Part shown: piece by piece, positions 1-64,000 of the stretch
Numbering within the stretch: the first letter of the stretch is position 1
How the letters are laid out: the number at the start of each line of letters is the position of its first letter
NCBI RefSeq assembly: GCF_022569295.1
Contig: NZ_JAKFIA010000001.1
Span: 1,999,001-2,063,000 of the forward strand
Direction of reading: 5' to 3'
Length of the DNA: 64,000 nt
Origin: Pedomonas mirosovicensis
Lineage (GTDB): Bacteria; Pseudomonadota; Alphaproteobacteria; Sphingomonadales; Sphingomonadaceae
Notes under the pieces: model-generated
The model's database searches: none
Told to the model about the DNA's origin: nothing
Seen by the model: only the letters and a program-made list of their open reading frames with translations
Made by a program: the position numbers and the translations under genes

Positions 1-133
1 CATGGCTGTCACCCAGCGGGACGAGTTCAATGCCAAGATCCAGGCGCGCGGCCTTGACGGCCTGATCGCCGAGATGAAGAGCACGACCGTCTCTTCCACC
101 AAGACGGCGGCCAGCACCCCCGAGAAGCGATGA
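1..133 (+). CDS. C-terminal part of an unrecognised protein (runs in from window edge)
   Basis: An open frame runs from the window edge to a TGA at 131-133; 43 residues are visible, with a Ser/Thr/Ala-rich tail ending TPEKR. An ATG lies at base 2, but the window starts one base earlier, so it may be an internal Met; the tail of a longer protein is more likely than a 43-residue gene. The stop overlaps the next start as ATGA, which indicates translational coupling. No family is recognised. The epimerase two genes on makes a D-glutamate N-acetyltransferase (DgcN/DUF1611) a guess worth testing, but the visible residues do not show it. Confidence 0.5.
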   Translation, partial: MAVTQRDEFNAKIQARGLDGLIAEMKSTTVSSTKTAASTPEKR

Positions 134-723
134 GCAGCCAGCCAGGCTTTGCGGACGCCGCCTTCGTCCATCCCACCGCCCTCCTCTACGGGCGCGTGAG
201 GCTATGCGAGGGCGCGTCCGTCTGGCCCTATGTGGTAATGCGATCCGAGACAGCGCATATCCACATTGGCAGCTTTACCAATGTGCAGGACTTCGTGATG
301 GTCCACACCAGCCCCAATCTCCCCGTGGAGGTTGGGGCTTTCTGTTCCATCACCCACCACGCCACGCTGCATGGCTGCCGCATCGGCGACAACTGCCTCA
401 TCGGCATCAACGCCACGGTTTATGACGGCGCGCAGGTGGGCAACAACTGCATCATCGGCCAGCACAGCTATGTGAAGGAGGGCACGGAGATCCCCGACAA
501 TTCCATTGTCGTCGGCTCTCCCGCCAAGGTGATCCGCACCCGGAACAGCTGGATTCCCAACCGGCTGAACGCCCTTCTCTACCACCGCAACGCCCTTGCC
601 TACGCGCGCGGCGACCACCGCGCCTGGGACGGGCCGGAGTTCGAGCGGTTCGTGCAGGAAACGCTGGAGCGGCTGCACCGGGAATTTGAGGATCTTGAAC
701 GGGGCAATCATGCGCCAGCTTGA
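130..723 (+). CDS. gamma-carbonic anhydrase-like left-handed beta-helix protein
   Basis: A 197-residue hexapeptide-repeat protein of the gamma-carbonic anhydrase/PaaY/YrdA group. The repeats run from about residue 20 to 135, followed by a helical C-terminal tail. The three zinc-type histidines expected of the family can be seen: His59 in VMVHT, His76 or His77 in ITHHAT, and His81 in LHGC; Arg38 and Asp54 occupy the usual Arg/Asp positions. Active members hydrate CO2 as cytoplasmic trimers, but many homologues are inactive or have other substrates, so activity is inferred only. It overlaps the upstream stop (ATGA) and its own stop lies inside the next gene, so the three are probably co-translated. 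Confidence 0.85.
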   Translation: MSSQPGFADAAFVHPTALLYGRVRLCEGASVWPYVVMRSETAHIHIGSFTNVQDFVMVHTSPNLPVEVGAFCSITHHATLHGCRIGDNCLIGINATVYDGAQVGNNCIIGQHSYVKEGTEIPDNSIVVGSPAKVIRTRNSWIPNRLNALLYHRNALAYARGDHRAWDGPEFERFVQETLERLHREFEDLERGNHAPA

Positions 724-1690
724 CGTTCGCGTCGACACCTTCCCCATTCGCGGGGCCTTCACCATTTCACGCGGCAGCAAAACCCAGGCGGAAGTCATCA
801 CCGTCCGCCTAACGGAAAACGGCGTGACCGGCTGGGCCGAGAGCGTGCCCTATGGCCGCTACGGCGAAACGCTGGAGAGCGTCGCCGCCCAGATCAACGC
901 CATCCGCGCCCAGCTGCAGGCCGGGTGCAGCCGTGCCGACATCAGCCGCCTGCTGCCTCCCGGCGCGGCCCGCAATGCGGTCGATTGCGCCCTGTGGGAC
1001 CTGGAAGCCCGCCAGCGCGGAACGCCGGTGTGGGAACTGGCGGGGCTGAAGCCGCCCGCACCTGTCACCACCGCCTACACCCTCAGCCTTGCGGCGCCCG
1101 AGGCCATGGCCGAGGCCGCGCGCAATGCGCCGGGCACCGATCTTCTGAAGCTGAAGCTCGGCGGCGAGGCGGACCTCGATCGCCTGCGGGCCGTGCGCGA
1201 GGCCGCGCCCGAGGCGCGCCTGATCGTCGATGCCAACGAGGGCTGGGACTTTGAGACGCTCGAGCGGCTGGCGCCCCGGTGCGCCGAGCTTGGCGTCGTC
1301 CTCATCGAGCAGCCCCTGCCCGCCGCGCAGGACCACATGCTCACCCGCGGCCGGTATCCGGTCAGCATCTGCGCGGACGAATCATGCCACACCGCCGCTG
1401 ACATGGACCGGCTGGCCGACCGCTACGACGCGGTCAACATCAAGCTGGACAAGACCGGCGGCCTCACCGAGGCCATCCACACGCTGGAGCGGGCGCGCAG
1501 CTACGACATGGATATCATGGTCGGCTGCATGGTCGGCTCGTCGCTGGCCATGGCGCCGGCGGTCCTGCTCACCCCTTACGCCGCCTTTGTCGATCTTGAT
1601 GGACCGTTGCTGCTAAGGGAAGACCGAACCCCTTCATTGTGCTATCAGCGCGGCCAGATCATCCCCGGCCCAACGGGCCTGTGGGGCTGA
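710..1690 (+). CDS. enolase-superfamily dipeptide epimerase / N-acetyl-D-glutamate racemase-like
   Basis: A 326-residue muconate-lactonizing subgroup enzyme. Catalytic residues are in place: the KxK motif Lys147/Lys149, Mg ligands Asp174, Glu200 and Asp223, and the opposing base Lys245 in NIKLDK. This set marks L-Ala-D/L-Glu epimerases (muropeptide recycling) and the related DgcA, which racemizes N-acetyl-D-glutamate; the sequence alone does not separate them. The ATG at 710 was preferred to an upstream in-frame ATG at 596 because residue 1 onward matches the family N-terminus (DVRVDTFPIRG) and the earlier frame lies inside the preceding gene. It overlaps that gene by 14 bases. Confidence 0.85.
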   Translation: MRQLDVRVDTFPIRGAFTISRGSKTQAEVITVRLTENGVTGWAESVPYGRYGETLESVAAQINAIRAQLQAGCSRADISRLLPPGAARNAVDCALWDLEARQRGTPVWELAGLKPPAPVTTAYTLSLAAPEAMAEAARNAPGTDLLKLKLGGEADLDRLRAVREAAPEARLIVDANEGWDFETLERLAPRCAELGVVLIEQPLPAAQDHMLTRGRYPVSICADESCHTAADMDRLADRYDAVNIKLDKTGGLTEAIHTLERARSYDMDIMVGCMVGSSLAMAPAVLLTPYAAFVDLDGPLLLREDRTPSLCYQRGQIIPGPTGLWG

Positions 1691-1811
1691 AGCATTTCCC
1701 GCCCCACCGGGCAAGGGCTTGCGCTTCAGGAATTGCGGGAACTTGGAACACGGAGCGTCGATCAGTCCGCAAGCGGACCGCGCTGGCTCCGGATGATTAT
1801 GGAGTAGAGTA

Positions 1812-2039
1812 ATGACACAGAACCTGATGCACCTGGTATTCGGCGGGCGGGTGAAAGATCCGCAGGGCCTTGAGTTCGAGGACCTGAACGCCGTTGATTT
1901 CGTTGGCATCTTCCCTGACTACGCCTCGGCCGAGAAGGCGTGGCGCGGCGCGGCCCAGCGCACCGTGGACGACGCCCAGATGAAGTATGTGATCGTTCAC
2001 CTGCACCGGCTGCTTCAGCCGAACACCCAGGCCAGCTAA
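1812..2039 (+). CDS. DUF4170 family protein
   Basis: A 75-residue protein resembling the short DUF4170 family common in Alphaproteobacteria: an FGG-type first strand, a central FPDYASAEKAW segment and the TVDDAQMKY motif. Function is unknown. A Shine-Dalgarno-like GGAG (1801-1804) stands 7 bases upstream of the ATG. It follows the epimerase after a 121-base gap and is not clearly in the same operon. The family assignment is from pattern memory of the motif order. Confidence 0.75.
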   Translation: MTQNLMHLVFGGRVKDPQGLEFEDLNAVDFVGIFPDYASAEKAWRGAAQRTVDDAQMKYVIVHLHRLLQPNTQAS

Positions 2040-2060
2040 CCGTTTCGATTTTTACCCCGG

Positions 2061-2111
2061 AAATAAAAAGAGCTTGCGTCGATCAGCCTTCGTGCTGACC
2101 AGCGCAAGCTC
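2061..2111 (-). terminator. Rho-independent terminator of the 59-residue gene
   Basis: GAGCTTGCG at 2070-2078 pairs with CGCAAGCTC at 2103-2111, with a further inner stem (GATCAGC/GCTGACC, one mismatch). Read on the minus strand the hairpin is followed by a T-rich tract (TTTTTATTT, 2061-2069). It therefore ends minus-strand transcription from the small gene at 2175-2354, and it also faces the 3' end of the DUF4170 gene. Confidence 0.85.
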
Positions 2112-2174
2112 CGGGCCGGCCTCCTGCCGGTGCGCTGCCGCGTTACCGCTGGCAACACCTCCCAGACATCCTGT

Positions 2175-2354
2175 TTACCGCGCGAAATAGCGATCCAGCG
2201 CCATCTCGACGAGGCGTGGCGACGGACCGTAGGGTGCGATGCGCCCCACGAGCGCGCGGCGGGCTTCATCCCGGCTGCGGGCGCCGATGTCCTTGAGCAG
2301 CTGGTGGGCAACGCGCCCCAGAGCCGCCTGATTGATGGAATGGTTGGTCGTCAT
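2175..2354 (-). CDS. small conserved-looking hypothetical protein (59 residues)
   Basis: Start chosen at the ATG complementary to 2352-2354 because AAGGAG lies 10 bases upstream; a longer frame reaching 2507 would run into the rhomboid gene. The product is basic and helical, with LGRVAHQLLKDIGARSRDEARRALVGRIAPYG in its middle (shown here as landmarks LLKDIG and RSRDEAR). No domain recognised. It has its own strong terminator at 2061-2111 and a TATAGT hexamer on the minus strand about 25 bases upstream of the Shine-Dalgarno, which supports a real stand-alone transcript. Confidence 0.65.
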   Translation of the reverse strand: MTTNHSINQAALGRVAHQLLKDIGARSRDEARRALVGRIAPYGPSPRLVEMALDRYFAR

Positions 2355-2421
2355 GTGTTGAGTCTCTCCTTGGACTGTACTGACTATAGCCGCGGCGTGT
2401 GACAGCCGCTTGACAGATGGG

Positions 2422-3072
2422 TCAGTCTTGCTGGGGCCTGCGACGAATGAACGGCGCCGCCAGAACAAGACCGGCGAGGAAGCCCCCGATGTGCGCCCAC
2501 ACCGCAACGCCGCCCATGCCGCCCGTGTTGAACACGAGCGCGATCATCAGCTGAATGCCGATCCAGGCGATGGCGAACCACAGCAGGCGCAGCAGGTGCC
2601 CCGGCACCCGGAACCCGGCGAACACCCGTGACGACACCCGGCTGCGGGAGAACATCAAGGCATAGATGGCCAGCATCCCCGAGATGCTGCCGCTCGCGCC
2701 CACCACCGGAACGGTGGACATGGGGGCGGCCAGGGTTTGCGCCACGCCGCCGATAACGCCGGTGGCGATGTAGAGCACAACGAAGCGGCCTCCGCCAATG
2801 ATCCACTCCACCGGCCGCCCGATGGCCCACAGGAACAGCATGTTGGCAAAAAGGTGCAGCAGGCCCGCATGGAGGAACTGGGACGTGACCAGCGTCACCG
2901 CGCCCTCGCCCGGCATCAGCGTGAGCCGCGCGGGAATCAGCGACAGCATGAACATCAGCCCTTCGCTGAGGCGATGGGGCATCAGGACGAGCAGCAACTC
3001 GATAATCACGCAGGCCAGGATCAAAAATCGGGTGACCGGCGCGGCAGGCATAGGGGTATCAGCGGGCTTCAC
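2422..3072 (-). CDS. rhomboid family intramembrane serine protease
   Basis: A 216-residue polytopic membrane protein with about six hydrophobic segments. The catalytic dyad is visible: Ser127 in the GASGS motif and His194 in AHIGG; the conserved HxxxN-type element HLFANMLFLW is at residues 73-82. Rhomboids cleave transmembrane helices within the inner membrane; the substrate here is unknown. The frame opens with GTG at 3072 and has an in-frame ATG at 3051 (residue 8) as an alternative; neither has a convincing Shine-Dalgarno at normal spacing, so the start is uncertain. Confidence 0.9.
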   Translation of the reverse strand: MKPADTPMPAAPVTRFLILACVIIELLLVLMPHRLSEGLMFMLSLIPARLTLMPGEGAVTLVTSQFLHAGLLHLFANMLFLWAIGRPVEWIIGGGRFVVLYIATGVIGGVAQTLAAPMSTVPVVGASGSISGMLAIYALMFSRSRVSSRVFAGFRVPGHLLRLLWFAIAWIGIQLMIALVFNTGGMGGVAVWAHIGGFLAGLVLAAPFIRRRPQQD

Positions 3073-3378
3073 CCCTTTTAACTATGTCTCCTCACGCCAA
3101 GCTTCAAGGGCGGCAGCCGAAACTCCAGCCCACCCAGACTGCTTTCAGGGCATTTCAGAACCATGCTTTTTCGGCGCAAGGTAAAGCAAGGCGAGACCCA
3201 CCTTCGCCATGCCCCGCAAAGGCCCGTAGAGGCACCTTACAGCGCGATTCCAGATCTGTCCGCTACCACCCTAGCTGAAACAGGCAAAAACCTCTGTATG
3301 GGCGTTATAAGCCGATCTAGAGGCATATGGCCTTTTGTCCGGATGATCCAAGGCATCACCCCTCCCCGGCAGCGCGCA
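3073..3378. other. intergenic region between the rhomboid and chemoreceptor genes
   Basis: 306 bases without a supportable gene. It lies downstream of the chemoreceptor (minus) and upstream of the rhomboid (minus), so it should hold the chemoreceptor 3' end and the rhomboid promoter. I found no hairpin with a T tract and no clear -35/-10 pair. A plus-strand frame that begins here continues antisense through the chemoreceptor and is not credible. Confidence 0.5.
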
Positions 3379-5523
3379 TCACGCCGCGCGGACGCGGGCA
3401 AGGAAGCGGTCCACCTCCTCCCGCAGCATGGTGGCCTGGCGGTTGAGATCGGCGGCGGCCTTCAGCGACTCCTGCGCCGCCTCGCCGGTCGAGTCCACGC
3501 CCTCGCGCACCTGGAGGATGTTGGTCACCACTTCCTGCGTGCCCTGGGCGGCCTGCTGCGTATTGCGGGAGATCTCCAGCGTCGTTGCCGCCTGCTGCTC
3601 CACCGCCGCCGCCACGTTGGCGGAGAGCGAGCTGACCTCGCGGATGATGTCCTGGATTTCGCGAATGGCGCCCACCGCCTCGCCGGTGACGGACTGGATG
3701 GAGCGGATCTGCTGGTCGATCTCCTCCGTGGCGTGGGCGGTCTGGTTGGCCAGCGCCTTCACCTCAGAGGCCACCACCGCGAAGCCGCGCCCGGCCTCGC
3801 CGGCGCGGGCCGCCTCGATGGTGGCGTTGAGCGCGAGCAGGTTGGTCTGCTCGGCGATGCTCTGGATGATGCTGACCACCTCGCCGATGCGCCGGGCATC
3901 GTCCGCCAGGCTGGTGACGATCTCGTCCGTGCGCTTGGCCCGCTCCACCGCCCGCTTGGCGATGGTGGTCGATGCACTCATCTGCGATGACACCTCCGAG
4001 ATGGAGTGGGACATTTCCTCGGTGGCAGCCGCGACGGTCTCCACGTTGAGGCTGGCCTGCTCGGACGTGGCGGCGACGCTGGCGGCGATCATCACGCTGC
4101 TCTGCGCCGCGTCGGAGGCCAGGCGCGCGCCGTCCTCGATCCGCCGCGCCGTCTGCGAGACGATTTCCACCACATGCTTGACGCTGGATTCGAAATGGTC
4201 AGCCATCTCGGCCAGCATCCGGCGCTTTTCCTCCTCGGCCTCCAGCCGCTCCTGCTCGCGCTGGTAGCGGCGCTCGTCCTCCGCCGCCCTCTCCCGCAGC
4301 TCGGCCTCGCGCTGGGCCGCTTCCTTGGCCGCCTGCTCGGCCCGAAGCTGCTCCATGGCGTTGGCGTTGTCCTTGAACACCTGCACCGCCTGCGCCATCT
4401 CGCCGATCTCGTCGCCGCGCTCCAGCCCGCCGATCTCGATGGCGCGGTCGCCCCTGGCCAGCCGCCGCATGGCCTCGGCCATGAAGCGAAGCGGATTGAC
4501 GATGAACTTGAGCGCCAGCAGGGCCGCCAGCATCGCAAGGCCGATGCCGACCACGCTGGCGAGCGCCGATTGGGAAAGCACGAGGATGATGCTGTCGATG
4601 GTCGATCGCGCCGCCCGCTCCTGCTGGGCCACCAGCGCGCCGCGCAAGGCATTGGTGCTCGCCTCGAAGGCCGGGCCGGTCTGGGAGAGGATGGTGTCCA
4701 CATCCGCGTTGCGCGCCTCGATCAGCCGGATGAGGGCATCGAAGCTCTTGTCGTAGGTGACGAGGTTGGCGATCACCTGGTCCGCCTCGGCCACCAGCTT
4801 GCGGGAGGACATAACCCCATACAGCTGGTTGAGCGCGTCCTCCAGGTTAAGGAGGTCCGCCTTGGCGGCCTTGGCGTCTTCCTGCCGCCCTTCGGAGAGG
4901 AAACGGCTCACGTCGATGCGCGTCTGCATGTAGAGGTCGAGCGCCCGGCCCGCGAAATAGGCCGAACGCGGATCCTCGTTCTGGTAGGAGGCGGTCATGA
5001 TCGTCCGCAGGGTCTCCGCAATGGAGGGCCCCAGCGTCTGGATGCTGGTCTCGTTTTCCTTCTGGATCTGCTTCTGGCTGGCGGCGATCCGGTCGAAGGC
5101 GTCGCTGAAGGCCGCCAGCTGCCGCTGGGCCTGTTCCAGCTGCCCGGCCTGCCCCAGCGCCTTCAGGGACGCAGCCGAAGCCGCCAGGCCCGCCTGGGCG
5201 CTCTCCAGCTTCTGGCGCACCTGATCCGCCGTCTGCGCGTCGGGATGGATGACATACTGCTTGATGCGATCGAGCGCCGTCAGCGCGTCCAGCTCGGCCG
5301 CGCCGAGCTTGACTGTCTGCGCCGAAAGATCCGCCAGCACCTCGACGTTCCGGCGGGTCGAGAAACTGCTGTAGGCGGTAAAGCCTGCCAGGCAGATGAT
5401 AACGGCAACGATGACGCTGTAGCTAACGAACAGCTTGCGCGGCACGCTCAGGTCCCGCACCCAGACAAAGGCCGCGTTCAGTCCGCGCCGATGTTCCCCG
5501 ATTTGAGAAAAGGCGAATGCCAT
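3379..5523 (-). CDS. methyl-accepting chemotaxis protein
   Basis: A 714-residue chemoreceptor: short cytoplasmic N-terminus, first membrane helix near residues 31-52, a helical periplasmic sensor of about 260 residues, second membrane helix near 320-345, HAMP ([17 protein letters not shown] onward), then a long coiled coil rich in Glu/Arg (about residues 395-450) and the signalling domain. The highly conserved hairpin tip is visible ([19 protein letters not shown], with GRGFAVVA after it). It would couple through CheW to CheA. No che genes are nearby, so the signal sensed is not suggested by context. A GGAGGG sequence lies just upstream of the ATG. Confidence 0.95.
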
Positions 5524-5620
5524 GTTCCCCCTCCGACCAACATAATGGTCCCCGGGAACAATGGCTTAGAGGCCACCGGTTTATAATTGATGAATGGACT
5601 ATTAGCCATTCCTGACACGA

Positions 5621-5656
5621 GAAACGGGCCACGGCGCAAAAGCCGCAGCCCGTTTC
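5621..5656 (-). terminator. hairpin 3' of greA (probable terminator, weak tail)
   Basis: GAAACGGGC (5621-5629) pairs perfectly with GCCCGTTTC (5648-5656), and an inner CGGC/GCCG extends the stem. The structure sits about 50 bases past the greA stop. Neither side has a proper T tract, so it may act as a transcript-end stabiliser or need help to terminate. Confidence 0.5.
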
Positions 5657-5704
5657 AAAAACCCGCAATTACCGGGGAAAACCTCTGTTTCCCTCGATTT
5701 GGGA

Positions 5705-6184
5705 TTATTTGAATTCCAGCTTGGAAATCTCGTAGTACTTGTCGCCCGACGGCGTGACCACTTCCACCTCGTCGCCGACCTTGCGGCCGATCAGCGCCTT
5801 GCCCAGTGGCGAGGAGAAGGAAATGCGGCCCCGTTTGATGTCCGCCTCGTAGGCGCCGACGATCTGGTAGACGACTTCCTTGTCATCCTCGTCGATGAGG
5901 GTGACGGTCGCGCCGAACACCACCTTGTCGCCGGACAGGCGCGTCGGGTCGATCACCTGAGCGCGGCTCAGGCGGTCTTCCAGTTCGGCGATATGGGCCT
6001 CGATCTGGCCCTGCCGCTCCTTCGCCGCGTGGTACTCGGCGTTCTCCGAGAGATCGCCGTGCGCGCGCGCTTCCTCGATCGCCTCGACGACGGCCGGGCG
6101 CTCCACGGTCTTGAGGCGGTGCAGTTCTGCCTGCAATGCCTCAAACCCTTCCGCCAGCATGGGGAATTTCTCAAGGGTGGCCAT
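5705..6184 (-). CDS. greA: transcription elongation factor GreA
   Basis: A 159-residue protein of full family length. The N-terminal coiled-coil domain (about residues 1-75) carries the acidic tip [13 protein letters not shown] typical of GreA, whose Asp/Glu side chains reach the RNA polymerase active site to stimulate cleavage of backtracked RNA. The C-terminal FKBP-like domain holds [15 protein letters not shown]. Downstream of carB on the same strand, as in other sphingomonad-like genomes; an intrinsic terminator stands between the two. Confidence 0.97.
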
Positions 6185-6209
6185 CCTTCACGCTCCTCAT
6201 GGCTCACAC

Positions 6210-6252
6210 AAAGAAAAAAGACACCTGTGGGCGGCATGTCCCAACCGCCCAC
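6210..6252 (-). terminator. Rho-independent terminator after carB
   Basis: On the minus strand GTGGGCGG pairs with CCGCCCAC (arms 6245-6252 and 6227-6234 on the plus strand), followed after a short gap by TTTTTTCTTT (6210-6220). It lies 53 bases beyond the carB stop and only 26 bases before the greA start codon, so greA needs either readthrough or a promoter hidden in this short stretch. Confidence 0.8.
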
Positions 6253-6304
6253 GGCGTCACTCAAAATCTCCAAGACCGGGTCGGCCGGTCCCCCTTACGG
6301 TCCT

Positions 6305-9534
<3,230 letters not shown>

Positions 9535-9540
9535 AGCCGT

Positions 9541-9816
9541 TTATGATCCTGCTTGTGTGCCGCCGCCCGGCCCCGCTTCCGGCCGGCTGTAGACCAGCAC
9601 CGGATAGGGGGAAGCCGCGGGTTGCAGTGAGGAAGAGGGGCTGAGCTGCGGCGTTGCATGCTCGCCGAGCAGCCCGGCAAAGTGAGTGAACATCTGAAGG
9701 CGCCGCGCGGCGAGATCCGGCAAGGCAATATCCGTCCGGCCGCCGCGCGACCAGGCGTCAGCCGCCTGCTCGCGCCGCCGCAAGCCGTTCCAGTATCCGC
9801 CGCGCTGGCCCATCAT
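9541..9816 (-). CDS. small hypothetical protein coupled between carA and carB (91 residues)
   Basis: Starts at an ATG whose first base overlaps the carA stop (TGATG) and ends in TAA six bases before the carB ATG, so the three frames form one tightly packed unit. Codon use is strongly G/C-ending like its neighbours, which supports translation. The product starts MMGQRGGYWNG, has a basic Arg-rich first half (LRRREQAADAW, LAARRLQMF) and a Pro/Ser-rich second half. No domain is recognised. It could be a conserved small gene, or a frame kept open mainly to carry ribosomes from carA into carB. Confidence 0.55.
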   Translation of the reverse strand: MMGQRGGYWNGLRRREQAADAWSRGGRTDIALPDLAARRLQMFTHFAGLLGEHATPQLSPSSSLQPAASPYPVLVYSRPEAGPGGGTQAGS

Positions 9817-10985
9817 CAGCCTTTCATGAGGTCCATGAACCGCTTGAACAGATAGAAGCTGTCCTGCGGGCCAGGCGATGCCTCGGGGTGATGCTGCACC
9901 GAGAACACCGGCTTGTCCGTGTACTTGAGGCCGCACAGCGTGCCATCGAACAGCGAGACGTGCGTCGGCACCACGTTCTGCGGCAGCGACTTCGGATCGA
10001 CCGCGAAGCCGTGGTTCATCACGGTGATCTCGACCTTGCCCGTGTCCAGCTCCTTCACCGGATGGTTCGCGCCGCGATGACCCTGGTGCATCTTGAAGGT
10101 CTGGCCGCCGGCGGCGAGGCCCAGCAGCTGGTGGCCGAGGCAGATGCCGAAGATCGGCTTGCCGGTCTCAACCAGCTTCTGGATCACCGGCACGGCATAT
10201 TCGCCCGTCGCGGCCGGATCGCCCGGACCATTGGAGAGGAACACGCCGTCCGGGTTGTGCGACATGATCTCCTCGAACGTCGCATCGCCCGGCACCACCG
10301 TGATCTTCGCGCCCGTCGAGGCCAGGTTCCGCAGGATGTTGCGCTTGATGCCGTAGTCAACGGCGACCACGTGCTTGGTGGGGCTGGTCTGGCGCCCGTA
10401 GCCATGGCCCAGCGACCACAGGGTCTCGTCGGCCTGGTAGGTCTGGCGGGCCCAGACCTCCTTGGCGAGGTCCATGCCCTCGAGGCCCGGCCACTCCTGC
10501 GCCTTCCGGATCAGCGCGTCGACATCGAACTTGCCCTCGGGGTTGTGGGCAATGACGCCGTTGGGCGCGCCGTGGATACGGATGTAGCGGGTCAGGCGGC
10601 GGGTATCGACGCCGGCAATACCGATCAGCCCGTAGGACTTCAGCCAGTCATCGAACCCCCGCTCGGCGCGGAAGTTGGCCTCGTTTGTAATGGGTTCGCG
10701 CATAATGCAGCCGAGGGCGAAAGGCGTGATTGCCTCCACATCCTCGCCGTTTGCGCCCACGTTGCCGATATGGGGGAAGGTAAAGGTGATGATCTGCCCG
10801 GCGTAGGAAGGATCGGTCATGATCTCCTGATAGCCGGTCATCGCCGTATTAAAGCATACCTCGCCCACCTTCTCGCCAGTCGCGCCGAAGCCCTGGCCCC
10901 AGAACAGGGTGCCATCGGCAAGGGCTAGAACGGCAGTGGCTCCAATGGGCGCGTCGGTGGGTTTGGCAGCGGCAGAAACAGTCAC
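9816..10985 (-). CDS. carA: carbamoyl-phosphate synthase small (glutaminase) subunit
   Basis: Hydrolyses glutamine and channels ammonia to CarB. The N-terminal small-subunit domain (ALADGTLFWGQGFG; FNTAMTGYQEIMTDPSY) is followed by a class I amidotransferase with nucleophile Cys in GICLGHQ and the His-Glu pair in HHPE. I place the start at GTG 10985 because AGAGG precedes it by 6 bases; the ATG at 11003 lacks any ribosome site and would add only six residues (389 versus 395 in total). It is first in a carA-small ORF-carB operon with its own promoter at 11055-11083. Confidence 0.95.
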   Translation of the reverse strand: MTVSAAAKPTDAPIGATAVLALADGTLFWGQGFGATGEKVGEVCFNTAMTGYQEIMTDPSYAGQIITFTFPHIGNVGANGEDVEAITPFALGCIMREPITNEANFRAERGFDDWLKSYGLIGIAGVDTRRLTRYIRIHGAPNGVIAHNPEGKFDVDALIRKAQEWPGLEGMDLAKEVWARQTYQADETLWSLGHGYGRQTSPTKHVVAVDYGIKRNILRNLASTGAKITVVPGDATFEEIMSHNPDGVFLSNGPGDPAATGEYAVPVIQKLVETGKPIFGICLGHQLLGLAAGGQTFKMHQGHRGANHPVKELDTGKVEITVMNHGFAVDPKSLPQNVVPTHVSLFDGTLCGLKYTDKPVFSVQHHPEASPGPQDSFYLFKRFMDLMKG

Positions 10986-11054
10986 CGGGCACCTCTCATA
11001 CACAAAGCGTTGTCAGGATTTACCAGACCCCGTGGGTCCGGGCAAATTGCGGCG

Positions 11055-11083
11055 TCTCTATTGACCTCAGCTCCCCATGTCAA
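11055..11083 (-). promoter_or_regulatory. sigma-70-type promoter for carA
   Basis: On the minus strand a perfect TTGACA (complement of 11078-11083) stands 17 bases from TAGAGA (complement of 11055-11060), about 70 bases upstream of the carA start. It is the best -35 match in the region and is placed in the divergent gap with the GatB/YqeY gene. Confidence 0.6.
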
Positions 11084-11141
11084 GGAAAAGGACAAATAAA
11101 AATTACTCTTATATTTCAATAACTTACGCAAAAATTTTTGA

Positions 11142-11170
11142 TTGAAAACCAGAGCCCGCGCCGCTATGCT
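11142..11170 (+). promoter_or_regulatory. sigma-70-type promoter for the GatB/YqeY gene
   Basis: TTGAAA at 11142-11147 and TATGCT at 11165-11170 are separated by exactly 17 bases and end 33 bases before the chosen ATG at 11204. The preceding 60 bases are AT-rich, unlike the rest of the area. Confidence 0.55.
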
Positions 11171-11203
11171 CTGCTTTTCTCAAACAGTCAGGATTCCGCC
11201 CGC

Positions 11204-11659
11204 ATGATCCGCGATGCCATCAAGCAAGCGCTCGTTGAGGCCATGAAGGCCAAGGATACCCAGACCGTTTCGACCCTCCGCATGGCTCAGGCCGCCATCA
11301 AGAACCGCGACATCGAGCTTCGCACCAGCGAGGCTCCGGCCAACGACGACGCGCTGGTCATCGATGTACTGACCAAGATGGTCAAGCAGCGCCGGGAATC
11401 GGTCGAGATGTACGAGAAGGGCGGGCGCGCCGAACTGGCCGAGGCCGAACGCGGCGAGATCGCCGTTCTTGAGCGCTTCCTCCCCCAGGTCATGTCGGAC
11501 GACGAGGCACAGAAGGTCATCAACACCCTGGTCGCCGAACTCGGCGCCTCTTCTCCGAAGGATATGGGGCGCGTGATGGGCGCCCTCAAGGAACGTTACG
11601 CCGGCCAGATCGACATGGGCAAGGCCGGCCCGATGGTGAAGGCGGCGCTTGCCGGCTAA
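11204..11659 (+). CDS. GatB/YqeY domain-containing protein
   Basis: A 151-residue protein made almost entirely of the YqeY/GatB C-terminal-like domain: helical N-terminus (AIKQALVEAMKAKD, STLRMAQAAIKN), the MYEKGGRAELAEAE linker and the C-terminal SPKDMGRVMGALKERYAG motif. In GatB this domain binds tRNA; stand-alone YqeY has no settled function. The ATG at 11204 is preferred over 11138 because the family begins here, AGGA lies about 10 bases before it, and a promoter -10 element would otherwise fall inside the gene. It precedes dnaG-rpoD, a common order in this group. Confidence 0.92.
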   Translation: MIRDAIKQALVEAMKAKDTQTVSTLRMAQAAIKNRDIELRTSEAPANDDALVIDVLTKMVKQRRESVEMYEKGGRAELAEAERGEIAVLERFLPQVMSDDEAQKVINTLVAELGASSPKDMGRVMGALKERYAGQIDMGKAGPMVKAALAG

Positions 11660-11858
11660 ACCGCCGCGCCCTCTTCCGGCGACGGCCCTTCACCCCCAAA
11701 TACGAGATAAAGACAGCCAGGGTTGCGCCGCTCCCGGTTTTACCGGGCGCAGGCGCGGCTTCGCATGGGCAATGTCCGGCAAATCTGCGTTAACCGAGTG
11801 AATATAGAGCGTTGATCCATTTCCCTTGGGTCGTCATCCGCTCTAGGATCGTGGCTCC

Positions 11859-13734
11859 ATGAGCATCTCGCCCGCCTTTCTTGATGAAATCCGCGCCCGC
11901 GTTGCGGTAAGCGCGGTCGTCGGCCGCAAGGTGAAGCTCCAGCGCGCCGGGCGCGAGTGGAAGGGCTGCTGCCCGTTCCATAACGAGAAGACGCCCAGCT
12001 TCTACGTCAACGACGAGAAGGCCTTCTACCACTGCTTCGGCTGCGGCGCGCACGGCGATGTCATCCGCTTCCTGTGCGAGGCGGAGGGGCGCACCTTCCC
12101 CGAGGCGGTGGAGCAGCTGGCAAACGAAGCCGGCCTTGAGATGCCGCGCGAAACCCAGGCCAATCGCGCCCAGCAGGAACGGCTTAAGGGCCTGCTCGAC
12201 GTGATGGCGGCGGCGCAAAACTGGTTTGCCGAGCAGCTGCACGGCATCGCGGGGGCGGACGCGAGGAACTACCTGCAACGCCGCGGCCTGCTGCCGGAGA
12301 CGGTGCGCCGCTTCGGCCTCGGCTTCGCGCCGGAGAAGCGCGACGCGCTCAAGACCGCGCTCATCGCCAAGGGGGCGAGCGAGGCCCTGCTCATCGAGGC
12401 CGGGCTCATCATCGCCGTCGAGGACCGCACTCCCTACGACCGCTTCCGTAATCGGCTGATGTTCCCGATTCGCGACGGCCGGGGCCGAATCATCGCCTTT
12501 GGCGGGCGCATCCTCGGGGACGGCCAGCCCAAGTACCTCAACTCACCGGACACGCCCCTCTTCGATAAGGGCCGCACTCTTTACAACCTCGACCTTGCCG
12601 CCGGCCCTGCCCGGAAATCCGGGCGTTTGTTCGTGGTCGAGGGCTATATGGATGTCATCACCCTCGCGCAGGCGGGCATCGAGGCGGCGGTCGCGCCGCT
12701 CGGCACCGCGCTCACCGAGGAGCATCTGCGCCGTCTGTGGCGAATCACCCCGGAGCCGCTGCTGTGTTTCGATGGTGATTCGGCCGGTCAGCGCGCCGCC
12801 GTGCGGGCGGCGCATCGTGCCCTGCCCCTTTTGGAGGCGGGCAAGAGTTTGCGCTTCATCACCCTGCCCGAGGGGCAGGATCCGGACGATCTGGTGCGCG
12901 GCGGCGGGGCTGACGCGCTCAATGCCATCGCCGCCAAGGCCGAGCCGCTGGTGGACCTGCTCTGGCGCTCCGAAATGGAGGCCGCCCAGCTGATGACGCC
13001 GGAGGGTCGCGCCGCGCTCCGCCAGAGCCTGATGAACCGCGCCTCGGCCATCGCGGACCGCCCCGTGCAGGAGCTGTACCGGCGCGAATTCCTCAATCGT
13101 TTCGACCAGTTAACAGGCCGCAGCGCCGACCGGCAGTGGGGCCGCGACCGGCAGGCTGCGCCTGGCCGGCGCCCAGGCGCACCGTGGGCGCCCCCGCCCC
13201 GTGTCTCGCCGGGAACCAAACTTTCGCATCAGCGTATTACGAAGCCGCGCCTCCCTCCCATGATCATCGATTCTGTTGGTGTTGGGGCTGCTGGAACATC
13301 CGGTTTGGCTCGACCGTTATCATGAGGAAATCGTCGGCCTGCCCATAGAGGACGCCGAGCTGGCGCGACTGGTCGGGCGAATGCTCGACGAGTCGATTCG
13401 CCTGCCTGACCTTGACAAGAACCGACTCGACCACACATTAACCTCCGAAGGTTTTGGGCGGCTGCTTGCAGGACTCCGGACACGTCACAGGTCAGGCTTA
13501 TCGTTTACGCGCGAGGGAACGGACCCCGTGCAGGCGGAAACCGACTTTGTCCACGTCTTACAGGCAGTTGCGCGGCTATCCGCGCTTGACGCCGAATTAG
13601 CGGAGGCGCAATCGGCCATTCGGCCTGACGACAATGAGACTCTACTCCGCCCGATGCGAATCGCGCAGGAGCGTGCAACAATCGAACGGGAGCTGTCTGA
13701 TTTGGCAGCCAACGGGCCGGCACTAAGGACTTGA
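11859..13734 (+). CDS. dnaG: DNA primase DnaG, interrupted by a one-base frameshift
   Basis: Synthesizes RNA primers at the replication fork. Seen in order: CHC2 zinc domain ([22 protein letters not shown]), core primase region, and Toprim ([18 protein letters not shown]). From 11859 the frame stays open to 13325 but loses homology near 13270; the helicase-binding C-terminal domain ([20 protein letters not shown]) continues in the next frame to the TGA at 13734. One surplus base between 13264 and about 13275, for example one T in GATTCTG, explains it, since a TGA at 13261 limits how early the shift can occur. As DnaG is essential, sequence error is likeliest. rpoD begins 6 bases after the stop. 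Confidence 0.9.
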
Positions 13735-13739
13735 GTAAC

Positions 13740-15761
<2,022 letters not shown>

Positions 15762-15788
15762 TCGGGCTCCTAGCCTGTCCAACCGCAA

Positions 15789-15826
15789 GCGCCTCGGGGC
15801 ACCCGCCCCGGGGCGCTTTCGCGTTT
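15789..15826 (+). terminator. Rho-independent terminator of rpoD
   Basis: GCGCCTCGGGGC (15789-15800) pairs with GCCCCGGGGCGC (15805-15816) through one G-U wobble around a 4-base loop, followed by TTTCGCGTTT. It lies 27 bases after the rpoD stop. Confidence 0.85.
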
Positions 15827-15884
15827 GGGCCGCGTCACGTCCCGCCACAAAAATGCAAACTCTCCGCTCGTTCTACTAGCAACT

Positions 15885-15899
15885 TTAAAAGCCTCTTAA
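15885..15899. promoter_or_regulatory. candidate CtrA box (TTAA-N7-TTAA)
   Basis: TTAA (15885-15888), seven bases, TTAA (15896-15899) matches the alphaproteobacterial CtrA consensus exactly and lies 28 bases before the ATG of the next gene. Whether this organism's CtrA binds it is inference; the match is exact in a GC-rich background where TTAA is rare. Confidence 0.5.
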
Positions 15900-15926
15900 G
15901 GATCTGCGGCTAAGCTGACCGCCGAC

Positions 15927-16730
15927 ATGGCATACGAACTGAAAGACCAACGGATGTCCGGAGTGGTGGACTACGACGTCGCACGGCGTCAGGGAACGTC
16001 GCACTGGAATAATCTGGCCCAGCAGAACCTCACGGGCCGGGACTTTGCCACGCACCTTCTGGATGGCCTGAAGCGCGAACCTGCCCTGTCGCCCGCCTAT
16101 CTGACGGAACTCAGCGGTAATTCGTGGGAACAGACCACGAGTCTGCTGGCTGACTTCGCCCATCTGTTCGCCATCGCCAGCCACGGCTGGCCGGTCATGG
16201 CAACGCAGGTGGCTGCCGGCCTCCAGCATCATCTGCCGTCTGACCTGGTTCCCTCGGACCTTGCCGTCTCCCTGTTTGGCGACTCCATCCTGCACGCGGA
16301 TTGCATCCGCCAGCTGGCGGTTGCCGTTGGCCCCACCCGCTTGCGCGCAGGCCTGACCACGGCCGAGGCCAACGCGCTGGCCCACCGGCGGCGCATGGAA
16401 ATCCTGCTCACCTCAGAGCGCACCGGCTGCGCCTTCGGCACCGGCATTGCCATCAGCCTGTCGTGGATGCGCGTGGCCGGCATCATCAGCCATGTGTTGC
16501 AAACCGCGCCGTCCGGCCACCCGGCCATCACCGTGCCGGAGCTGGAGGTAATGGCCAACCAACCGCCGGCCTCCACCTCGACCCTCGCCCAGTATCTGGC
16601 AACGGCTGCCGAGTCCCCGTCCGCCCGTCGCGGCCTCCTGTTCGGCATCGGCCAGGCGCTCGCCTTGCAGGTCACCTTCTGGTCCCTGCTGGCCGATCGG
16701 GCCCGCACCCTCTCCCGCCGCAAGGCCTGA
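15927..16730 (+). CDS. hypothetical protein (267 residues)
   Basis: No family recognised. The product is mostly helical with two mildly hydrophobic stretches (TGIAISLSWMRVAGIISHVL near residue 175-195 and LLFGIGQALALQVTFWSLL near 238-257) that could be amphipathic or weak membrane helices; no signal peptide is seen. No good Shine-Dalgarno precedes the ATG, so the start is uncertain. Frame length, G/C-ending codons and an upstream TTAA-N7-TTAA box support a real gene that may be cell-cycle regulated. It stands alone between rpoD and the MoxR-type ATPase gene. Confidence 0.65.
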   Translation: MAYELKDQRMSGVVDYDVARRQGTSHWNNLAQQNLTGRDFATHLLDGLKREPALSPAYLTELSGNSWEQTTSLLADFAHLFAIASHGWPVMATQVAAGLQHHLPSDLVPSDLAVSLFGDSILHADCIRQLAVAVGPTRLRAGLTTAEANALAHRRRMEILLTSERTGCAFGTGIAISLSWMRVAGIISHVLQTAPSGHPAITVPELEVMANQPPASTSTLAQYLATAAESPSARRGLLFGIGQALALQVTFWSLLADRARTLSRRKA

Positions 16731-16836
16731 TGCCAGGCGGGGCAACCGCCCCACCCTCACGCCAGATTGCCCATCCCCCTGGCCGCCGGCTAGGGTGCTT
16801 ATTCCGTTAGGCCCTGTGAGCGGAAAGACACCAGCC

Positions 16837-17679
16837 ATGCGCTTTACCGGCACATCCAGCTATGTCGCCACCGACGACCTGAAGGTCGCCGTCAACGCCG
16901 CCGCCACCCTGCGCCGGCCGCTGCTGGTGAAGGGCGAGCCCGGCACGGGCAAGACCGTGCTCGCTATCGAGGTAGCAAAGGCATTCAATGCGCCGCTGAT
17001 CGAGTGGCATGTCAAATCCACCACCAAGGCCCAGCAGGGACTTTACGAATACGATGCCGTCAGCCGCCTGCGCGACTCCCAGCTCGGCGACCCCAAGGTG
17101 CACGACATCGCCAACTACATCCGCCGCGGCAAGCTGTGGGAGGCCTTCACCGCGCCGGAAACCCCGGTGCTGCTGATCGACGAGATCGACAAGGCGGATA
17201 TCGAGTTCCCCAACGACCTGTTGCAGGAACTCGACCGCATGGAATTCCATGTTTACGAGACCGGCGAGACGGTGAAGGCGCAGAACCGCCCCATCGTCAT
17301 CATCACCTCCAACAACGAGAAGGAGCTGCCGGATGCTTTCCTGCGCCGCTGCTTCTTCCACTACATCAGGTTCCCCGACCCGGAGACCATGCAGTCGATC
17401 ATCGACGTGCACTTCCCCAACATCCGCCACGATCTGGTGCGCGAGGCGCTCAGCATCTTCTACGATATCCGCGAGATGCCGGGGCTGAAGAAGAAGCCCT
17501 CCACCTCCGAACTGCTCGACTGGCTCAAGCTGCTGATGCACGAGGATTTGCCGCCCGAGGTGCTCCGCAGCCGGGATGCGAAGAAGCTCATCCCACCGCT
17601 GCATGGCGCGCTGCTCAAGAACGAGCAGGACGTGATGCTGTTCGAACGCCTCGCCTTCATGGCCCGGCGCGGCGAATAG
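16837..17679 (+). CDS. MoxR-type AAA+ ATPase
   Basis: A 280-residue single-domain AAA+ protein: Walker A GEPGTGKT near residue 34-41, Walker B VLLIDEIDKAD near 110-120, sensor 1 IITSNNEKELPD, and the Arg finger region FLRRCFFHY. This MoxR/CoxD-like branch works as a chaperone with a von Willebrand A partner, which is encoded three genes downstream (19218-20393). The ATG at 16837 begins the conserved MRFTGTSSYVATDDL start; an earlier ATG at 16795 would add 14 unlikely residues. Target complex unknown. Confidence 0.92.
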   Translation: MRFTGTSSYVATDDLKVAVNAAATLRRPLLVKGEPGTGKTVLAIEVAKAFNAPLIEWHVKSTTKAQQGLYEYDAVSRLRDSQLGDPKVHDIANYIRRGKLWEAFTAPETPVLLIDEIDKADIEFPNDLLQELDRMEFHVYETGETVKAQNRPIVIITSNNEKELPDAFLRRCFFHYIRFPDPETMQSIIDVHFPNIRHDLVREALSIFYDIREMPGLKKKPSTSELLDWLKLLMHEDLPPEVLRSRDAKKLIPPLHGALLKNEQDVMLFERLAFMARRGE

Positions 17680-17752
17680 GATACGCGGCGCGCCCTTGAC
17701 GCCCGCGGGCCGCATCCCCAGCCTTGGCTCAACACTTCCGTGAGGCTGCGCC

Positions 17753-18592
17753 ATGGCTGATGCCCTGCCCGCTGAACTGACCCCCGCCGCCATCAACGCC
17801 CTGGCCGATGAGCTGGCGCAGGAAACCGATGCCACCCTCGCAGTATCGCTGTGCGACCTGCTGCTCGCCAACCGGCACGACCTTGCCAATGCTCTCTACA
17901 ACCGGGCGCTGGAAGCCCGGCAAGATTATCGCGGCGCCGCGCTGTTGCCGGTCCATGCCTGCCTGCGCGCCTTGAGCGCATTCGCCGCAGACCCGCGCCG
18001 CACTGACGCCCATGCCCTCGCCCGCGCCATCCTGGGCCGCCCGCCCCAGCCCCGGCTGATTGCCGTCGGCGGGCTATCGGGTTCAGGCAAGTCCACGCTC
18101 GCCCGCAGCCTCGCCGCCCGCCTCAGCCCACCGCTGGGCGCGGTGTGGCTCCGCACCGATGGTATCCGCAAGCGCCTGTTCGGCCTGCCGCCCGAGGCTC
18201 GGCTGGGGGAGGATGCCTACCTGCCCGCTGTCAGCGGCAAGGTCTACCGCCGCCTCTCCTGCACCGCCCAGTTCCTGCTTGAGCAGGGCCTGACGGTCGT
18301 CTCCGAGGCCACCTTCACCCGGCGCCCCTCCCGCAACGCCATGGAGAAGATCGCCGCCAACGCCGGCGCGCCCTTCCACGGCTTCTGGCTGGAAGCCCCG
18401 ATTGAGACCCTGATGGCCCGTGCCGACGCCCGCGCCGCCGCCCCCGGCAACCCGGACGCCTCCGACGCCACCAGCGCCATCGTCGCCCTTCAGGCGGACG
18501 ACGTGCGCGGCCAGATCCTCTGGCATCGCCTTGCAACAGATCGTCCTCCTGAAGCAATTCTGGCTGACGCCCTCGCTCTCTTGAGCGAGTAG
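17753..18592 (+). CDS. P-loop kinase/ATPase of the AAA_33 (zeta-like) type
   Basis: A 279-residue protein. The first ~100 residues are helical and unassigned; the kinase-like fold starts with Walker A GLSGSGKS at about residue 105-112, followed by the RTDGIRKRLFG segment and the SEATF strand seen in small-molecule kinases and zeta-like proteins. It resembles the C-terminal half of proteins annotated as bifunctional aminoglycoside phosphotransferase/ATP-binding protein, without the phosphotransferase half. Substrate unknown. It lies between the MoxR ATPase and the VWA gene with 73 bases upstream gap. Confidence 0.8.
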   Translation: MADALPAELTPAAINALADELAQETDATLAVSLCDLLLANRHDLANALYNRALEARQDYRGAALLPVHACLRALSAFAADPRRTDAHALARAILGRPPQPRLIAVGGLSGSGKSTLARSLAARLSPPLGAVWLRTDGIRKRLFGLPPEARLGEDAYLPAVSGKVYRRLSCTAQFLLEQGLTVVSEATFTRRPSRNAMEKIAANAGAPFHGFWLEAPIETLMARADARAAAPGNPDASDATSAIVALQADDVRGQILWHRLATDRPPEAILADALALLSE

Positions 18593-18686
18593 GCAACGCC
18601 GGAATTCCGTGTCATATTTATAGTCTGTTTATGCTAGTTGATGTCATGCCAGCCATAGACTTAAGCATCAGCCCAAGGAGCCGAAC

Positions 18687-19106
18687 GTGGCCTTAACCCG
18701 CCTGGAAATGGACCGGAAGATCGACGAGCACTTCGCCTACGAAGCCAGCAATGACATCGAAGGCGTGCTGTCTACCCTCGTTCCTGATGTGGTGCATGAC
18801 ATCGTCGGCTATCCGCCCGGCCCCAGCTTCGACCGGGAGGGCGCGCGGCGCTTCTATGAATCCTTGTTTGGCGAACTGTCTGAGGGCAAGATCGAATGCA
18901 AACGGCGGCTTTACGGCGAAAACTTCCTTGTGGATGATTCCCTATGGCGGGGCCGGGCGTCAGGTAGGCCGTTCGGCATCGAAGGCAACGGAAGACCCCT
19001 CGAGTTCCGCCTGCTGCACGTGATCGAATTCGCGGACAGCGGCGACATCGCGCGGGAAAATGTCTGGCTCGACTTCACCGCCATCCTGCGCCAGTTGCAA
19101 AACTGA
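18687..19106 (+). CDS. NTF2/SnoaL-like protein
   Basis: A 139-residue protein with the cone-shaped NTF2-like pattern: N-terminal helix with DEHFAYEASNDIEGVLSTL, a VHDIVGYPPGP strand, FYESLFGEL and the C-terminal strands FRLLHVIEF and ENVWLDFTAIL. Members include polyketide cyclases, isomerases and non-enzymatic ligand binders, so function is open. Start is GTG at 18687 with AAGGAG 7 bases before it. The gap upstream (18593-18686) is AT-richer than its surroundings and probably contains a promoter. Confidence 0.8.
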   Translation: MALTRLEMDRKIDEHFAYEASNDIEGVLSTLVPDVVHDIVGYPPGPSFDREGARRFYESLFGELSEGKIECKRRLYGENFLVDDSLWRGRASGRPFGIEGNGRPLEFRLLHVIEFADSGDIARENVWLDFTAILRQLQN

Positions 19107-19217
19107 TCCGGCGGCCCCCTTCTTTCCCCCGGCTTATGCCTCAAGCAGTTATGGCATAAGGGGAAAGACGAGCCTGCCATAAGGCAAGCTGCGGGCAAAA
19201 CTGGAAAGTTGCGGCAG

Positions 19218-20393
19218 ATGTTTCTGGATTTCCTCAACGCCCTGCGCGAGGCGAAGATACCGGCCTCCCTCAAGGAGCATTTGCTGCTGCTGGAGGCGCT
19301 GAAGGCGGGGGTTATCAGTCCGCGCGTCGAGGAGTTCTATTATCTCGCCCGCGCCACCTACGTGAAGGACGAAGGGCTGCTGGACCGGTTCGATCAGGTG
19401 TTCGGCAAGGTCTTCCGGGGGCTGGAGACAGTGATCGACACCGGCACGGCGGAAATCCCCGAGGAATGGCTGCGAAAACTCTCCGAACTCTATCTCAGCC
19501 CCGAGGAGATGGAGAAGATCCGCTCGCTCGGTTCGTGGGACGAGATCATGGAGACGCTGAAGAAGCGCCTCGAGGAGCAGAAGGAGCGTCATCAGGGCGG
19601 CAGCAAGTGGATCGGCACGGGCGGCACCTCGCCGTTCGGGGCCTACGGCTACAATCCGGAGGGCGTTCGCATCGGGCAGGACAGGAACCGCCACAACCGG
19701 GCGATCAAGGTGTGGGACAAGCGGGAGTTCCAGAACCTCGACACCTCCGTCGAGCTTGGCACCCGCAACATCAAGGTGGCGCTGCGCCGCCTGCGCCGCT
19801 TCGCCCGCGAAGGCGCGGCGGAAGAGCTGGATCTGGACGGCACCATCAAGGCCACCGCCCGGCGCGGTTTTCTCGACCTGCAAATGCGCCCCGAGCGGCA
19901 CAATGCGGTAAAGGTGCTGCTGTTCCTCGACGTGGGCGGCTCGATGGATCCGCACATCCGGGTGATGGAAGAGCTGTTCTCCGCCGCCACCGCCGAGTTC
20001 AAGCACATGGAGTTCTTCTACTTCCACAACTGCCTCTACGAGAGCCTGTGGAAGGACAACCGCCGCCGCTGGACCGAGCGCACGCCGACATGGGACGTGC
20101 TCCACAAATACCCCAGCGACTACAAGGTGATCTTCGTGGGCGACGCCGCCATGAGCCCTTATGAGATCGCCATCCCCGGCGGCTCCGTCGAGCACTGGAA
20201 CGAGGAAGCGGGGCAGGTCTGGCTCCAGCGGGTGCTGAACGTCTATCCCCACGCCGTCTGGCTCAACCCGGTGCCCGAGGCGCACTGGCGCTACAGCCAG
20301 TCCACCACCATGATCCAGACCCTGTTCGAGAACCGCATGTTCCCCCTCACCCTCGACGGGCTCGACCGCGCCATGCGCGAACTGTCGCGGTGA
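19218..20393 (+). CDS. VWA domain-containing CoxE-like protein
   Basis: A 391-residue protein starting MFLDFLNALREAKIPAS, the usual start of this family, with GGAAAG nine bases upstream. A long helical N-terminal part is followed by a von Willebrand A fold from about residue 235; the metal site reads LFLDVGGSMDP, keeping Asp and the last Ser of DxSxS but with Gly at the middle position. Such proteins act with MoxR ATPases to insert metal or remodel enzymes; its MoxR partner is at 16837-17679. The target is not evident here. Confidence 0.9.
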   Translation: MFLDFLNALREAKIPASLKEHLLLLEALKAGVISPRVEEFYYLARATYVKDEGLLDRFDQVFGKVFRGLETVIDTGTAEIPEEWLRKLSELYLSPEEMEKIRSLGSWDEIMETLKKRLEEQKERHQGGSKWIGTGGTSPFGAYGYNPEGVRIGQDRNRHNRAIKVWDKREFQNLDTSVELGTRNIKVALRRLRRFAREGAAEELDLDGTIKATARRGFLDLQMRPERHNAVKVLLFLDVGGSMDPHIRVMEELFSAATAEFKHMEFFYFHNCLYESLWKDNRRRWTERTPTWDVLHKYPSDYKVIFVGDAAMSPYEIAIPGGSVEHWNEEAGQVWLQRVLNVYPHAVWLNPVPEAHWRYSQSTTMIQTLFENRMFPLTLDGLDRAMRELSR

Positions 20394-20406
20394 TTGTGGT
20401 TTGTTT

Positions 20407-20498
20407 GCAGGGGCTCCGTGCGCGGAGGCGCACCCTTCATCACGCGCACGTCCCAATAGACGAAGGGGGGTTTCAAGGGGGTCCGAGACCCCCTTGGC
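20407..20498. repeat. dispersed intergenic palindromic repeat, copy 1
   Basis: Member of the repeat family also at 24488, 33920, 50617 and 58465. The right arm is well kept: AATAGACGAAGGGGGG followed by the stem CAAGGGGGTC/GACCCCCTTG (20474-20483 and 20487-20496, 3-base loop). The left arm is degenerate (GCAGGGG, then CTCCG/CGGAG). It sits between convergent genes (VWA and VOC), where its stem may also stop transcription from both sides. Confidence 0.65.
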
Positions 20499-20514
20499 CA
20501 TTGTCTTGGAAAAC

Positions 20515-20946
20515 TCAGAGGCTGAACCGCACATGCCCCTCCGGGCTGATGGGCCAGTGCGGGTTCCAGGCAATTTCCCAGCCATGGCCGTCCGGGTCGG
20601 CCACGTAGCCTGCAAAGCCGCCGTAGAAGGTCTCGGCGGCGGGCTTGAGAATTCGCCCGCCGTGTTCGGCCAGCCGCACCAGCGCAGGCTGCACCTCGTC
20701 CCGCGCCCGCACATTGTGGGCGAGGCAGAAGGCACCCGGCCCGGCCGACGCTCGCCCCATGTCCGCCTCCAACGCCCGGCGCAGCCATGTGCCGAGCACG
20801 AAGCCGTTCATCTGGTAGAAGAGGATGTCCTCGTTCTCGAAGACGGGCTGCCAGCCGAACCCGTCCACATAGAACCGGCACGAGCGGGCAAGGTCATCGA
20901 CGCCGAGCGTCACCACTGAAATCTGCTGTTCCATATCCACACCCAT
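20515..20946 (-). CDS. VOC family (glyoxalase/bleomycin-resistance fold) protein
   Basis: A 143-residue protein with paired beta-alpha-beta-beta-beta modules: VTLGVDDLARSCRFYVDGFGW at the start and YVADPDGHGWEIAWNP at the end, the latter carrying the usual Glu metal ligand. These proteins include glyoxalases, dioxygenases and antibiotic-binding proteins; the substrate cannot be told. The ATG at 20946 is chosen for the AAAGGG just upstream; another ATG four codons later (20934) is possible. Confidence 0.85.
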   Translation of the reverse strand: MGVDMEQQISVVTLGVDDLARSCRFYVDGFGWQPVFENEDILFYQMNGFVLGTWLRRALEADMGRASAGPGAFCLAHNVRARDEVQPALVRLAEHGGRILKPAAETFYGGFAGYVADPDGHGWEIAWNPHWPISPEGHVRFSL

Positions 20947-21332
20947 AGAGCCCTTTGTTGATCGCACTTTCTTAACCGCAGGGCATCCGCCCTGCTCGAA
21001 AGATGCTCGGGGTTGCCCGATGCGACCATCGCACCGGCTTTCGGGCCGTGGGACTTGGCGCACGCGCCAGTCAGAGCTCCCGCGCTGGGGAGCGGCCGGG
21101 CTAACCAAACCGGCCTGCCTTTTCCGACGCTTACGTTTTAGTCCATCCAGACGTCCGCCTCAAGCATCGCCGCGCCACTGGTTGAAAGCCTGATGTTCCG
21201 GCCCCATGTTCACAAAGCGGGCCGGGCCCCTCTGACAGTCGAGCAAGTCGGCTGTGATGTCGGACCGCTTTAAAACGAGGCCCGGCGCAGGTTCGCACTC
21301 CGTCCGGGCTAAGCTTGAGGAGAGAAAGAACC
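20947..21332. other. intergenic region upstream of the VOC and zinc-ribbon genes
   Basis: 386 bases between divergent genes. It contains a perfect 7-bp hairpin with a 4-base loop (GCAGGGC/GCCCTGC, 20978-20995) without a T tract, close to the VOC start. No gene, tRNA or known riboswitch pattern was recognised on either strand, and no promoter pair stands out, though both divergent promoters must lie here. Confidence 0.5.
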
Positions 21333-21647
21333 ATGACAAGCGCCGCTGGAATGCCCTGCCCCATCTGCCGCGTTCCCCTCGTGATGAGCGAGCGGCAAGG
21401 CGTCGAGATCGACTACTGCCCGCAGTGCCGGGGCGTCTGGCTCGACCGGGGAGAGCTGGACAAGATCATCGAGCGCTCCGCCCAGGAGCTTGCCCCCGCG
21501 CCCGCTGCACCAACGGCGCAGCCCCAGCCTCAGCCGCCCGTCTATCCCGGCCCCTACGACAAGCCCAGCTACGCCGATTACGGCCACCGCTCCCACCACG
21601 GCTACAAGAAGCGCAGAAAGTCCTTCCTCGAAGAACTGTTCGACTGA
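21333..21647 (+). CDS. zinc-ribbon (zf-TFIIB) protein
   Basis: A 104-residue protein whose N-terminus is a transcription-factor-type zinc ribbon: CPIC at residues 9-12 and CPQC about 20 residues later, followed by GVWLDRGELDKII, a signature of the zf-TFIIB family. The rest is a Pro/Gln/Tyr-rich linker and a basic tail ending KKRRKSFLEELFD. The ATG at 21333 has AGGAG 10 bases upstream. Function of these small proteins is unknown. Confidence 0.88.
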   Translation: MTSAAGMPCPICRVPLVMSERQGVEIDYCPQCRGVWLDRGELDKIIERSAQELAPAPAAPTAQPQPQPPVYPGPYDKPSYADYGHRSHHGYKKRRKSFLEELFD

Positions 21648-21719
21648 TCCGGCAAACATGAATCAGAAGGCTTGATCCCCTTCCGGGCATGGGTCGGGCC
21701 GCACGCTCGCCCATGCCCC

Positions 21720-22595
21720 TCAGGGCCGCTCCAGCCGGATATCAACCCTGCGGTTTTGGGGATCGCCTGCTGCATTTTCATGTTCCACCAGCGGTCTTTG
21801 GGCACCGAAGGCCTCTACCTGCACGTCAAGGACGCAGCTCCCCTGTTCTCCCTGGTTTCCGGCAAGCTCCTGAAGCGTTTTTGCGATTTCCTCAGCCCTG
21901 CTGCGGCTCAGCTCGATCAGGTCCGCCGTGTCAGCCTCGGCCTGATCCGCATGGCCCTCCACCCTGACCAGAAGAGTTTGACCGGGCAGGCAGATTTCCA
22001 GCAGGGCCGCCAGGCGCTCCCGATCCTCCTCAGAAACCTCCGCGCTGTATCTGGGGAAAAATACGGCCGCCTGCCTGACCTCCGGAGGCGCCGGCTCCAC
22101 GCCGTTTACCGCCTCGCCTCCGCCGGGCCTCGGCATGGACTCATTTGGGTCAGGCCGATTTTCCGGAACAGGCGGCGGCACCGGTTCCGGTTTCTGTGCT
22201 TCGCCGGATTTCTGCCCTGACGGTGCAGCCTGTCGGGTATCAGCCGACGGTTTGGGCTTTTGCTTGGCCTCTGGCTGCCCGGCCGGAATGGGAGCCGGAC
22301 CGGGAGCGGGCTCGGGTGCGGACGTGACTGTCGCCTTTTCGCTTACGCTGGATAGCTGGTCATCGGCGCTGCCCTTCGGTGCGGTATCAACCACCTTCCC
22401 GGCAAAATAAAAACCGAGGCAGATCAAGACGAGCAGAACCAGGAAGACCGCGACCCGGATGCCGACATGATCCCGGCGGAACAGGATGGCTGCCAGGTAT
22501 GCCAGCACGCCTATCCCTATAATGAGAAAGGCAAGGCCGCCGCCGCCCATCGCCTTGGCAAGTTCTGCCGCACCCGTGAGTATGTCTTTAATCAA
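21720..22595 (-). CDS. OmpA-like domain protein with two N-terminal membrane helices
   Basis: A 291-residue protein: membrane helices near residues 20-40 and 47-67, a long Pro/Ala/Glu-rich linker (about 80-165), and a C-terminal OmpA-like peptidoglycan-binding domain with EGHADQAEADTADLIELSRSRAEEI and the NRRVDIRL ending. The layout suggests an inner-membrane anchor reaching to peptidoglycan. Start is TTG at 22595 with GGAAGG five bases upstream. A TTGTTC-A-GAACAA palindrome (22613-22625) lies just before it and could be an operator. Confidence 0.85.
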   Translation of the reverse strand: MIKDILTGAAELAKAMGGGGLAFLIIGIGVLAYLAAILFRRDHVGIRVAVFLVLLVLICLGFYFAGKVVDTAPKGSADDQLSSVSEKATVTSAPEPAPGPAPIPAGQPEAKQKPKPSADTRQAAPSGQKSGEAQKPEPVPPPVPENRPDPNESMPRPGGGEAVNGVEPAPPEVRQAAVFFPRYSAEVSEEDRERLAALLEICLPGQTLLVRVEGHADQAEADTADLIELSRSRAEEIAKTLQELAGNQGEQGSCVLDVQVEAFGAQRPLVEHENAAGDPQNRRVDIRLERP

Positions 22596-22612
22596 GTGCG
22601 CCTTCCTATTTT

Positions 22613-22625
22613 TTGTTCAGAACAA
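22613..22625. promoter_or_regulatory. perfect 6-bp-arm palindrome upstream of the OmpA-like gene
   Basis: TTGTTC and GAACAA flank a single base, 17 bases upstream of the TTG start. The position suits an operator, but no regulator is indicated. Confidence 0.3.
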
Positions 22626-22745
22626 TTACAGGCGCAACGAAATCTACAGAGGCATGCAGGCGGTAAGCATGATGGGGCTTGTGAGTTCCAGCATGAAAGG
22701 TTGCAACGACCATCCCCTCCCCCGCCCCACCCCATGCACGCCCAG

Positions 22746-22772
22746 ATAAAAAAGGCCGGCGAAACGCCGGCC
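22746..22772 (-). terminator. Rho-independent terminator of the saccharopine-dehydrogenase-like gene
   Basis: GGCCGGCG/CGCCGGCC (22754-22761 and 22765-22772) with a 3-base loop; on the minus strand it is followed by TTTTTT (22748-22753). A second hairpin without T tract (GCCGGAAGGC/GCCTTCCGGC, about 22793-22825) lies between it and the stop codon. Confidence 0.85.
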
Positions 22773-22838
22773 ATCAGGACAGGTCTGTAACGCCGGAAGG
22801 CTGGGCCCGCGCCCGGCCTTCCGGCAAACCGTTCAATC

Positions 22839-23927
22839 TCAGTGCTGTTGCTGCATGGCGTAGGCTTGGCCGAACCGGTTGTTCAGGAACACCGGCAGCG
22901 GGATGTCCTCCTGCCGCACGAAGCCCTGCTGCGGCAGGTCACCCGCCGCCAGCATGTCGAGCACGGCGCAGATGGCGCTGGCGGTCGTCACCTGAATGGC
23001 GGCCCAGTGCTTGCCGTTCATCTGGCGTGGATAGATGCGGTTGGCATAGCTTTCCTGCGTCAGGCGGCCGTTGCGCGTGCCCGAGGCGGTGGCGAACACC
23101 ACCACCACGTCCTGCTCGGTGATCGGCACGGCATTTTCCAGGACCTGCTTGAACAGATCGCGGTTCTGGCCCAGGCGCAGATCATGAATCAGGGTCCGCA
23201 TGATGTCGCGGTGGCCGGGGTAGCGGATGGTCTGGTAGCTGAGGTTCCGCACCTTGCCGGAGAGCGTATCGCCCAGCGTGCCGAGCCCGCCCGAGGTGTT
23301 GAACGCCTCGAAGTTCACGCCGTCGAGCACGAACCGTTCCACATTCTCCAGCGCCGGAAGCAGCGTAGGCTTGCCATCCACGATCGCCTCGCACGGCTCC
23401 AGATATTCGTTGATGACGCCCTCTGTGGACCAGGTGAGGTTGTAGGTGAGGCTGTTCGTCGGGAAGCGCGGCAGCGCGCCCACCCGCAGCCGCAGGGTGT
23501 CCAGCTCATCGAAGGTATCGGCCAGGTGCTTGCCGACGATGGCAATGAAGCCCGGCGCCAGCCCGCATTGGGGAATGAACGCCGCCCTGGCGGTCTGGCT
23601 CAGCTCTTTGACCAGCTTGGTCGAGGCCACGTCCTCGGTGGGATCGAGATAATGCACGCCCGCCTCATGGGCGGCGCGGGCGATACGGGCGGTAATGTGA
23701 TAGGGCGCGGCAGAGACGACCGCGAACCGGCCTTTCAGCGCATCGGCGAGGGCCTTCTCGTCGGTGGCGTCCAGCACCATCCGCTCCAGCCCGTCCAGCT
23801 TCGCCACACGCGACAGCGCCTTTTCGCAACGGTCTGCAACCGTCACACGATACTCGCCCGTCGGCAGCAGCAAAGCCGCGATCATCTCACCGATATTGCC
23901 CGCGCCTACAACCAGTATATCACGCAT
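22839..23927 (-). CDS. saccharopine dehydrogenase-family NAD(P)-binding oxidoreductase
   Basis: A 362-residue protein with an N-terminal Rossmann fold (ILVVGAGNIGEMIA, residues 4-17) and a saccharopine-dehydrogenase-type C-terminal domain. Relatives act on lysine-derived or polyamine imines (saccharopine, lysine or carboxynorspermidine dehydrogenases); the exact substrate is not readable. The ATG at 23927 is preferred to 24041 because the Rossmann motif starts here and GGGG lies 7 bases upstream. It is divergent from an Lrp-type regulator, which fits amino-acid-responsive control. Confidence 0.85.
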   Translation of the reverse strand: MRDILVVGAGNIGEMIAALLLPTGEYRVTVADRCEKALSRVAKLDGLERMVLDATDEKALADALKGRFAVVSAAPYHITARIARAAHEAGVHYLDPTEDVASTKLVKELSQTARAAFIPQCGLAPGFIAIVGKHLADTFDELDTLRLRVGALPRFPTNSLTYNLTWSTEGVINEYLEPCEAIVDGKPTLLPALENVERFVLDGVNFEAFNTSGGLGTLGDTLSGKVRNLSYQTIRYPGHRDIMRTLIHDLRLGQNRDLFKQVLENAVPITEQDVVVVFATASGTRNGRLTQESYANRIYPRQMNGKHWAAIQVTTASAICAVLDMLAAGDLPQQGFVRQEDIPLPVFLNNRFGQAYAMQQQH

Positions 23928-24041
23928 TAATTTACCCCTTTCTTTGCCCGTAATATAGGTCAGGCTAAGGCCAAGCCCAGTCGAAGTGGAGCGCCGCTCT
24001 GCACAATACGCTCGACAATTGACGGCAATTTGTTCAAACAT

Positions 24042-24056
24042 CCGTCATTATGACGG
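24042..24056. promoter_or_regulatory. palindrome over the lrp-type start codon, possible autoregulatory operator
   Basis: CCGTCAT and ATGACGG form a perfect 7-bp dyad around one T, and the right arm contains the regulator's ATG. A further TGACGG lies at 24020-24025, so three related half-sites are spread over about 36 bases of the divergent gap. Confidence 0.45.
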
Positions 24057-24478
24057 ATGACTCACTCGATACACGCTTGATCGAACTGCTGATGCAGAAC
24101 GCGCGCCTGCCCACGGCCGTGCTGGCGCGCAAACTGGGAGTTGCACGGTCCACCGTCCAGGCGCGGATCGACCGTCTGGAGGCAACCGGTGTTATTACCG
24201 GATATTCTGCAAGACTGGGGGCAGCGGATACAAGAGTGCGCGCGCATGTGCTGATCGGCGTTGCGCCGCAGCAACAGGCCGCCGTCGAGGCCGGCCTCAA
24301 GCGCATCAGCGCCGTCGTCAGCCTGCTCTCGGTCAGCGGACCCTACGACCTGATTGCGGTGGTGGCGGGCCCCACCACCCATGATCTCGATACCGCGCTC
24401 GACCAGATCCGCGCCATCGACGGCGTGCGTGAAACCATGTCGTCCATCATCCTCAGCCGGAAGTTCGAGCGGGGCTGA
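24050..24478 (+). CDS. Lrp/AsnC family transcriptional regulator
   Basis: A 142-residue regulator with an N-terminal helix-turn-helix (LDTRLIELLMQNARLPTAVLARKLG, then STVQARIDRLEATGVI) and a C-terminal RAM ligand-binding domain (VRAHVLIGV ... SGPYDLIAVV). Such proteins bind small amino acids and often control the divergent catabolic gene, here the saccharopine-dehydrogenase-like enzyme 122 bases away. The start codon is inside a perfect palindrome, consistent with autorepression. Confidence 0.93.
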   Translation: MTDDSLDTRLIELLMQNARLPTAVLARKLGVARSTVQARIDRLEATGVITGYSARLGAADTRVRAHVLIGVAPQQQAAVEAGLKRISAVVSLLSVSGPYDLIAVVAGPTTHDLDTALDQIRAIDGVRETMSSIILSRKFERG

Positions 24479-24487
24479 ACATTATCT

Positions 24488-24650
24488 TGCAGGGGGCTCA
24501 CCCCCTGCACCCCATTCGTTTGTCAGGCCGCGCCCAGCATGAACCGTGGAGTCTAGAGGACACCGACGCGTTGACCGGGTGCGCCCCGTAATAGACGGAT
24601 GGGGGATGTTAAGGGGGGCGAAGCCACTGGCTGAGCGTCCCCATTAAGCC
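24488..24650. repeat. dispersed intergenic palindromic repeat, copy 2
   Basis: Left arm: stem TGCAGGGGG/CCCCCTGCA (24488-24496, 24501-24509) then CCCCATTCGTTTGTCAGGCC and GCGCCC. Right arm, inverted: GGGTGCGCCCCGTAATAGAC, then GGATGGGGG and a degenerate stem (TTAAGGGG ... CCCCATTAA). It lies between convergent genes (Lrp-type regulator and a minus-strand hypothetical). Confidence 0.75.
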
Positions 24651-24669
24651 TTCAGCTTTAAAAAAGCCC

Positions 24670-25014
24670 TCAGCGCTCTTCGTCGCTGCGGTCCATGTTG
24701 TCGGCGGCGAGGCTGGCGCGGGCCGCGGCGAGGGCTTCCTGCGCCAGATCGTCGGCCAGGGCGGTGTTGGTTTCCACCGAACCGTCCATCACCGCCGCGC
24801 GGCAGGCCAGCGCCATGGCGAGCGCCTGGAGCACGTCGCCATTGGTTGCGCCGATTTCGCTGACCTCACGATCCAGCACATCCAGCAGCACATCCATCAC
24901 CTCGCCCACGTGCTCGGGCGCCACCGTGTGGGGATGCAGCGGAAACGAAAAGCTGAGTTTCTGGCCTCCTTCCGACCAGATGGAATAGACGAGCCGGTTC
25001 TTACGAGCCGCCAT
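24670..25014 (-). CDS. hypothetical protein (114 residues)
   Basis: Preceded by GGAGG at good distance from the ATG. The first third reads MAARKNRLVYSIWSEGG and a beta-like segment with a His/Pro motif (FPLHPHTVAPEHVGEV); the rest is helical and Ala-rich (LQALAMALACRAAVM, LAQEALAAARASLAA) with an acidic tail. No family recognised and no signal peptide. Codon use is like its neighbours. Confidence 0.65.
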   Translation of the reverse strand: MAARKNRLVYSIWSEGGQKLSFSFPLHPHTVAPEHVGEVMDVLLDVLDREVSEIGATNGDVLQALAMALACRAAVMDGSVETNTALADDLAQEALAAARASLAADNMDRSDEER

Positions 25015-25184
25015 GAACGGTTCCTCCCGCCGGCAACTTTACGAAAACCGGCACACAGCAAGCGACGAACGATGGGAGAAGTCTAACACGCGCCTTTCCC
25101 AGCGCTGCACGGCTGTGAGGGCGTCCACCTTACCAGGGCCACGTCTCGGCTCGGTTGCACAGATGGCGATGGAACCTTTCGGCG

Positions 25185-26561
<1,377 letters not shown>

Positions 26562-26647
26562 ATGACTGCTTTCATCCCCAGGGGCCGCGCCTTCCTGTTT
26601 TCTGCACGGCGCAGAATCCACCCCAAGGTAGGCCCGGACGCAGCGAT

Positions 26648-26685
26648 AAAAAAGGGCCGCCGGAGCATCATGCCGCCGGCGACCC
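26648..26685 (-). terminator. intrinsic terminator upstream of sdaA (end of a leader RNA or small RNA)
   Basis: On the minus strand GGGTCGCCGG pairs with CCGGCGGCCC through one wobble (arms 26676-26685 and 26654-26663), followed by TTTTTT (26648-26653). No gene on the minus strand ends before it: the 380-base stretch 26562-26941 has no supportable ORF. Just upstream on the same strand is a small hairpin (GGGTG AAG CACCC, 26699-26711). This is what a short RNA or an attenuator of sdaA would look like. The plus-strand part nearer 26800-26940 is AT-richer and should hold the DUF2628 promoter. Confidence 0.75.
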
Positions 26686-26941
26686 TTCTGTCTTCGATGG
26701 GTGCTTCACCCACACGTCGCGCCATTCCGAGCAAGCTCGCCATTCATGGAGCGATTCCGGCATTGCGACTAAACAACTGGGCAAGCGCAGCATGTTTCTG
26801 TTACGTAATATTTACGAGTCGATACGTACTTCGTAGAGGGACCTTTGTTCCGCCAGAGATGGCATAAAACCAGGCGGTTGGCTGCACACAGGAACCAACA
26901 AAGTCAACAACGCTCACATTTCGACAGGAGCCCACCACATC

Positions 26942-27367
26942 ATGGCTGATGCTTCCGAGACCATGCTGACTGAAATCGAAAGCCTGAATGTCAGCAGCAA
27001 ATGGAAAATACGTTTTGCCTTCTTCGAGAAGCATGGTGGGCCAGGCTCATCTGATTTCACTTCGGCCTTGAAGGAACTCAGCTTCTCGGAGCGCCTCAAA
27101 GTTCGCATGAACTTCTGGGCATTTTTCTTTGGGCCACTTTATTTTCTGTGCATCGGCCTTTGGAAAAGGGCCCTTGTGTTGCTGGCTGCAATCGTAGCGT
27201 TCGTTATTCTGACCAGTGGGGTCCCTGCACTGGGCGACTCCCTAGATAATATCTTGGGCATTGCGATTGGCCTCATCTGTGCACTGACTGCCAACCACGC
27301 CTATTATGAAAAGGTCATGAAGAAGGAAGCCAGCTGGAACCCGTTTCGGGGGTTTAGCTTGGCCTGA
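26942..27367 (+). CDS. DUF2628 family membrane protein
   Basis: A 141-residue protein: about 55 soluble residues, then MNFWAFFFGPLYFL, the DUF2628 hallmark, and two or three hydrophobic helices (LGLWKRALVLLAAIVAFVIL-like region and ILGIAIGLICAL), followed by NHAYYEKV and a short polar tail. Function unknown. AGGAG lies 11 bases before the ATG. G+C is visibly lower than in flanking genes, with more A/T-ending codons, which may mean recent acquisition or relaxed selection. Confidence 0.82.
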   Translation: MADASETMLTEIESLNVSSKWKIRFAFFEKHGGPGSSDFTSALKELSFSERLKVRMNFWAFFFGPLYFLCIGLWKRALVLLAAIVAFVILTSGVPALGDSLDNILGIAIGLICALTANHAYYEKVMKKEASWNPFRGFSLA

Positions 27368-27375
27368 ATTCAGAA

Positions 27376-27409
27376 GCAGCCGCTATGCCTCCTGTGACAT
27401 AGCGGCTGC
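27376..27409. terminator. hairpin between convergent genes
   Basis: GCAGCCGCTATG (27376-27387) pairs perfectly with CATAGCGGCTGC (27398-27409). It lies between the ends of the DUF2628 and thiolase genes and has no T tract on either side, so bidirectional termination is only probable. Confidence 0.5.
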
Positions 27410-27444
27410 CATGAGCGTGCTACGGGTTTACTCCCGCCACTTGC

Positions 27445-28623
27445 CTAAACCACCTCGAACAGGCCGGCAGCGCCCATGCCGCCGCCGACACACATGGTAA
27501 CGACCACATATTTCGCACCCCGGCGCTTGCCCTCGATGAGTGCGTGGCCGGTGAGGCGCGCGCCGGACATGCCGTAGGGGTGGCCGATGGAGATGCCGCC
27601 GCCGCTTACATTGAAGCGCTCGTTGGGGATGCCGAGGCGGTCGCGGCAGTAAATCACCTGCACGGCGAAAGCCTCGTTCAGCTCCCACAGGCCGATGTCA
27701 TCCACGGTCAGGCCATGCTGCTTGAGCAGCTTCGGCACGGCGAACACGGGGCCGATGCCCATTTCATCCGGGTCTGTGCCCGCAACCGCCATGCCGCGAT
27801 AGATGCCGAGCGGTTGCAGGCCGCGCCGCGCCGCCTCCTTGGCTTCCATCAGCACGGAGGCCGAAGCGCCGTCCGAAAGCTGGCTGGCATTGCCGGCGGT
27901 GATGAAGCCGTCCGGCCCACGCACCGGCTGGAGGCCCGCAAGACCTTCCAGCGTCGTCTCCGGCCGGTTGCCTTCGTCCTTCGAGAGCGTCACCTCTTTG
28001 AAGGAGACCTCCTTGGTTTCCTTGTTCATCACGCCCATGGTGGTGGTGACGGGGATGATCTCGTCGTCGAACCGGCCCTGCTCTTGCGCTTGCGCCGTGC
28101 GCTGCTGGCTTTGCAGGGCGTATTCGTCCTGCGCCTCGCGGGAGACGTTGTAGCGCTTGGCCACCACCTCGGCGGTGTTGATCATCGGCATGTAGATGGC
28201 GGGCACCATCCCGACGAGGCCCTTGTCCACCTCGATCCGGTACTTGTCGTTCTGCACCATGGAGATGGACTCGACCCCGCCGCCGATGGCAACTTGCATG
28301 CCGTCGTGGACGATCTGCTTGGCGGCCGTCGCAATCGCCATCAGGCCGCTGGCGCACTGGCGGTCGATGCTCATGCCGGGGACGGACGTGGGCAGCCCGG
28401 CGCGAAGCGCGGCGAGGCGGCCGATGTTGGGCGTTTGCACGCCCTGCTGGAGCGCGCACCCTAAGATCACGTCCTCCACCTCCGCGCCTTCGATGCCTGC
28501 CCGTGCCGCCGCCTCGGCGATGGCATGGCTGGCCAGCGTCGGCGCGGGCGTGGCGTTGAACGCGCCGCGATAGGCCTTGCCGATGGGCGTGCGCGCCGTT
28601 GATACGATAACTGCCTCACGCAT
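27445..28623 (-). CDS. acetyl-CoA C-acyltransferase (thiolase)
   Basis: A 392-residue thiolase catalysing the last step of fatty-acid beta-oxidation. The acylated Cys is in SIDRQCASG near residue 90; the second catalytic His is in [10 protein letters not shown], and the base Cys in [10 protein letters not shown] near the C-terminus. Last gene of the minus-strand operon MaoC hydratase-FadJ-like-thiolase, so FadA-like degradation is more likely than acetoacetyl-CoA synthesis. Confidence 0.94.
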
Positions 28624-28705
28624 GGTCTACCTCCTCAAGGGCGGCACGTTCAGCCACCCCATTCCGTCGTGAACAGAAAAACGCAGCACTCTCGGGCGCG
28701 CAGCC

Positions 28706-30796
28706 TTACCTGAGGCTGGCGAAGCCCTTGCCTTCCGCCACCAGCCGTTCGAGCAGCGGCGAGGGCTGCCACCAGCGCGCACTCACCGTCTCGGCATAGC
28801 CTTTGATCTTCTCAAGCGCGTTCCTGAGGCCGATCTCGTTCTCAGCCCAGAACATCGGCCCGCCGCGATAGGCCGGGAAGCCGTAGCCGTAGAGGTAGAC
28901 GATATCGATGTCGCTCGCCCGGTAGGCGATGCCCTCGCGCAGCACCTCGCAGCCGATGTTCACCATGGCGAGGAAGCAGCGCTCGATGATCTCCTGATCC
29001 GAAATCGCGCGCGGGGTGATGCCATATTCGGCCCGCACCTCGTCGATCACCTTCTGGGTGACCTCGGAGGGCTTTGGCGTGCGGTCGCCCGGTTCGTAGT
29101 CGTAGTAGCCGCCGCTGGTCTTCTGGCCGCAGCGGCCCATTTCCACCAGCCGGTCAGCGACGCGCACAGACTTCGGCTCGTAGGCGTCGGGGGACTGGTC
29201 CTTGCGCGAGCGATAGCCGATGTCGAGCCCGGCCAGATCGCCCATTTGCAGCACGCCCATGGGCATGCCGAAATCGTAGAGCGCCTTGTCCACCTGGCTC
29301 GGCGTCGCACCTTCCAGCACCAAAAGCCCTGCCTCGCGGCCATAGCCCTGGAGCATCCGATTGCCGATGAAGCCGTGGCAGTTGCCCGCTACCACGCCGA
29401 CCTTCCTGATCGTCTTGGCGACTGTCAGCGCCGTTGCCAGCACGTCGGACGCAGTCTTCTCGCCGCGCACGATCTCCAGCAGCTTCATCACGTTGGCGGG
29501 GGAGAAGAAGTGCATCCCCAGCACGTCCTGCGGACGGGAGGTGTAGGAGGCGATGGTGTCGATGGAGAGGTAAGACGTGTTGGAGGCAAGGATCGCGCCC
29601 GGCTTGGCCACCCGGTCCAGCTGGGTGAAGACCTGTTTCTTCACCTCCAGCGTCTCGAACACCGCCTCGATGATAAGGTCGGCGTCCTTGAGGTCATCGT
29701 AGGAGAGCGTGGGTTTCAGGAGCGCCATCCGCTCCTCCACCTGCGCCGCCGTCAGCTTGCCGCGCGAGGCGGAGCGCTCGTAGTTCTTCCGCACGACGCC
29801 AAGGCCGCGCTCCAGCCCTTCCTGGCTTACTTCCAGCACGGTAACCGGAATGCCCGCATTGGCGAAGTTCATGGCAATGCCGCCGCCCATGGTGCCCGCG
29901 CCGATGACGGCGACGGACTTGATCTCCCGCGGTGTCACCCCCTCCGCTATGTTGGGGATCTTGGCCACCTGCCGCTCGGCGAAGAACACGTGTTGCAACG
30001 CCCGCGCCTGGCTGTTCATGGCGCAGGCCATGAACAGCTGCCGCTCCTTCGCCATGCCGTCGTCGAACGAAAGGGTGGCCGCCGCCTCGACGGCATCGAC
30101 GATCCGCTGCGGCGAGAACAGATTGCGCTTCTCCTTGGCCACTTGGCGCCGCATGTCATCGAAGTAGGTCTCGGGCAGCGCCGCGCGGTCGATGGTTTTC
30201 TCGCTGATGCGTGGGTGCTTGCCCCCGCTGGCGGCCTTCTCCTCGGCGAAGGCGATGGCGGCCTCCATGAGATCGCCTTCAACAACTTTATCGATGATGC
30301 CCAGCTCCGCCGCCTTGGGGGCAGGAATGGGATCGCCCGAGAGGATGATGGGCAGCGCCTTTTCAACGCCGATGAGGCGCGGCAGCCGCTGCGTGCCGCC
30401 CGCGCCGGGCAGGATGCCCAACTTCACCTCCGGCAGGCCGACCTTGGCGTCCCGAACCGCCACGCGGTAGTTGCAGCCCAGCGCGATCTCCAGCCCGCCG
30501 CCGAAGGCCGTGCCATGAATGGCGGCAACGAGCGGTTTGGACGACTGGTCCAGCGCGGCGATCACGTCCGGCAGATGGGGCTCCTTCGGGCCGGTCTTGA
30601 ACTCGGCAATGTCCGCGCCCGCCATGAAGGTGCGGCCCGCGCAGGCGATGACCACGGCCTTTACGTCCGCATCGGCCTCGGCCTGTTTCAGCCCATCGAG
30701 GATGCACAGGCGCACGCCTTGGCTGATGGCGTTGACGGGCGGGTTGTCCACCAGAATGACGCCGACAGGCCCACGCTTCTCGAACCGTCCAGACAT
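28706..30796 (-). CDS. bifunctional enoyl-CoA hydratase / 3-hydroxyacyl-CoA dehydrogenase (FadB/FadJ-like)
   Basis: A 696-residue fusion. The crotonase part (about 1-190) has the oxyanion-hole segment IHGTAFGGGLEIALGCNYR and the GAGGTQRLPRLIG motif; the dehydrogenase part starts at about residue 292 with VIGAGTMGGGIAMNFANAG (NAD site), followed by the 3HCDH C-terminal domain (GFIGNRM). It performs the middle two steps of beta-oxidation. The ATG at 30796 starts the family N-terminus; an upstream ATG would add 21 odd residues. It follows the MaoC gene by 38 bases. Confidence 0.95.
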   Translation of the reverse strand: MSGRFEKRGPVGVILVDNPPVNAISQGVRLCILDGLKQAEADADVKAVVIACAGRTFMAGADIAEFKTGPKEPHLPDVIAALDQSSKPLVAAIHGTAFGGGLEIALGCNYRVAVRDAKVGLPEVKLGILPGAGGTQRLPRLIGVEKALPIILSGDPIPAPKAAELGIIDKVVEGDLMEAAIAFAEEKAASGGKHPRISEKTIDRAALPETYFDDMRRQVAKEKRNLFSPQRIVDAVEAAATLSFDDGMAKERQLFMACAMNSQARALQHVFFAERQVAKIPNIAEGVTPREIKSVAVIGAGTMGGGIAMNFANAGIPVTVLEVSQEGLERGLGVVRKNYERSASRGKLTAAQVEERMALLKPTLSYDDLKDADLIIEAVFETLEVKKQVFTQLDRVAKPGAILASNTSYLSIDTIASYTSRPQDVLGMHFFSPANVMKLLEIVRGEKTASDVLATALTVAKTIRKVGVVAGNCHGFIGNRMLQGYGREAGLLVLEGATPSQVDKALYDFGMPMGVLQMGDLAGLDIGYRSRKDQSPDAYEPKSVRVADRLVEMGRCGQKTSGGYYDYEPGDRTPKPSEVTQKVIDEVRAEYGITPRAISDQEIIERCFLAMVNIGCEVLREGIAYRASDIDIVYLYGYGFPAYRGGPMFWAENEIGLRNALEKIKGYAETVSARWWQPSPLLERLVAEGKGFASLR

Positions 30797-30834
30797 TGCC
30801 TTGCTTTCTCCCTTTGTTTTGCCCCGGTGGCGCC

Positions 30835-31288
30835 TCAGAGAATGGTAAGCCCCACCCACTCCGCGACCAGCGCCGGCTTGTCTTCGCCCTCGATCTCAAC
30901 GGTCGCGTCAAACGTGACCATCACCCGCCCCGCCTGGCTGTCATCGACCGCGCGGAGCGTGAACCGCCCCCGCACCTGCTTGCCGCTCCGCACCGGATTC
31001 AGAAACCGCACCCGGTTGAAGCCGTAGTTGATGGTCATGCGGCCACCCGCCAGCGGCGGGATTACCCCTTCGGCCATGCCGGGCAACAGCGAGAGGGTCA
31101 GCATGCCGTGGGCGATGGTGCCGCCCAGCGGCGTGGCCTTCGCCCGCGCCTCATCGACATGAATGAACTGAAAGTCCCGTGTCACCTCCGCGAAGCGATC
31201 GATCAGCGGCTGATCCACCAGAGTCCAATCAGACACCCCCCAGAAGCTGGCCTTCAAGGGCCTTAAGCTCCGCCACGCTCAGCGCCAC
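30835..31288 (-). CDS. MaoC-like hot-dog dehydratase, frameshifted near its start
   Basis: The body (TLVDQPLIDRFAEVTRDFQFIHVD, then GTIAHGMLTLSLLP) is a MaoC/NodN-type (R)-specific enoyl-CoA hydratase with the Asp and His of the hydratase motif. The normal N-terminus VALSVAELKALEGQLLG is encoded just upstream in another frame, starting at GTG 31288 after GAGAGG. Removing one base from the six-C run at 31236-31241 joins the two into a 150-residue protein, the usual size. As written only a start at TTG 31257 would give a product (140 residues). First gene of the beta-oxidation operon. Confidence 0.85.
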
Positions 31289-31412
31289 GCTTTCCTCTCC
31301 CCGTCCGTTGCCGGGCTATCCGCCGCGCACACCATACCGCTTGCAGGAAACAACGCCACAGGCCCAACGGGTGGGCAACCGGCCCCCTGTTGGGGGGCAT
31401 AAGGGTGAATGC

Positions 31413-33887
31413 TCAGGTTCCGCGCGGCTTGGCGCGGGTGGTGGGCGGCGCGGCGGCGGGGTCGTCCGGCCAGGGATGCTTGGGATACCGGCCTTTCATT
31501 TCAGCCTTCACCTGCGCCCAGGAACCCTGCCAGAAGCCGGGCAGGTCCTTCGTCGTCTGGATCGGCCGATGGGCGGGCGACAGCAGCACCAGCGTCAGCG
31601 GCACGCGGCCACCGGCCACGCTTGGATGCCGAGTCAGGCCGAACAGTTCCTGCACCCGCACCTCGACAGCCGGGCCACCCGACGCGCCGTAGTCGATAGC
31701 GTGGCTGGTGCCCGCCGGGGTGCTCATGCGGTCCGGCACGAGGTCTTCAAGGCGGCGCTTCAGGTCCCACGGCAGGAAGGCGGCGATCACCCCGTCCAGA
31801 TCATCGGGCGTGATTTTACTGAGCCGCATCTTGGTGGAGAGCATGGGGCCGAGGCCGTCGTCGAACTGCACCATCAGGGCATCATCCGACAGGTCCGGCC
31901 AGTTGTCCGGGTCTGCCGCGCGCATGAAGGCGACGCGCTCGCGCAGGCGGGCCTGCGCCCCCGTCCACGGCAGGCGTGCGAGCCCTTCGCGCTGGAATAC
32001 CCCGCGCCAGGCCTCCATCACCACCTCAGGGGCGGGCTTGGGCAGCGGCGTCTCGCCCAGCACCAGTTTGCCGAAGCGGCGGATCTGGCGGGCGCGCAAC
32101 GCACCGCTGTTTGCATCGAAGCGCACGTCCGTGCTTTCCGCCACATGGCCGGGGAACAGGCCCGGCAGTTCAGCCGGGTCGAGCGGCGCGGCCAAGAGGA
32201 TGCGGGCCCGGTCCGCCGCGCCGGTGACGACCGCCACCGCCAGCCCCGCCTCGCCCGCCAGCGAATCCGCCGGGTCGAGCTGCCCGCCGCGCCCGTTGGC
32301 AAGCACAAAACTGCCCCGCTGGCCGGGCCGGGCAATCGCTACCCGGTCGGGGTAAGCCAACGCCAGCACCCGGCCCGCTTGTTCGGGATCGGCTGGCGTG
32401 TCGTCCGCCCCCACCATTTTCGCCCAACGGCGGGCCATCTGCCGGGCTTGCTCGGCGCGCTTGCCGCTCTCCCGCCGCCAGCGGGACAGGCGGTGGCGCA
32501 GGTCAACGTCGTTCCCGCCCAGCCCCTGCTCGCCCAAGAGCACGGCGATCTCGGCGGCCAGCAGGCCCAATCCCTGCTCTGGCCCTTCCTCGGCCGCCAT
32601 CACCACCATGTGGGCAAGGCGCGGCGCGAGCGGCAGCTTGGCAAGCCTTGCCCCGTGCGGCGTCACCTTGCCCGTGGCATCGATGGCGTCCAGCTCGGCC
32701 AGCAGCTCCCGCGCTTCCGCATAGGCGGCGGCGGGCGGCGGATCGAGCCAGGTGAGCTGGTTGGGATCGCTTACCCCCCATAGAGCGAGGTCCAGCGCGA
32801 GGCCGGAGAGGTCGGCTTCCAGAATCTCCGGCCGGTCGAACGGCGGCAGGGCGCGGGTCTGCCCCTCCTCCCATAGCCGCCAGGCGACGCCCGGTGCGGT
32901 GCGCCCGGCGCGACCGGCGCGCTGCGTGACTGCCGCCTGGCTCGCCCGTTCGGTGACGAGACGGGTGAGGCCCGTTCCGGGCTCATACTTGGGCTTGCGG
33001 GCAAGGCCGGAGTCGATCACCACCCGCACGCCCTCGATGGTGAGGCTGGTCTCGGCGATGGAAGTCGCCAGCACCACCTTGCGCCTGCCCTTTTCCGCAG
33101 GCGCGATCGCCGCCCGCTGCGCGCCCGCTTCCATCGCACCGTAGAGGGTGTGCACGTCCGTATCGCCCGGTACGCCCTCGTCTCTCAGCAGGGTCGCCAC
33201 CCGGTTGATCTCGGCCGCGCCCGGCAGGAAGACGAGGATACTCCCCGTCTCCTCCCGCAGGGCCGCGCGGATGGCCTTTGCCACCTGCGTTTCCATATGA
33301 ACGGCGGCATCCCGCCCCAGATAGCGGGTCTCGACCGGGTAGCTGCGCCCTTCGGAGTGGATGACCGGCGCATCGCCCAGCAAATTAGCGATCCGTGCCC
33401 CGTCCAGCGTTGCCGACATCGGCACCAGCCGCACGTCCGGCCGCAACACGCCCTGAGCTTCGAGCGCCAGCGCAAGGCCGAGGTCCGCATCTAGCGAGCG
33501 CTCGTGGAACTCATCGAACAAAACCGCAGAAATTCCAGGTAGTTCCGGGTTGTCCTGCACAAGGCGCGTGAACACACCTTCGGTGACGACTTCAATGCGC
33601 GTTTTGGCGTTTACCCTCGATTCCAGCCGCACGCGATAGCCAACCGTCTGCCCCACCGCCTCGCCGAGCGTTTCGGCCATGCGGGTGGCGGCGGCGCGCG
33701 CGGCAAGGCGGCGCGGACTGAGGACGAGGATCTTGCCGTCCCTTGCCCACGGCTCGTTCATCAGCACCAGCGGCACGCGCGTCGTCTTGCCCGCGCCAGG
33801 CGGGGCAACGAGCACGGCGTTGGCGTGTGCGCGCAAGGCGGCGGTCAGTTCGGGAAGGACCGCATCGATCGGCAGAGACGTCATCAT
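31413..33887 (-). CDS. hrpB: ATP-dependent helicase HrpB
   Basis: An 824-residue DExH-box helicase. Motifs in order: Walker A APPGAGKTT near residue 28-36, motif II DEFHERSLDADLG near 125, SATLDG, and motif VI QRAGRAGRTAPG near 315-326; a helicase-associated domain and the HrpB-specific C-terminal domain (about 650-800, PWDLKRRLEDLVPDRMSTPAG) follow. Role in bacteria is poorly defined (RNA-related). Two adjacent ATGs open the frame. A repeat element follows upstream rather than a clear promoter. Confidence 0.95.
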   Translation of the reverse strand: MMTSLPIDAVLPELTAALRAHANAVLVAPPGAGKTTRVPLVLMNEPWARDGKILVLSPRRLAARAAATRMAETLGEAVGQTVGYRVRLESRVNAKTRIEVVTEGVFTRLVQDNPELPGISAVLFDEFHERSLDADLGLALALEAQGVLRPDVRLVPMSATLDGARIANLLGDAPVIHSEGRSYPVETRYLGRDAAVHMETQVAKAIRAALREETGSILVFLPGAAEINRVATLLRDEGVPGDTDVHTLYGAMEAGAQRAAIAPAEKGRRKVVLATSIAETSLTIEGVRVVIDSGLARKPKYEPGTGLTRLVTERASQAAVTQRAGRAGRTAPGVAWRLWEEGQTRALPPFDRPEILEADLSGLALDLALWGVSDPNQLTWLDPPPAAAYAEARELLAELDAIDATGKVTPHGARLAKLPLAPRLAHMVVMAAEEGPEQGLGLLAAEIAVLLGEQGLGGNDVDLRHRLSRWRRESGKRAEQARQMARRWAKMVGADDTPADPEQAGRVLALAYPDRVAIARPGQRGSFVLANGRGGQLDPADSLAGEAGLAVAVVTGAADRARILLAAPLDPAELPGLFPGHVAESTDVRFDANSGALRARQIRRFGKLVLGETPLPKPAPEVVMEAWRGVFQREGLARLPWTGAQARLRERVAFMRAADPDNWPDLSDDALMVQFDDGLGPMLSTKMRLSKITPDDLDGVIAAFLPWDLKRRLEDLVPDRMSTPAGTSHAIDYGASGGPAVEVRVQELFGLTRHPSVAGGRVPLTLVLLSPAHRPIQTTKDLPGFWQGSWAQVKAEMKGRYPKHPWPDDPAAAPPTTRAKPRGT

Positions 33888-33919
33888 GCGCGGGAGTTAA
33901 CACGTTTTGTTTTTCATTT

Positions 33920-34081
33920 TGCAGAGGAACTCGTTCCTCTGCACTCCTTTCGTTTTTCGGCCGTGTTTCCCGCGCTTGCTGGATAAATGCCTTCTGCCTT
34001 CTGCCTTCTGCCTTCAGATCTTCAGAAGGCGCGGCCCGAAATACGAATGGGAGGTGCAGGAGGAGCAAACCCCTCCTGCCT
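33920..34081. repeat. dispersed intergenic palindromic repeat, copy 3, with a 7-mer tandem repeat
   Basis: Left arm: stem GCAGAGGAAC/GTTCCTCTGC (33921-33930, 33933-33942), then CTCCTTTCGTTTTTCGGCCG. Right arm: GCGCGGCCCGAAATACGAAT, GGGAGG, then stem GCAGGAGG/CCTCCTGC (34056-34063, 34072-34079). Between the arms lie four exact copies of TGCCTTC (33988-34015), absent from the other copies. Compared with copies 2, 4 and 5 many G/C pairs of the stems are changed on both sides together, so pairing is conserved. Confidence 0.7.
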
Positions 34082-34102
34082 TAATTGAACGACCGGCGGG
34101 TG

Positions 34103-35122
34103 TCAGAAAGCCCGCGCGATGGCGAAGTCCACGGTCTCGATCAGGCAGTCCTTGGCCTCGCCGTCCGGCAGAGCGGCCAGTGCCTCCTTGGCCATGTCGC
34201 CATACTGGCGGGCACGAGCCAGCGTATCGCGGATCGCCCCATGGCGGTTCATCGTCGCGATCGCGCGGGTGAGGTCTTCCGGCTCCTGTTTCAGGCGGCC
34301 GATGGTGCGGCGCCAGAACTCGCGCTCTTCCTCGCTGCCGCGCTGGTAGGCCAGAATCGTCGGCAGCGTGACCTTGCCCTCGCGGAAGTCGTCGCCCACC
34401 GCCTTGCCCATCACATCGGAATCCGAGGCGTAGTCCAGGGCATCGTCCACCAGCTGGAAGGCGATGCCGAGGTAGCGCCCATAGGCTTCCAGCGCGGATT
34501 CGGTCGCCTCGTCCTTCTCCATGATGGCGGCGGCCACCTGGCAGGAGGCGGCGAACAGCACGGCCGTCTTGGCGGTGATGACGTCGAGGTAGCGCTCCTC
34601 GGTGGTCTCCACGTCGCGGGCGGTGGTCAGCTGGTCCACCTCGCCCTGGGCCATGATGGCGGCCACCTGGCTCAGGATCCGCAGCACGCGCAGCGAGCCG
34701 TCCTCCACCATCAGTTCGAACGAGCGGCCGAAGAGGAAGTCGCCCACCAGCACGCTCGGCTGGTTGCCCCAGATAATGTTGGCGGTCTTGCGCCCGCGGC
34801 GCAGGTTGGAGCCGTCCACCACATCATCATGCAGCAGCGTTGCCGTGTGAATGAACTCGACGCTGGCAGCCAGCTTGTGATGCCGCGTGCCTTCATATCC
34901 CAGCAGCTTGGCTGAGGCGAGCAGGAGCATCGGACGCAGCCGCTTGCCGCCCGAGGCAATGAGGTGACCCGCCAGTTCGGGGATCATCGCCACCGGGCTT
35001 TGCATACGCTCGATGATGATCTGATTGACGGCTTCCAAATCCTGCCCGACCAGCGCCAACAGCCGGTCAATGCTGGGCGCCTTGGCGTATTCTGCGCGCA
35101 AAGGTTGGATGCTTGCTGTCAC
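34103..35122 (-). CDS. ispB: polyprenyl diphosphate synthase (ubiquinone side chain)
   Basis: A 339-residue trans-prenyltransferase extending farnesyl diphosphate with isopentenyl diphosphate. The first Asp-rich motif is LLHDDVVD near residues 96-103, with GGKRLRP upstream, and the second is QLVDDALDYASD near 222-233. Chain length is not directly readable; alphaproteobacteria usually make the decaprenyl chain of Q-10. Start is GTG at 35122. The symbol follows the E. coli octaprenyl enzyme; ddsA would also be used. Confidence 0.92.
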   Translation of the reverse strand: MTASIQPLRAEYAKAPSIDRLLALVGQDLEAVNQIIIERMQSPVAMIPELAGHLIASGGKRLRPMLLLASAKLLGYEGTRHHKLAASVEFIHTATLLHDDVVDGSNLRRGRKTANIIWGNQPSVLVGDFLFGRSFELMVEDGSLRVLRILSQVAAIMAQGEVDQLTTARDVETTEERYLDVITAKTAVLFAASCQVAAAIMEKDEATESALEAYGRYLGIAFQLVDDALDYASDSDVMGKAVGDDFREGKVTLPTILAYQRGSEEEREFWRRTIGRLKQEPEDLTRAIATMNRHGAIRDTLARARQYGDMAKEALAALPDGEAKDCLIETVDFAIARAF

Positions 35123-35521
35123 ACCGTCACTCCATAGATCTTAGCAGCAGCGTGTAGCCATGCTTTTCACCGAAGTCACGCGACAACCGCATCACACCTC
35201 GCCATCGCGCTGGTCGCAGCCGGTTTTCGAGCCATTTTAATAGGCTTTGGTTATCTTCGACCGCCCTGCGCCGCCATAGTCTATACCGGACCAGCAGTCA
35301 CGGCGCAGCCCTGTTATACGGGCGTTGACGGCACTTTCCCCTCTAGCAATGCTGGTTCGAATGGATACAACGCCCTAAACGCCCCTGGGGAACATGCCCG
35401 GTCTGTCCAGTGCAAAGCGACGATTCGCCGCAATTTGCTCAGGATACGGTCAGGCTCATCCGCCAAGACAGTCACGTCAGGGCACCATTTTTTGTCGCCC
35501 GGCCCGAAGGAGAAACGCACC
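35123..35521. other. intergenic region between the polyprenyl synthase and chorismate mutase genes
   Basis: 399 bases between divergent genes. A possible plus-strand promoter is TTGACG (35325-35330), 17 bases, AATGCT (35348-35353), followed by a 169-base leader to the chorismate mutase start; the -10 is weak. An isolated T6 tract occurs near 35490 without a hairpin. No gene, tRNA or known riboswitch was recognised. Confidence 0.4.
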
Positions 35522-35818
35522 ATGGACGACACGCTGGCCGCCTACCGCGAGAGCATCGACAACATTGACGCTGCTCTGGTTTACCTCCTGGCCGAACGCT
35601 TCAAGGTGACGCAGAAGGTGGGAGCCTACAAGGCCAAGGCCGGCCTGCCGCCCGCCGACCCCAATCGCGAGTCCCAGCAGGTGGCCCGCCTGCGCCGCCT
35701 GGCGCAGGATGCCAACCTCGACCCTGAATTCTCCGAGAAATTTCTGAGATTTATCATCGACGAAGTGATCCGCCACCACGAACGGTTGCAAAGTGACGTT
35801 GCACAGCCGAAATCCTGA
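35522..35818 (+). CDS. chorismate mutase (AroQ class)
   Basis: A 98-residue all-helical chorismate mutase that converts chorismate to prephenate for Phe/Tyr synthesis. Helix 1 reads RESIDNIDAALVYLLAERF with Arg, then KVGAYKAKAGLPPADPNRE carries the active-site Lys and the Arg-Glu of helix 2. The ATG at 35522 has AAGGAG 10 bases upstream; an earlier in-frame start at 35435 would add 29 unlikely residues. No fused prephenate domain. Confidence 0.93.
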   Translation: MDDTLAAYRESIDNIDAALVYLLAERFKVTQKVGAYKAKAGLPPADPNRESQQVARLRRLAQDANLDPEFSEKFLRFIIDEVIRHHERLQSDVAQPKS

Positions 35819-35942
35819 TCCTATGTGAGAGGCGCCTCCCATCGTCCCACGCAGCCCCGCAACAAGCTGAGTGCTGAAGCGTATGGCCTTGGTTGGGTTC
35901 ATTCAGGCGTTTTGTTTAACCTGGTATTCGAAAGGGCTTCCC

Positions 35943-36887
35943 ATGACCGCAAACGGGCGCACGCTGCTTGTTGGCACGGCCGCGATGTTGGCGCTGTCCA
36001 TCTCGCTGACCGGGCCTGTCCGCGCTGCCGAGGATGATCCTTTCGAGGAGACCAACCGCTCCATCCATGAGTTTAACATGGAGGTGGACCGGCTCTTCCT
36101 GAAGCCGGTGGCCAAGGGCTACCGCGCCATCACGCCGAAGCCGGTCCGCAAGGGCGTCACCAACTTCCTCAGCAACCTGCGCGAGCCGTTCACCTTCATC
36201 AACGCCCTCCTCCAGGCCAAGCCGGATGTGGCGGTGAACGCGCTCGGCCGTTTCCTCATCAACACCACCATCGGCATCGCGGGTCTCACCGATCCGGCCA
36301 CCGATCTTGGGGTCAAGGCCCACCATGAAGACTTCGGCCAGACCCTCGCCACCTGGGGCGTGCCGGAAGGTCCCTACCTTGTCCTGCCGTTCCTCGGCCC
36401 GTCCAACCCGCGCGACTTCGTGGGCGACGTGGTTCAGTTCGTCGGCGATCCGGCCAGCATCGTCATCGAGCAGGAACTGGGCAAGGAGGCCTATTACGGC
36501 ACTTTTGCCGTCCGTGTCGTCGATATGCGCTCCAATGCCATCGACACCATCGACCCGCTGCTGGACAGCTCGGATGACCCGTATGTCTTCATTCGCTCGG
36601 CCTACAAGCAGAACCGCGCCTTCGCCATTTCGGACGGAGCCATCAGCGCCCCATCCGAGGAAGAGGATATCTTCGGCGACGATACGGATGCGGCGCCGCT
36701 GCCCTCTGATGTTCTCTCGGCGCCCGCGCAGGGCGCGGTGACGCCGGCAACACCGACGCCGGAGAACGGCAATGGCGCGACTACGCCCGATGACAGCGCT
36801 CCCGCCGCCCAGCCGGCCCCGGACACGCAAGAAACGCCGGGCTCGTCGGCGCAGGAGCCTTCGCCGACGCCTCCGGCAGCCGAATAA
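35943..36887 (+). CDS. mlaA: MlaA/VacJ family lipid-asymmetry protein
   Basis: A 314-residue exported protein: signal peptide 1-28 (LLVGTAAMLALSISLTGPVRA, cut before AEDDPF), then the MlaA core with DPFEETNRSIHEFN, NFLSNLREP and FGQTLATWGVPEGPYLVLPFLGP. In E. coli MlaA is an outer-membrane lipoprotein that removes surface phospholipid; here no lipobox Cys is present. After about residue 230 comes an unusual acidic, Pro/Ala/Thr-rich tail (~80 residues) not needed for the fold. Start ATG 35943 has AAAGGG upstream. Terminator follows. Confidence 0.93.
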   Translation: MTANGRTLLVGTAAMLALSISLTGPVRAAEDDPFEETNRSIHEFNMEVDRLFLKPVAKGYRAITPKPVRKGVTNFLSNLREPFTFINALLQAKPDVAVNALGRFLINTTIGIAGLTDPATDLGVKAHHEDFGQTLATWGVPEGPYLVLPFLGPSNPRDFVGDVVQFVGDPASIVIEQELGKEAYYGTFAVRVVDMRSNAIDTIDPLLDSSDDPYVFIRSAYKQNRAFAISDGAISAPSEEEDIFGDDTDAAPLPSDVLSAPAQGAVTPATPTPENGNGATTPDDSAPAAQPAPDTQETPGSSAQEPSPTPPAAE

Positions 36888-36920
36888 GGCTCTTCGCCAA
36901 CAGAACGATCGCAAGAGACT

Positions 36921-36973
36921 CTCCCGCCCACGCCCGTCAGATCCGGCCGCCTGGGCGGGAGTTTTGCGTTTTG
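36921..36973 (+). terminator. Rho-independent terminator of mlaA
   Basis: CTCCCGCCCA (36921-36930) pairs perfectly with TGGGCGGGAG (36952-36961), followed by TTTTGCGTTTT. Confidence 0.82.
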
Positions 36974-37000
36974 GCGCGCGATTTCATCGTCTCGGCACGG

Positions 37001-37051
37001 TTAACGGGGCTCCGCCTGATCTTAACGGTGCCCGTTTGCAGACCGTTAACG
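37001..37051. promoter_or_regulatory. three TTAACG half-sites upstream of the Tad-like genes
   Basis: TTAACG occurs at 37001, 37022 and 37046, spaced 21 and 24 bases (about two helical turns), in the 248-base gap before the TadG-like gene. TTAAC is the CtrA half-site, and pilus genes are CtrA targets in Caulobacter, but none of the pairs has the 7-base spacing of a full box. Confidence 0.4.
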
Positions 37052-37135
37052 CACCTCCAGTAGAGTGTCCCGTGGTCTGGAGTGGCATGTCTTCTTGCTG
37101 CCATTGGCCTGCAACCGACTAGCCGAGGAATCGCC

Positions 37136-38968
37136 ATGAGCCTCCGACGTGCGGCCCTGCCTTCCCGTTTCTTTCGCGCGTCAACCAAATGCCGCGGCCT
37201 GCGCCGTCTGCTGGCGGATCGCGGCGGCAATACCCTCCCCATGGTTGCAGCCGGGCTTGTTCCGTTGCTCGGCGTCATCGGCGCGTCGGTTGATGTGGGC
37301 GCGGCCTATATGGTCAAGTCCCAGCTGCGCGCGGCGGTGGACGCGGCGGTCCTGGCGGGCGGCACGGTGACCGGGGACACGGCGAAGCGCGACGCGGAAA
37401 TCGAGCGCTACTTCAAGGCCAACTTCCCCGATGGCTACATGCGGACGACCCGGACCCGGTTTGTCATCACGCCGGAACAGGCGCCCGACCCTGCCTTTGC
37501 AGACGAGGTTAACCTGCATCTGGAAGCCCAGGTGCAGATGCCCACCTTCTTCCTGCACATCCTGGGCGACAGGTTCGATCACTTCACGCTGAATGCCGAG
37601 GCAGAGGTCGCCACCGGCAAGAAGTTCAATGCGCTCGAGGCCATCCTCGTTCTCGATAACACCGGCTCCATGCGTTACGATGGCGGCGGCGGCATGACCC
37701 GCATCCAGGCGCTGCGACAGGCGGCCAAGTCGTTCATCGATACGGTCTACGCGGGCGATCCGGAGGCTCAGGATTCCATCGCCATTGGCATGGTCCCTTA
37801 TACCACCACCGTCAATGTCGGCTGGCTGCTGAAGAGCCAGTACATCCACGAGATGCCGCCGTTCACGGACAGCCGCCCCTCCTATAGCAATCCCCTGCGC
37901 TGGGCGGGCTGCATCGAGAGCGCCTATACCGTGCAGGATCTCAATACGCCGACCACCGTCATGGAAGCCGAGGCCTACGACACCAACGCCGCCACCCCCG
38001 GCGAAGCCGGCGCTCCCCTCTACATGCCGCAGCTGTCGCCGCCGTTGTTGCCAAGCAACCTCTACCTGCTGGGCGATGACCTGAACAACGGCATCTGGAA
38101 GCGCACGATGGAGACCTGGTACAACGGCTATTACAAACTCGCCCGGCAAGACATCCTGAAGTCGGATGGGACCATCAACCCCGAACTCTTGCGCGCCAGA
38201 GACGATAGCGATGACAACTGGCAAAGGTATCAATATTACCAGAATGGCTACTGGAGAACCAACTGGGACAATCCTGTCGTCTGGAATCCAGCCAATAAAA
38301 CCAGCCCCTCGCCCAATGCCGACTGCCCCGCAGAATCCTTGCCTCCTTCTTGGGGGGCAAATCCTGACACCTTGAAGACCTGGATCGACAACAACAACCA
38401 CGCTGTCCTTCCGGGCTGGGGTACGCACAGCAACCTTGGCATGGCCTGGGCTTACCGCATGTTGCGCGCCCCTCACCTGTTCAAGAACATCGTGCCGGAC
38501 AATCCCCAGGGCAAGCCCGAGGTCGAGGCCATCATTCTCATGACCGACGGCAACGTGAACTACCTCAACGTAGACGATTACCTGAAGGATAGCGGAAGCT
38601 ACCGCGAAATTGTCCGCGAAGCGACGGACGATCAGGGTCTGCCGCTCAAGATCGGTCACGGCTATTATACCGCCTATCGCCTTCCGCAGGAGAAGGCGCT
38701 GACCAGCGAACTGCCGTGGAACAGCGGAGAGGCCCGGGACCAGATGGAACTGCGCCTTCTGAAAGTTTGCGAGGCTGCCCGTCAGGACGGCATCCGCGTC
38801 TACACCATCGCCTTCAAGATCGATGGGAATGACCAGCAAACCCGCGAGATCTATCGCACCTGCGCCACCAGCCCGCGCTATTTCTTCGATACGGCCGATC
38901 CCACCGCGCTGGAGAACGCTTTCCACAGCATCGCGGTCGATCTGGTCCAGCTCCATCTCGTGAAATAG
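37136..38968 (+). CDS. TadG-like pilus-assembly protein with VWA domain
   Basis: A 610-residue protein with a basic N-terminus, then the TadE/TadG-type single membrane helix (TLPMVAAGLVPLLGVIGASVDVGAAY, residues about 33-58, with the pseudopilin-like SQLRAAVDAAVLAGG after it) and a large outside part carrying a von Willebrand A domain: EAILVLDNTGSM gives a full DxTxS-type metal motif near residue 175, and IILMTDGNVNYL near 465. Aromatic, Asn-rich insertions separate these. Start ATG 37136 has GAGGAA upstream. First of three genes for a Tad-like minor-pilin set; no tad ATPase or Flp pilin lies in the window. Confidence 0.88.
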   Translation: MSLRRAALPSRFFRASTKCRGLRRLLADRGGNTLPMVAAGLVPLLGVIGASVDVGAAYMVKSQLRAAVDAAVLAGGTVTGDTAKRDAEIERYFKANFPDGYMRTTRTRFVITPEQAPDPAFADEVNLHLEAQVQMPTFFLHILGDRFDHFTLNAEAEVATGKKFNALEAILVLDNTGSMRYDGGGGMTRIQALRQAAKSFIDTVYAGDPEAQDSIAIGMVPYTTTVNVGWLLKSQYIHEMPPFTDSRPSYSNPLRWAGCIESAYTVQDLNTPTTVMEAEAYDTNAATPGEAGAPLYMPQLSPPLLPSNLYLLGDDLNNGIWKRTMETWYNGYYKLARQDILKSDGTINPELLRARDDSDDNWQRYQYYQNGYWRTNWDNPVVWNPANKTSPSPNADCPAESLPPSWGANPDTLKTWIDNNNHAVLPGWGTHSNLGMAWAYRMLRAPHLFKNIVPDNPQGKPEVEAIILMTDGNVNYLNVDDYLKDSGSYREIVREATDDQGLPLKIGHGYYTAYRLPQEKALTSELPWNSGEARDQMELRLLKVCEAARQDGIRVYTIAFKIDGNDQQTREIYRTCATSPRYFFDTADPTALENAFHSIAVDLVQLHLVK

Positions 38969-38980
38969 GGAGGCGAGGAC

Positions 38981-39568
38981 GTGAAATTCCTTCGCGCCCT
39001 TTGGCGGGATGAGAGCGGCGCTTACCTCGTCGAGTTCGCTTTTACCTTTCCCATCATCGCCATGCTGCTGCTGGGCGGGTTTGATATCGGCTACCAGACG
39101 CTCAAGCGAGCCAGCCTCGTTGGCGCGGTGCGCGACGCGGCGCGCGATGCCATCACCAAATCGGCGGGCTGCTCGACCGATCGGTCACAGATGATCGAGG
39201 AGGAAATCCGCCGGGCCATGGCGCCATACAACATCAACGGCTCCACGCTCACGGTGGAAGCCCGCTCCTACGCCGGAGAAGGCGGCTTCGGCGGGGTCGG
39301 CAAGCCCGAGCCGCTGACCAACGACCTGAACAACAACGGCCGCTACGATCCAGGCGACTCCTACACCGATATCAACGGCGATGGCCAATGGTCGGAGGAC
39401 CGCGGCAAGGTGGGCGATCTGGGCGGGCCGGGCGATGTGGTCGTCTATACCGCCGAGTTCCAGGCCCCTACCCTGTTTCTCAACCTGCCCCTGCTGGGCG
39501 GGCGGGACTGGATTACCCTGGAAGCCAGCACCGTTGCGCGCAACGAGCCCTATAAATGCGAAGAGTGA
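38981..39568 (+). CDS. TadE-like pseudopilin with two calcium-type loops
   Basis: A 195-residue TadE family protein: short basic start, DESGAYLVEFAFTFPIIAMLLLGGFDIGYQ (prepilin-like Glu18 and membrane helix, residues 12-38). A segment at residues 115-140 holds two EF-hand-like loops, DLNNNGRYD and DINGDGQWSED, unusual for this family and suggestive of calcium binding outside the cell. GTG start with GGGAGGCGAGG just upstream; follows the TadG-like gene by 12 bases and overlaps or abuts the next gene. Confidence 0.87.
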   Translation: MKFLRALWRDESGAYLVEFAFTFPIIAMLLLGGFDIGYQTLKRASLVGAVRDAARDAITKSAGCSTDRSQMIEEEIRRAMAPYNINGSTLTVEARSYAGEGGFGGVGKPEPLTNDLNNNGRYDPGDSYTDINGDGQWSEDRGKVGDLGGPGDVVVYTAEFQAPTLFLNLPLLGGRDWITLEASTVARNEPYKCEE

Positions 39569-39588
39569 GGAACCAAGGCACAGGCCCC

Positions 39589-40236
39589 ATGATCGTCAGC
39601 CTCCGAAAATTCCTGCGCCGCCTGCGGCGCGACACGAGTGGCCTTGGCGTCATTGAACTGGCGTTCGTCGCGCCCATTCTCATGTTGCTGATGACGGGCG
39701 GACTGGAACTCGCCAACTACATCATGGCGAAGATGAAGGTGACGCGCGTCGCCACCATGATGGCGGACTTGACGGCGCAATCCCCTGTCGGCGTGCTGGA
39801 AGGCCAGATCTCCGACCTGTTCCTCGCCGCCAACATGGTGACGGACCCGCTGAACATTCTGGAGAACGGCCGCGTCTACATAACCGCCGTGCGCGGCGGC
39901 GGCTCCTATGTGGGCAATACCATTCTCTGGCAGCGCTGCGACGGCAAGCGGACGGACTTTGTCAGCGAGATCGGCTCCTCAAACAACAAGAACGTCGTCC
40001 TGCCGCGCAACATCACACTGGAGACGGATGCCATCACGGTCGTCGCCCAGGCCAGCATGGCCTACAAGCCCTTGCTGTTCGACGCGCTGTTTCCAGAAAA
40101 TACAGAAATCACCCAGGTGGCGGTTTACATGCCGCGCGCGCTCAGCTTCGGCGTCATTACGGCGGACGAGACAACGCCCAAATCCAACTGCGGCACCAAC
40201 GTCACGCAGTACAACGACAAGGGTTATCCGGTCTGA
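39589..40236 (+). CDS. TadE-like pseudopilin
   Basis: A 215-residue protein with basic start (RKFLRRLRRD) then TSGLGVIELAFVAPILMLLMTGGLELANY, the TadE motif with Glu and membrane helix at about residues 17-44. The remainder is outside the membrane and ends with two Cys (one near the middle, one in NCGTN) that could pair. The ATG at 39589 is preferred (AAGG about 10 bases upstream); an ATG at 39556 overlaps the previous gene. Third gene of the Tad-like operon, followed by a terminator. Confidence 0.87.
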   Translation: MIVSLRKFLRRLRRDTSGLGVIELAFVAPILMLLMTGGLELANYIMAKMKVTRVATMMADLTAQSPVGVLEGQISDLFLAANMVTDPLNILENGRVYITAVRGGGSYVGNTILWQRCDGKRTDFVSEIGSSNNKNVVLPRNITLETDAITVVAQASMAYKPLLFDALFPENTEITQVAVYMPRALSFGVITADETTPKSNCGTNVTQYNDKGYPV

Positions 40237-40257
40237 TCGAAGCTGCTGCCCAACAGG

Positions 40258-40292
40258 GCAGGCCCGGTGCCGGCGCGCCGGGCCTGCTCTTT
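40258..40292 (+). terminator. Rho-independent terminator of the Tad-like operon
   Basis: GCAGGCCCGG (40258-40267) pairs perfectly with CCGGGCCTGC (40278-40287), followed by TCTTTCC. It lies between convergent genes and may also limit readthrough from the exporter gene. Confidence 0.7.
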
Positions 40293-40308
40293 CCAGTGGA
40301 GCGGCTGA

Positions 40309-41523
40309 TTAGCCTCCGCCCTGCTGCGACAGCCGTTGCTCCTTTCTGTTAAAGCGGGATAGCGCCAGCACCAAAGCGGGTAGCCCCAGGCAATAGGCCG
40401 CGATCGGCCAGTGGGTGCCGGCTGGCAGCACCGCCAAAAGCAGCGTTCCCAGACCGCCCAGAACCAGGCCGCCCAGGCAGAAATAAACAGCCGTCACCGT
40501 GCCTGCGATGTGGTCGAACCCGCGCAATGCGCCGTTGGGCGCGACAGAGACCGCCATGGCGATGCCGAAGCCCACCAGCCACATGGGCGCGATGAAGCCC
40601 GGCAGGAAAAACGGCATCCACACTTCGCTGGCCGCCAGCAAAACGCCACCTGCCATCAGGCAAGCCATCGCCGCGCAGAGCATACGCGAGGCGCCCCAGC
40701 GCGGAGCCAGACGGGCCATGGCCCGTGCCGCCACCATCATCGCGATGGCAACGGTTGCAAACAGCAGGCTGAACGCCATTGGCGACAGCCCGTGCCGCTC
40801 CATCAGCAGCCAGGGGGACGTGGAGAAATAAACGAAGAAAGCCCCCATGGCCGCGCTGTAGCCCAGCGTGTAGTGCCAGAAATTGAGATGCCGCAGCGGC
40901 AGCAGCAAATGCCGCCACTGCACGCTTGCTCCATCCTGTTCGCGCGTTTCGGGCCATAGCCGCCAGGCCGTTGCGATCGCGCACAGCATGGCAAGACCCA
41001 GCGCGATGAAGATGGCCCGCCAGCCAAGCCATGCGTTCAGAAGCGTGCCGAGCAGCGGGCCTACAACCGGCACCATCGCCAGCATCGAGCCGAGCAGCCC
41101 GTAAATGACATTGCTTTCCTCGCGCCCGGCATAAACATCACGCACCGTTGCGAAGGTGGCGACCAGGCAGGCGGATGCGCCGCAGGCCTGCAGCGTTCGC
41201 AGCGCAAGAAACGTCAGCGGCTCACCGGTCAGCGCCAGCCCCAACGAGGCGGCGATATAGGCAAGCCCCCCGCCGAGCAAGACCGGCCTGCGGCCAAACC
41301 GGTCCGACAACGGCCCAAAGATCAGCTGCCCCGCCCCGATCAGCACGAGGTAAACCGTCAGGGTCAACTGAATGAGTGTGCTGTCCGCCTTCAGCGCCGT
41401 CGTCATGGAGCGCACCACCGGCAGGTACATGTCCATGCCCAGCGAGGCGAGAAGATCAAAGGGTGACAACAGGAAAAGCGTGGCGGTCAGCGAGTACCGC
41501 CAGGAAAAATTCTGTGAGCGCAC
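40309..41523 (-). CDS. cmlA: CmlA/FloR-type MFS phenicol exporter
   Basis: A 404-residue, 12-helix major facilitator of the Bcr/CflA drug:proton antiporter branch. Its N-terminus (MRSQNFSWRYSL, then SPFDLLASLGMDMYLPVV), PLSDRFGRRPVLLGGGLAY, ILQACGASACLV-type and GREESNVIYGLLGSMLAMVP segments and the C-terminal VSVAPNGALRGFDHIAGTVTAVYF region follow CmlA1 from memory nearly word for word, so chloramphenicol export is the likely role (florfenicol possible). Starts at GTG as cmlA does, with AAGGAG 8 bases upstream. A 9-codon leader and attenuator lie upstream. Base composition resembles its neighbours, so it is not an obvious cassette. Confidence 0.9.
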   Translation of the reverse strand: MRSQNFSWRYSLTATLFLLSPFDLLASLGMDMYLPVVRSMTTALKADSTLIQLTLTVYLVLIGAGQLIFGPLSDRFGRRPVLLGGGLAYIAASLGLALTGEPLTFLALRTLQACGASACLVATFATVRDVYAGREESNVIYGLLGSMLAMVPVVGPLLGTLLNAWLGWRAIFIALGLAMLCAIATAWRLWPETREQDGASVQWRHLLLPLRHLNFWHYTLGYSAAMGAFFVYFSTSPWLLMERHGLSPMAFSLLFATVAIAMMVAARAMARLAPRWGASRMLCAAMACLMAGGVLLAASEVWMPFFLPGFIAPMWLVGFGIAMAVSVAPNGALRGFDHIAGTVTAVYFCLGGLVLGGLGTLLLAVLPAGTHWPIAAYCLGLPALVLALSRFNRKEQRLSQQGGG

Positions 41524-41529
41524 GAAGCC

Positions 41530-41627
41530 AACTCCTTAGAATCAGGAATTCGGCGGCGCTCTCCTTTCAGAGAAAAGCCTCTGCGAGAAGCGCCGCAACA
41601 ACCATGAGGAATGCGGGTTGCTGCGGC
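41530..41627 (-). promoter_or_regulatory. translational attenuator between the leader and the exporter gene
   Basis: Three stems can form in the minus-strand RNA. Stem 1 (plus-strand arms 41592-41603 and 41616-41627, 12 bp with one wobble) begins directly after the leader stop codon. Stem 2 (arms 41555-41563 and 41585-41594) overlaps stem 1 and so competes with it. Stem 3 (arms 41530-41536 and 41544-41550) pairs the exporter's AGGAG. This is the layout expected for drug-induced ribosome stalling in the leader freeing the Shine-Dalgarno. Confidence 0.7.
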
Positions 41628-41657
41628 TTACCTGTCTGCTGTCTTCGCGGTGCTCAT
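41628..41657 (-). CDS. cmlA-type attenuation leader peptide MSTAKTADR
   Basis: ATG to TAA on the minus strand, nine codons reading MSTAKTADR, 104 bases before the exporter start. The published leader of the cmlA1 cassette is MSTSKNADK; length, first three residues, Lys5 and Ala-Asp at positions 7-8 coincide. A ribosome stalled here by chloramphenicol would cover the start of stem 1. The upstream Shine-Dalgarno (AGG, 8 bases away) is weak. Too short to be found by ordinary gene calling. Confidence 0.75.
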   Translation of the reverse strand: MSTAKTADR

Positions 41658-41667
41658 GCCCGGTGCC

Positions 41668-41702
41668 TAAAAAAACAGAGGCCGGAGCATAGCCCCGGCC
41701 TC
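41668..41702 (-). terminator. Rho-independent terminator of ettA
   Basis: GAGGCCGG/CCGGCCTC (41678-41685 and 41695-41702); on the minus strand followed by TTTTTTT. It ends only 11 bases before the leader peptide ATG, so the exporter promoter must overlap the terminator or the end of ettA, or the exporter depends on readthrough. Confidence 0.85.
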
Positions 41703-41740
41703 GCGCCAAATCCAGTGGATCAGCGTCTCGTCCAACCCGT

Positions 41741-43417
<1,677 letters not shown>

Positions 43418-43536
43418 GGATGTCCTGATGTCTGGCGGCAGTTGTCGGGTTCAGATAGCGAACGCAGCGCCACTCCACAACCCGCGACCATGTGGCAAGA
43501 TGGCATCCGGCTTCTGAGCGGACGAGGAGACCCCGT

Positions 43537-43869
43537 ATGCGCGCCTCTCCCTTTCAGGCCTTTCCGCCCCTGGTTTTTGCGGCGCTCCGTCATTCTGCCC
43601 TCGGCGCCTTGGGCGGATGGGTTCTGCTGGCCATCTGCCTGTCCGAAAACATCGCCAACCTCGGATACCTCGTGCTGGGTGGCGGCTTCTGGACCCTGGC
43701 GATGCTCGTCGGCGCATTCGGTCTTGCAGGCGCTGTTCTTGGCGCGGCTCTGAGCATGATCGCCCAGTGGCAGGCCCAGGCGGCAAGCCGCGCCGCCGTT
43801 GCGCGGTTGCAACTGCTGCCTGCCCGTGCGCCCAACCAGACACGCGCTTCCAATCAGGCGTTGCGGTAA
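43537..43869 (+). CDS. small membrane protein, unknown
   Basis: A 110-residue protein with two hydrophobic helices (LGALGGWVLLAICLSENIA about 22-40 and FWTLAMLVGAFGLAGAVLGAALSMIA about 50-77) and a basic, Gln/Ala/Arg-rich tail that should be cytoplasmic. The ATG at 43537 has GAGGAG 7-8 bases upstream; an earlier ATG at 43492 lacks one. No family recognised. It lies 44 bases before the M28 peptidase and could share its transcript. Confidence 0.65.
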   Translation: MRASPFQAFPPLVFAALRHSALGALGGWVLLAICLSENIANLGYLVLGGGFWTLAMLVGAFGLAGAVLGAALSMIAQWQAQAASRAAVARLQLLPARAPNQTRASNQALR

Positions 43870-43887
43870 ACCCACAACCCCTTCTAA

Positions 43888-43912
43888 CGTAAGCCTCAGA
43901 TGGAGGCTTACG
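43888..43912 (+). promoter_or_regulatory. hairpin masking the Shine-Dalgarno of the M28 peptidase
   Basis: CGTAAGCCTC (43888-43897) pairs perfectly over 10 bp with GAGGCTTACG (43903-43912), loop of five bases. The ribosome site GGAGG (43902-43906) is almost wholly in the stem, and the ATG follows one base after it. No T tract follows, so it is more a translation switch (thermometer-like or protein-bound) than a terminator. Confidence 0.55.
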
Positions 43913-43913
43913 C

Positions 43914-45365
43914 ATGCGAAATCATATCTTACCTGCTCTCGGCGCCCTGCTTCTGGGCGTCAGTTCCGTGGCGGTGACGGCCGCCCCGGCCGTGGCGGCA
44001 AGCCCGGCCGCTCAGTCGCCCGACGCTGTTGCCCAAGCCCTGGCGGCCAAGGCGCTGGCCAGCGACCTGCCGATGCAGATCGTCACCGACCTGACCACCG
44101 AACTCGGCCCGCGCCTGGCCGGCACTGCCGCCGAGAAGCGCGCTGCCGACTGGGCCAAGGCCCGGCTGGAGAAGCTCGGCTTCGAAAACGTGCGGCTCGA
44201 GCCCTTCACCATGGCCGGCTGGCTGCGCGGCGAGGAAAAGGCCGAGATCACCGGCCCGACGCCCCAGCCGCTTGTCGTGACCGCGCTTGGCACCAGCGTT
44301 GCCACCCCGCCGGAGGGCATCGAGGCCGAAGTGGTGATCTTCAAGCGCTACGCTGACCTCCTCGACGCTCCGGCAGGCTCGCTGAAGGGCAAGATCGCGC
44401 TCGTCGCCGAACAGACCGTGCGCGTGCAGGATGGCAGCGGCTACGGCGCGGCCGGCCAGATTCGCCGCAGCGGCGCATCCGAGGCCGCCAAGCGCGGCGC
44501 GGTGGCCTACATGATCCGCTCGCTCGGCACGCACGACCACCGTTTCCCGCACACCGGCTCGCAAACCTACCAGGATGGCGTGACCAAGATTCCGGCCGCC
44601 GCCCTTTCCCCGCCGGACGTGGAGCAGATCGAGCGCCTCGCCGCCAAGGGCCACACGGTCAAGGTGAAGCTGAAGCTCACCCCCAGCAACCCCGGCACCG
44701 TGACCAGCCAGAACGTCATTGCCGAGGTCAAGGGCCGCGAGAAGCCGGATGAGATCATCCTCATCGGCGCGCACCTCGACAGCTGGGATCTGGGCACCGG
44801 CGCGATCGACGACGGCGCGGGCGTCGCCATCGTCACCACTGCCGCCAAGCTGATCCGCGACCTGCCGCAGCGGCCCAAGCGCACCATCCGTGTCGTTCTG
44901 TTCGGCGCGGAGGAATACGGCCTGCTCGGCGCCAAGGCCTATGCCGAGGCGCACAAGGCTGAAATGGACAAGCACATCCTCGCCACCGAGGCGGACTTTG
45001 GCCAGGGCCCGGTCTACGCCTTCAACACCCGCGTGGCGGACCCCAAGCATCCGTCCATCGTCCGCATCCAGAATGCCCTGACCCCGCTTGGCATCTACCG
45101 GGGCGACAACGCCGCCTCGGGTGGTCCGGACATCGGCCCGATGATGCAGCTGGGCGTGCCAGTGGTGAACCTGGCGCTGGAGGGGAGCGATTACTTCGAT
45201 ACCCACCACACGCCGGACGACACGATTGATCGCATCGAGCGCAAGCGCATCAATCAGACGGCCGCGGCCTACGTGACCTTCACCTACCTGGCCGCCGAGC
45301 TGGATGGCGACTACCGCCAGAAGCTGGTGGCCGAGGGCCAGGGCACCGCGACCGGCAGCAACTAA
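43914..45365 (+). CDS. secreted M28 family zinc aminopeptidase
   Basis: A 483-residue exported peptidase: signal peptide 1-29 (LPALGALLLGVSSVAVTAAPAVA), a PA-type insertion around 120-260 and the M28 catalytic domain. Di-zinc ligands and catalytic acids are visible: His/Asp in GAHLDSWD, Asp in AIDDGAG, the Glu pair in GAEEYGL, the acid in ATEADFG and His in YFDTHHTPDD. Similar to plasma glutamate carboxypeptidase-type dipeptidases. Expected in the periplasm. Its ribosome site is inside a hairpin; a strong bidirectional terminator follows. Confidence 0.93.
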   Translation: MRNHILPALGALLLGVSSVAVTAAPAVAASPAAQSPDAVAQALAAKALASDLPMQIVTDLTTELGPRLAGTAAEKRAADWAKARLEKLGFENVRLEPFTMAGWLRGEEKAEITGPTPQPLVVTALGTSVATPPEGIEAEVVIFKRYADLLDAPAGSLKGKIALVAEQTVRVQDGSGYGAAGQIRRSGASEAAKRGAVAYMIRSLGTHDHRFPHTGSQTYQDGVTKIPAAALSPPDVEQIERLAAKGHTVKVKLKLTPSNPGTVTSQNVIAEVKGREKPDEIILIGAHLDSWDLGTGAIDDGAGVAIVTTAAKLIRDLPQRPKRTIRVVLFGAEEYGLLGAKAYAEAHKAEMDKHILATEADFGQGPVYAFNTRVADPKHPSIVRIQNALTPLGIYRGDNAASGGPDIGPMMQLGVPVVNLALEGSDYFDTHHTPDDTIDRIERKRINQTAAAYVTFTYLAAELDGDYRQKLVAEGQGTATGSN

Positions 45366-45387
45366 GACCGGTTGCATTGCCAACCAA

Positions 45388-45421
45388 ACGAAGGGCCACG
45401 GCATCCGCCGTGGCCCTTCGT
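45388..45421. terminator. bidirectional hairpin terminator between M28 peptidase and cupin genes
   Basis: ACGAAGGGCCACGGC (45388-45402) pairs perfectly with GCCGTGGCCCTTCGT (45407-45421), a 15-bp stem with 4-base loop. On the minus strand it continues TTTGGTT, on the plus strand no T tract; it lies between convergent genes. Confidence 0.65.
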
Positions 45422-45453
45422 GCATCGACCGCTCGATGTCCAAGTCCTGGTCT

Positions 45454-45858
45454 TCAGCCTACCCTTGCGACCACTTCGTGCCAGACCTCGGTTCCTTGGA
45501 CCGGCGACAGGAACAGGATCTGGACCTCTTCCGTATGTAACTCTGCCGCGTGCGGTACGCCTCGGGGCACAAACAGCACATCCCCCGGCCCGAGCGGATA
45601 GTCTGCCAGACCGCCCTCGCATCCCTCGCTTTTCATGGTCATCGTAAGGCGGCCCGCAAGGATGATCAGCAACTCGTCGCCCTGCGGATGGCGTTCCCAC
45701 ATGTTCTCACGCCCATCCGCTTGCAGCCGGATCACGCCAAGTTTCGCCGTTCCACCGAGTCCGTAGTCCACCAGAAAACGCGGACCGTCCGCTGCCGTGA
45801 CGGTCTCCAGACATTGGCTCGGGTTGAATACGGCTCCTTTCCTGCACTTGCCTGTCAT
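45454..45858 (-). CDS. cupin domain protein
   Basis: A 134-residue single-domain cupin. Motif 1 is RHPQGDELLIILAGRLTMT (His, Glu ligands) and motif 2 GPGDVLFVPRGVPHAAE. Function cannot be narrowed. The ATG at 45858 is chosen because GGAGG stands 5 bases before it; ATGs at 45870 and 45903 are possible, but the latter lies inside the operator-like palindrome. Divergent from a TetR regulator, which probably controls it. Confidence 0.85.
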   Translation of the reverse strand: MTGKCRKGAVFNPSQCLETVTAADGPRFLVDYGLGGTAKLGVIRLQADGRENMWERHPQGDELLIILAGRLTMTMKSEGCEGGLADYPLGPGDVLFVPRGVPHAAELHTEEVQILFLSPVQGTEVWHEVVARVG

Positions 45859-45888
45859 TGCTGCCTCCATTGCTTCCGAAGGCCCATT

Positions 45889-45908
45889 ATGTGAATATTT
45901 CATCACAT
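45889..45908. promoter_or_regulatory. operator-like palindrome in the cupin/TetR gap
   Basis: ATGTGA and TCACAT flank 8 bases in an AT-rich 20-bp stretch between the divergent cupin and TetR genes. Position and symmetry fit a TetR-family operator. Confidence 0.45.
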
Positions 45909-45936
45909 TTGACCAATCGCATTCCGGAGTGTGGTC

Positions 45937-46590
45937 ATGAGTGCGGGCCCGGTTGACACCAATCCCAGAAAACTGCCTCGACAGGCCCGTGCCCGAGCTA
46001 CAGTTGACATGCTTTTGGAGGCCACCGCTCAGGTTTTGCTCAACCACGGCTACGAGCACGCCACGACCGCCCGCATCGCCGACCGGGCAGGGGTGAGTAT
46101 TGGCTCGCTCTACCAGTATTTCCCCAATAAGGAGGCCCTGATTGCCGCGCTGATCGAGCGCCACACCGAGCGGATCGTAGCGGCGGTTGCACAGGCCCTT
46201 GCGGACCCGGCCGCCGCACCTTTGGAGGAAGGGCTGCGCTCGCTCGTGCGCGTTGGGCTCGATACCCATCGTATCGCCCCGGCGCTCCACAAGATCTTGG
46301 CCGAACAGGTGCCGCGGGTCGGTCGCATGGCCGAGGTCATGGATACCAGTCGCCGCATCACACAGCTGATCGAAGCCTATTTGTGCAAACACGCGGCACA
46401 GTTGCCACCCGACCGCGACCCAGCGCTTGAGGCCCAGCTGCTTGAGACGACCCTCGAAGCGCTTTGCCACATGGTCGTCATTCAGCGGCCCGACCTGCTA
46501 GCAACCAGAGTTATCGAGCAGGAAATTCTGCGCATCCTCGCCGCCTGTATCGGCCTGCCCGCGCCAGCGCCATCCACGAGTCCACGTTGA
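45937..46590 (+). CDS. TetR family transcriptional regulator
   Basis: A 217-residue repressor-type protein: N-terminal DNA-binding domain (ARATVDMLLEATAQVLLNHGYEHATTARIADRAGVSIGSLYQYFPNKEAL shown here by its landmarks ATTARIADRAGVSIG and LYQYFPNKE) and a helical ligand-binding domain. The ATG at 45937 has GGAG 8 bases upstream; the GTG two codons earlier is less likely. Divergent from the cupin gene across a palindrome, suggesting local and self control. Ligand unknown. Confidence 0.93.
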   Translation: MSAGPVDTNPRKLPRQARARATVDMLLEATAQVLLNHGYEHATTARIADRAGVSIGSLYQYFPNKEALIAALIERHTERIVAAVAQALADPAAAPLEEGLRSLVRVGLDTHRIAPALHKILAEQVPRVGRMAEVMDTSRRITQLIEAYLCKHAAQLPPDRDPALEAQLLETTLEALCHMVVIQRPDLLATRVIEQEILRILAACIGLPAPAPSTSPR

Positions 46591-46618
46591 GGCCAGCCAC
46601 ACCTGCTTCAGCAGCGGA

Positions 46619-47891
46619 TTACATTTTTTTGGCCGACATTTCCGCAACCACAGGCGGGGTCGGCGGGCTCACATCCACCTGCGCCAAATGGTCCCTAGCC
46701 TTGGCGCGCACATAGGCTGCCACCCGGTGGCTGGATGCATTGGGCCGGGCCCGATAAAGCTCACCCTCCGCCTCCAGCGCCGCCAATGCGGCCCCCACGG
46801 TGCCTGGCGTCAACTTGCGGCCGAAATCGGTTGGCGCATCATAGCTGTCCAACATTCGCGCCATCATCAGCTCACCAAGCGCCGGCTTGAAGTGGCCAGC
46901 CTCCCAATACCACTGCATATGGGTGCTGCGGTCCCCAGCCTTGGGCACGGCCTCGGTGGTATAGCTGTTGTAGCCAAGGAAACTCCACAGCGTCGCGCCC
47001 TCCTTCGCCGCAACGGCCGCCAGCCGCTCATGCCATTGGCGCAGCTCGCCCCATTTGCCGGTCTGGCGCAGCGATTCCATCAGTTCCGCATGGTAGGGAT
47101 AGGTGAACAGCACCACCTCCACCCCTTGCGCCCGCGCGTGAGCCAGGAATTGCTCCAGCCGCACCCAGGAAGGATTGTTGCCGGGCATGGGCCACTCCAT
47201 GTGCCGGGGCTGGGTGAGCAGGCGCTGTACCGTCTCGCGCGTACGCTGCTCGAACAGGGCGGCGTGCCCTTCCCGCTCCACATGGGCATAGTAGTCTTCA
47301 AGCGGCGTAAAGCCATCGCGCCGGGTATCCGCCGGGAACGGCCGGGTTTGCTCCAGCACCGTGAGGGCGGAATCCATCAGCGCCGTCAGCGAGAAGGTGG
47401 TCCGGGCCAGCCCCTGCATCTGTTCTTGCAGCGTCGGCCGCCGCGGCGCCAGCGTCCCGTCCTCGAAGCCGGACCAGAGGCCGCTCGTGACAAGGAAATC
47501 GAGGAAATCGACGCCCAGGTAAATCCGCCTTGGCCGATGCTCCGCCATGACCGTCGTCAGCGTCTCGGCAACGCTGGCCATGCTCTCGCCCGGCAGACCA
47601 AAGTTATAAACCGGCTCCATGGCGGATGGCCAAACCGTGCTCTCAGGGTCAAACCCCACGTCCACCCGGCTGTTGCCCGCCACCACCGTGCGGGGCTTCT
47701 CGCGCAGATATTGGCCGGTCTTGGCGATTTTCAGCTGGGTGTGCACCTTCGGCTTATAGATGTTGACGCCTTCGATGCGCGGCAGGCCCCAGTAATCATA
47801 TGGGTCGACGATCATGGTCTCGACCACGAAGCCAATAATCATCAGGGCCATGGTGAGCAGCGCGGTGCGTAAAAAAGCGTCTTGCCGTCAT
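46619..47891 (-). CDS. AlgJ/AlgX-like polysaccharide O-acetylation protein, frameshifted near its start
   Basis: The body has an SGNH-hydrolase-like fold: VVAGNSRVDVGFDP near the N-terminus gives the first block, and GHFKPALGELMM near the C-terminus the His region. Such periplasmic proteins take acetyl groups moved by an MBOAT partner, here the next gene upstream. As written the longest start (47851) falls inside the membrane anchor; deleting one base of the six-A run at 47871-47876 joins MTARRFLRTALL, starting at ATG 47891, to MALMIIGFVVETMIVDP, making a normal basic-then-hydrophobic N-terminus and 423 residues. Confidence 0.83.
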
Positions 47892-47908
47892 GGTGCGTCT
47901 CTGCCCGG

Positions 47909-49467
47909 TTAGAACTGGAAGTAGAGAAATTCGGACACGCGTGGCAACGCGAACAGGCCAATCGCAAAGGCGATACCCGAGACCACCGCCCAGCCGGTGT
48001 TGAGCCGCCAGGCGAACCGGCGGCGAATGGGCAGATGCCCGGTCTCCAGCGCCGGCCGGTAGCGCGACAGGATTTCCTGGCTGTTGGGGGCGGTCAGCGC
48101 CACGCCCAGCAACACGATGATCCATGCCCACGAGAGCACGAACTGCTGGCCACTGAGCCCGACGTCCGCATACCCATGCGCTGACAGCCACGCGCCGAGC
48201 GGCCCCAACTGGGCCGTCAGCCCTGCGGGCAAGGCGACGCCGTTGAGCCCGGCCATGCCCTCGAGGATACGCCACGCCCCCTCGAAACTGCCGGCGCGGA
48301 AGAACACCCAGCCCGCCACCACAGCAACGAAGGTCATCAGCCAGCATGCCGCCCGGTAGGCGGGCACCCGCGCCAGACCGCGCGGCATGACGGCGCTCCA
48401 GCCATGGTTGATGCACAGGTAGAGCCCATGGAGCACGCCCCAGATGACGAACGTCCAGCCCGCGCCGTGCCATAGGCCGCCCAGCGCCATGGTCGTCATC
48501 AGGTTGGCGTAGCGGCGCACGCGCCCGCGCCGGTTGCCGCCGAGCGCGATGTAGAGGTAGTCGCGCAGGAAGGCGGAAAGCGTCATGTGCCAGCGCCGCC
48601 AGAATTCGGTGATGCTGAGCGCCTTGTAGGGCGAGTTGAAGTTGAGCGGCAGCCGCACGCCGAACATCAGCGCCGCGCCCACCGCCATGTCCGAATAGCC
48701 GGAGAAATCGAAGTAGAGCTGGAAGGTATAGGCCAGCGCCCCGCTCCAGGCCGTGAAGAAATCAGGCGCCGCGCCGCCGTCCGCCGCCAGAAACACCGGA
48801 TTCGCATAGACCGCCACGCTGTCGGCGATCACCGCCTTTTTGATAAGACCGATGGCGAACATCGCCATTCCGACGGCCAAATTGCGGTCTTCGTAGGTGC
48901 GGGAGGCAATACGATAGAATTGCGGCAGCACCATCTTCGCCTGCACCACCGGCCCGGCGATCAGCTGCGGGAAGAAGGTGACGAACAGGGTGTAGCGCCA
49001 CAGGCTCCGCTCACAGGGAACGCCCTTATAGACATCCACCACATAGGCGATCTGCTGGAAGGTGAAGAAGGAGATGGCCAGCGGCAGCACCACCGGCCCC
49101 AGCGAGAAGCCCGTACCCGTTGCCGCATTGATGCTGTCGACCAGAAACCCGGCGTACTTGTAATAGCCGATGAGCCCAAGATTGAAGACGATGGTTGCGA
49201 CCACCAGCCAGCGCCGCGTCCGCTGGTTCAGGCCCTCTCCCCCAGGGACAGGTGACCGCCCAGCGCCAGACCGGCGGCGTAGTTGACCATGATCGAGGCG
49301 ACCAGCAACAGCAGGTAGGCTGGGTTCCACCAGCCGTAGAAGAACAGCGACGTCGCCACCAGCCACGGCACCACCAGGGCAGCCGCGCCCCGCCGCTTCA
49401 GCCAGACGAACACGCCCAGCGTAACCGGCAGGAACACCAGAATGAACGCGTAGCTGTTGAACAGCAT
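47909..49467 (-). CDS. MBOAT O-acyltransferase (AlgI-like), frameshifted
   Basis: A multi-span membrane acyltransferase that moves acetyl groups across the inner membrane for polysaccharide O-acetylation. The frame from ATG 49467 (MLFNSYAFILVFLPVTLG ... FFYGWWNP) ends early at 49228; the rest (NQRTRRWLVVATIVFNLGLIGYYKYAGF ... FQLYFDFSGYSDMAVG ... LWHGAGWTFVIWG) follows in another frame with the MBOAT His in LWHGAGW. Adding one C to the five-C run at 49239-49243 gives one 519-residue protein. Its stop is 17 bases before the AlgJ-like start. Confidence 0.87.
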
Positions 49468-49965
49468 GGATGACCCTCAATGGCTTATCCTGTACATGGT
49501 CAGCCGCGCCCCATCAGGCCGGATCGCATGGCAAAGGGGTTCGCCCCGCCGTGCAGCCGCCGTGAGCAAGGAAACAGGACCAAGAAAACAAGCACGCTGG
49601 GGAACGGTGCACCCAACGCCCCTTTGTTCGGGCGGCGGGTGAGGCAAAATCGATAAACTTTGAAACAGGGGACGTGAACGAAACGGGAGACGAGGAAAAA
49701 TGACGAGAAGAAAGACGATAAAAAGATGCGCCAAAGAGCAGTGCGCTTCCCATGGCGGAAGCCGCACAGACGCTTCAAGCCAAAAGCACGACTCCGTTTA
49801 TTCTTCTAATCGAAGCAGCGCCGCATATCCATGAAAATAATCTAATCGACGCGAATTAAGTCGTTGTAAATCCGTCTTTTTCAGCTACCCGCTTTCTGCC
49901 ATGGTGCGCCCTCTAGCGGCGTAATTGCCCCGCCCCATACCGACCCCGAGCTATGGAGACTGTTC
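49468..49965. other. intergenic region upstream of the O-acetylation operon and gst
   Basis: 498 bases between divergent genes. The part near 49670-49730 is a purine-rich tract on the plus strand; 49790-49880 is AT-rich and likely holds promoters. TTAA-N7-TAAA at 49856-49870 is one base from a CtrA box. No supportable gene, RNA or known riboswitch; short minus-strand frames here look like composition effects. Confidence 0.4.
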
Positions 49966-50604
49966 GTGAAACTGTTTTATGCCCCCGGCACCTGCGCGCT
50001 CGCCCCGCATATCGTGCTTGAGGAAGTTGGCGCCGCGTTCACGCTGGAAAAGGTGGACTTCGCAGCCAAGCAGCAGAGCTCGCCCGAATACCTTCGGCTC
50101 AACCCCAAGGGCCGCGTGCCGCTGCTGGTGGATGGCGACTTCACCCTCACCGAAGCGCCGGCCATCCTGCAATATATCGCCGAACGTTTCCCCGAGGCCG
50201 ATCTCACCCCGGCGCTGGGCACGCGGGAACGCGCCCGCATGCTGGAATGGCTGAACTACCTGTCCTCCGGCGTGCACATCGCCTTTTCCTACATCATGCG
50301 GCCCCACCGCTATACGGACGACACCACCGCCTACCCAGGCATTATCGAGAAGGGCCGCACGGTCTTTTACGATTGCTTCCGCCTCATCGAGGAGCGGATG
50401 CCGGAGGATGGCTGGCTGGTCGGCACCTACTCCGTCGCCGACCCCTACCTCGGCGCCATGTACCGCTGGGGCAACCGCGCAGGCTACGCCATGAAGCAGG
50501 ACTTCCCCCGGCTCGGGGCCCACGCCAAACGCCTCGCCGCCCGCCCCGCCGTGCAGCGGGCGCTCGCCACCGAAGGCATCACGCTGGAAGATCGCCCGTC
50601 GTAA
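49966..50604 (+). CDS. glutathione S-transferase family protein
   Basis: A 212-residue GST with a thioredoxin-fold N-terminal domain (YAPGTCALAPHIVLEE, where Cys10 is the position used by beta-class enzymes; NPKGRVPLLV with the cis-Pro; LTEAPAILQYIAE with the Glu-Ala glutathione contact) and an all-helical C-terminal domain with the SVADPYLG folding motif. Cytosolic conjugation or thiol chemistry is expected; substrate unknown. GTG start with GGAG 7 bases before it. Confidence 0.92.
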   Translation: MKLFYAPGTCALAPHIVLEEVGAAFTLEKVDFAAKQQSSPEYLRLNPKGRVPLLVDGDFTLTEAPAILQYIAERFPEADLTPALGTRERARMLEWLNYLSSGVHIAFSYIMRPHRYTDDTTAYPGIIEKGRTVFYDCFRLIEERMPEDGWLVGTYSVADPYLGAMYRWGNRAGYAMKQDFPRLGAHAKRLAARPAVQRALATEGITLEDRPS

Positions 50605-50616
50605 ATCTCAGAGATT

Positions 50617-50774
50617 TTCCCCAAGGGGGCCTCAGACCCCCTTGGAACCCCCTGTCGTTTTTCGGGACGCGCCGTAAGCATCGCGTGCGCCTTACTCCGG
50701 CTTCCTCGACGTTGATATCGAGCGCGTCCCGACAAAACAAATGGGGGTCAAGGGGGACAAGTCCCCCTTGTGAC
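50617..50774. repeat. dispersed intergenic palindromic repeat, copy 4
   Basis: Left arm: stem CCAAGGGGG/CCCCCTTGG (50621-50629, 50637-50645), then AACCCCCTGTCGTTTTTCGG and GACGCGCC. Right arm, inverted: GCGCGTCCCGACAAAACAAA, TGGGGG, stem CAAGGGGGAC/GTCCCCCTTG (50749-50758, 50761-50770). The middle has its own small inverted repeat (GTAAG/CTTAC). It is the clearest copy: the two ~55-base arms are imperfect inverted copies of each other. Confidence 0.8.
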
Positions 50775-50782
50775 CTTCCTAT

Positions 50783-50796
50783 TGCAATTAATTGCA
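50783..50796. promoter_or_regulatory. 14-bp perfect palindrome upstream of serS
   Basis: TGCAATTAATTGCA, 53 bases before the serS start and directly after the repeat element. It could be an operator or overlap the serS promoter; no regulator is suggested. Confidence 0.35.
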
Positions 50797-50801
50797 CTTG
50801 A

Positions 50802-52136
<1,335 letters not shown>

Positions 52137-52227
52137 CGATCTGTCCGTCCGTCCCCCGTGCGGGCAGCCTCCTCCGGCCGCCCGTGCGCCTGTCCACATG
52201 AGCCTGCCCACTTAAGGTCGAGTCCCC

Positions 52228-53001
52228 ATGCGTATTCTCCTCACCAACGACGACGGCATTCACGCCCCTGGCTTTCAGGTGTTGGAGGAGATCGCCCGCC
52301 AGCTCAGCGACGATATCTGGGTCGTCGCGCCGCTGGAGGAGCAGTCGGGCACGGGCCACTCGCTGTCTCTCTCCCATCCGGTGCGGGTGCAGCGGTTCGG
52401 AGAGCGGCGCTTCGGCGTGCGCGGCACGCCCACCGATTGCGTGATGATGGCCATGGGCCGCCTCATCGAAGGGGCGAAGCCCGATCTAGTGCTCTCCGGC
52501 GTCAACCGGGGCGCCAATCTGGCGGAGGATGTCACCTATTCCGGCACCGTCTCGGCGGCCATGGAAGGCACGCTGGCGGGCGTTCCCTCCATCGCCCTGT
52601 CGCAGGCGACCATCGAGCGGCCGGTGGGCACGGAAGCTTTCGCTGCGGCCAAGGCCCACGCCGTGCCAGTGCTGAAGACGCTGCTGGCGACGGGCTGGCC
52701 GCCCAACGTGCTCATCAACGTCAACTTCCCGCCGGTTGCGCCGGAAGAGGTGCGCGGCGTGCGCGTCACCGAGCAGGGCCTGCGCGACTACGGCAAGCCG
52801 GTCATCGAGGAACGGGTCGATGTGCGCGGCTTCACCTACTACTGGTTCGGCCTTGGCCGCGAGGTTGCAGAGCCCGGCCACGAGACCGACCTCAAGGCCA
52901 TGCGGGAGCGCTTCGTCTCCGTCACTCCCTTGCATCTGGACCTCACCCACCGCGGTTCCATGGCGGCTTTGGCGGACGCTTTCGCCAAGCGAGGCGGTTA
53001 A
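52228..53001 (+). CDS. surE: 5'/3'-nucleotidase SurE
   Basis: A 257-residue metal-dependent nucleoside monophosphatase acting in nucleotide salvage and stationary-phase survival. Metal ligands are visible at the N-terminus (LTNDDGIHAPG with the Asp pair at 8-9), Ser in the SGTGHS loop near 39 and Asn in SGVNRGANLAEDVTYSGTV near 92. ATG at 52228 has AAGG upstream. Between serS and an NlpD-like gene; the usual pcm methyltransferase of the surE-pcm-nlpD order is missing here. Confidence 0.96.
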   Translation: MRILLTNDDGIHAPGFQVLEEIARQLSDDIWVVAPLEEQSGTGHSLSLSHPVRVQRFGERRFGVRGTPTDCVMMAMGRLIEGAKPDLVLSGVNRGANLAEDVTYSGTVSAAMEGTLAGVPSIALSQATIERPVGTEAFAAAKAHAVPVLKTLLATGWPPNVLINVNFPPVAPEEVRGVRVTEQGLRDYGKPVIEERVDVRGFTYYWFGLGREVAEPGHETDLKAMRERFVSVTPLHLDLTHRGSMAALADAFAKRGG

Positions 53002-53040
53002 GACTTTTTCTGAAAGCGTAATGCACCTAGACTGCGCGCG

Positions 53041-54147
53041 GTGAGGAAAGGTATCCAACATATTCTCGCGGCGACCGTGCTTGTCTCCCTGTCCGCCTGC
53101 GCGTCCGACTATGTTTCGGGCTATGATGAGATCCGTCAGCGCACGGCCGCCCAGCAGGCTCGCAAGGCCCAGCCCCCGGCCCGCCCGGCGGAGAACCGAA
53201 CCAGGGCCTCAGGCAAAAGCAAAAAAGCCGCCCAGACCGCGCACCGAACGCCCGCCCAAAAAACCGCCTCCAGGCCCGCCGCGCCGCCGGTGGCCGAGCG
53301 GCATGTGCTCAGCGTTCGCGGCGGCAGCGTGACGGTCGGGCCCGGCGAGACCCTGTTCGCCATTTCCCGCCGCACCGGCGTCGAGCTGCGCGATCTGGTC
53401 GTCGCCAACAACCTGGAGCCGCCCTATGCCCTGCGCGCGGGGCAGCGGCTCACCATTCCCGCCGCCCGCTATCACGTGGTCCAGAAGGGCGAGACCGGAT
53501 ACAGCATCTCCCGCGCCTACGGCACGGACCTGACGACGCTCGCCCGGCTCAACAACCTCACCAAGCCCTATGCGGTGCAGGTGGGCCAGCGGCTGCGGCT
53601 GCCGTCCGTGCCGGATCAGACCGACGGCGGGCAGAGGCCCGCCACGGCGATTGCCCGCGCGCCGGCGACGCAGGCAACGGCCTCCAGCCAGACGGCGGCC
53701 CGCGCCGCGCCAGCCCAATCCCAGCCCAGCAGGCCCCTGCCCGAGCCTGGCGCCTTCGCGGGCTCCTTCTCCTGGCCGCTGACCGGCCGCATCCTCTCCA
53801 GCTTCGGTCCCAAGCAGGGCGGCCTGCACAACGACGGCATCAACATCGCGGCAACGAAAGGCGCGACCGTGCGCGCCGCAGCAAGCGGCGTCGTCGCCTA
53901 TGCGGGCGATGGCCTCAAGGGCTTCGGCTGGCTCATCCTCATCAAGCATGGCGACGGCTGGGTGACCGCCTACGGCCATAACGAGGCGGTGCTGGTGAAG
54001 CGCGGCGACACGGTGCGGGCGGGCGAGCCCATCGCGCGGGCGGGCAGCACCGGTTCGGTCGACCGGCCGCAGCTGCATTTCGAGATCCGCCGTGGCCGCC
54101 GGGCGGTCAACCCGTTGCAGCACCTGCCGAAAAGCCCGGTGAGCTAG
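53041..54147 (+). CDS. NlpD-like lipoprotein with two LysM and a degenerate M23 domain
   Basis: A 368-residue protein starting GTG: signal peptide with lipobox LSAC (Cys20 or near), a basic Pro/Ala/Lys-rich linker, LysM repeats near 100-137 (VGPGETLFAISRRTGV) and 140-180 (VQKGETGYSISRAYGT), another linker, and a LytM/M23 domain from about 240. LHNDGINIAA keeps one His/Asp but the final HxH is LHFEIR with only one His, as in NlpD, so it is more likely an amidase activator at the septum than an active endopeptidase. Confidence 0.9.
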   Translation: MRKGIQHILAATVLVSLSACASDYVSGYDEIRQRTAAQQARKAQPPARPAENRTRASGKSKKAAQTAHRTPAQKTASRPAAPPVAERHVLSVRGGSVTVGPGETLFAISRRTGVELRDLVVANNLEPPYALRAGQRLTIPAARYHVVQKGETGYSISRAYGTDLTTLARLNNLTKPYAVQVGQRLRLPSVPDQTDGGQRPATAIARAPATQATASSQTAARAAPAQSQPSRPLPEPGAFAGSFSWPLTGRILSSFGPKQGGLHNDGINIAATKGATVRAAASGVVAYAGDGLKGFGWLILIKHGDGWVTAYGHNEAVLVKRGDTVRAGEPIARAGSTGSVDRPQLHFEIRRGRRAVNPLQHLPKSPVS

Positions 54148-54237
54148 CAGGCGCGCAGCGGGCCCAACCCCCTTGCGCGGACGTGTTTCCGCCTTAAATT
54201 GAGGCAAGACGGGCGCTGGCGCGCAAGGCCGTGCGGC

Positions 54238-54266
54238 TTGACACTGGCTCTGCAAGCTGTTAGCGC
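54238..54266 (+). promoter_or_regulatory. candidate rpoZ promoter
   Basis: Perfect TTGACA (54238-54243), 17 bases, TAGCGC (54261-54266), 37 bases before the rpoZ ATG. The -10 is a poor match, so this rests on the -35 and position. Confidence 0.4.
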
Positions 54267-54303
54267 CCGGCGTTCTCCTTAAGTTTTCGAATGAGGCTCT
54301 ATC

Positions 54304-54651
54304 ATGGCACGCGTCACCGTCGAGGATTGCGTCGAAAAGGTCCCCAACCGCTTCGACCTGGTGCTCTATGCGGGGCAGCGCGCCCGCCAGATTTCCAGCG
54401 GCGCCGAGCTGACCGTTGATCGCGACCGCGACAAAAACCCGGTCGTTGCCCTGCGCGAGATCGCTGATGAGACCATCCAGCCGGAGCAGCTGCGCGAAGC
54501 GCTGATCCAGTCGATGCAGAAGGTCGTCGAGGTGAAGGACGAGATTCCGGACGAGGAAGTCTCGCTGGCCGCTTCCGCCGCTGCGCTGCGCCTGACGGCG
54601 TCTCAGCCGCCGCGCCCGGCCGTCGAGGAAGACGACAGCGGCGAGGACTGA
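54304..54651 (+). CDS. rpoZ: RNA polymerase omega subunit
   Basis: A 115-residue omega subunit: [33 protein letters not shown] start (landmarks ARVTVEDC and [13 protein letters not shown]), [14 protein letters not shown] in the middle, then an acidic tail. It aids beta-prime assembly and forms part of one ppGpp site; the next gene encodes the ppGpp enzyme, the usual rpoZ-spoT order. A strong terminator separates them. Confidence 0.96.
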
Positions 54652-54696
54652 GCCCGCGCGTCCTTCCGCACCCTGCGGGGTCGGCACCTGTTTGAG

Positions 54697-54740
54697 AATA
54701 GCCGCCTCGGGGCACGTCCCAGGCGGCTATTTTCGTTCTT
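54697..54740 (+). terminator. Rho-independent terminator of rpoZ
   Basis: AATAGCCGCCT (54697-54707) pairs perfectly with AGGCGGCTATT (54721-54731), followed by TTTCGTTCTT. It separates rpoZ from relA/spoT. Confidence 0.88.
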
Positions 54741-54885
54741 GCCGTCCCCTGCAATGGGCGAAATACCGCCATGATCCCCCTCGCGTTTGCGCCCGTTTGA
54801 CGCTACCTACACTGAGGATTGGTCTATCGATGGCAGGCCCGGCGTTTCCAGGGTCCGTCGTCAAGAGTAAAGGTTCGAACCACCG

Positions 54886-57018
54886 GTGCTGAGACAGTAT
54901 GAACTGGTCGAGAAGGTAAAATCCTACGATCCTGCCGCTGACGAGGATATGCTCAACCGCGCCTATGTGTTCTCGATGAAGGCGCACGGCTCGCAGCTTC
55001 GGGCCAGCGGCGATCCCTACTTCTCGCACCCCATTGAAGTCGCCGGTATTCTGACCGACCTGAAGCTGGATTGCGAGACCATCACCACCGCCATCCTGCA
55101 CGACACCATCGAGGATACGGTCGCCACCTACGAGCAGATCGAGCAGCTGTTCGGCCACGATGTCGCCCGGCTGGTGGATGGCGTTACCAAGCTCTCCCGC
55201 ATCGAGGCGCAAACGGAGAGCGAGCGCGCGGCGGAGAACTTCCGCAAGTTCCTGCTGGCGATGTCGGACGATATTCGCGTGCTGCTCGTCAAGTTGGCGG
55301 ACCGGCTGCACAACATGCGGACCCTCCACTTCATCAAGAAGGAGGAGAAGCGCCGCCGCATCGCCCGCGAGACGCTGGAGATCTACGCCCCGCTCGCCGA
55401 GCGCATCGGCATGTACGAGTTCAAGGACGAGCTGACCGAAATCGCCTTCCGCGAGCTGGAGCCGCAGGCCTACGAGTCCATCACCAAGCGGCTGGAGCAG
55501 CTGCGCGAGACGGCGGGTGATCTCGTCCCCCGCGTCATCGAGGATATCGAGCACCTGCTGCATCAGCACGGCCTCAACGCCGAGGTGCTGGGGCGGGAGA
55601 AGCGGCCCCACTCCATCTGGAAGAAGATGCAGGAGCGGGACATCAGCTTCGAGCAGCTGTCCGATATCGTCGCCTTCCGCGTCATCGTCGATACGGTGCC
55701 GGAGGTCTACCGGGCGCTCGGCATCCTGCACGGCCGCTGGCCGACCGTGCCCGGCCGCTTCAAGGATTATATCTCCACGCCCAAGCGCAACGGCTACCGC
55801 TCGGTGCACACCACGGTCATGGGGCCGGGGCGAATGCGGATCGAAATTCAGATCCGCACGCGCGACATGCACGCCCAGGCCGAGCTGGGCCTTGCCGCCC
55901 ACTGGGCCTACAAGGCGCACATTCGCGCCGAAGGCGGCCAGCAGTCCCCCTGGCTGCAGGACCTGCTCGAAATCCTCGAACACGCCTCCAGCCCCGAGGA
56001 GTTCCTGGAACACACCAAGATGGCGATGTACCAGGACCAGGTGTTCTGCTTCACCCCCAAGGGCGAGCTGATCCAGCTGCCCAAGGGCTCGACCCCGGTG
56101 GACTTCGCCTACGCCGTCCATTCCCGGCTGGGGGAGACGGCCGTCGGCGCCAAGGTCAACGGCCGCGTCGTGCCGCTGCGGACCGTGCTTCAGAACGGCG
56201 ATCAGGTGGAAATCCTGCGCTCCACCGCCCAGCAGCCGGACCCGGCGTGGGAGACCTTCGTCATCACCGGCAAGGCGCGCTCCGCCATCCGCCGCTACGT
56301 CCGCCAGAAGGAGCGCGAGGACGGCATTGCCCTGGGCCGCCGCCTGCTCGACGCGCTCATCGAGCGCATCAAGGTGCCGCTGGCCGAGGGCGCAATTCCC
56401 GACGCACTGGAGCGGCTGAAGCTGCCGGACGAGGAAGCGCTGTATCTGGCGCTGGCCCGCCATCAGGTGAGCGACGAGGCCGTGATGGAAGCCATCCTGC
56501 CCGGCTCGGCCGGTGGTAGCCCGCGCCGCCGCAAGACGCCGGAACCCGAGCCCGGCAACGCGCCGCTGGCGCTCTCCATCCAGGGGCTCACCCCCGGCGC
56601 GGTCGTACACCTGGCCGAGTGCTGCCACCCCATTCCGGGCGACCGGATCGTCGGCATCCGCGAGCCGGGTCAGGGCGTCGTCGTCCACGCTATCGACTGC
56701 AAGGCGTTGGAAGCCTTCACCAACCAGCCCGAAGTCTGGATCGACCTGCGCTGGCACAGCGAGGCGGACCGGATCGAGCGGTTCGTCGCCCGCCTGGCCG
56801 TCGTCATGCGGAACGAGCCGGGCGCGCTGGCGACCGTCGCCACCATCCTGGGCCAGAGCGACGCCAACATCGCCAACCTCCGGCTCACCCACCGCGACCG
56901 CCAGTTCTTCACCTTCGAGCTGGATGTGGAAGTGACGGACCTGCGCCATTTGACAAGGGTGAACGCCGCGCTTAGGGCAGCGCAGGTTGTCAGCTCGGTT
57001 GAGCGCATGAGGTTGTAA
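54886..57018 (+). CDS. bifunctional (p)ppGpp synthetase/hydrolase (RSH)
   Basis: A 710-residue RelA/SpoT homologue, the single long RSH usual in alphaproteobacteria. HD hydrolase domain intact ([32 protein letters not shown], within 1-180); synthetase domain with [21 protein letters not shown], whose basic RxKD form is typical of bifunctional enzymes, and EIQIRT; TGS near 385-445 and a C-terminal ACT near 640-705. GTG start; AAAGG lies about 11 bases before it. Followed 11 bases later by pyrE. Confidence 0.95.
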
Positions 57019-57029
57019 GGATTTTGGGA

Positions 57030-57620
57030 ATGATGACGAACGACGAGGTTCTGGCCGAATTCCGCGCGGCAGGCGCGCTGCTTGAGGGGCACTTCATCCT
57101 CTCCTCCGGCCTGCGCTCCCCCATGTACCTGCAATGCGCGCTGGTGCTGAAGAGCCCGCAGCGGGCCGAGAAGCTGTGCAAGGCGCTGGCCGAGAAGATC
57201 CCGGCCGAGATCCGCGACCAGATCGACATGGTCGTCTCCCCCGCCATGGGCGGCGTCGTCGTCGGCTACGAAATGGCCCGGGCGCTGGGCGTTGACGGCA
57301 TCTTCACCGAGCGGGTGGAAGGCAGCTTTGCGCTGCGCCGCGGCTTTGAGATCCCGGAGGGGGCGCGCGTCTTCATGATGGAAGACGTGGTGACGACCGG
57401 CCTCTCCTCGCGCGAGTGCATCACGACCATCGAGGCCAACGGCGGCAAGGTCATCGCGGCCGGTTCGCTGGTGGATCGCTCCGGCGGCAAGGTGGACCTG
57501 GGCGTGCCCTTCTTCCCGCTGATCCGCCTCGAGGTTCCGGCCTACCAGCCGGACCAGCTGCCGCCTGAGCTGGCCGCCATTCCGGCCATCAAGCCGGGCA
57601 GCCGGGGCCTGAAGGCTTAA
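57030..57620 (+). CDS. pyrE: orotate phosphoribosyltransferase
   Basis: A 196-residue enzyme making orotidine 5'-phosphate from orotate and PRPP. The PRPP-binding loop reads [14 protein letters not shown] near residue 115-130; [16 protein letters not shown] and [18 protein letters not shown] are the other active-site blocks. ATG 57030 has AAGGA 8 bases upstream; a TTG at 57024 and ATG at 57033 are close alternatives. Co-transcribed with relA/spoT by spacing. Confidence 0.95.
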
Positions 57621-57634
57621 AGGCCGAACAGTTT

Positions 57635-57660
57635 CCGGGGGCGGCGCACCCCGCCCCCGG
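57635..57660. terminator. GC-rich hairpin between pyrE and pdxJ
   Basis: CCGGGGGCGG (57635-57644) pairs perfectly with CCGCCCCCGG (57651-57660), loop of six bases, no T tract. Possible Rho-assisted terminator or message stabiliser. Confidence 0.45.
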
Positions 57661-57693
57661 CCGCAGTTACCGGAAAACGGACGGGAGTTGGGA

Positions 57694-58437
57694 ATGACGG
57701 CGGTTTACCAGCGTTTGGGCGTCAACATCGACCATGTCGCCACCATCCGCAATGCGCGCGGCGGCGCTCACCCTGACCCCGTAAAGGCGGCGCTGCTCGC
57801 CGTCGAGGCGGGCGCGGACGGCATCACCGCCCACCTGCGCGAAGACCGCCGCCACATCTCCGACGACGACATCGCGCGCCTCGTCGCCGAGGTCCGCCGC
57901 CCGCTCAACCTGGAGATGGCGGCCACCGAGGAAATGGTGGAAATCGCGCTGCGCCACCGCCCCCACGCCGCCTGCATCGTGCCCGAGCGGCGGCAGGAGC
58001 GCACCACCGAGGGCGGGCTGGACGCCGCGGGCCAGTTCGAGCACCTCCAGCCCATCGTCGCTCGCCTCAGGGACGCGGGCATTCGCGTCTCCCTGTTCAT
58101 CGAGCCCGACAACCGCCAGCTCGAGGCCGCCGCAAAGCTCGGCGCGCCGGTCGTTGAACTCCACACCGGCCGCTATTGCCATCTCACCGGCGCGGAGGAA
58201 CAGGCTGAGCTCGCCCGCGTCCGCGACGCCGCAAAGTTCGGCGCGTCGCTGGGCCTCGAGATCCATGCCGGACACGGCCTTCGCACCGACAACGTGGGCC
58301 CCATCGCCGCCATTCCGGAAGTCGTCGAGCTGAACATCGGCCACTTCATCATCGGCGAGGCAGTCTTCGTCGGCCTCGGCGAGGCCATCCACCAGATGCG
58401 CGCCGCCATGGATGCCGCCCGCAAGGCAGCGCTGTAG
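57694..58437 (+). CDS. pdxJ: pyridoxine 5'-phosphate synthase
   Basis: A 247-residue TIM-barrel enzyme making PNP from 1-deoxyxylulose 5-phosphate and aminoacetone phosphate. Conserved blocks: [18 protein letters not shown] at the N-terminus (catalytic His), [31 protein letters not shown] and [20 protein letters not shown] 57694 has GGGAG 6 bases before it; a TTG two codons upstream is less likely. First of the pdxJ-acpS-lepB-rnc-era series. Confidence 0.96.
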
Positions 58438-58464
58438 GGCTTCGATCATTCCACAAAGTTTTCA

Positions 58465-58615
58465 GTGCGGGGGACTTGTCCCCCGTGCCCCCACTCGATT
58501 TCACGGGCCGCGCCCTACAGATTTACGGAGTTTTCCGAACTCCAGCGCTTCGACCGGGTGCGACCCGATAAAACAAATGGGGGGCGCAAGGGGTTAAGCC
58601 CCCTGCAAACGCAAG
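58465..58615. repeat. dispersed intergenic palindromic repeat, copy 5
   Basis: Left arm: stem CGGGGGAC/GTCCCCCG (58468-58475, 58478-58485), then TGCCCCCACTCGATTTCACG and GGCCGCGCCC. Right arm, inverted: GGGTGCGACCCGATAAAACA, AATGGGGGG, then an imperfect stem GCAAGGGG/CCCCCTGC. A small hairpin (GGAGTT/AACTCC) sits in the middle. It separates pdxJ from acpS, both plus strand, with the right end 23 bases before the acpS start. Confidence 0.75.
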
Positions 58616-58637
58616 AGAATATGCTTACATAGCCTCC

Positions 58638-59042
58638 ATGATGATTCTTGGCCTTGGCAGTGACCTGTGCAGCATCGAGCGGATTCAGAACTCGCTCGAT
58701 CGCTATGGCGAGCGGTTCATCAACCGCGTTTTCACCGACATTGAAATCGCCCGCTCCGAGCGGCGGGAGCTGACCCGCGCCGCCAGCTACGCCAAGCGGT
58801 TCGCCGCCAAGGAAGCCTGCTCCAAGGCGCTGGGCACCGGGTTTCGCAGCGGCGTGTTCCTAAAGGACATCGGCGTCGTGAACCTGCCCACCGGCCAGCC
58901 CACGCTGGCGCTCACCGGCGGCGCTGCGGCACGCCTTGCCGCGCTCACCCCTTCCGGAATGGTGGCGGATCTCCATCTCACCCTCACCGACGACCACCCA
59001 TGGGCGCAGGCGTTCGTAATCATTACGGCTCGTCCCGTCTGA
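58638..59042 (+). CDS. acpS: holo-[acyl-carrier-protein] synthase
   Basis: A 134-residue phosphopantetheinyl transferase that activates acyl carrier protein. The Mg-binding Asp is in [12 protein letters not shown] near the N-terminus, and [15 protein letters not shown] carries the catalytic Lys/Glu. Two adjacent ATGs open the frame and no good Shine-Dalgarno is seen, perhaps because the repeat element ends just upstream. Confidence 0.95.
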
Positions 59043-59123
59043 GCCGACGTCCTGGCCCGTGCGACTTGACAGGTCTGCCCCCGAAGGGCCACAGAGCAGA
59101 CTCCCGTAATTTGGTTATGAAGA

Positions 59124-59999
59124 ATGGCTGATCCTGACACCTCTTCGGACGCCACTGCGCCCGGTTCCGCCGCCAAACCTGCCACCAAGTCTACCGACGC
59201 CAAGGCCGGCTGGTTTGAGGAAAGCAAGGAACTCATCAAAACCATCCTCTATGCGGTGCTGATCGCGCTGGGCTTCCGCTCGATCGCCTACGAGCCGTTC
59301 AACATCCCCTCGGAATCCATGCTTCCGGGACTGATGGTGGGCGACTACCTGTTCGTCTCCAAATACCCTTACGGCTACAGCCGCTTCTCCTTCCCGCTCG
59401 GCATCGTCCCCATCAAGGGGCGCATCCTCGGCGGCGACGTGGAGCGCGGCGATGTGATCGTCTTCAAGCTGCCGTCGGACAACTCGACCGACTACATCAA
59501 GCGCGTCATCGGCCTGCCCGGCGACGTGGTGGAGGTGCGCCAGGGCACCGTCTACATCAACGGCAAGCCCATCAAGCGCGAGCGGGTGGAAGACCGGGTC
59601 ATCAAGGTCTCCCCCAACACCGATTGCCTCAAGAATATCTTCTATCGCGTCCGCGAGGCCGACGGCACCATCACCTGCCGCTATCCGCAGTTCCGCGAGA
59701 CCCTGCCGAGCGGCCGCAGTTACATGACGCTCGACCTCACGCCCAACGGCATCCGCGATACCACCCGGCCCTACTTCGTGCCCGCCGGCCATTACTTCGT
59801 GATGGGCGACAACCGCGACGACTCCGCCGACAGCCGCATGTCCGCCGAGGAGAGCGGGGTTGGCTACCTGCCCGCCGAGAACATCGTCGGCCGCGCCGAA
59901 TTCCTGTTCTTCTCCACCAATGGCGAGGCCCACCTGTGGACGCCGTGGAAATGGTACAAGACCGTCCGGTGGGACCGGCTGTTCCAGGCCGTTGAATGA
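59124..59999 (+). CDS. lepB: signal peptidase I
   Basis: A 291-residue inner-membrane serine protease removing signal peptides. An Ala/Thr-rich cytoplasmic start is followed by one membrane helix (LIKTILYAVLIALGF, about 38-53), nucleophile Ser in PSESMLPGL near 66-68, general base Lys in DYIKRVIGLPGD near 127, and the family boxes YFVMGDNRDDSADSR and FLFFSTNG. Its stop overlaps the rnc start (ATGA). Confidence 0.96.
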   Translation: MADPDTSSDATAPGSAAKPATKSTDAKAGWFEESKELIKTILYAVLIALGFRSIAYEPFNIPSESMLPGLMVGDYLFVSKYPYGYSRFSFPLGIVPIKGRILGGDVERGDVIVFKLPSDNSTDYIKRVIGLPGDVVEVRQGTVYINGKPIKRERVEDRVIKVSPNTDCLKNIFYRVREADGTITCRYPQFRETLPSGRSYMTLDLTPNGIRDTTRPYFVPAGHYFVMGDNRDDSADSRMSAEESGVGYLPAENIVGRAEFLFFSTNGEAHLWTPWKWYKTVRWDRLFQAVE

Positions 60000-60676
60000 G
60001 CAACGACGCCTTGCAGGACTGGGCTGAGCAGAAACTCGGCCGCCGTTTCCGTGACCCCGCGCTTCTGGTTGAAGCGCTCACCCATACATCCCTGCCGGGC
60101 CGCAACTACCAGCGGCTTGAGTTTCTGGGCGACCGCGTGCTGGGCCTCATCATCGCCACCTGGCTCTACGAGCGCCATCCGAACGAGAGCGAGGGCAAGC
60201 TGAACCGCCGCTTCGTCGAGCTGGTGCGCGGCCAGACCTGCGCCGAGATCGCCCGCTCCATCGGCGCGTCGGGCCAGATCCGGCTGGAGCGCACCGCCCG
60301 CGAGCAGCGCGTTAATGAGACCGCCAACGTCCTCGGCGACGTGTGCGAGGCCCTTATCGGCGCGCTCTATCTTGACGGCGGCATGGCAGCGGCGCGCAAG
60401 TTCGTGCGTTCCGCCTGGGAGCCCCTGCTCACCGGCGGAGGCAGCGTCGAGAAGGACCCCAAGTCTGCCCTGCAGGAGTGGGCGCAAGGCCGCGGCCTGC
60501 CGCTTCCCGCCTATGCCATCGTTGGCCGCTGCGGCCCCCACCATGCGCCCGAGTTCACGGTCGAGGTCAGCGTGCGCTCGCTCGAGCCCGTCCGCGCCAC
60601 CGGCCGCTCCCGGCAGGAGGCCGAAAAACAGGCCGCCGCCACATTGCTCGCCAAGGTCAGAGAAGAAAAAGAATGA
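59996..60676 (+). CDS. rnc: ribonuclease III
   Basis: A 226-residue double-strand RNA endonuclease for rRNA and mRNA processing. The catalytic signature RLEFLGDRVLGLI lies near residue 39-51, and the second acidic block NVLGDVCEALIGALYLDGG near 108-126; the dsRNA-binding domain from about 150 has DPKSALQEWAQGRG and the C-terminal GRSRQEAEKQAAA helix. Overlaps lepB upstream and era downstream by four bases each. Confidence 0.97.
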   Translation: MSNDALQDWAEQKLGRRFRDPALLVEALTHTSLPGRNYQRLEFLGDRVLGLIIATWLYERHPNESEGKLNRRFVELVRGQTCAEIARSIGASGQIRLERTAREQRVNETANVLGDVCEALIGALYLDGGMAAARKFVRSAWEPLLTGGGSVEKDPKSALQEWAQGRGLPLPAYAIVGRCGPHHAPEFTVEVSVRSLEPVRATGRSRQEAEKQAAATLLAKVREEKE

Positions 60677-61632
60677 CTGAGATTACCTCCTCCCTTACCC
60701 CCGCCCCTCGCTCCCTCGAAGGCCAGCCCGAAGGCACCACCTTCTGCGGCGAAGTCGCCGTCATCGGCGCGCCCAACGCGGGCAAGTCCACCCTCGTCAA
60801 TGCGCTGGTCGGCGCGAAGGTCGCCATCGTCAGCGCCAAGGTGCAAACCACCCGCACCCGCCTCATCGGCATCGCCATCGAGGGCAACGCCCAGCTGCTG
60901 CTGGTCGACACCCCCGGCATCTTCCGCCCCCGCCGCCGTCTGGACCGCGCCATGGTCAAGGCCGCGTGGGAAGGCGCACAAGGGGCGGACGTGATCTGCC
61001 TCATCGTCGATGCCAAGCGCGGCATCACCGAGGAGGTGGACAGCATCCTCGAGAACCTGGCGCAGGACCAGTCCGGCGCGCCCCGGTTCCTCGTGCTCAA
61101 CAAGGTGGACATCACGCCGAAGGAAAAGCTGTTCGAGCTGACCCTGAAGCTGCACGAGCGCGTTACGTTCGCCGAGACCTTCATGGTCGCCGCCCAGCAG
61201 GGCGATGGCGTTGCTGACGTGAAGAAGGCTCTCGCCCGCCTGATGCCCGAGAGCCCATGGCACTACCCCGAGGATCAGGTGGCGGACGTCACCCAGCGCC
61301 TCATGGCCGCCGAGATCACCCGCGAGCAGATCTACCACCAGCTGCACGACGAGCTGCCCTACGCCGCCACCGTCGAGACCGAGAAGTGGGAGGAACGCCG
61401 CGACGGCTCTGCCGCCATCAATCAGGTCATCTACGTCGAGCGCGAAACCCAGAAGGCCATCGTGCTCGGCGCGAAAGGCGCGCGCATCAAGCAGCTGGGG
61501 GCCGCCGCCCGCACCGAAATGGAAGCCAACTTCGGCCGCCGCATCCACCTGTTCCTGTTCGTGAAAGTAAAGCCCGACTGGGCCGAGGACCGCTCGGTCT
61601 ACAAGGACATTGGGCTGGACTGGGTGGAGTAA
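60673..61632 (+). CDS. era: GTPase Era
   Basis: A 319-residue ribosome-assembly GTPase binding the 3' end of 16S rRNA. G1 GAPNAGKST near 39-47, G3 DTPGI near 85, G4 NKVD near 152, and the C-terminal KH domain with GAKGARIKQLGAAARTEME. The ATG at 60673 overlaps the rnc stop; an extended upstream frame inside rnc is not credible. In relatives era is followed directly by recO; here an AT-rich minus-strand gene intervenes. Confidence 0.97.
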   Translation: MTEITSSLTPAPRSLEGQPEGTTFCGEVAVIGAPNAGKSTLVNALVGAKVAIVSAKVQTTRTRLIGIAIEGNAQLLLVDTPGIFRPRRRLDRAMVKAAWEGAQGADVICLIVDAKRGITEEVDSILENLAQDQSGAPRFLVLNKVDITPKEKLFELTLKLHERVTFAETFMVAAQQGDGVADVKKALARLMPESPWHYPEDQVADVTQRLMAAEITREQIYHQLHDELPYAATVETEKWEERRDGSAAINQVIYVERETQKAIVLGAKGARIKQLGAAARTEMEANFGRRIHLFLFVKVKPDWAEDRSVYKDIGLDWVE

Positions 61633-61650
61633 GGCTTACGCCTTTTCTTC

Positions 61651-61677
61651 GTTAAGGGGGTCTATAACCCCCTTAAC
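61651..61677. terminator. perfect hairpin after era, possibly a half copy of the dispersed repeat
   Basis: GTTAAGGGGGT (61651-61661) pairs perfectly over 11 bp with ACCCCCTTAAC (61667-61677). The stem resembles the outer stems of the intergenic repeat family, but no second arm is found nearby. No strong T tract, so it may be a terminator for era or a repeat remnant at the border of the AT-rich segment. Confidence 0.5.
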
Positions 61678-61734
61678 AATCCCAAGCATTTAAAATTTGC
61701 ACAAATCTGAGGCACGAAGCACAAATCCACACCA

Positions 61735-62433
61735 TCATCCATCTATTATATCCATAGAATATTTCATTATTTTTCCAGCCAGCGCAAATACATCGCCAGC
61801 TGTAATACCAAATTTCTCAGAAATGGAGAAAATTTCCTCTGAATCATCAATCCGCCCTGAGCCGGGATCAGGATATCGACCAGCCCAATAAACAAAGTGG
61901 GTCAAGCCCTTAAGTATTGCGACTTCTTTATCGCTCAAATCAGGAATAAATTCCGCCAACTGATGCAATCTATGATGTCTTCTATTTTTTTCATCTTCGA
62001 TATATTTTTCAACCCCATCTCTAATTATCATCATTGCCTTAAGAGATATCTCCAAACTATAACCAACCAACATCAACACAATAGCACAGTACTGGCTGTC
62101 ACATATGCCACGAACAGACTCTGGCATATTTGAGAAATTTGGCTCTTGTTTAAATAAAACAACAGCAGCCTCTGACAATGCATTAGCCTGAGACATCCAA
62201 AGAATTGGGTTTTTCAGGTCTTCTGCTGTTGCAGGCTTGCTTAAATCAACTTGAAATCCTGCCATTTCACATGCCATACCCCACTTTAAATGCGCCAAGG
62301 CGCTATACCCTAAAGGGTCGCTTTTAAAATGCTCGCGACCTGGCGTTAAAATATGGAACATTTCACCCCCTGCTCTACCTGCCAGACCAAAAGATGACGT
62401 AATTCTTTTATGTTTTTCCAATCTTGCCATCAT
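61735..62433 (-). CDS. AT-rich HEPN-like hypothetical protein
   Basis: A 232-residue protein on the minus strand with base composition near 40% G+C and A/T-ending codons, unlike everything around it. The middle has a helix of HEPN appearance (CAIVLMLVGYSLEISLKAMMI), a basic RRHHRLHQL stretch that could be the RxxxxH ribonuclease-type motif, and then AILKGLTHFVYWAGRYPDP, resembling abortive-infection or toxin-type HEPN proteins. HEPN assignment is by pattern only. No antitoxin-like gene is adjacent. Two ATGs open the frame without a well-spaced ribosome site. Confidence 0.75.
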   Translation of the reverse strand: MMARLEKHKRITSSFGLAGRAGGEMFHILTPGREHFKSDPLGYSALAHLKWGMACEMAGFQVDLSKPATAEDLKNPILWMSQANALSEAAVVLFKQEPNFSNMPESVRGICDSQYCAIVLMLVGYSLEISLKAMMIIRDGVEKYIEDEKNRRHHRLHQLAEFIPDLSDKEVAILKGLTHFVYWAGRYPDPGSGRIDDSEEIFSISEKFGITAGDVFALAGKIMKYSMDIIDG

Positions 62434-62514
62434 TATAAAATTTCTTTACCCCCCGGAAAAAGCCGCATTCTTACATACATGAATGCCGCTCTTCACTAAT
62501 CAAAGTGTTTCTCC

Positions 62515-63300
62515 ATGCACTGGTCTGGCCCTGCCATCATCCTGTCCACCGCGTCTCACGGCGAGAGCGGGGCGATCGTGCGCGTGATGACGGCGGACAG
62601 CGGGTTGATCGCGGGCTATGTGCGGGGCGGCTCGAGCAGGCGTCTGCGCCCCGCGCTGCTGCCCGGCAACCGGGTGAAGGCGGAGTGGCGCACGCGGGTT
62701 GAATCCCAGCTGGGCCACATGACGGTGGAGCTGGACCATTCGTCGGCTCCCATCATGTGGGGGCCGCGTCTCGGCACAGCGATTCTGGACTGGGCGACGG
62801 CCTTGACCGCCGCCGCGCTGCCGGAGCGCCAGCCTTATCCGGCGGTGCATGAGGCCCTCTCCAGCCTTTTGACCATCATGGAGATGACCAGCGACCCCCG
62901 CGCCTGGGCGGCAACGCTGGTGCGCTACGAGCTGATCCTGCTCAGCGAGCTGGGCTTCGGGCTCGACCTTACCCACTGCGTCGCCACCGGCACGGTGGAG
63001 GAACTGGCGTTCGTCAGTCCCAAGTCCTCGCAGGCGGTGTGCCGGGAGGCAGGGCTGCCCTACGCCGACCGCCTGCTGCCCCTGCCCGCCTTTTTGCAGC
63101 CGGGCGGCGTACCCACCGGCCAGTGGCCGGACTGGCCCGCCATCGCCGACGGCCTGAAGCTCACCGGCCATTTTCTCGATCGGGACATTCTCGTTGGCCG
63201 CACCCAGAGCCTGTGGGAAGCGCGCCACCGCATTGAATCCATTGTTTCTCGCGAACACAACGAGAACAACAGTAGCCCTGCGGCGGGCAAGCCGCTATAA
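62515..63300 (+). CDS. recO: DNA repair protein RecO
   Basis: A 261-residue RecF-pathway protein that helps load RecA on SSB-coated DNA. The N-terminal OB fold reads [33 protein letters not shown] (landmarks [12 protein letters not shown] and YVRGGSSRR), and the rest is helical with [21 protein letters not shown] near 140-160. Symbol and position between era and parC agree with related genomes. Its stop is 8 bases before the parC start. Confidence 0.94.
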
Positions 63301-63308
63301 GCATTGCC

Positions 63309-64000
<692 letters not shown>

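Follow-up and report, generated by a model that had tools for sequence, protein, structure and literature searches.

Within the 64,000-nucleotide stretch of Pedomonas mirosovicensis DNA analyzed here (the window), an exporter gene of the CmlA/FloR family is preceded by a nine-codon leader and three conserved stems, and we consider it highly probable that a phenicol exporter under translational attenuation, homologous to cmlA, is the explanation of the locus as a whole. Family membership, the leader, the conserved stems and a predicted switch were each computed in this analysis. The exporter, its leader and the genes on either side are as follows.

40309 to 41523, minus strand: CmlA/FloR-family MFS exporter, 404 aa, GTG start, GTGCGCTCA
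41628 to 41657, minus strand: leader ORF MSTAKTADR*, nine codons, predicted chloramphenicol stall context
41741 to 43417, minus strand: upstream neighbour ettA, with a homologue in 60/60 family genomes
39556 to 40236, plus strand: convergent downstream neighbour, TadE-like (PF07811)

The exporter, which contains a Pfam MFS_1 domain, scored 539.9 bits against the NCBIfam CmlA/FloR equivalog NF033134 (curated cut-off 450), bearing out the CmlA/FloR-like assignment made in the original prediction. Scores against the allele models for CmlA (NF000509, 600 bits, cut-off 875), CmlB1 (NF012203, 610 bits, cut-off 900) and FloR all stayed below cut-off, and by these model scores the protein is a member of the CmlA/FloR family and neither a CmlA nor a CmlB allele. 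Its identity by tblastn was 72% to Cml of P. aeruginosa pWTJH6, 67% to CmlA1 and 50% to FloR; the Cml of Acinetobacter plasmids is 70% identical. Chloramphenicol is the predicted load of the exporter, as judged from its equivalog family.

The leader (ATG AGC ACC GCG AAG ACA GCA GAC AGG TAA) was found where it had been described, at 41657-41628, with exactly 104 nt between its stop codon and the exporter GTG; the distance is 107 nt if the stop codon is included, and on that count it is 98-109 nt in 31 relatives. Chloramphenicol stalling is favoured by a penultimate Ala, then by Ser or Thr (PMC8987054), and for the KNAD core of the CmlA leader, arrest that depends on chloramphenicol has been published (PMC10192921). 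Screening for a penultimate Ala, Ser or Thr before Asp identified Ala7-Asp8-Arg9 in the window leader, and the predicted stall geometry has Ala7 in the penultimate position, Asp8 in the P site and Arg9 in the A site.

The region between leader and exporter holds three inverted repeats, which upheld the earlier description of competing stem-loops over the exporter's AGGAG, with stem C covering AAGGAG. Their arms, in order of transcription, are the following.

41616 to 41627, minus strand: stem A 5' arm (segment 1), GCCGCAGCAACC, directly 3' of the leader stop
41592 to 41603, minus strand: stem A 3' arm (segment 2), GGTTGTTGCGGC
41585 to 41596, minus strand: alternative stem B 5' arm, GCGGCGCTTCTC, one bulged base, overlapping the stem A 3' arm
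41553 to 41563, minus strand: alternative stem B 3' arm (segment 3), GAGAGCGCCGC
41545 to 41553, minus strand: sequestering stem C 5' arm, CC.AATTCC
41528 to 41537, minus strand: stem C 3' arm, holding the exporter Shine-Dalgarno (SD) AAGGAG (41537-41532)
41516 to 41521, minus strand: start-codon part of the sequestering stem, GCGCTC, with its partner GAGCGC at 41561-41556 (segment 3)

In an alignment of 24 sequences (the window and 23 relatives), 98.3% of cells were paired in stem A and 89.1% in stem C, the latter with two-sided changes in 4/8 pairs. Stems A and C together had 94.6% of cells paired, compared with 23.7-60.5% when slid, and six pairs with two-sided changes, compared with 1.2 in shuffles (0/500). 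Stem B had 93.6% of cells paired in the same 24 sequences, against 37.5-59.5% when slid, and its covariation was modest, 17/500 shuffles reaching its changed-pair count. By prediction, therefore, the region has the layout of an attenuator, with mutually exclusive stems of which one hides the SD and start. No Rfam family matched the leader region; elsewhere in the window, at 21214-21272 on the plus strand, there is a terC cis-regulatory RNA (RF03067, 63.3 bits).

The switch would work as follows. Without drug, the nine-codon leader would be translated and the ribosomes would depart, so that stem A (1:2) would fold first and leave segment 3 free for the sequestering stem (3:4), which would hide AAGGAG and the GTG, and little exporter would be made. 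With chloramphenicol, a ribosome would stall with Ala7 penultimate and Asp8 in the P site, and its footprint would cover the first half of the stem A 5' arm; segment 2, once released, would pair with segment 3 as stem B, block the lower half of the sequestering stem and open the start site. We modeled this by masking the RNA that a stalled ribosome would cover (the stall mask) and reading out partial-transcript folding and the energy needed to open the region from the SD to start+6. For a window transcript ending at segment 3, the mean probability of stem A was 0.94 unmasked and that of stem B was 0.99 with the stall mask, and the start-site opening cost fell from 19.4 to 11.5 kcal/mol with the stall mask (8.8 if stem B was held), whereas a control mask over only the first 16 nt, at the leader start, left it at 17.5. 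The stall mask lowered the opening cost in 21/21 sequences, FloR included (8.4 to 4.6). The structure predicted for the window RNA under the mask has GCGCTC (the last G of the start codon and the next codons) paired with GAGCGC, a pairing that would compete with stem B. When the intervening segment was shuffled, an equally large drop occurred in at most 2/60 shuffles for 11/13 sequences tested; the counts for the window and CmlA1 were 6/60 and 9/60. At equilibrium the SD was on average equally accessible (0.17) before and after application of the stall mask, so the switch either requires kinetic folding or does no more than weaken the stem. Together, the folding and shuffle results support the predicted switch well for the family and moderately for the window sequence alone. 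By homology, the attenuation mechanism is very probably correct. The exporter is well predicted to be inducible, and stalling and induction would presumably depend on the drug in the window host as well.

We collected 31 CmlA-type or FloR loci by exporter similarity (27 CmlA-type from one genome-wide scan and four plasmid loci), and the attenuator element was present in 31/31, each with a short ORF at the spacing given above followed by TAAGCCG and stem A. The similarity of the window leader and gene start to cmlA/cml loci is far above chance, with E as low as 1e-34 and 76-79% identity across 92% of the query. From the 24 sequences we also built an RNA model, which in 398 phylum genomes and 120 family genomes gave nine further foreign matches, each before a CmlA/FloR-type exporter gene. 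Carriers of the attenuator are alpha-, beta- and gammaproteobacteria as well as plasmids, and FloR-like genes in one family of the window's own class have the leaders MGTSKSADK, MGSSKSADK, MGTTKSADR and MGALPQADR. On sequence comparison, the switch is common to nearly the whole CmlA/FloR family and not peculiar to the window genome. Ala stands third from last in 26 of the 31 aligned leaders, Thr in three and Val in two; the second-last residue is Asp in 23, and the last is Lys or Arg in 28. Because these stall residues (Ala, Thr or Val in third-last position) are kept while the codons vary (GCA/GCC, GAC/GAT, AAG/AAA/AGA/AGG), the leader appears to be selected as a peptide. The viral contigs searched held no relative; four matches in a phage collection were all CmlA1 or FloR copies. 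A literature search, thin on subscription journals, found no paper on the leader across chromosomal homologues.

Two variants of the element were observed within this family. Leaders of Xenorhabdus and Xenorhabdus-like loci (L013, L018, L020-L022, L024, L027, L031, L032 and L084) have 9 or 11 codons and keep the stop and the stems, and altered stall residues occur among them (EKAIK, EKAEK, KRVDK, KRVVK, HRAER, RKTDR, HLTDR and HITDR). At L086:4256-4391, on the G526 chromosome, a natural hybrid has the CmlA1-cassette promoter and the leader MSTSKNADK fused within the stem A region to floRv, which implies that the leader module has been exchanged between exporter branches. On a speculative reading, which we think rather unlikely, the CmlA/FloR attenuator would be old, would predate and span both exporter branches and would have been kept in many environmental proteobacterial chromosomes, so that a natural ribosome-targeting inducer would have to exist; in Xenorhabdus the switch would have been kept and its sensing residues retuned (Ala-Asp to Ala-Ile, Ala-Glu, Val-Asp, Val-Val or Thr-Asp), perhaps to match an inhibitor that is local or of the cell's own making. 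It is quite unlikely, in our view, that the window leader itself senses another ribosome inhibitor (a peptidyl-transferase drug or natural product) and that the main load of the exporter is something other than chloramphenicol. Such a role would fit the penultimate-Ala stalling shared by linezolid (PMC8987054), the occurrence of homologues in environmental and insect-associated genera and the departure of Xenorhabdus leaders from the Ala-Asp motif; however, the window leader retains the AD core of the CmlA leader, a published chloramphenicol arrest (PMC10192921), and the window protein lies above the phenicol-exporter equivalog cut-off.

The original prediction had also regarded the gene as native and perhaps close to the chromosomal ancestor of the mobile cmlA genes, and here the results pointed elsewhere. 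The exporter is chromosomal and single-copy, and its composition is host-like, as had been noted (GC 64.5% versus 64.6% for the window; GC3 0.80). No attC site was present in 39901-41800, in agreement with the earlier observation, in a scan that detects two in a CmlA1 integron used as control, and the genome had no integron integrase above the cut-off; with attC absent, origin as an integron gene cassette was rejected. At the cut-offs used, however, the exporter gene was absent from 39/39 relatives (a set holding no same-genus genome) and from 384/384 other genomes of the class, and the only same-family matches of the RNA model, in G672 and G830, precede FloR-type genes. The position between a Tad-like operon and ettA was confirmed (the TadE/TadG-like genes lie downstream of the exporter and converge on it), yet it lost its value as evidence of nativeness, for in the relative G012 the ettA and TadE-like genes adjoin, separated by about 160 nt that hold no exporter. 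Absence from all close relatives, which the original prediction had named as counting against it, holds for gene and leader jointly, while the leader travels with the whole family. The absence from relatives and class genomes and the empty site in G012 are most simply read as a gain in the window lineage. In the tree, the window exporter groups with Thalassospira (95/90), next to the pWTJH6 Cml, and the CmlA1 cassettes fall elsewhere; forcing a clade of the window exporter with the CmlA1 cassette group, a group named after the tree was seen, lowered the log-likelihood by 58 and was rejected (p-AU 0.0006). The host-like composition, the lack of attC and integrase, and the tight placement of the locus between terminators would be explained if the locus were old, native and inherited vertically, near the origin of the mobile cmlA cassettes. 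Such a history is nevertheless very improbable in light of the missing gene, the empty site, the rejected clade and an identity to CmlA1 of only 66%. From the sequence comparisons, the exporter looks acquired rather than native, and presumably the lineage gained it either from a high-GC donor or with later adjustment to host composition. That CmlA-type loci can be chromosomal and inherited is shown by the flanking genes that species have in common in Achromobacter, Thalassospira and in parts of Xenorhabdus. At the two flanks of the exporter and leader there is a direct repeat (12/13 match; 40259-40271 and 41655-41667; 40/2000 shuffles score as high), which is suggestive of a target-site duplication and no stronger than a hint at an insertion boundary.

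Upstream, the leader abuts the end of ettA (the best plasmid-collection match of the ettA product, at 76%, is annotated EttA), and two elements lie between them.

41678 to 41702, minus strand: ettA intrinsic terminator hairpin with an 11-pair stem, then seven T, abutting the leader
41686 to 41691, minus strand: candidate -10 box TATGCT, 28 nt upstream of the leader ATG, within the loop and stem of that hairpin

The -10-like boxes TACGAT/TAGGAT occur 27-28 nt before the leader in CmlA1, pWTJH6, Acinetobacter and most Xenorhabdus loci. TATGCT may thus be a -10 box, in which case terminator and promoter may overlap, and if the box is real, one short stretch would both end ettA and start the attenuated transcript. 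A sigma-70 consensus scan upstream of the leader gave no promoter match, TATGCT included. Together with the start of the leader about 20 nt past the ettA terminator stem, a weak -35 region and a cmlA promoter sequence that is unrecognisable upstream of the window leader, this would suit a relic, in which an acquired cmlA-type gene lost its promoter on insertion and is now silent or read by leakage through the ettA terminator. We regard this as unlikely, as TATGCT lies at exactly the spacing of the family -10 boxes, the leader reads in frame with its stall codons and every stem preserved, and an exporter frame intact at 66-72% identity to its relatives indicates long selection. In Achromobacter (leaders L023 and L026), the attenuator is present with no -10-like box at the usual spacing, and the promoter there must be elsewhere.

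Stokes and Hall reported translational attenuation of cmlA in 1991 (reviewed in PMC8876359). Like the window locus, cmlA1 of the Tn1696 integron has a nine-codon leader (MSTSKNADK), alternative stem-loops, a hidden SD and start, and a GTG start; unlike it, cmlA1 moves as a cassette, has an attC site and brings its own promoter, whereas the window promoter apparently overlaps the ettA terminator. The nearest proteins, the Cml of pWTJH6 (72%) and of the Acinetobacter plasmid (70%), have the similar leaders MSTTKEADK and MSATKKADK but are plasmid-borne, with a TAGGAT/TACGAT -10-like box in the usual place. In Thalassospira (the sister group of the window exporter), Achromobacter and Xenorhabdus, the chromosomal CmlA-type genes share the layout of leader and stems with the window; their flanking genes recur between species of the genus, and the Xenorhabdus leaders have changed stall residues. 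For floR, whose exporter is 50% identical, an attenuator has been proposed (PMC5890775, PMC8256890), in both cases as a single stem-loop that does not overlap the RBS, and its role was hence left unclear (PMC8256890). The floR locus has the nine-codon leader MGNSKSADK and stem A, and we found the B-type pairing kept as well (L004:2347-2483; GCGGCG with CGTCGC, 6/6 core pairs), with TGACGA/TCGTCA able to hide the start region; the retained stem B is a candidate answer to the question of how floR could be controlled by a stem-loop lying clear of the RBS. The window thus adds a chromosomal, high-GC example to a textbook resistance switch, and the leader and three-stem switch are inherited with CmlA/FloR exporters in three classes of proteobacteria, an argument that environmental chromosomes had inducible phenicol efflux independently of clinical cassettes.
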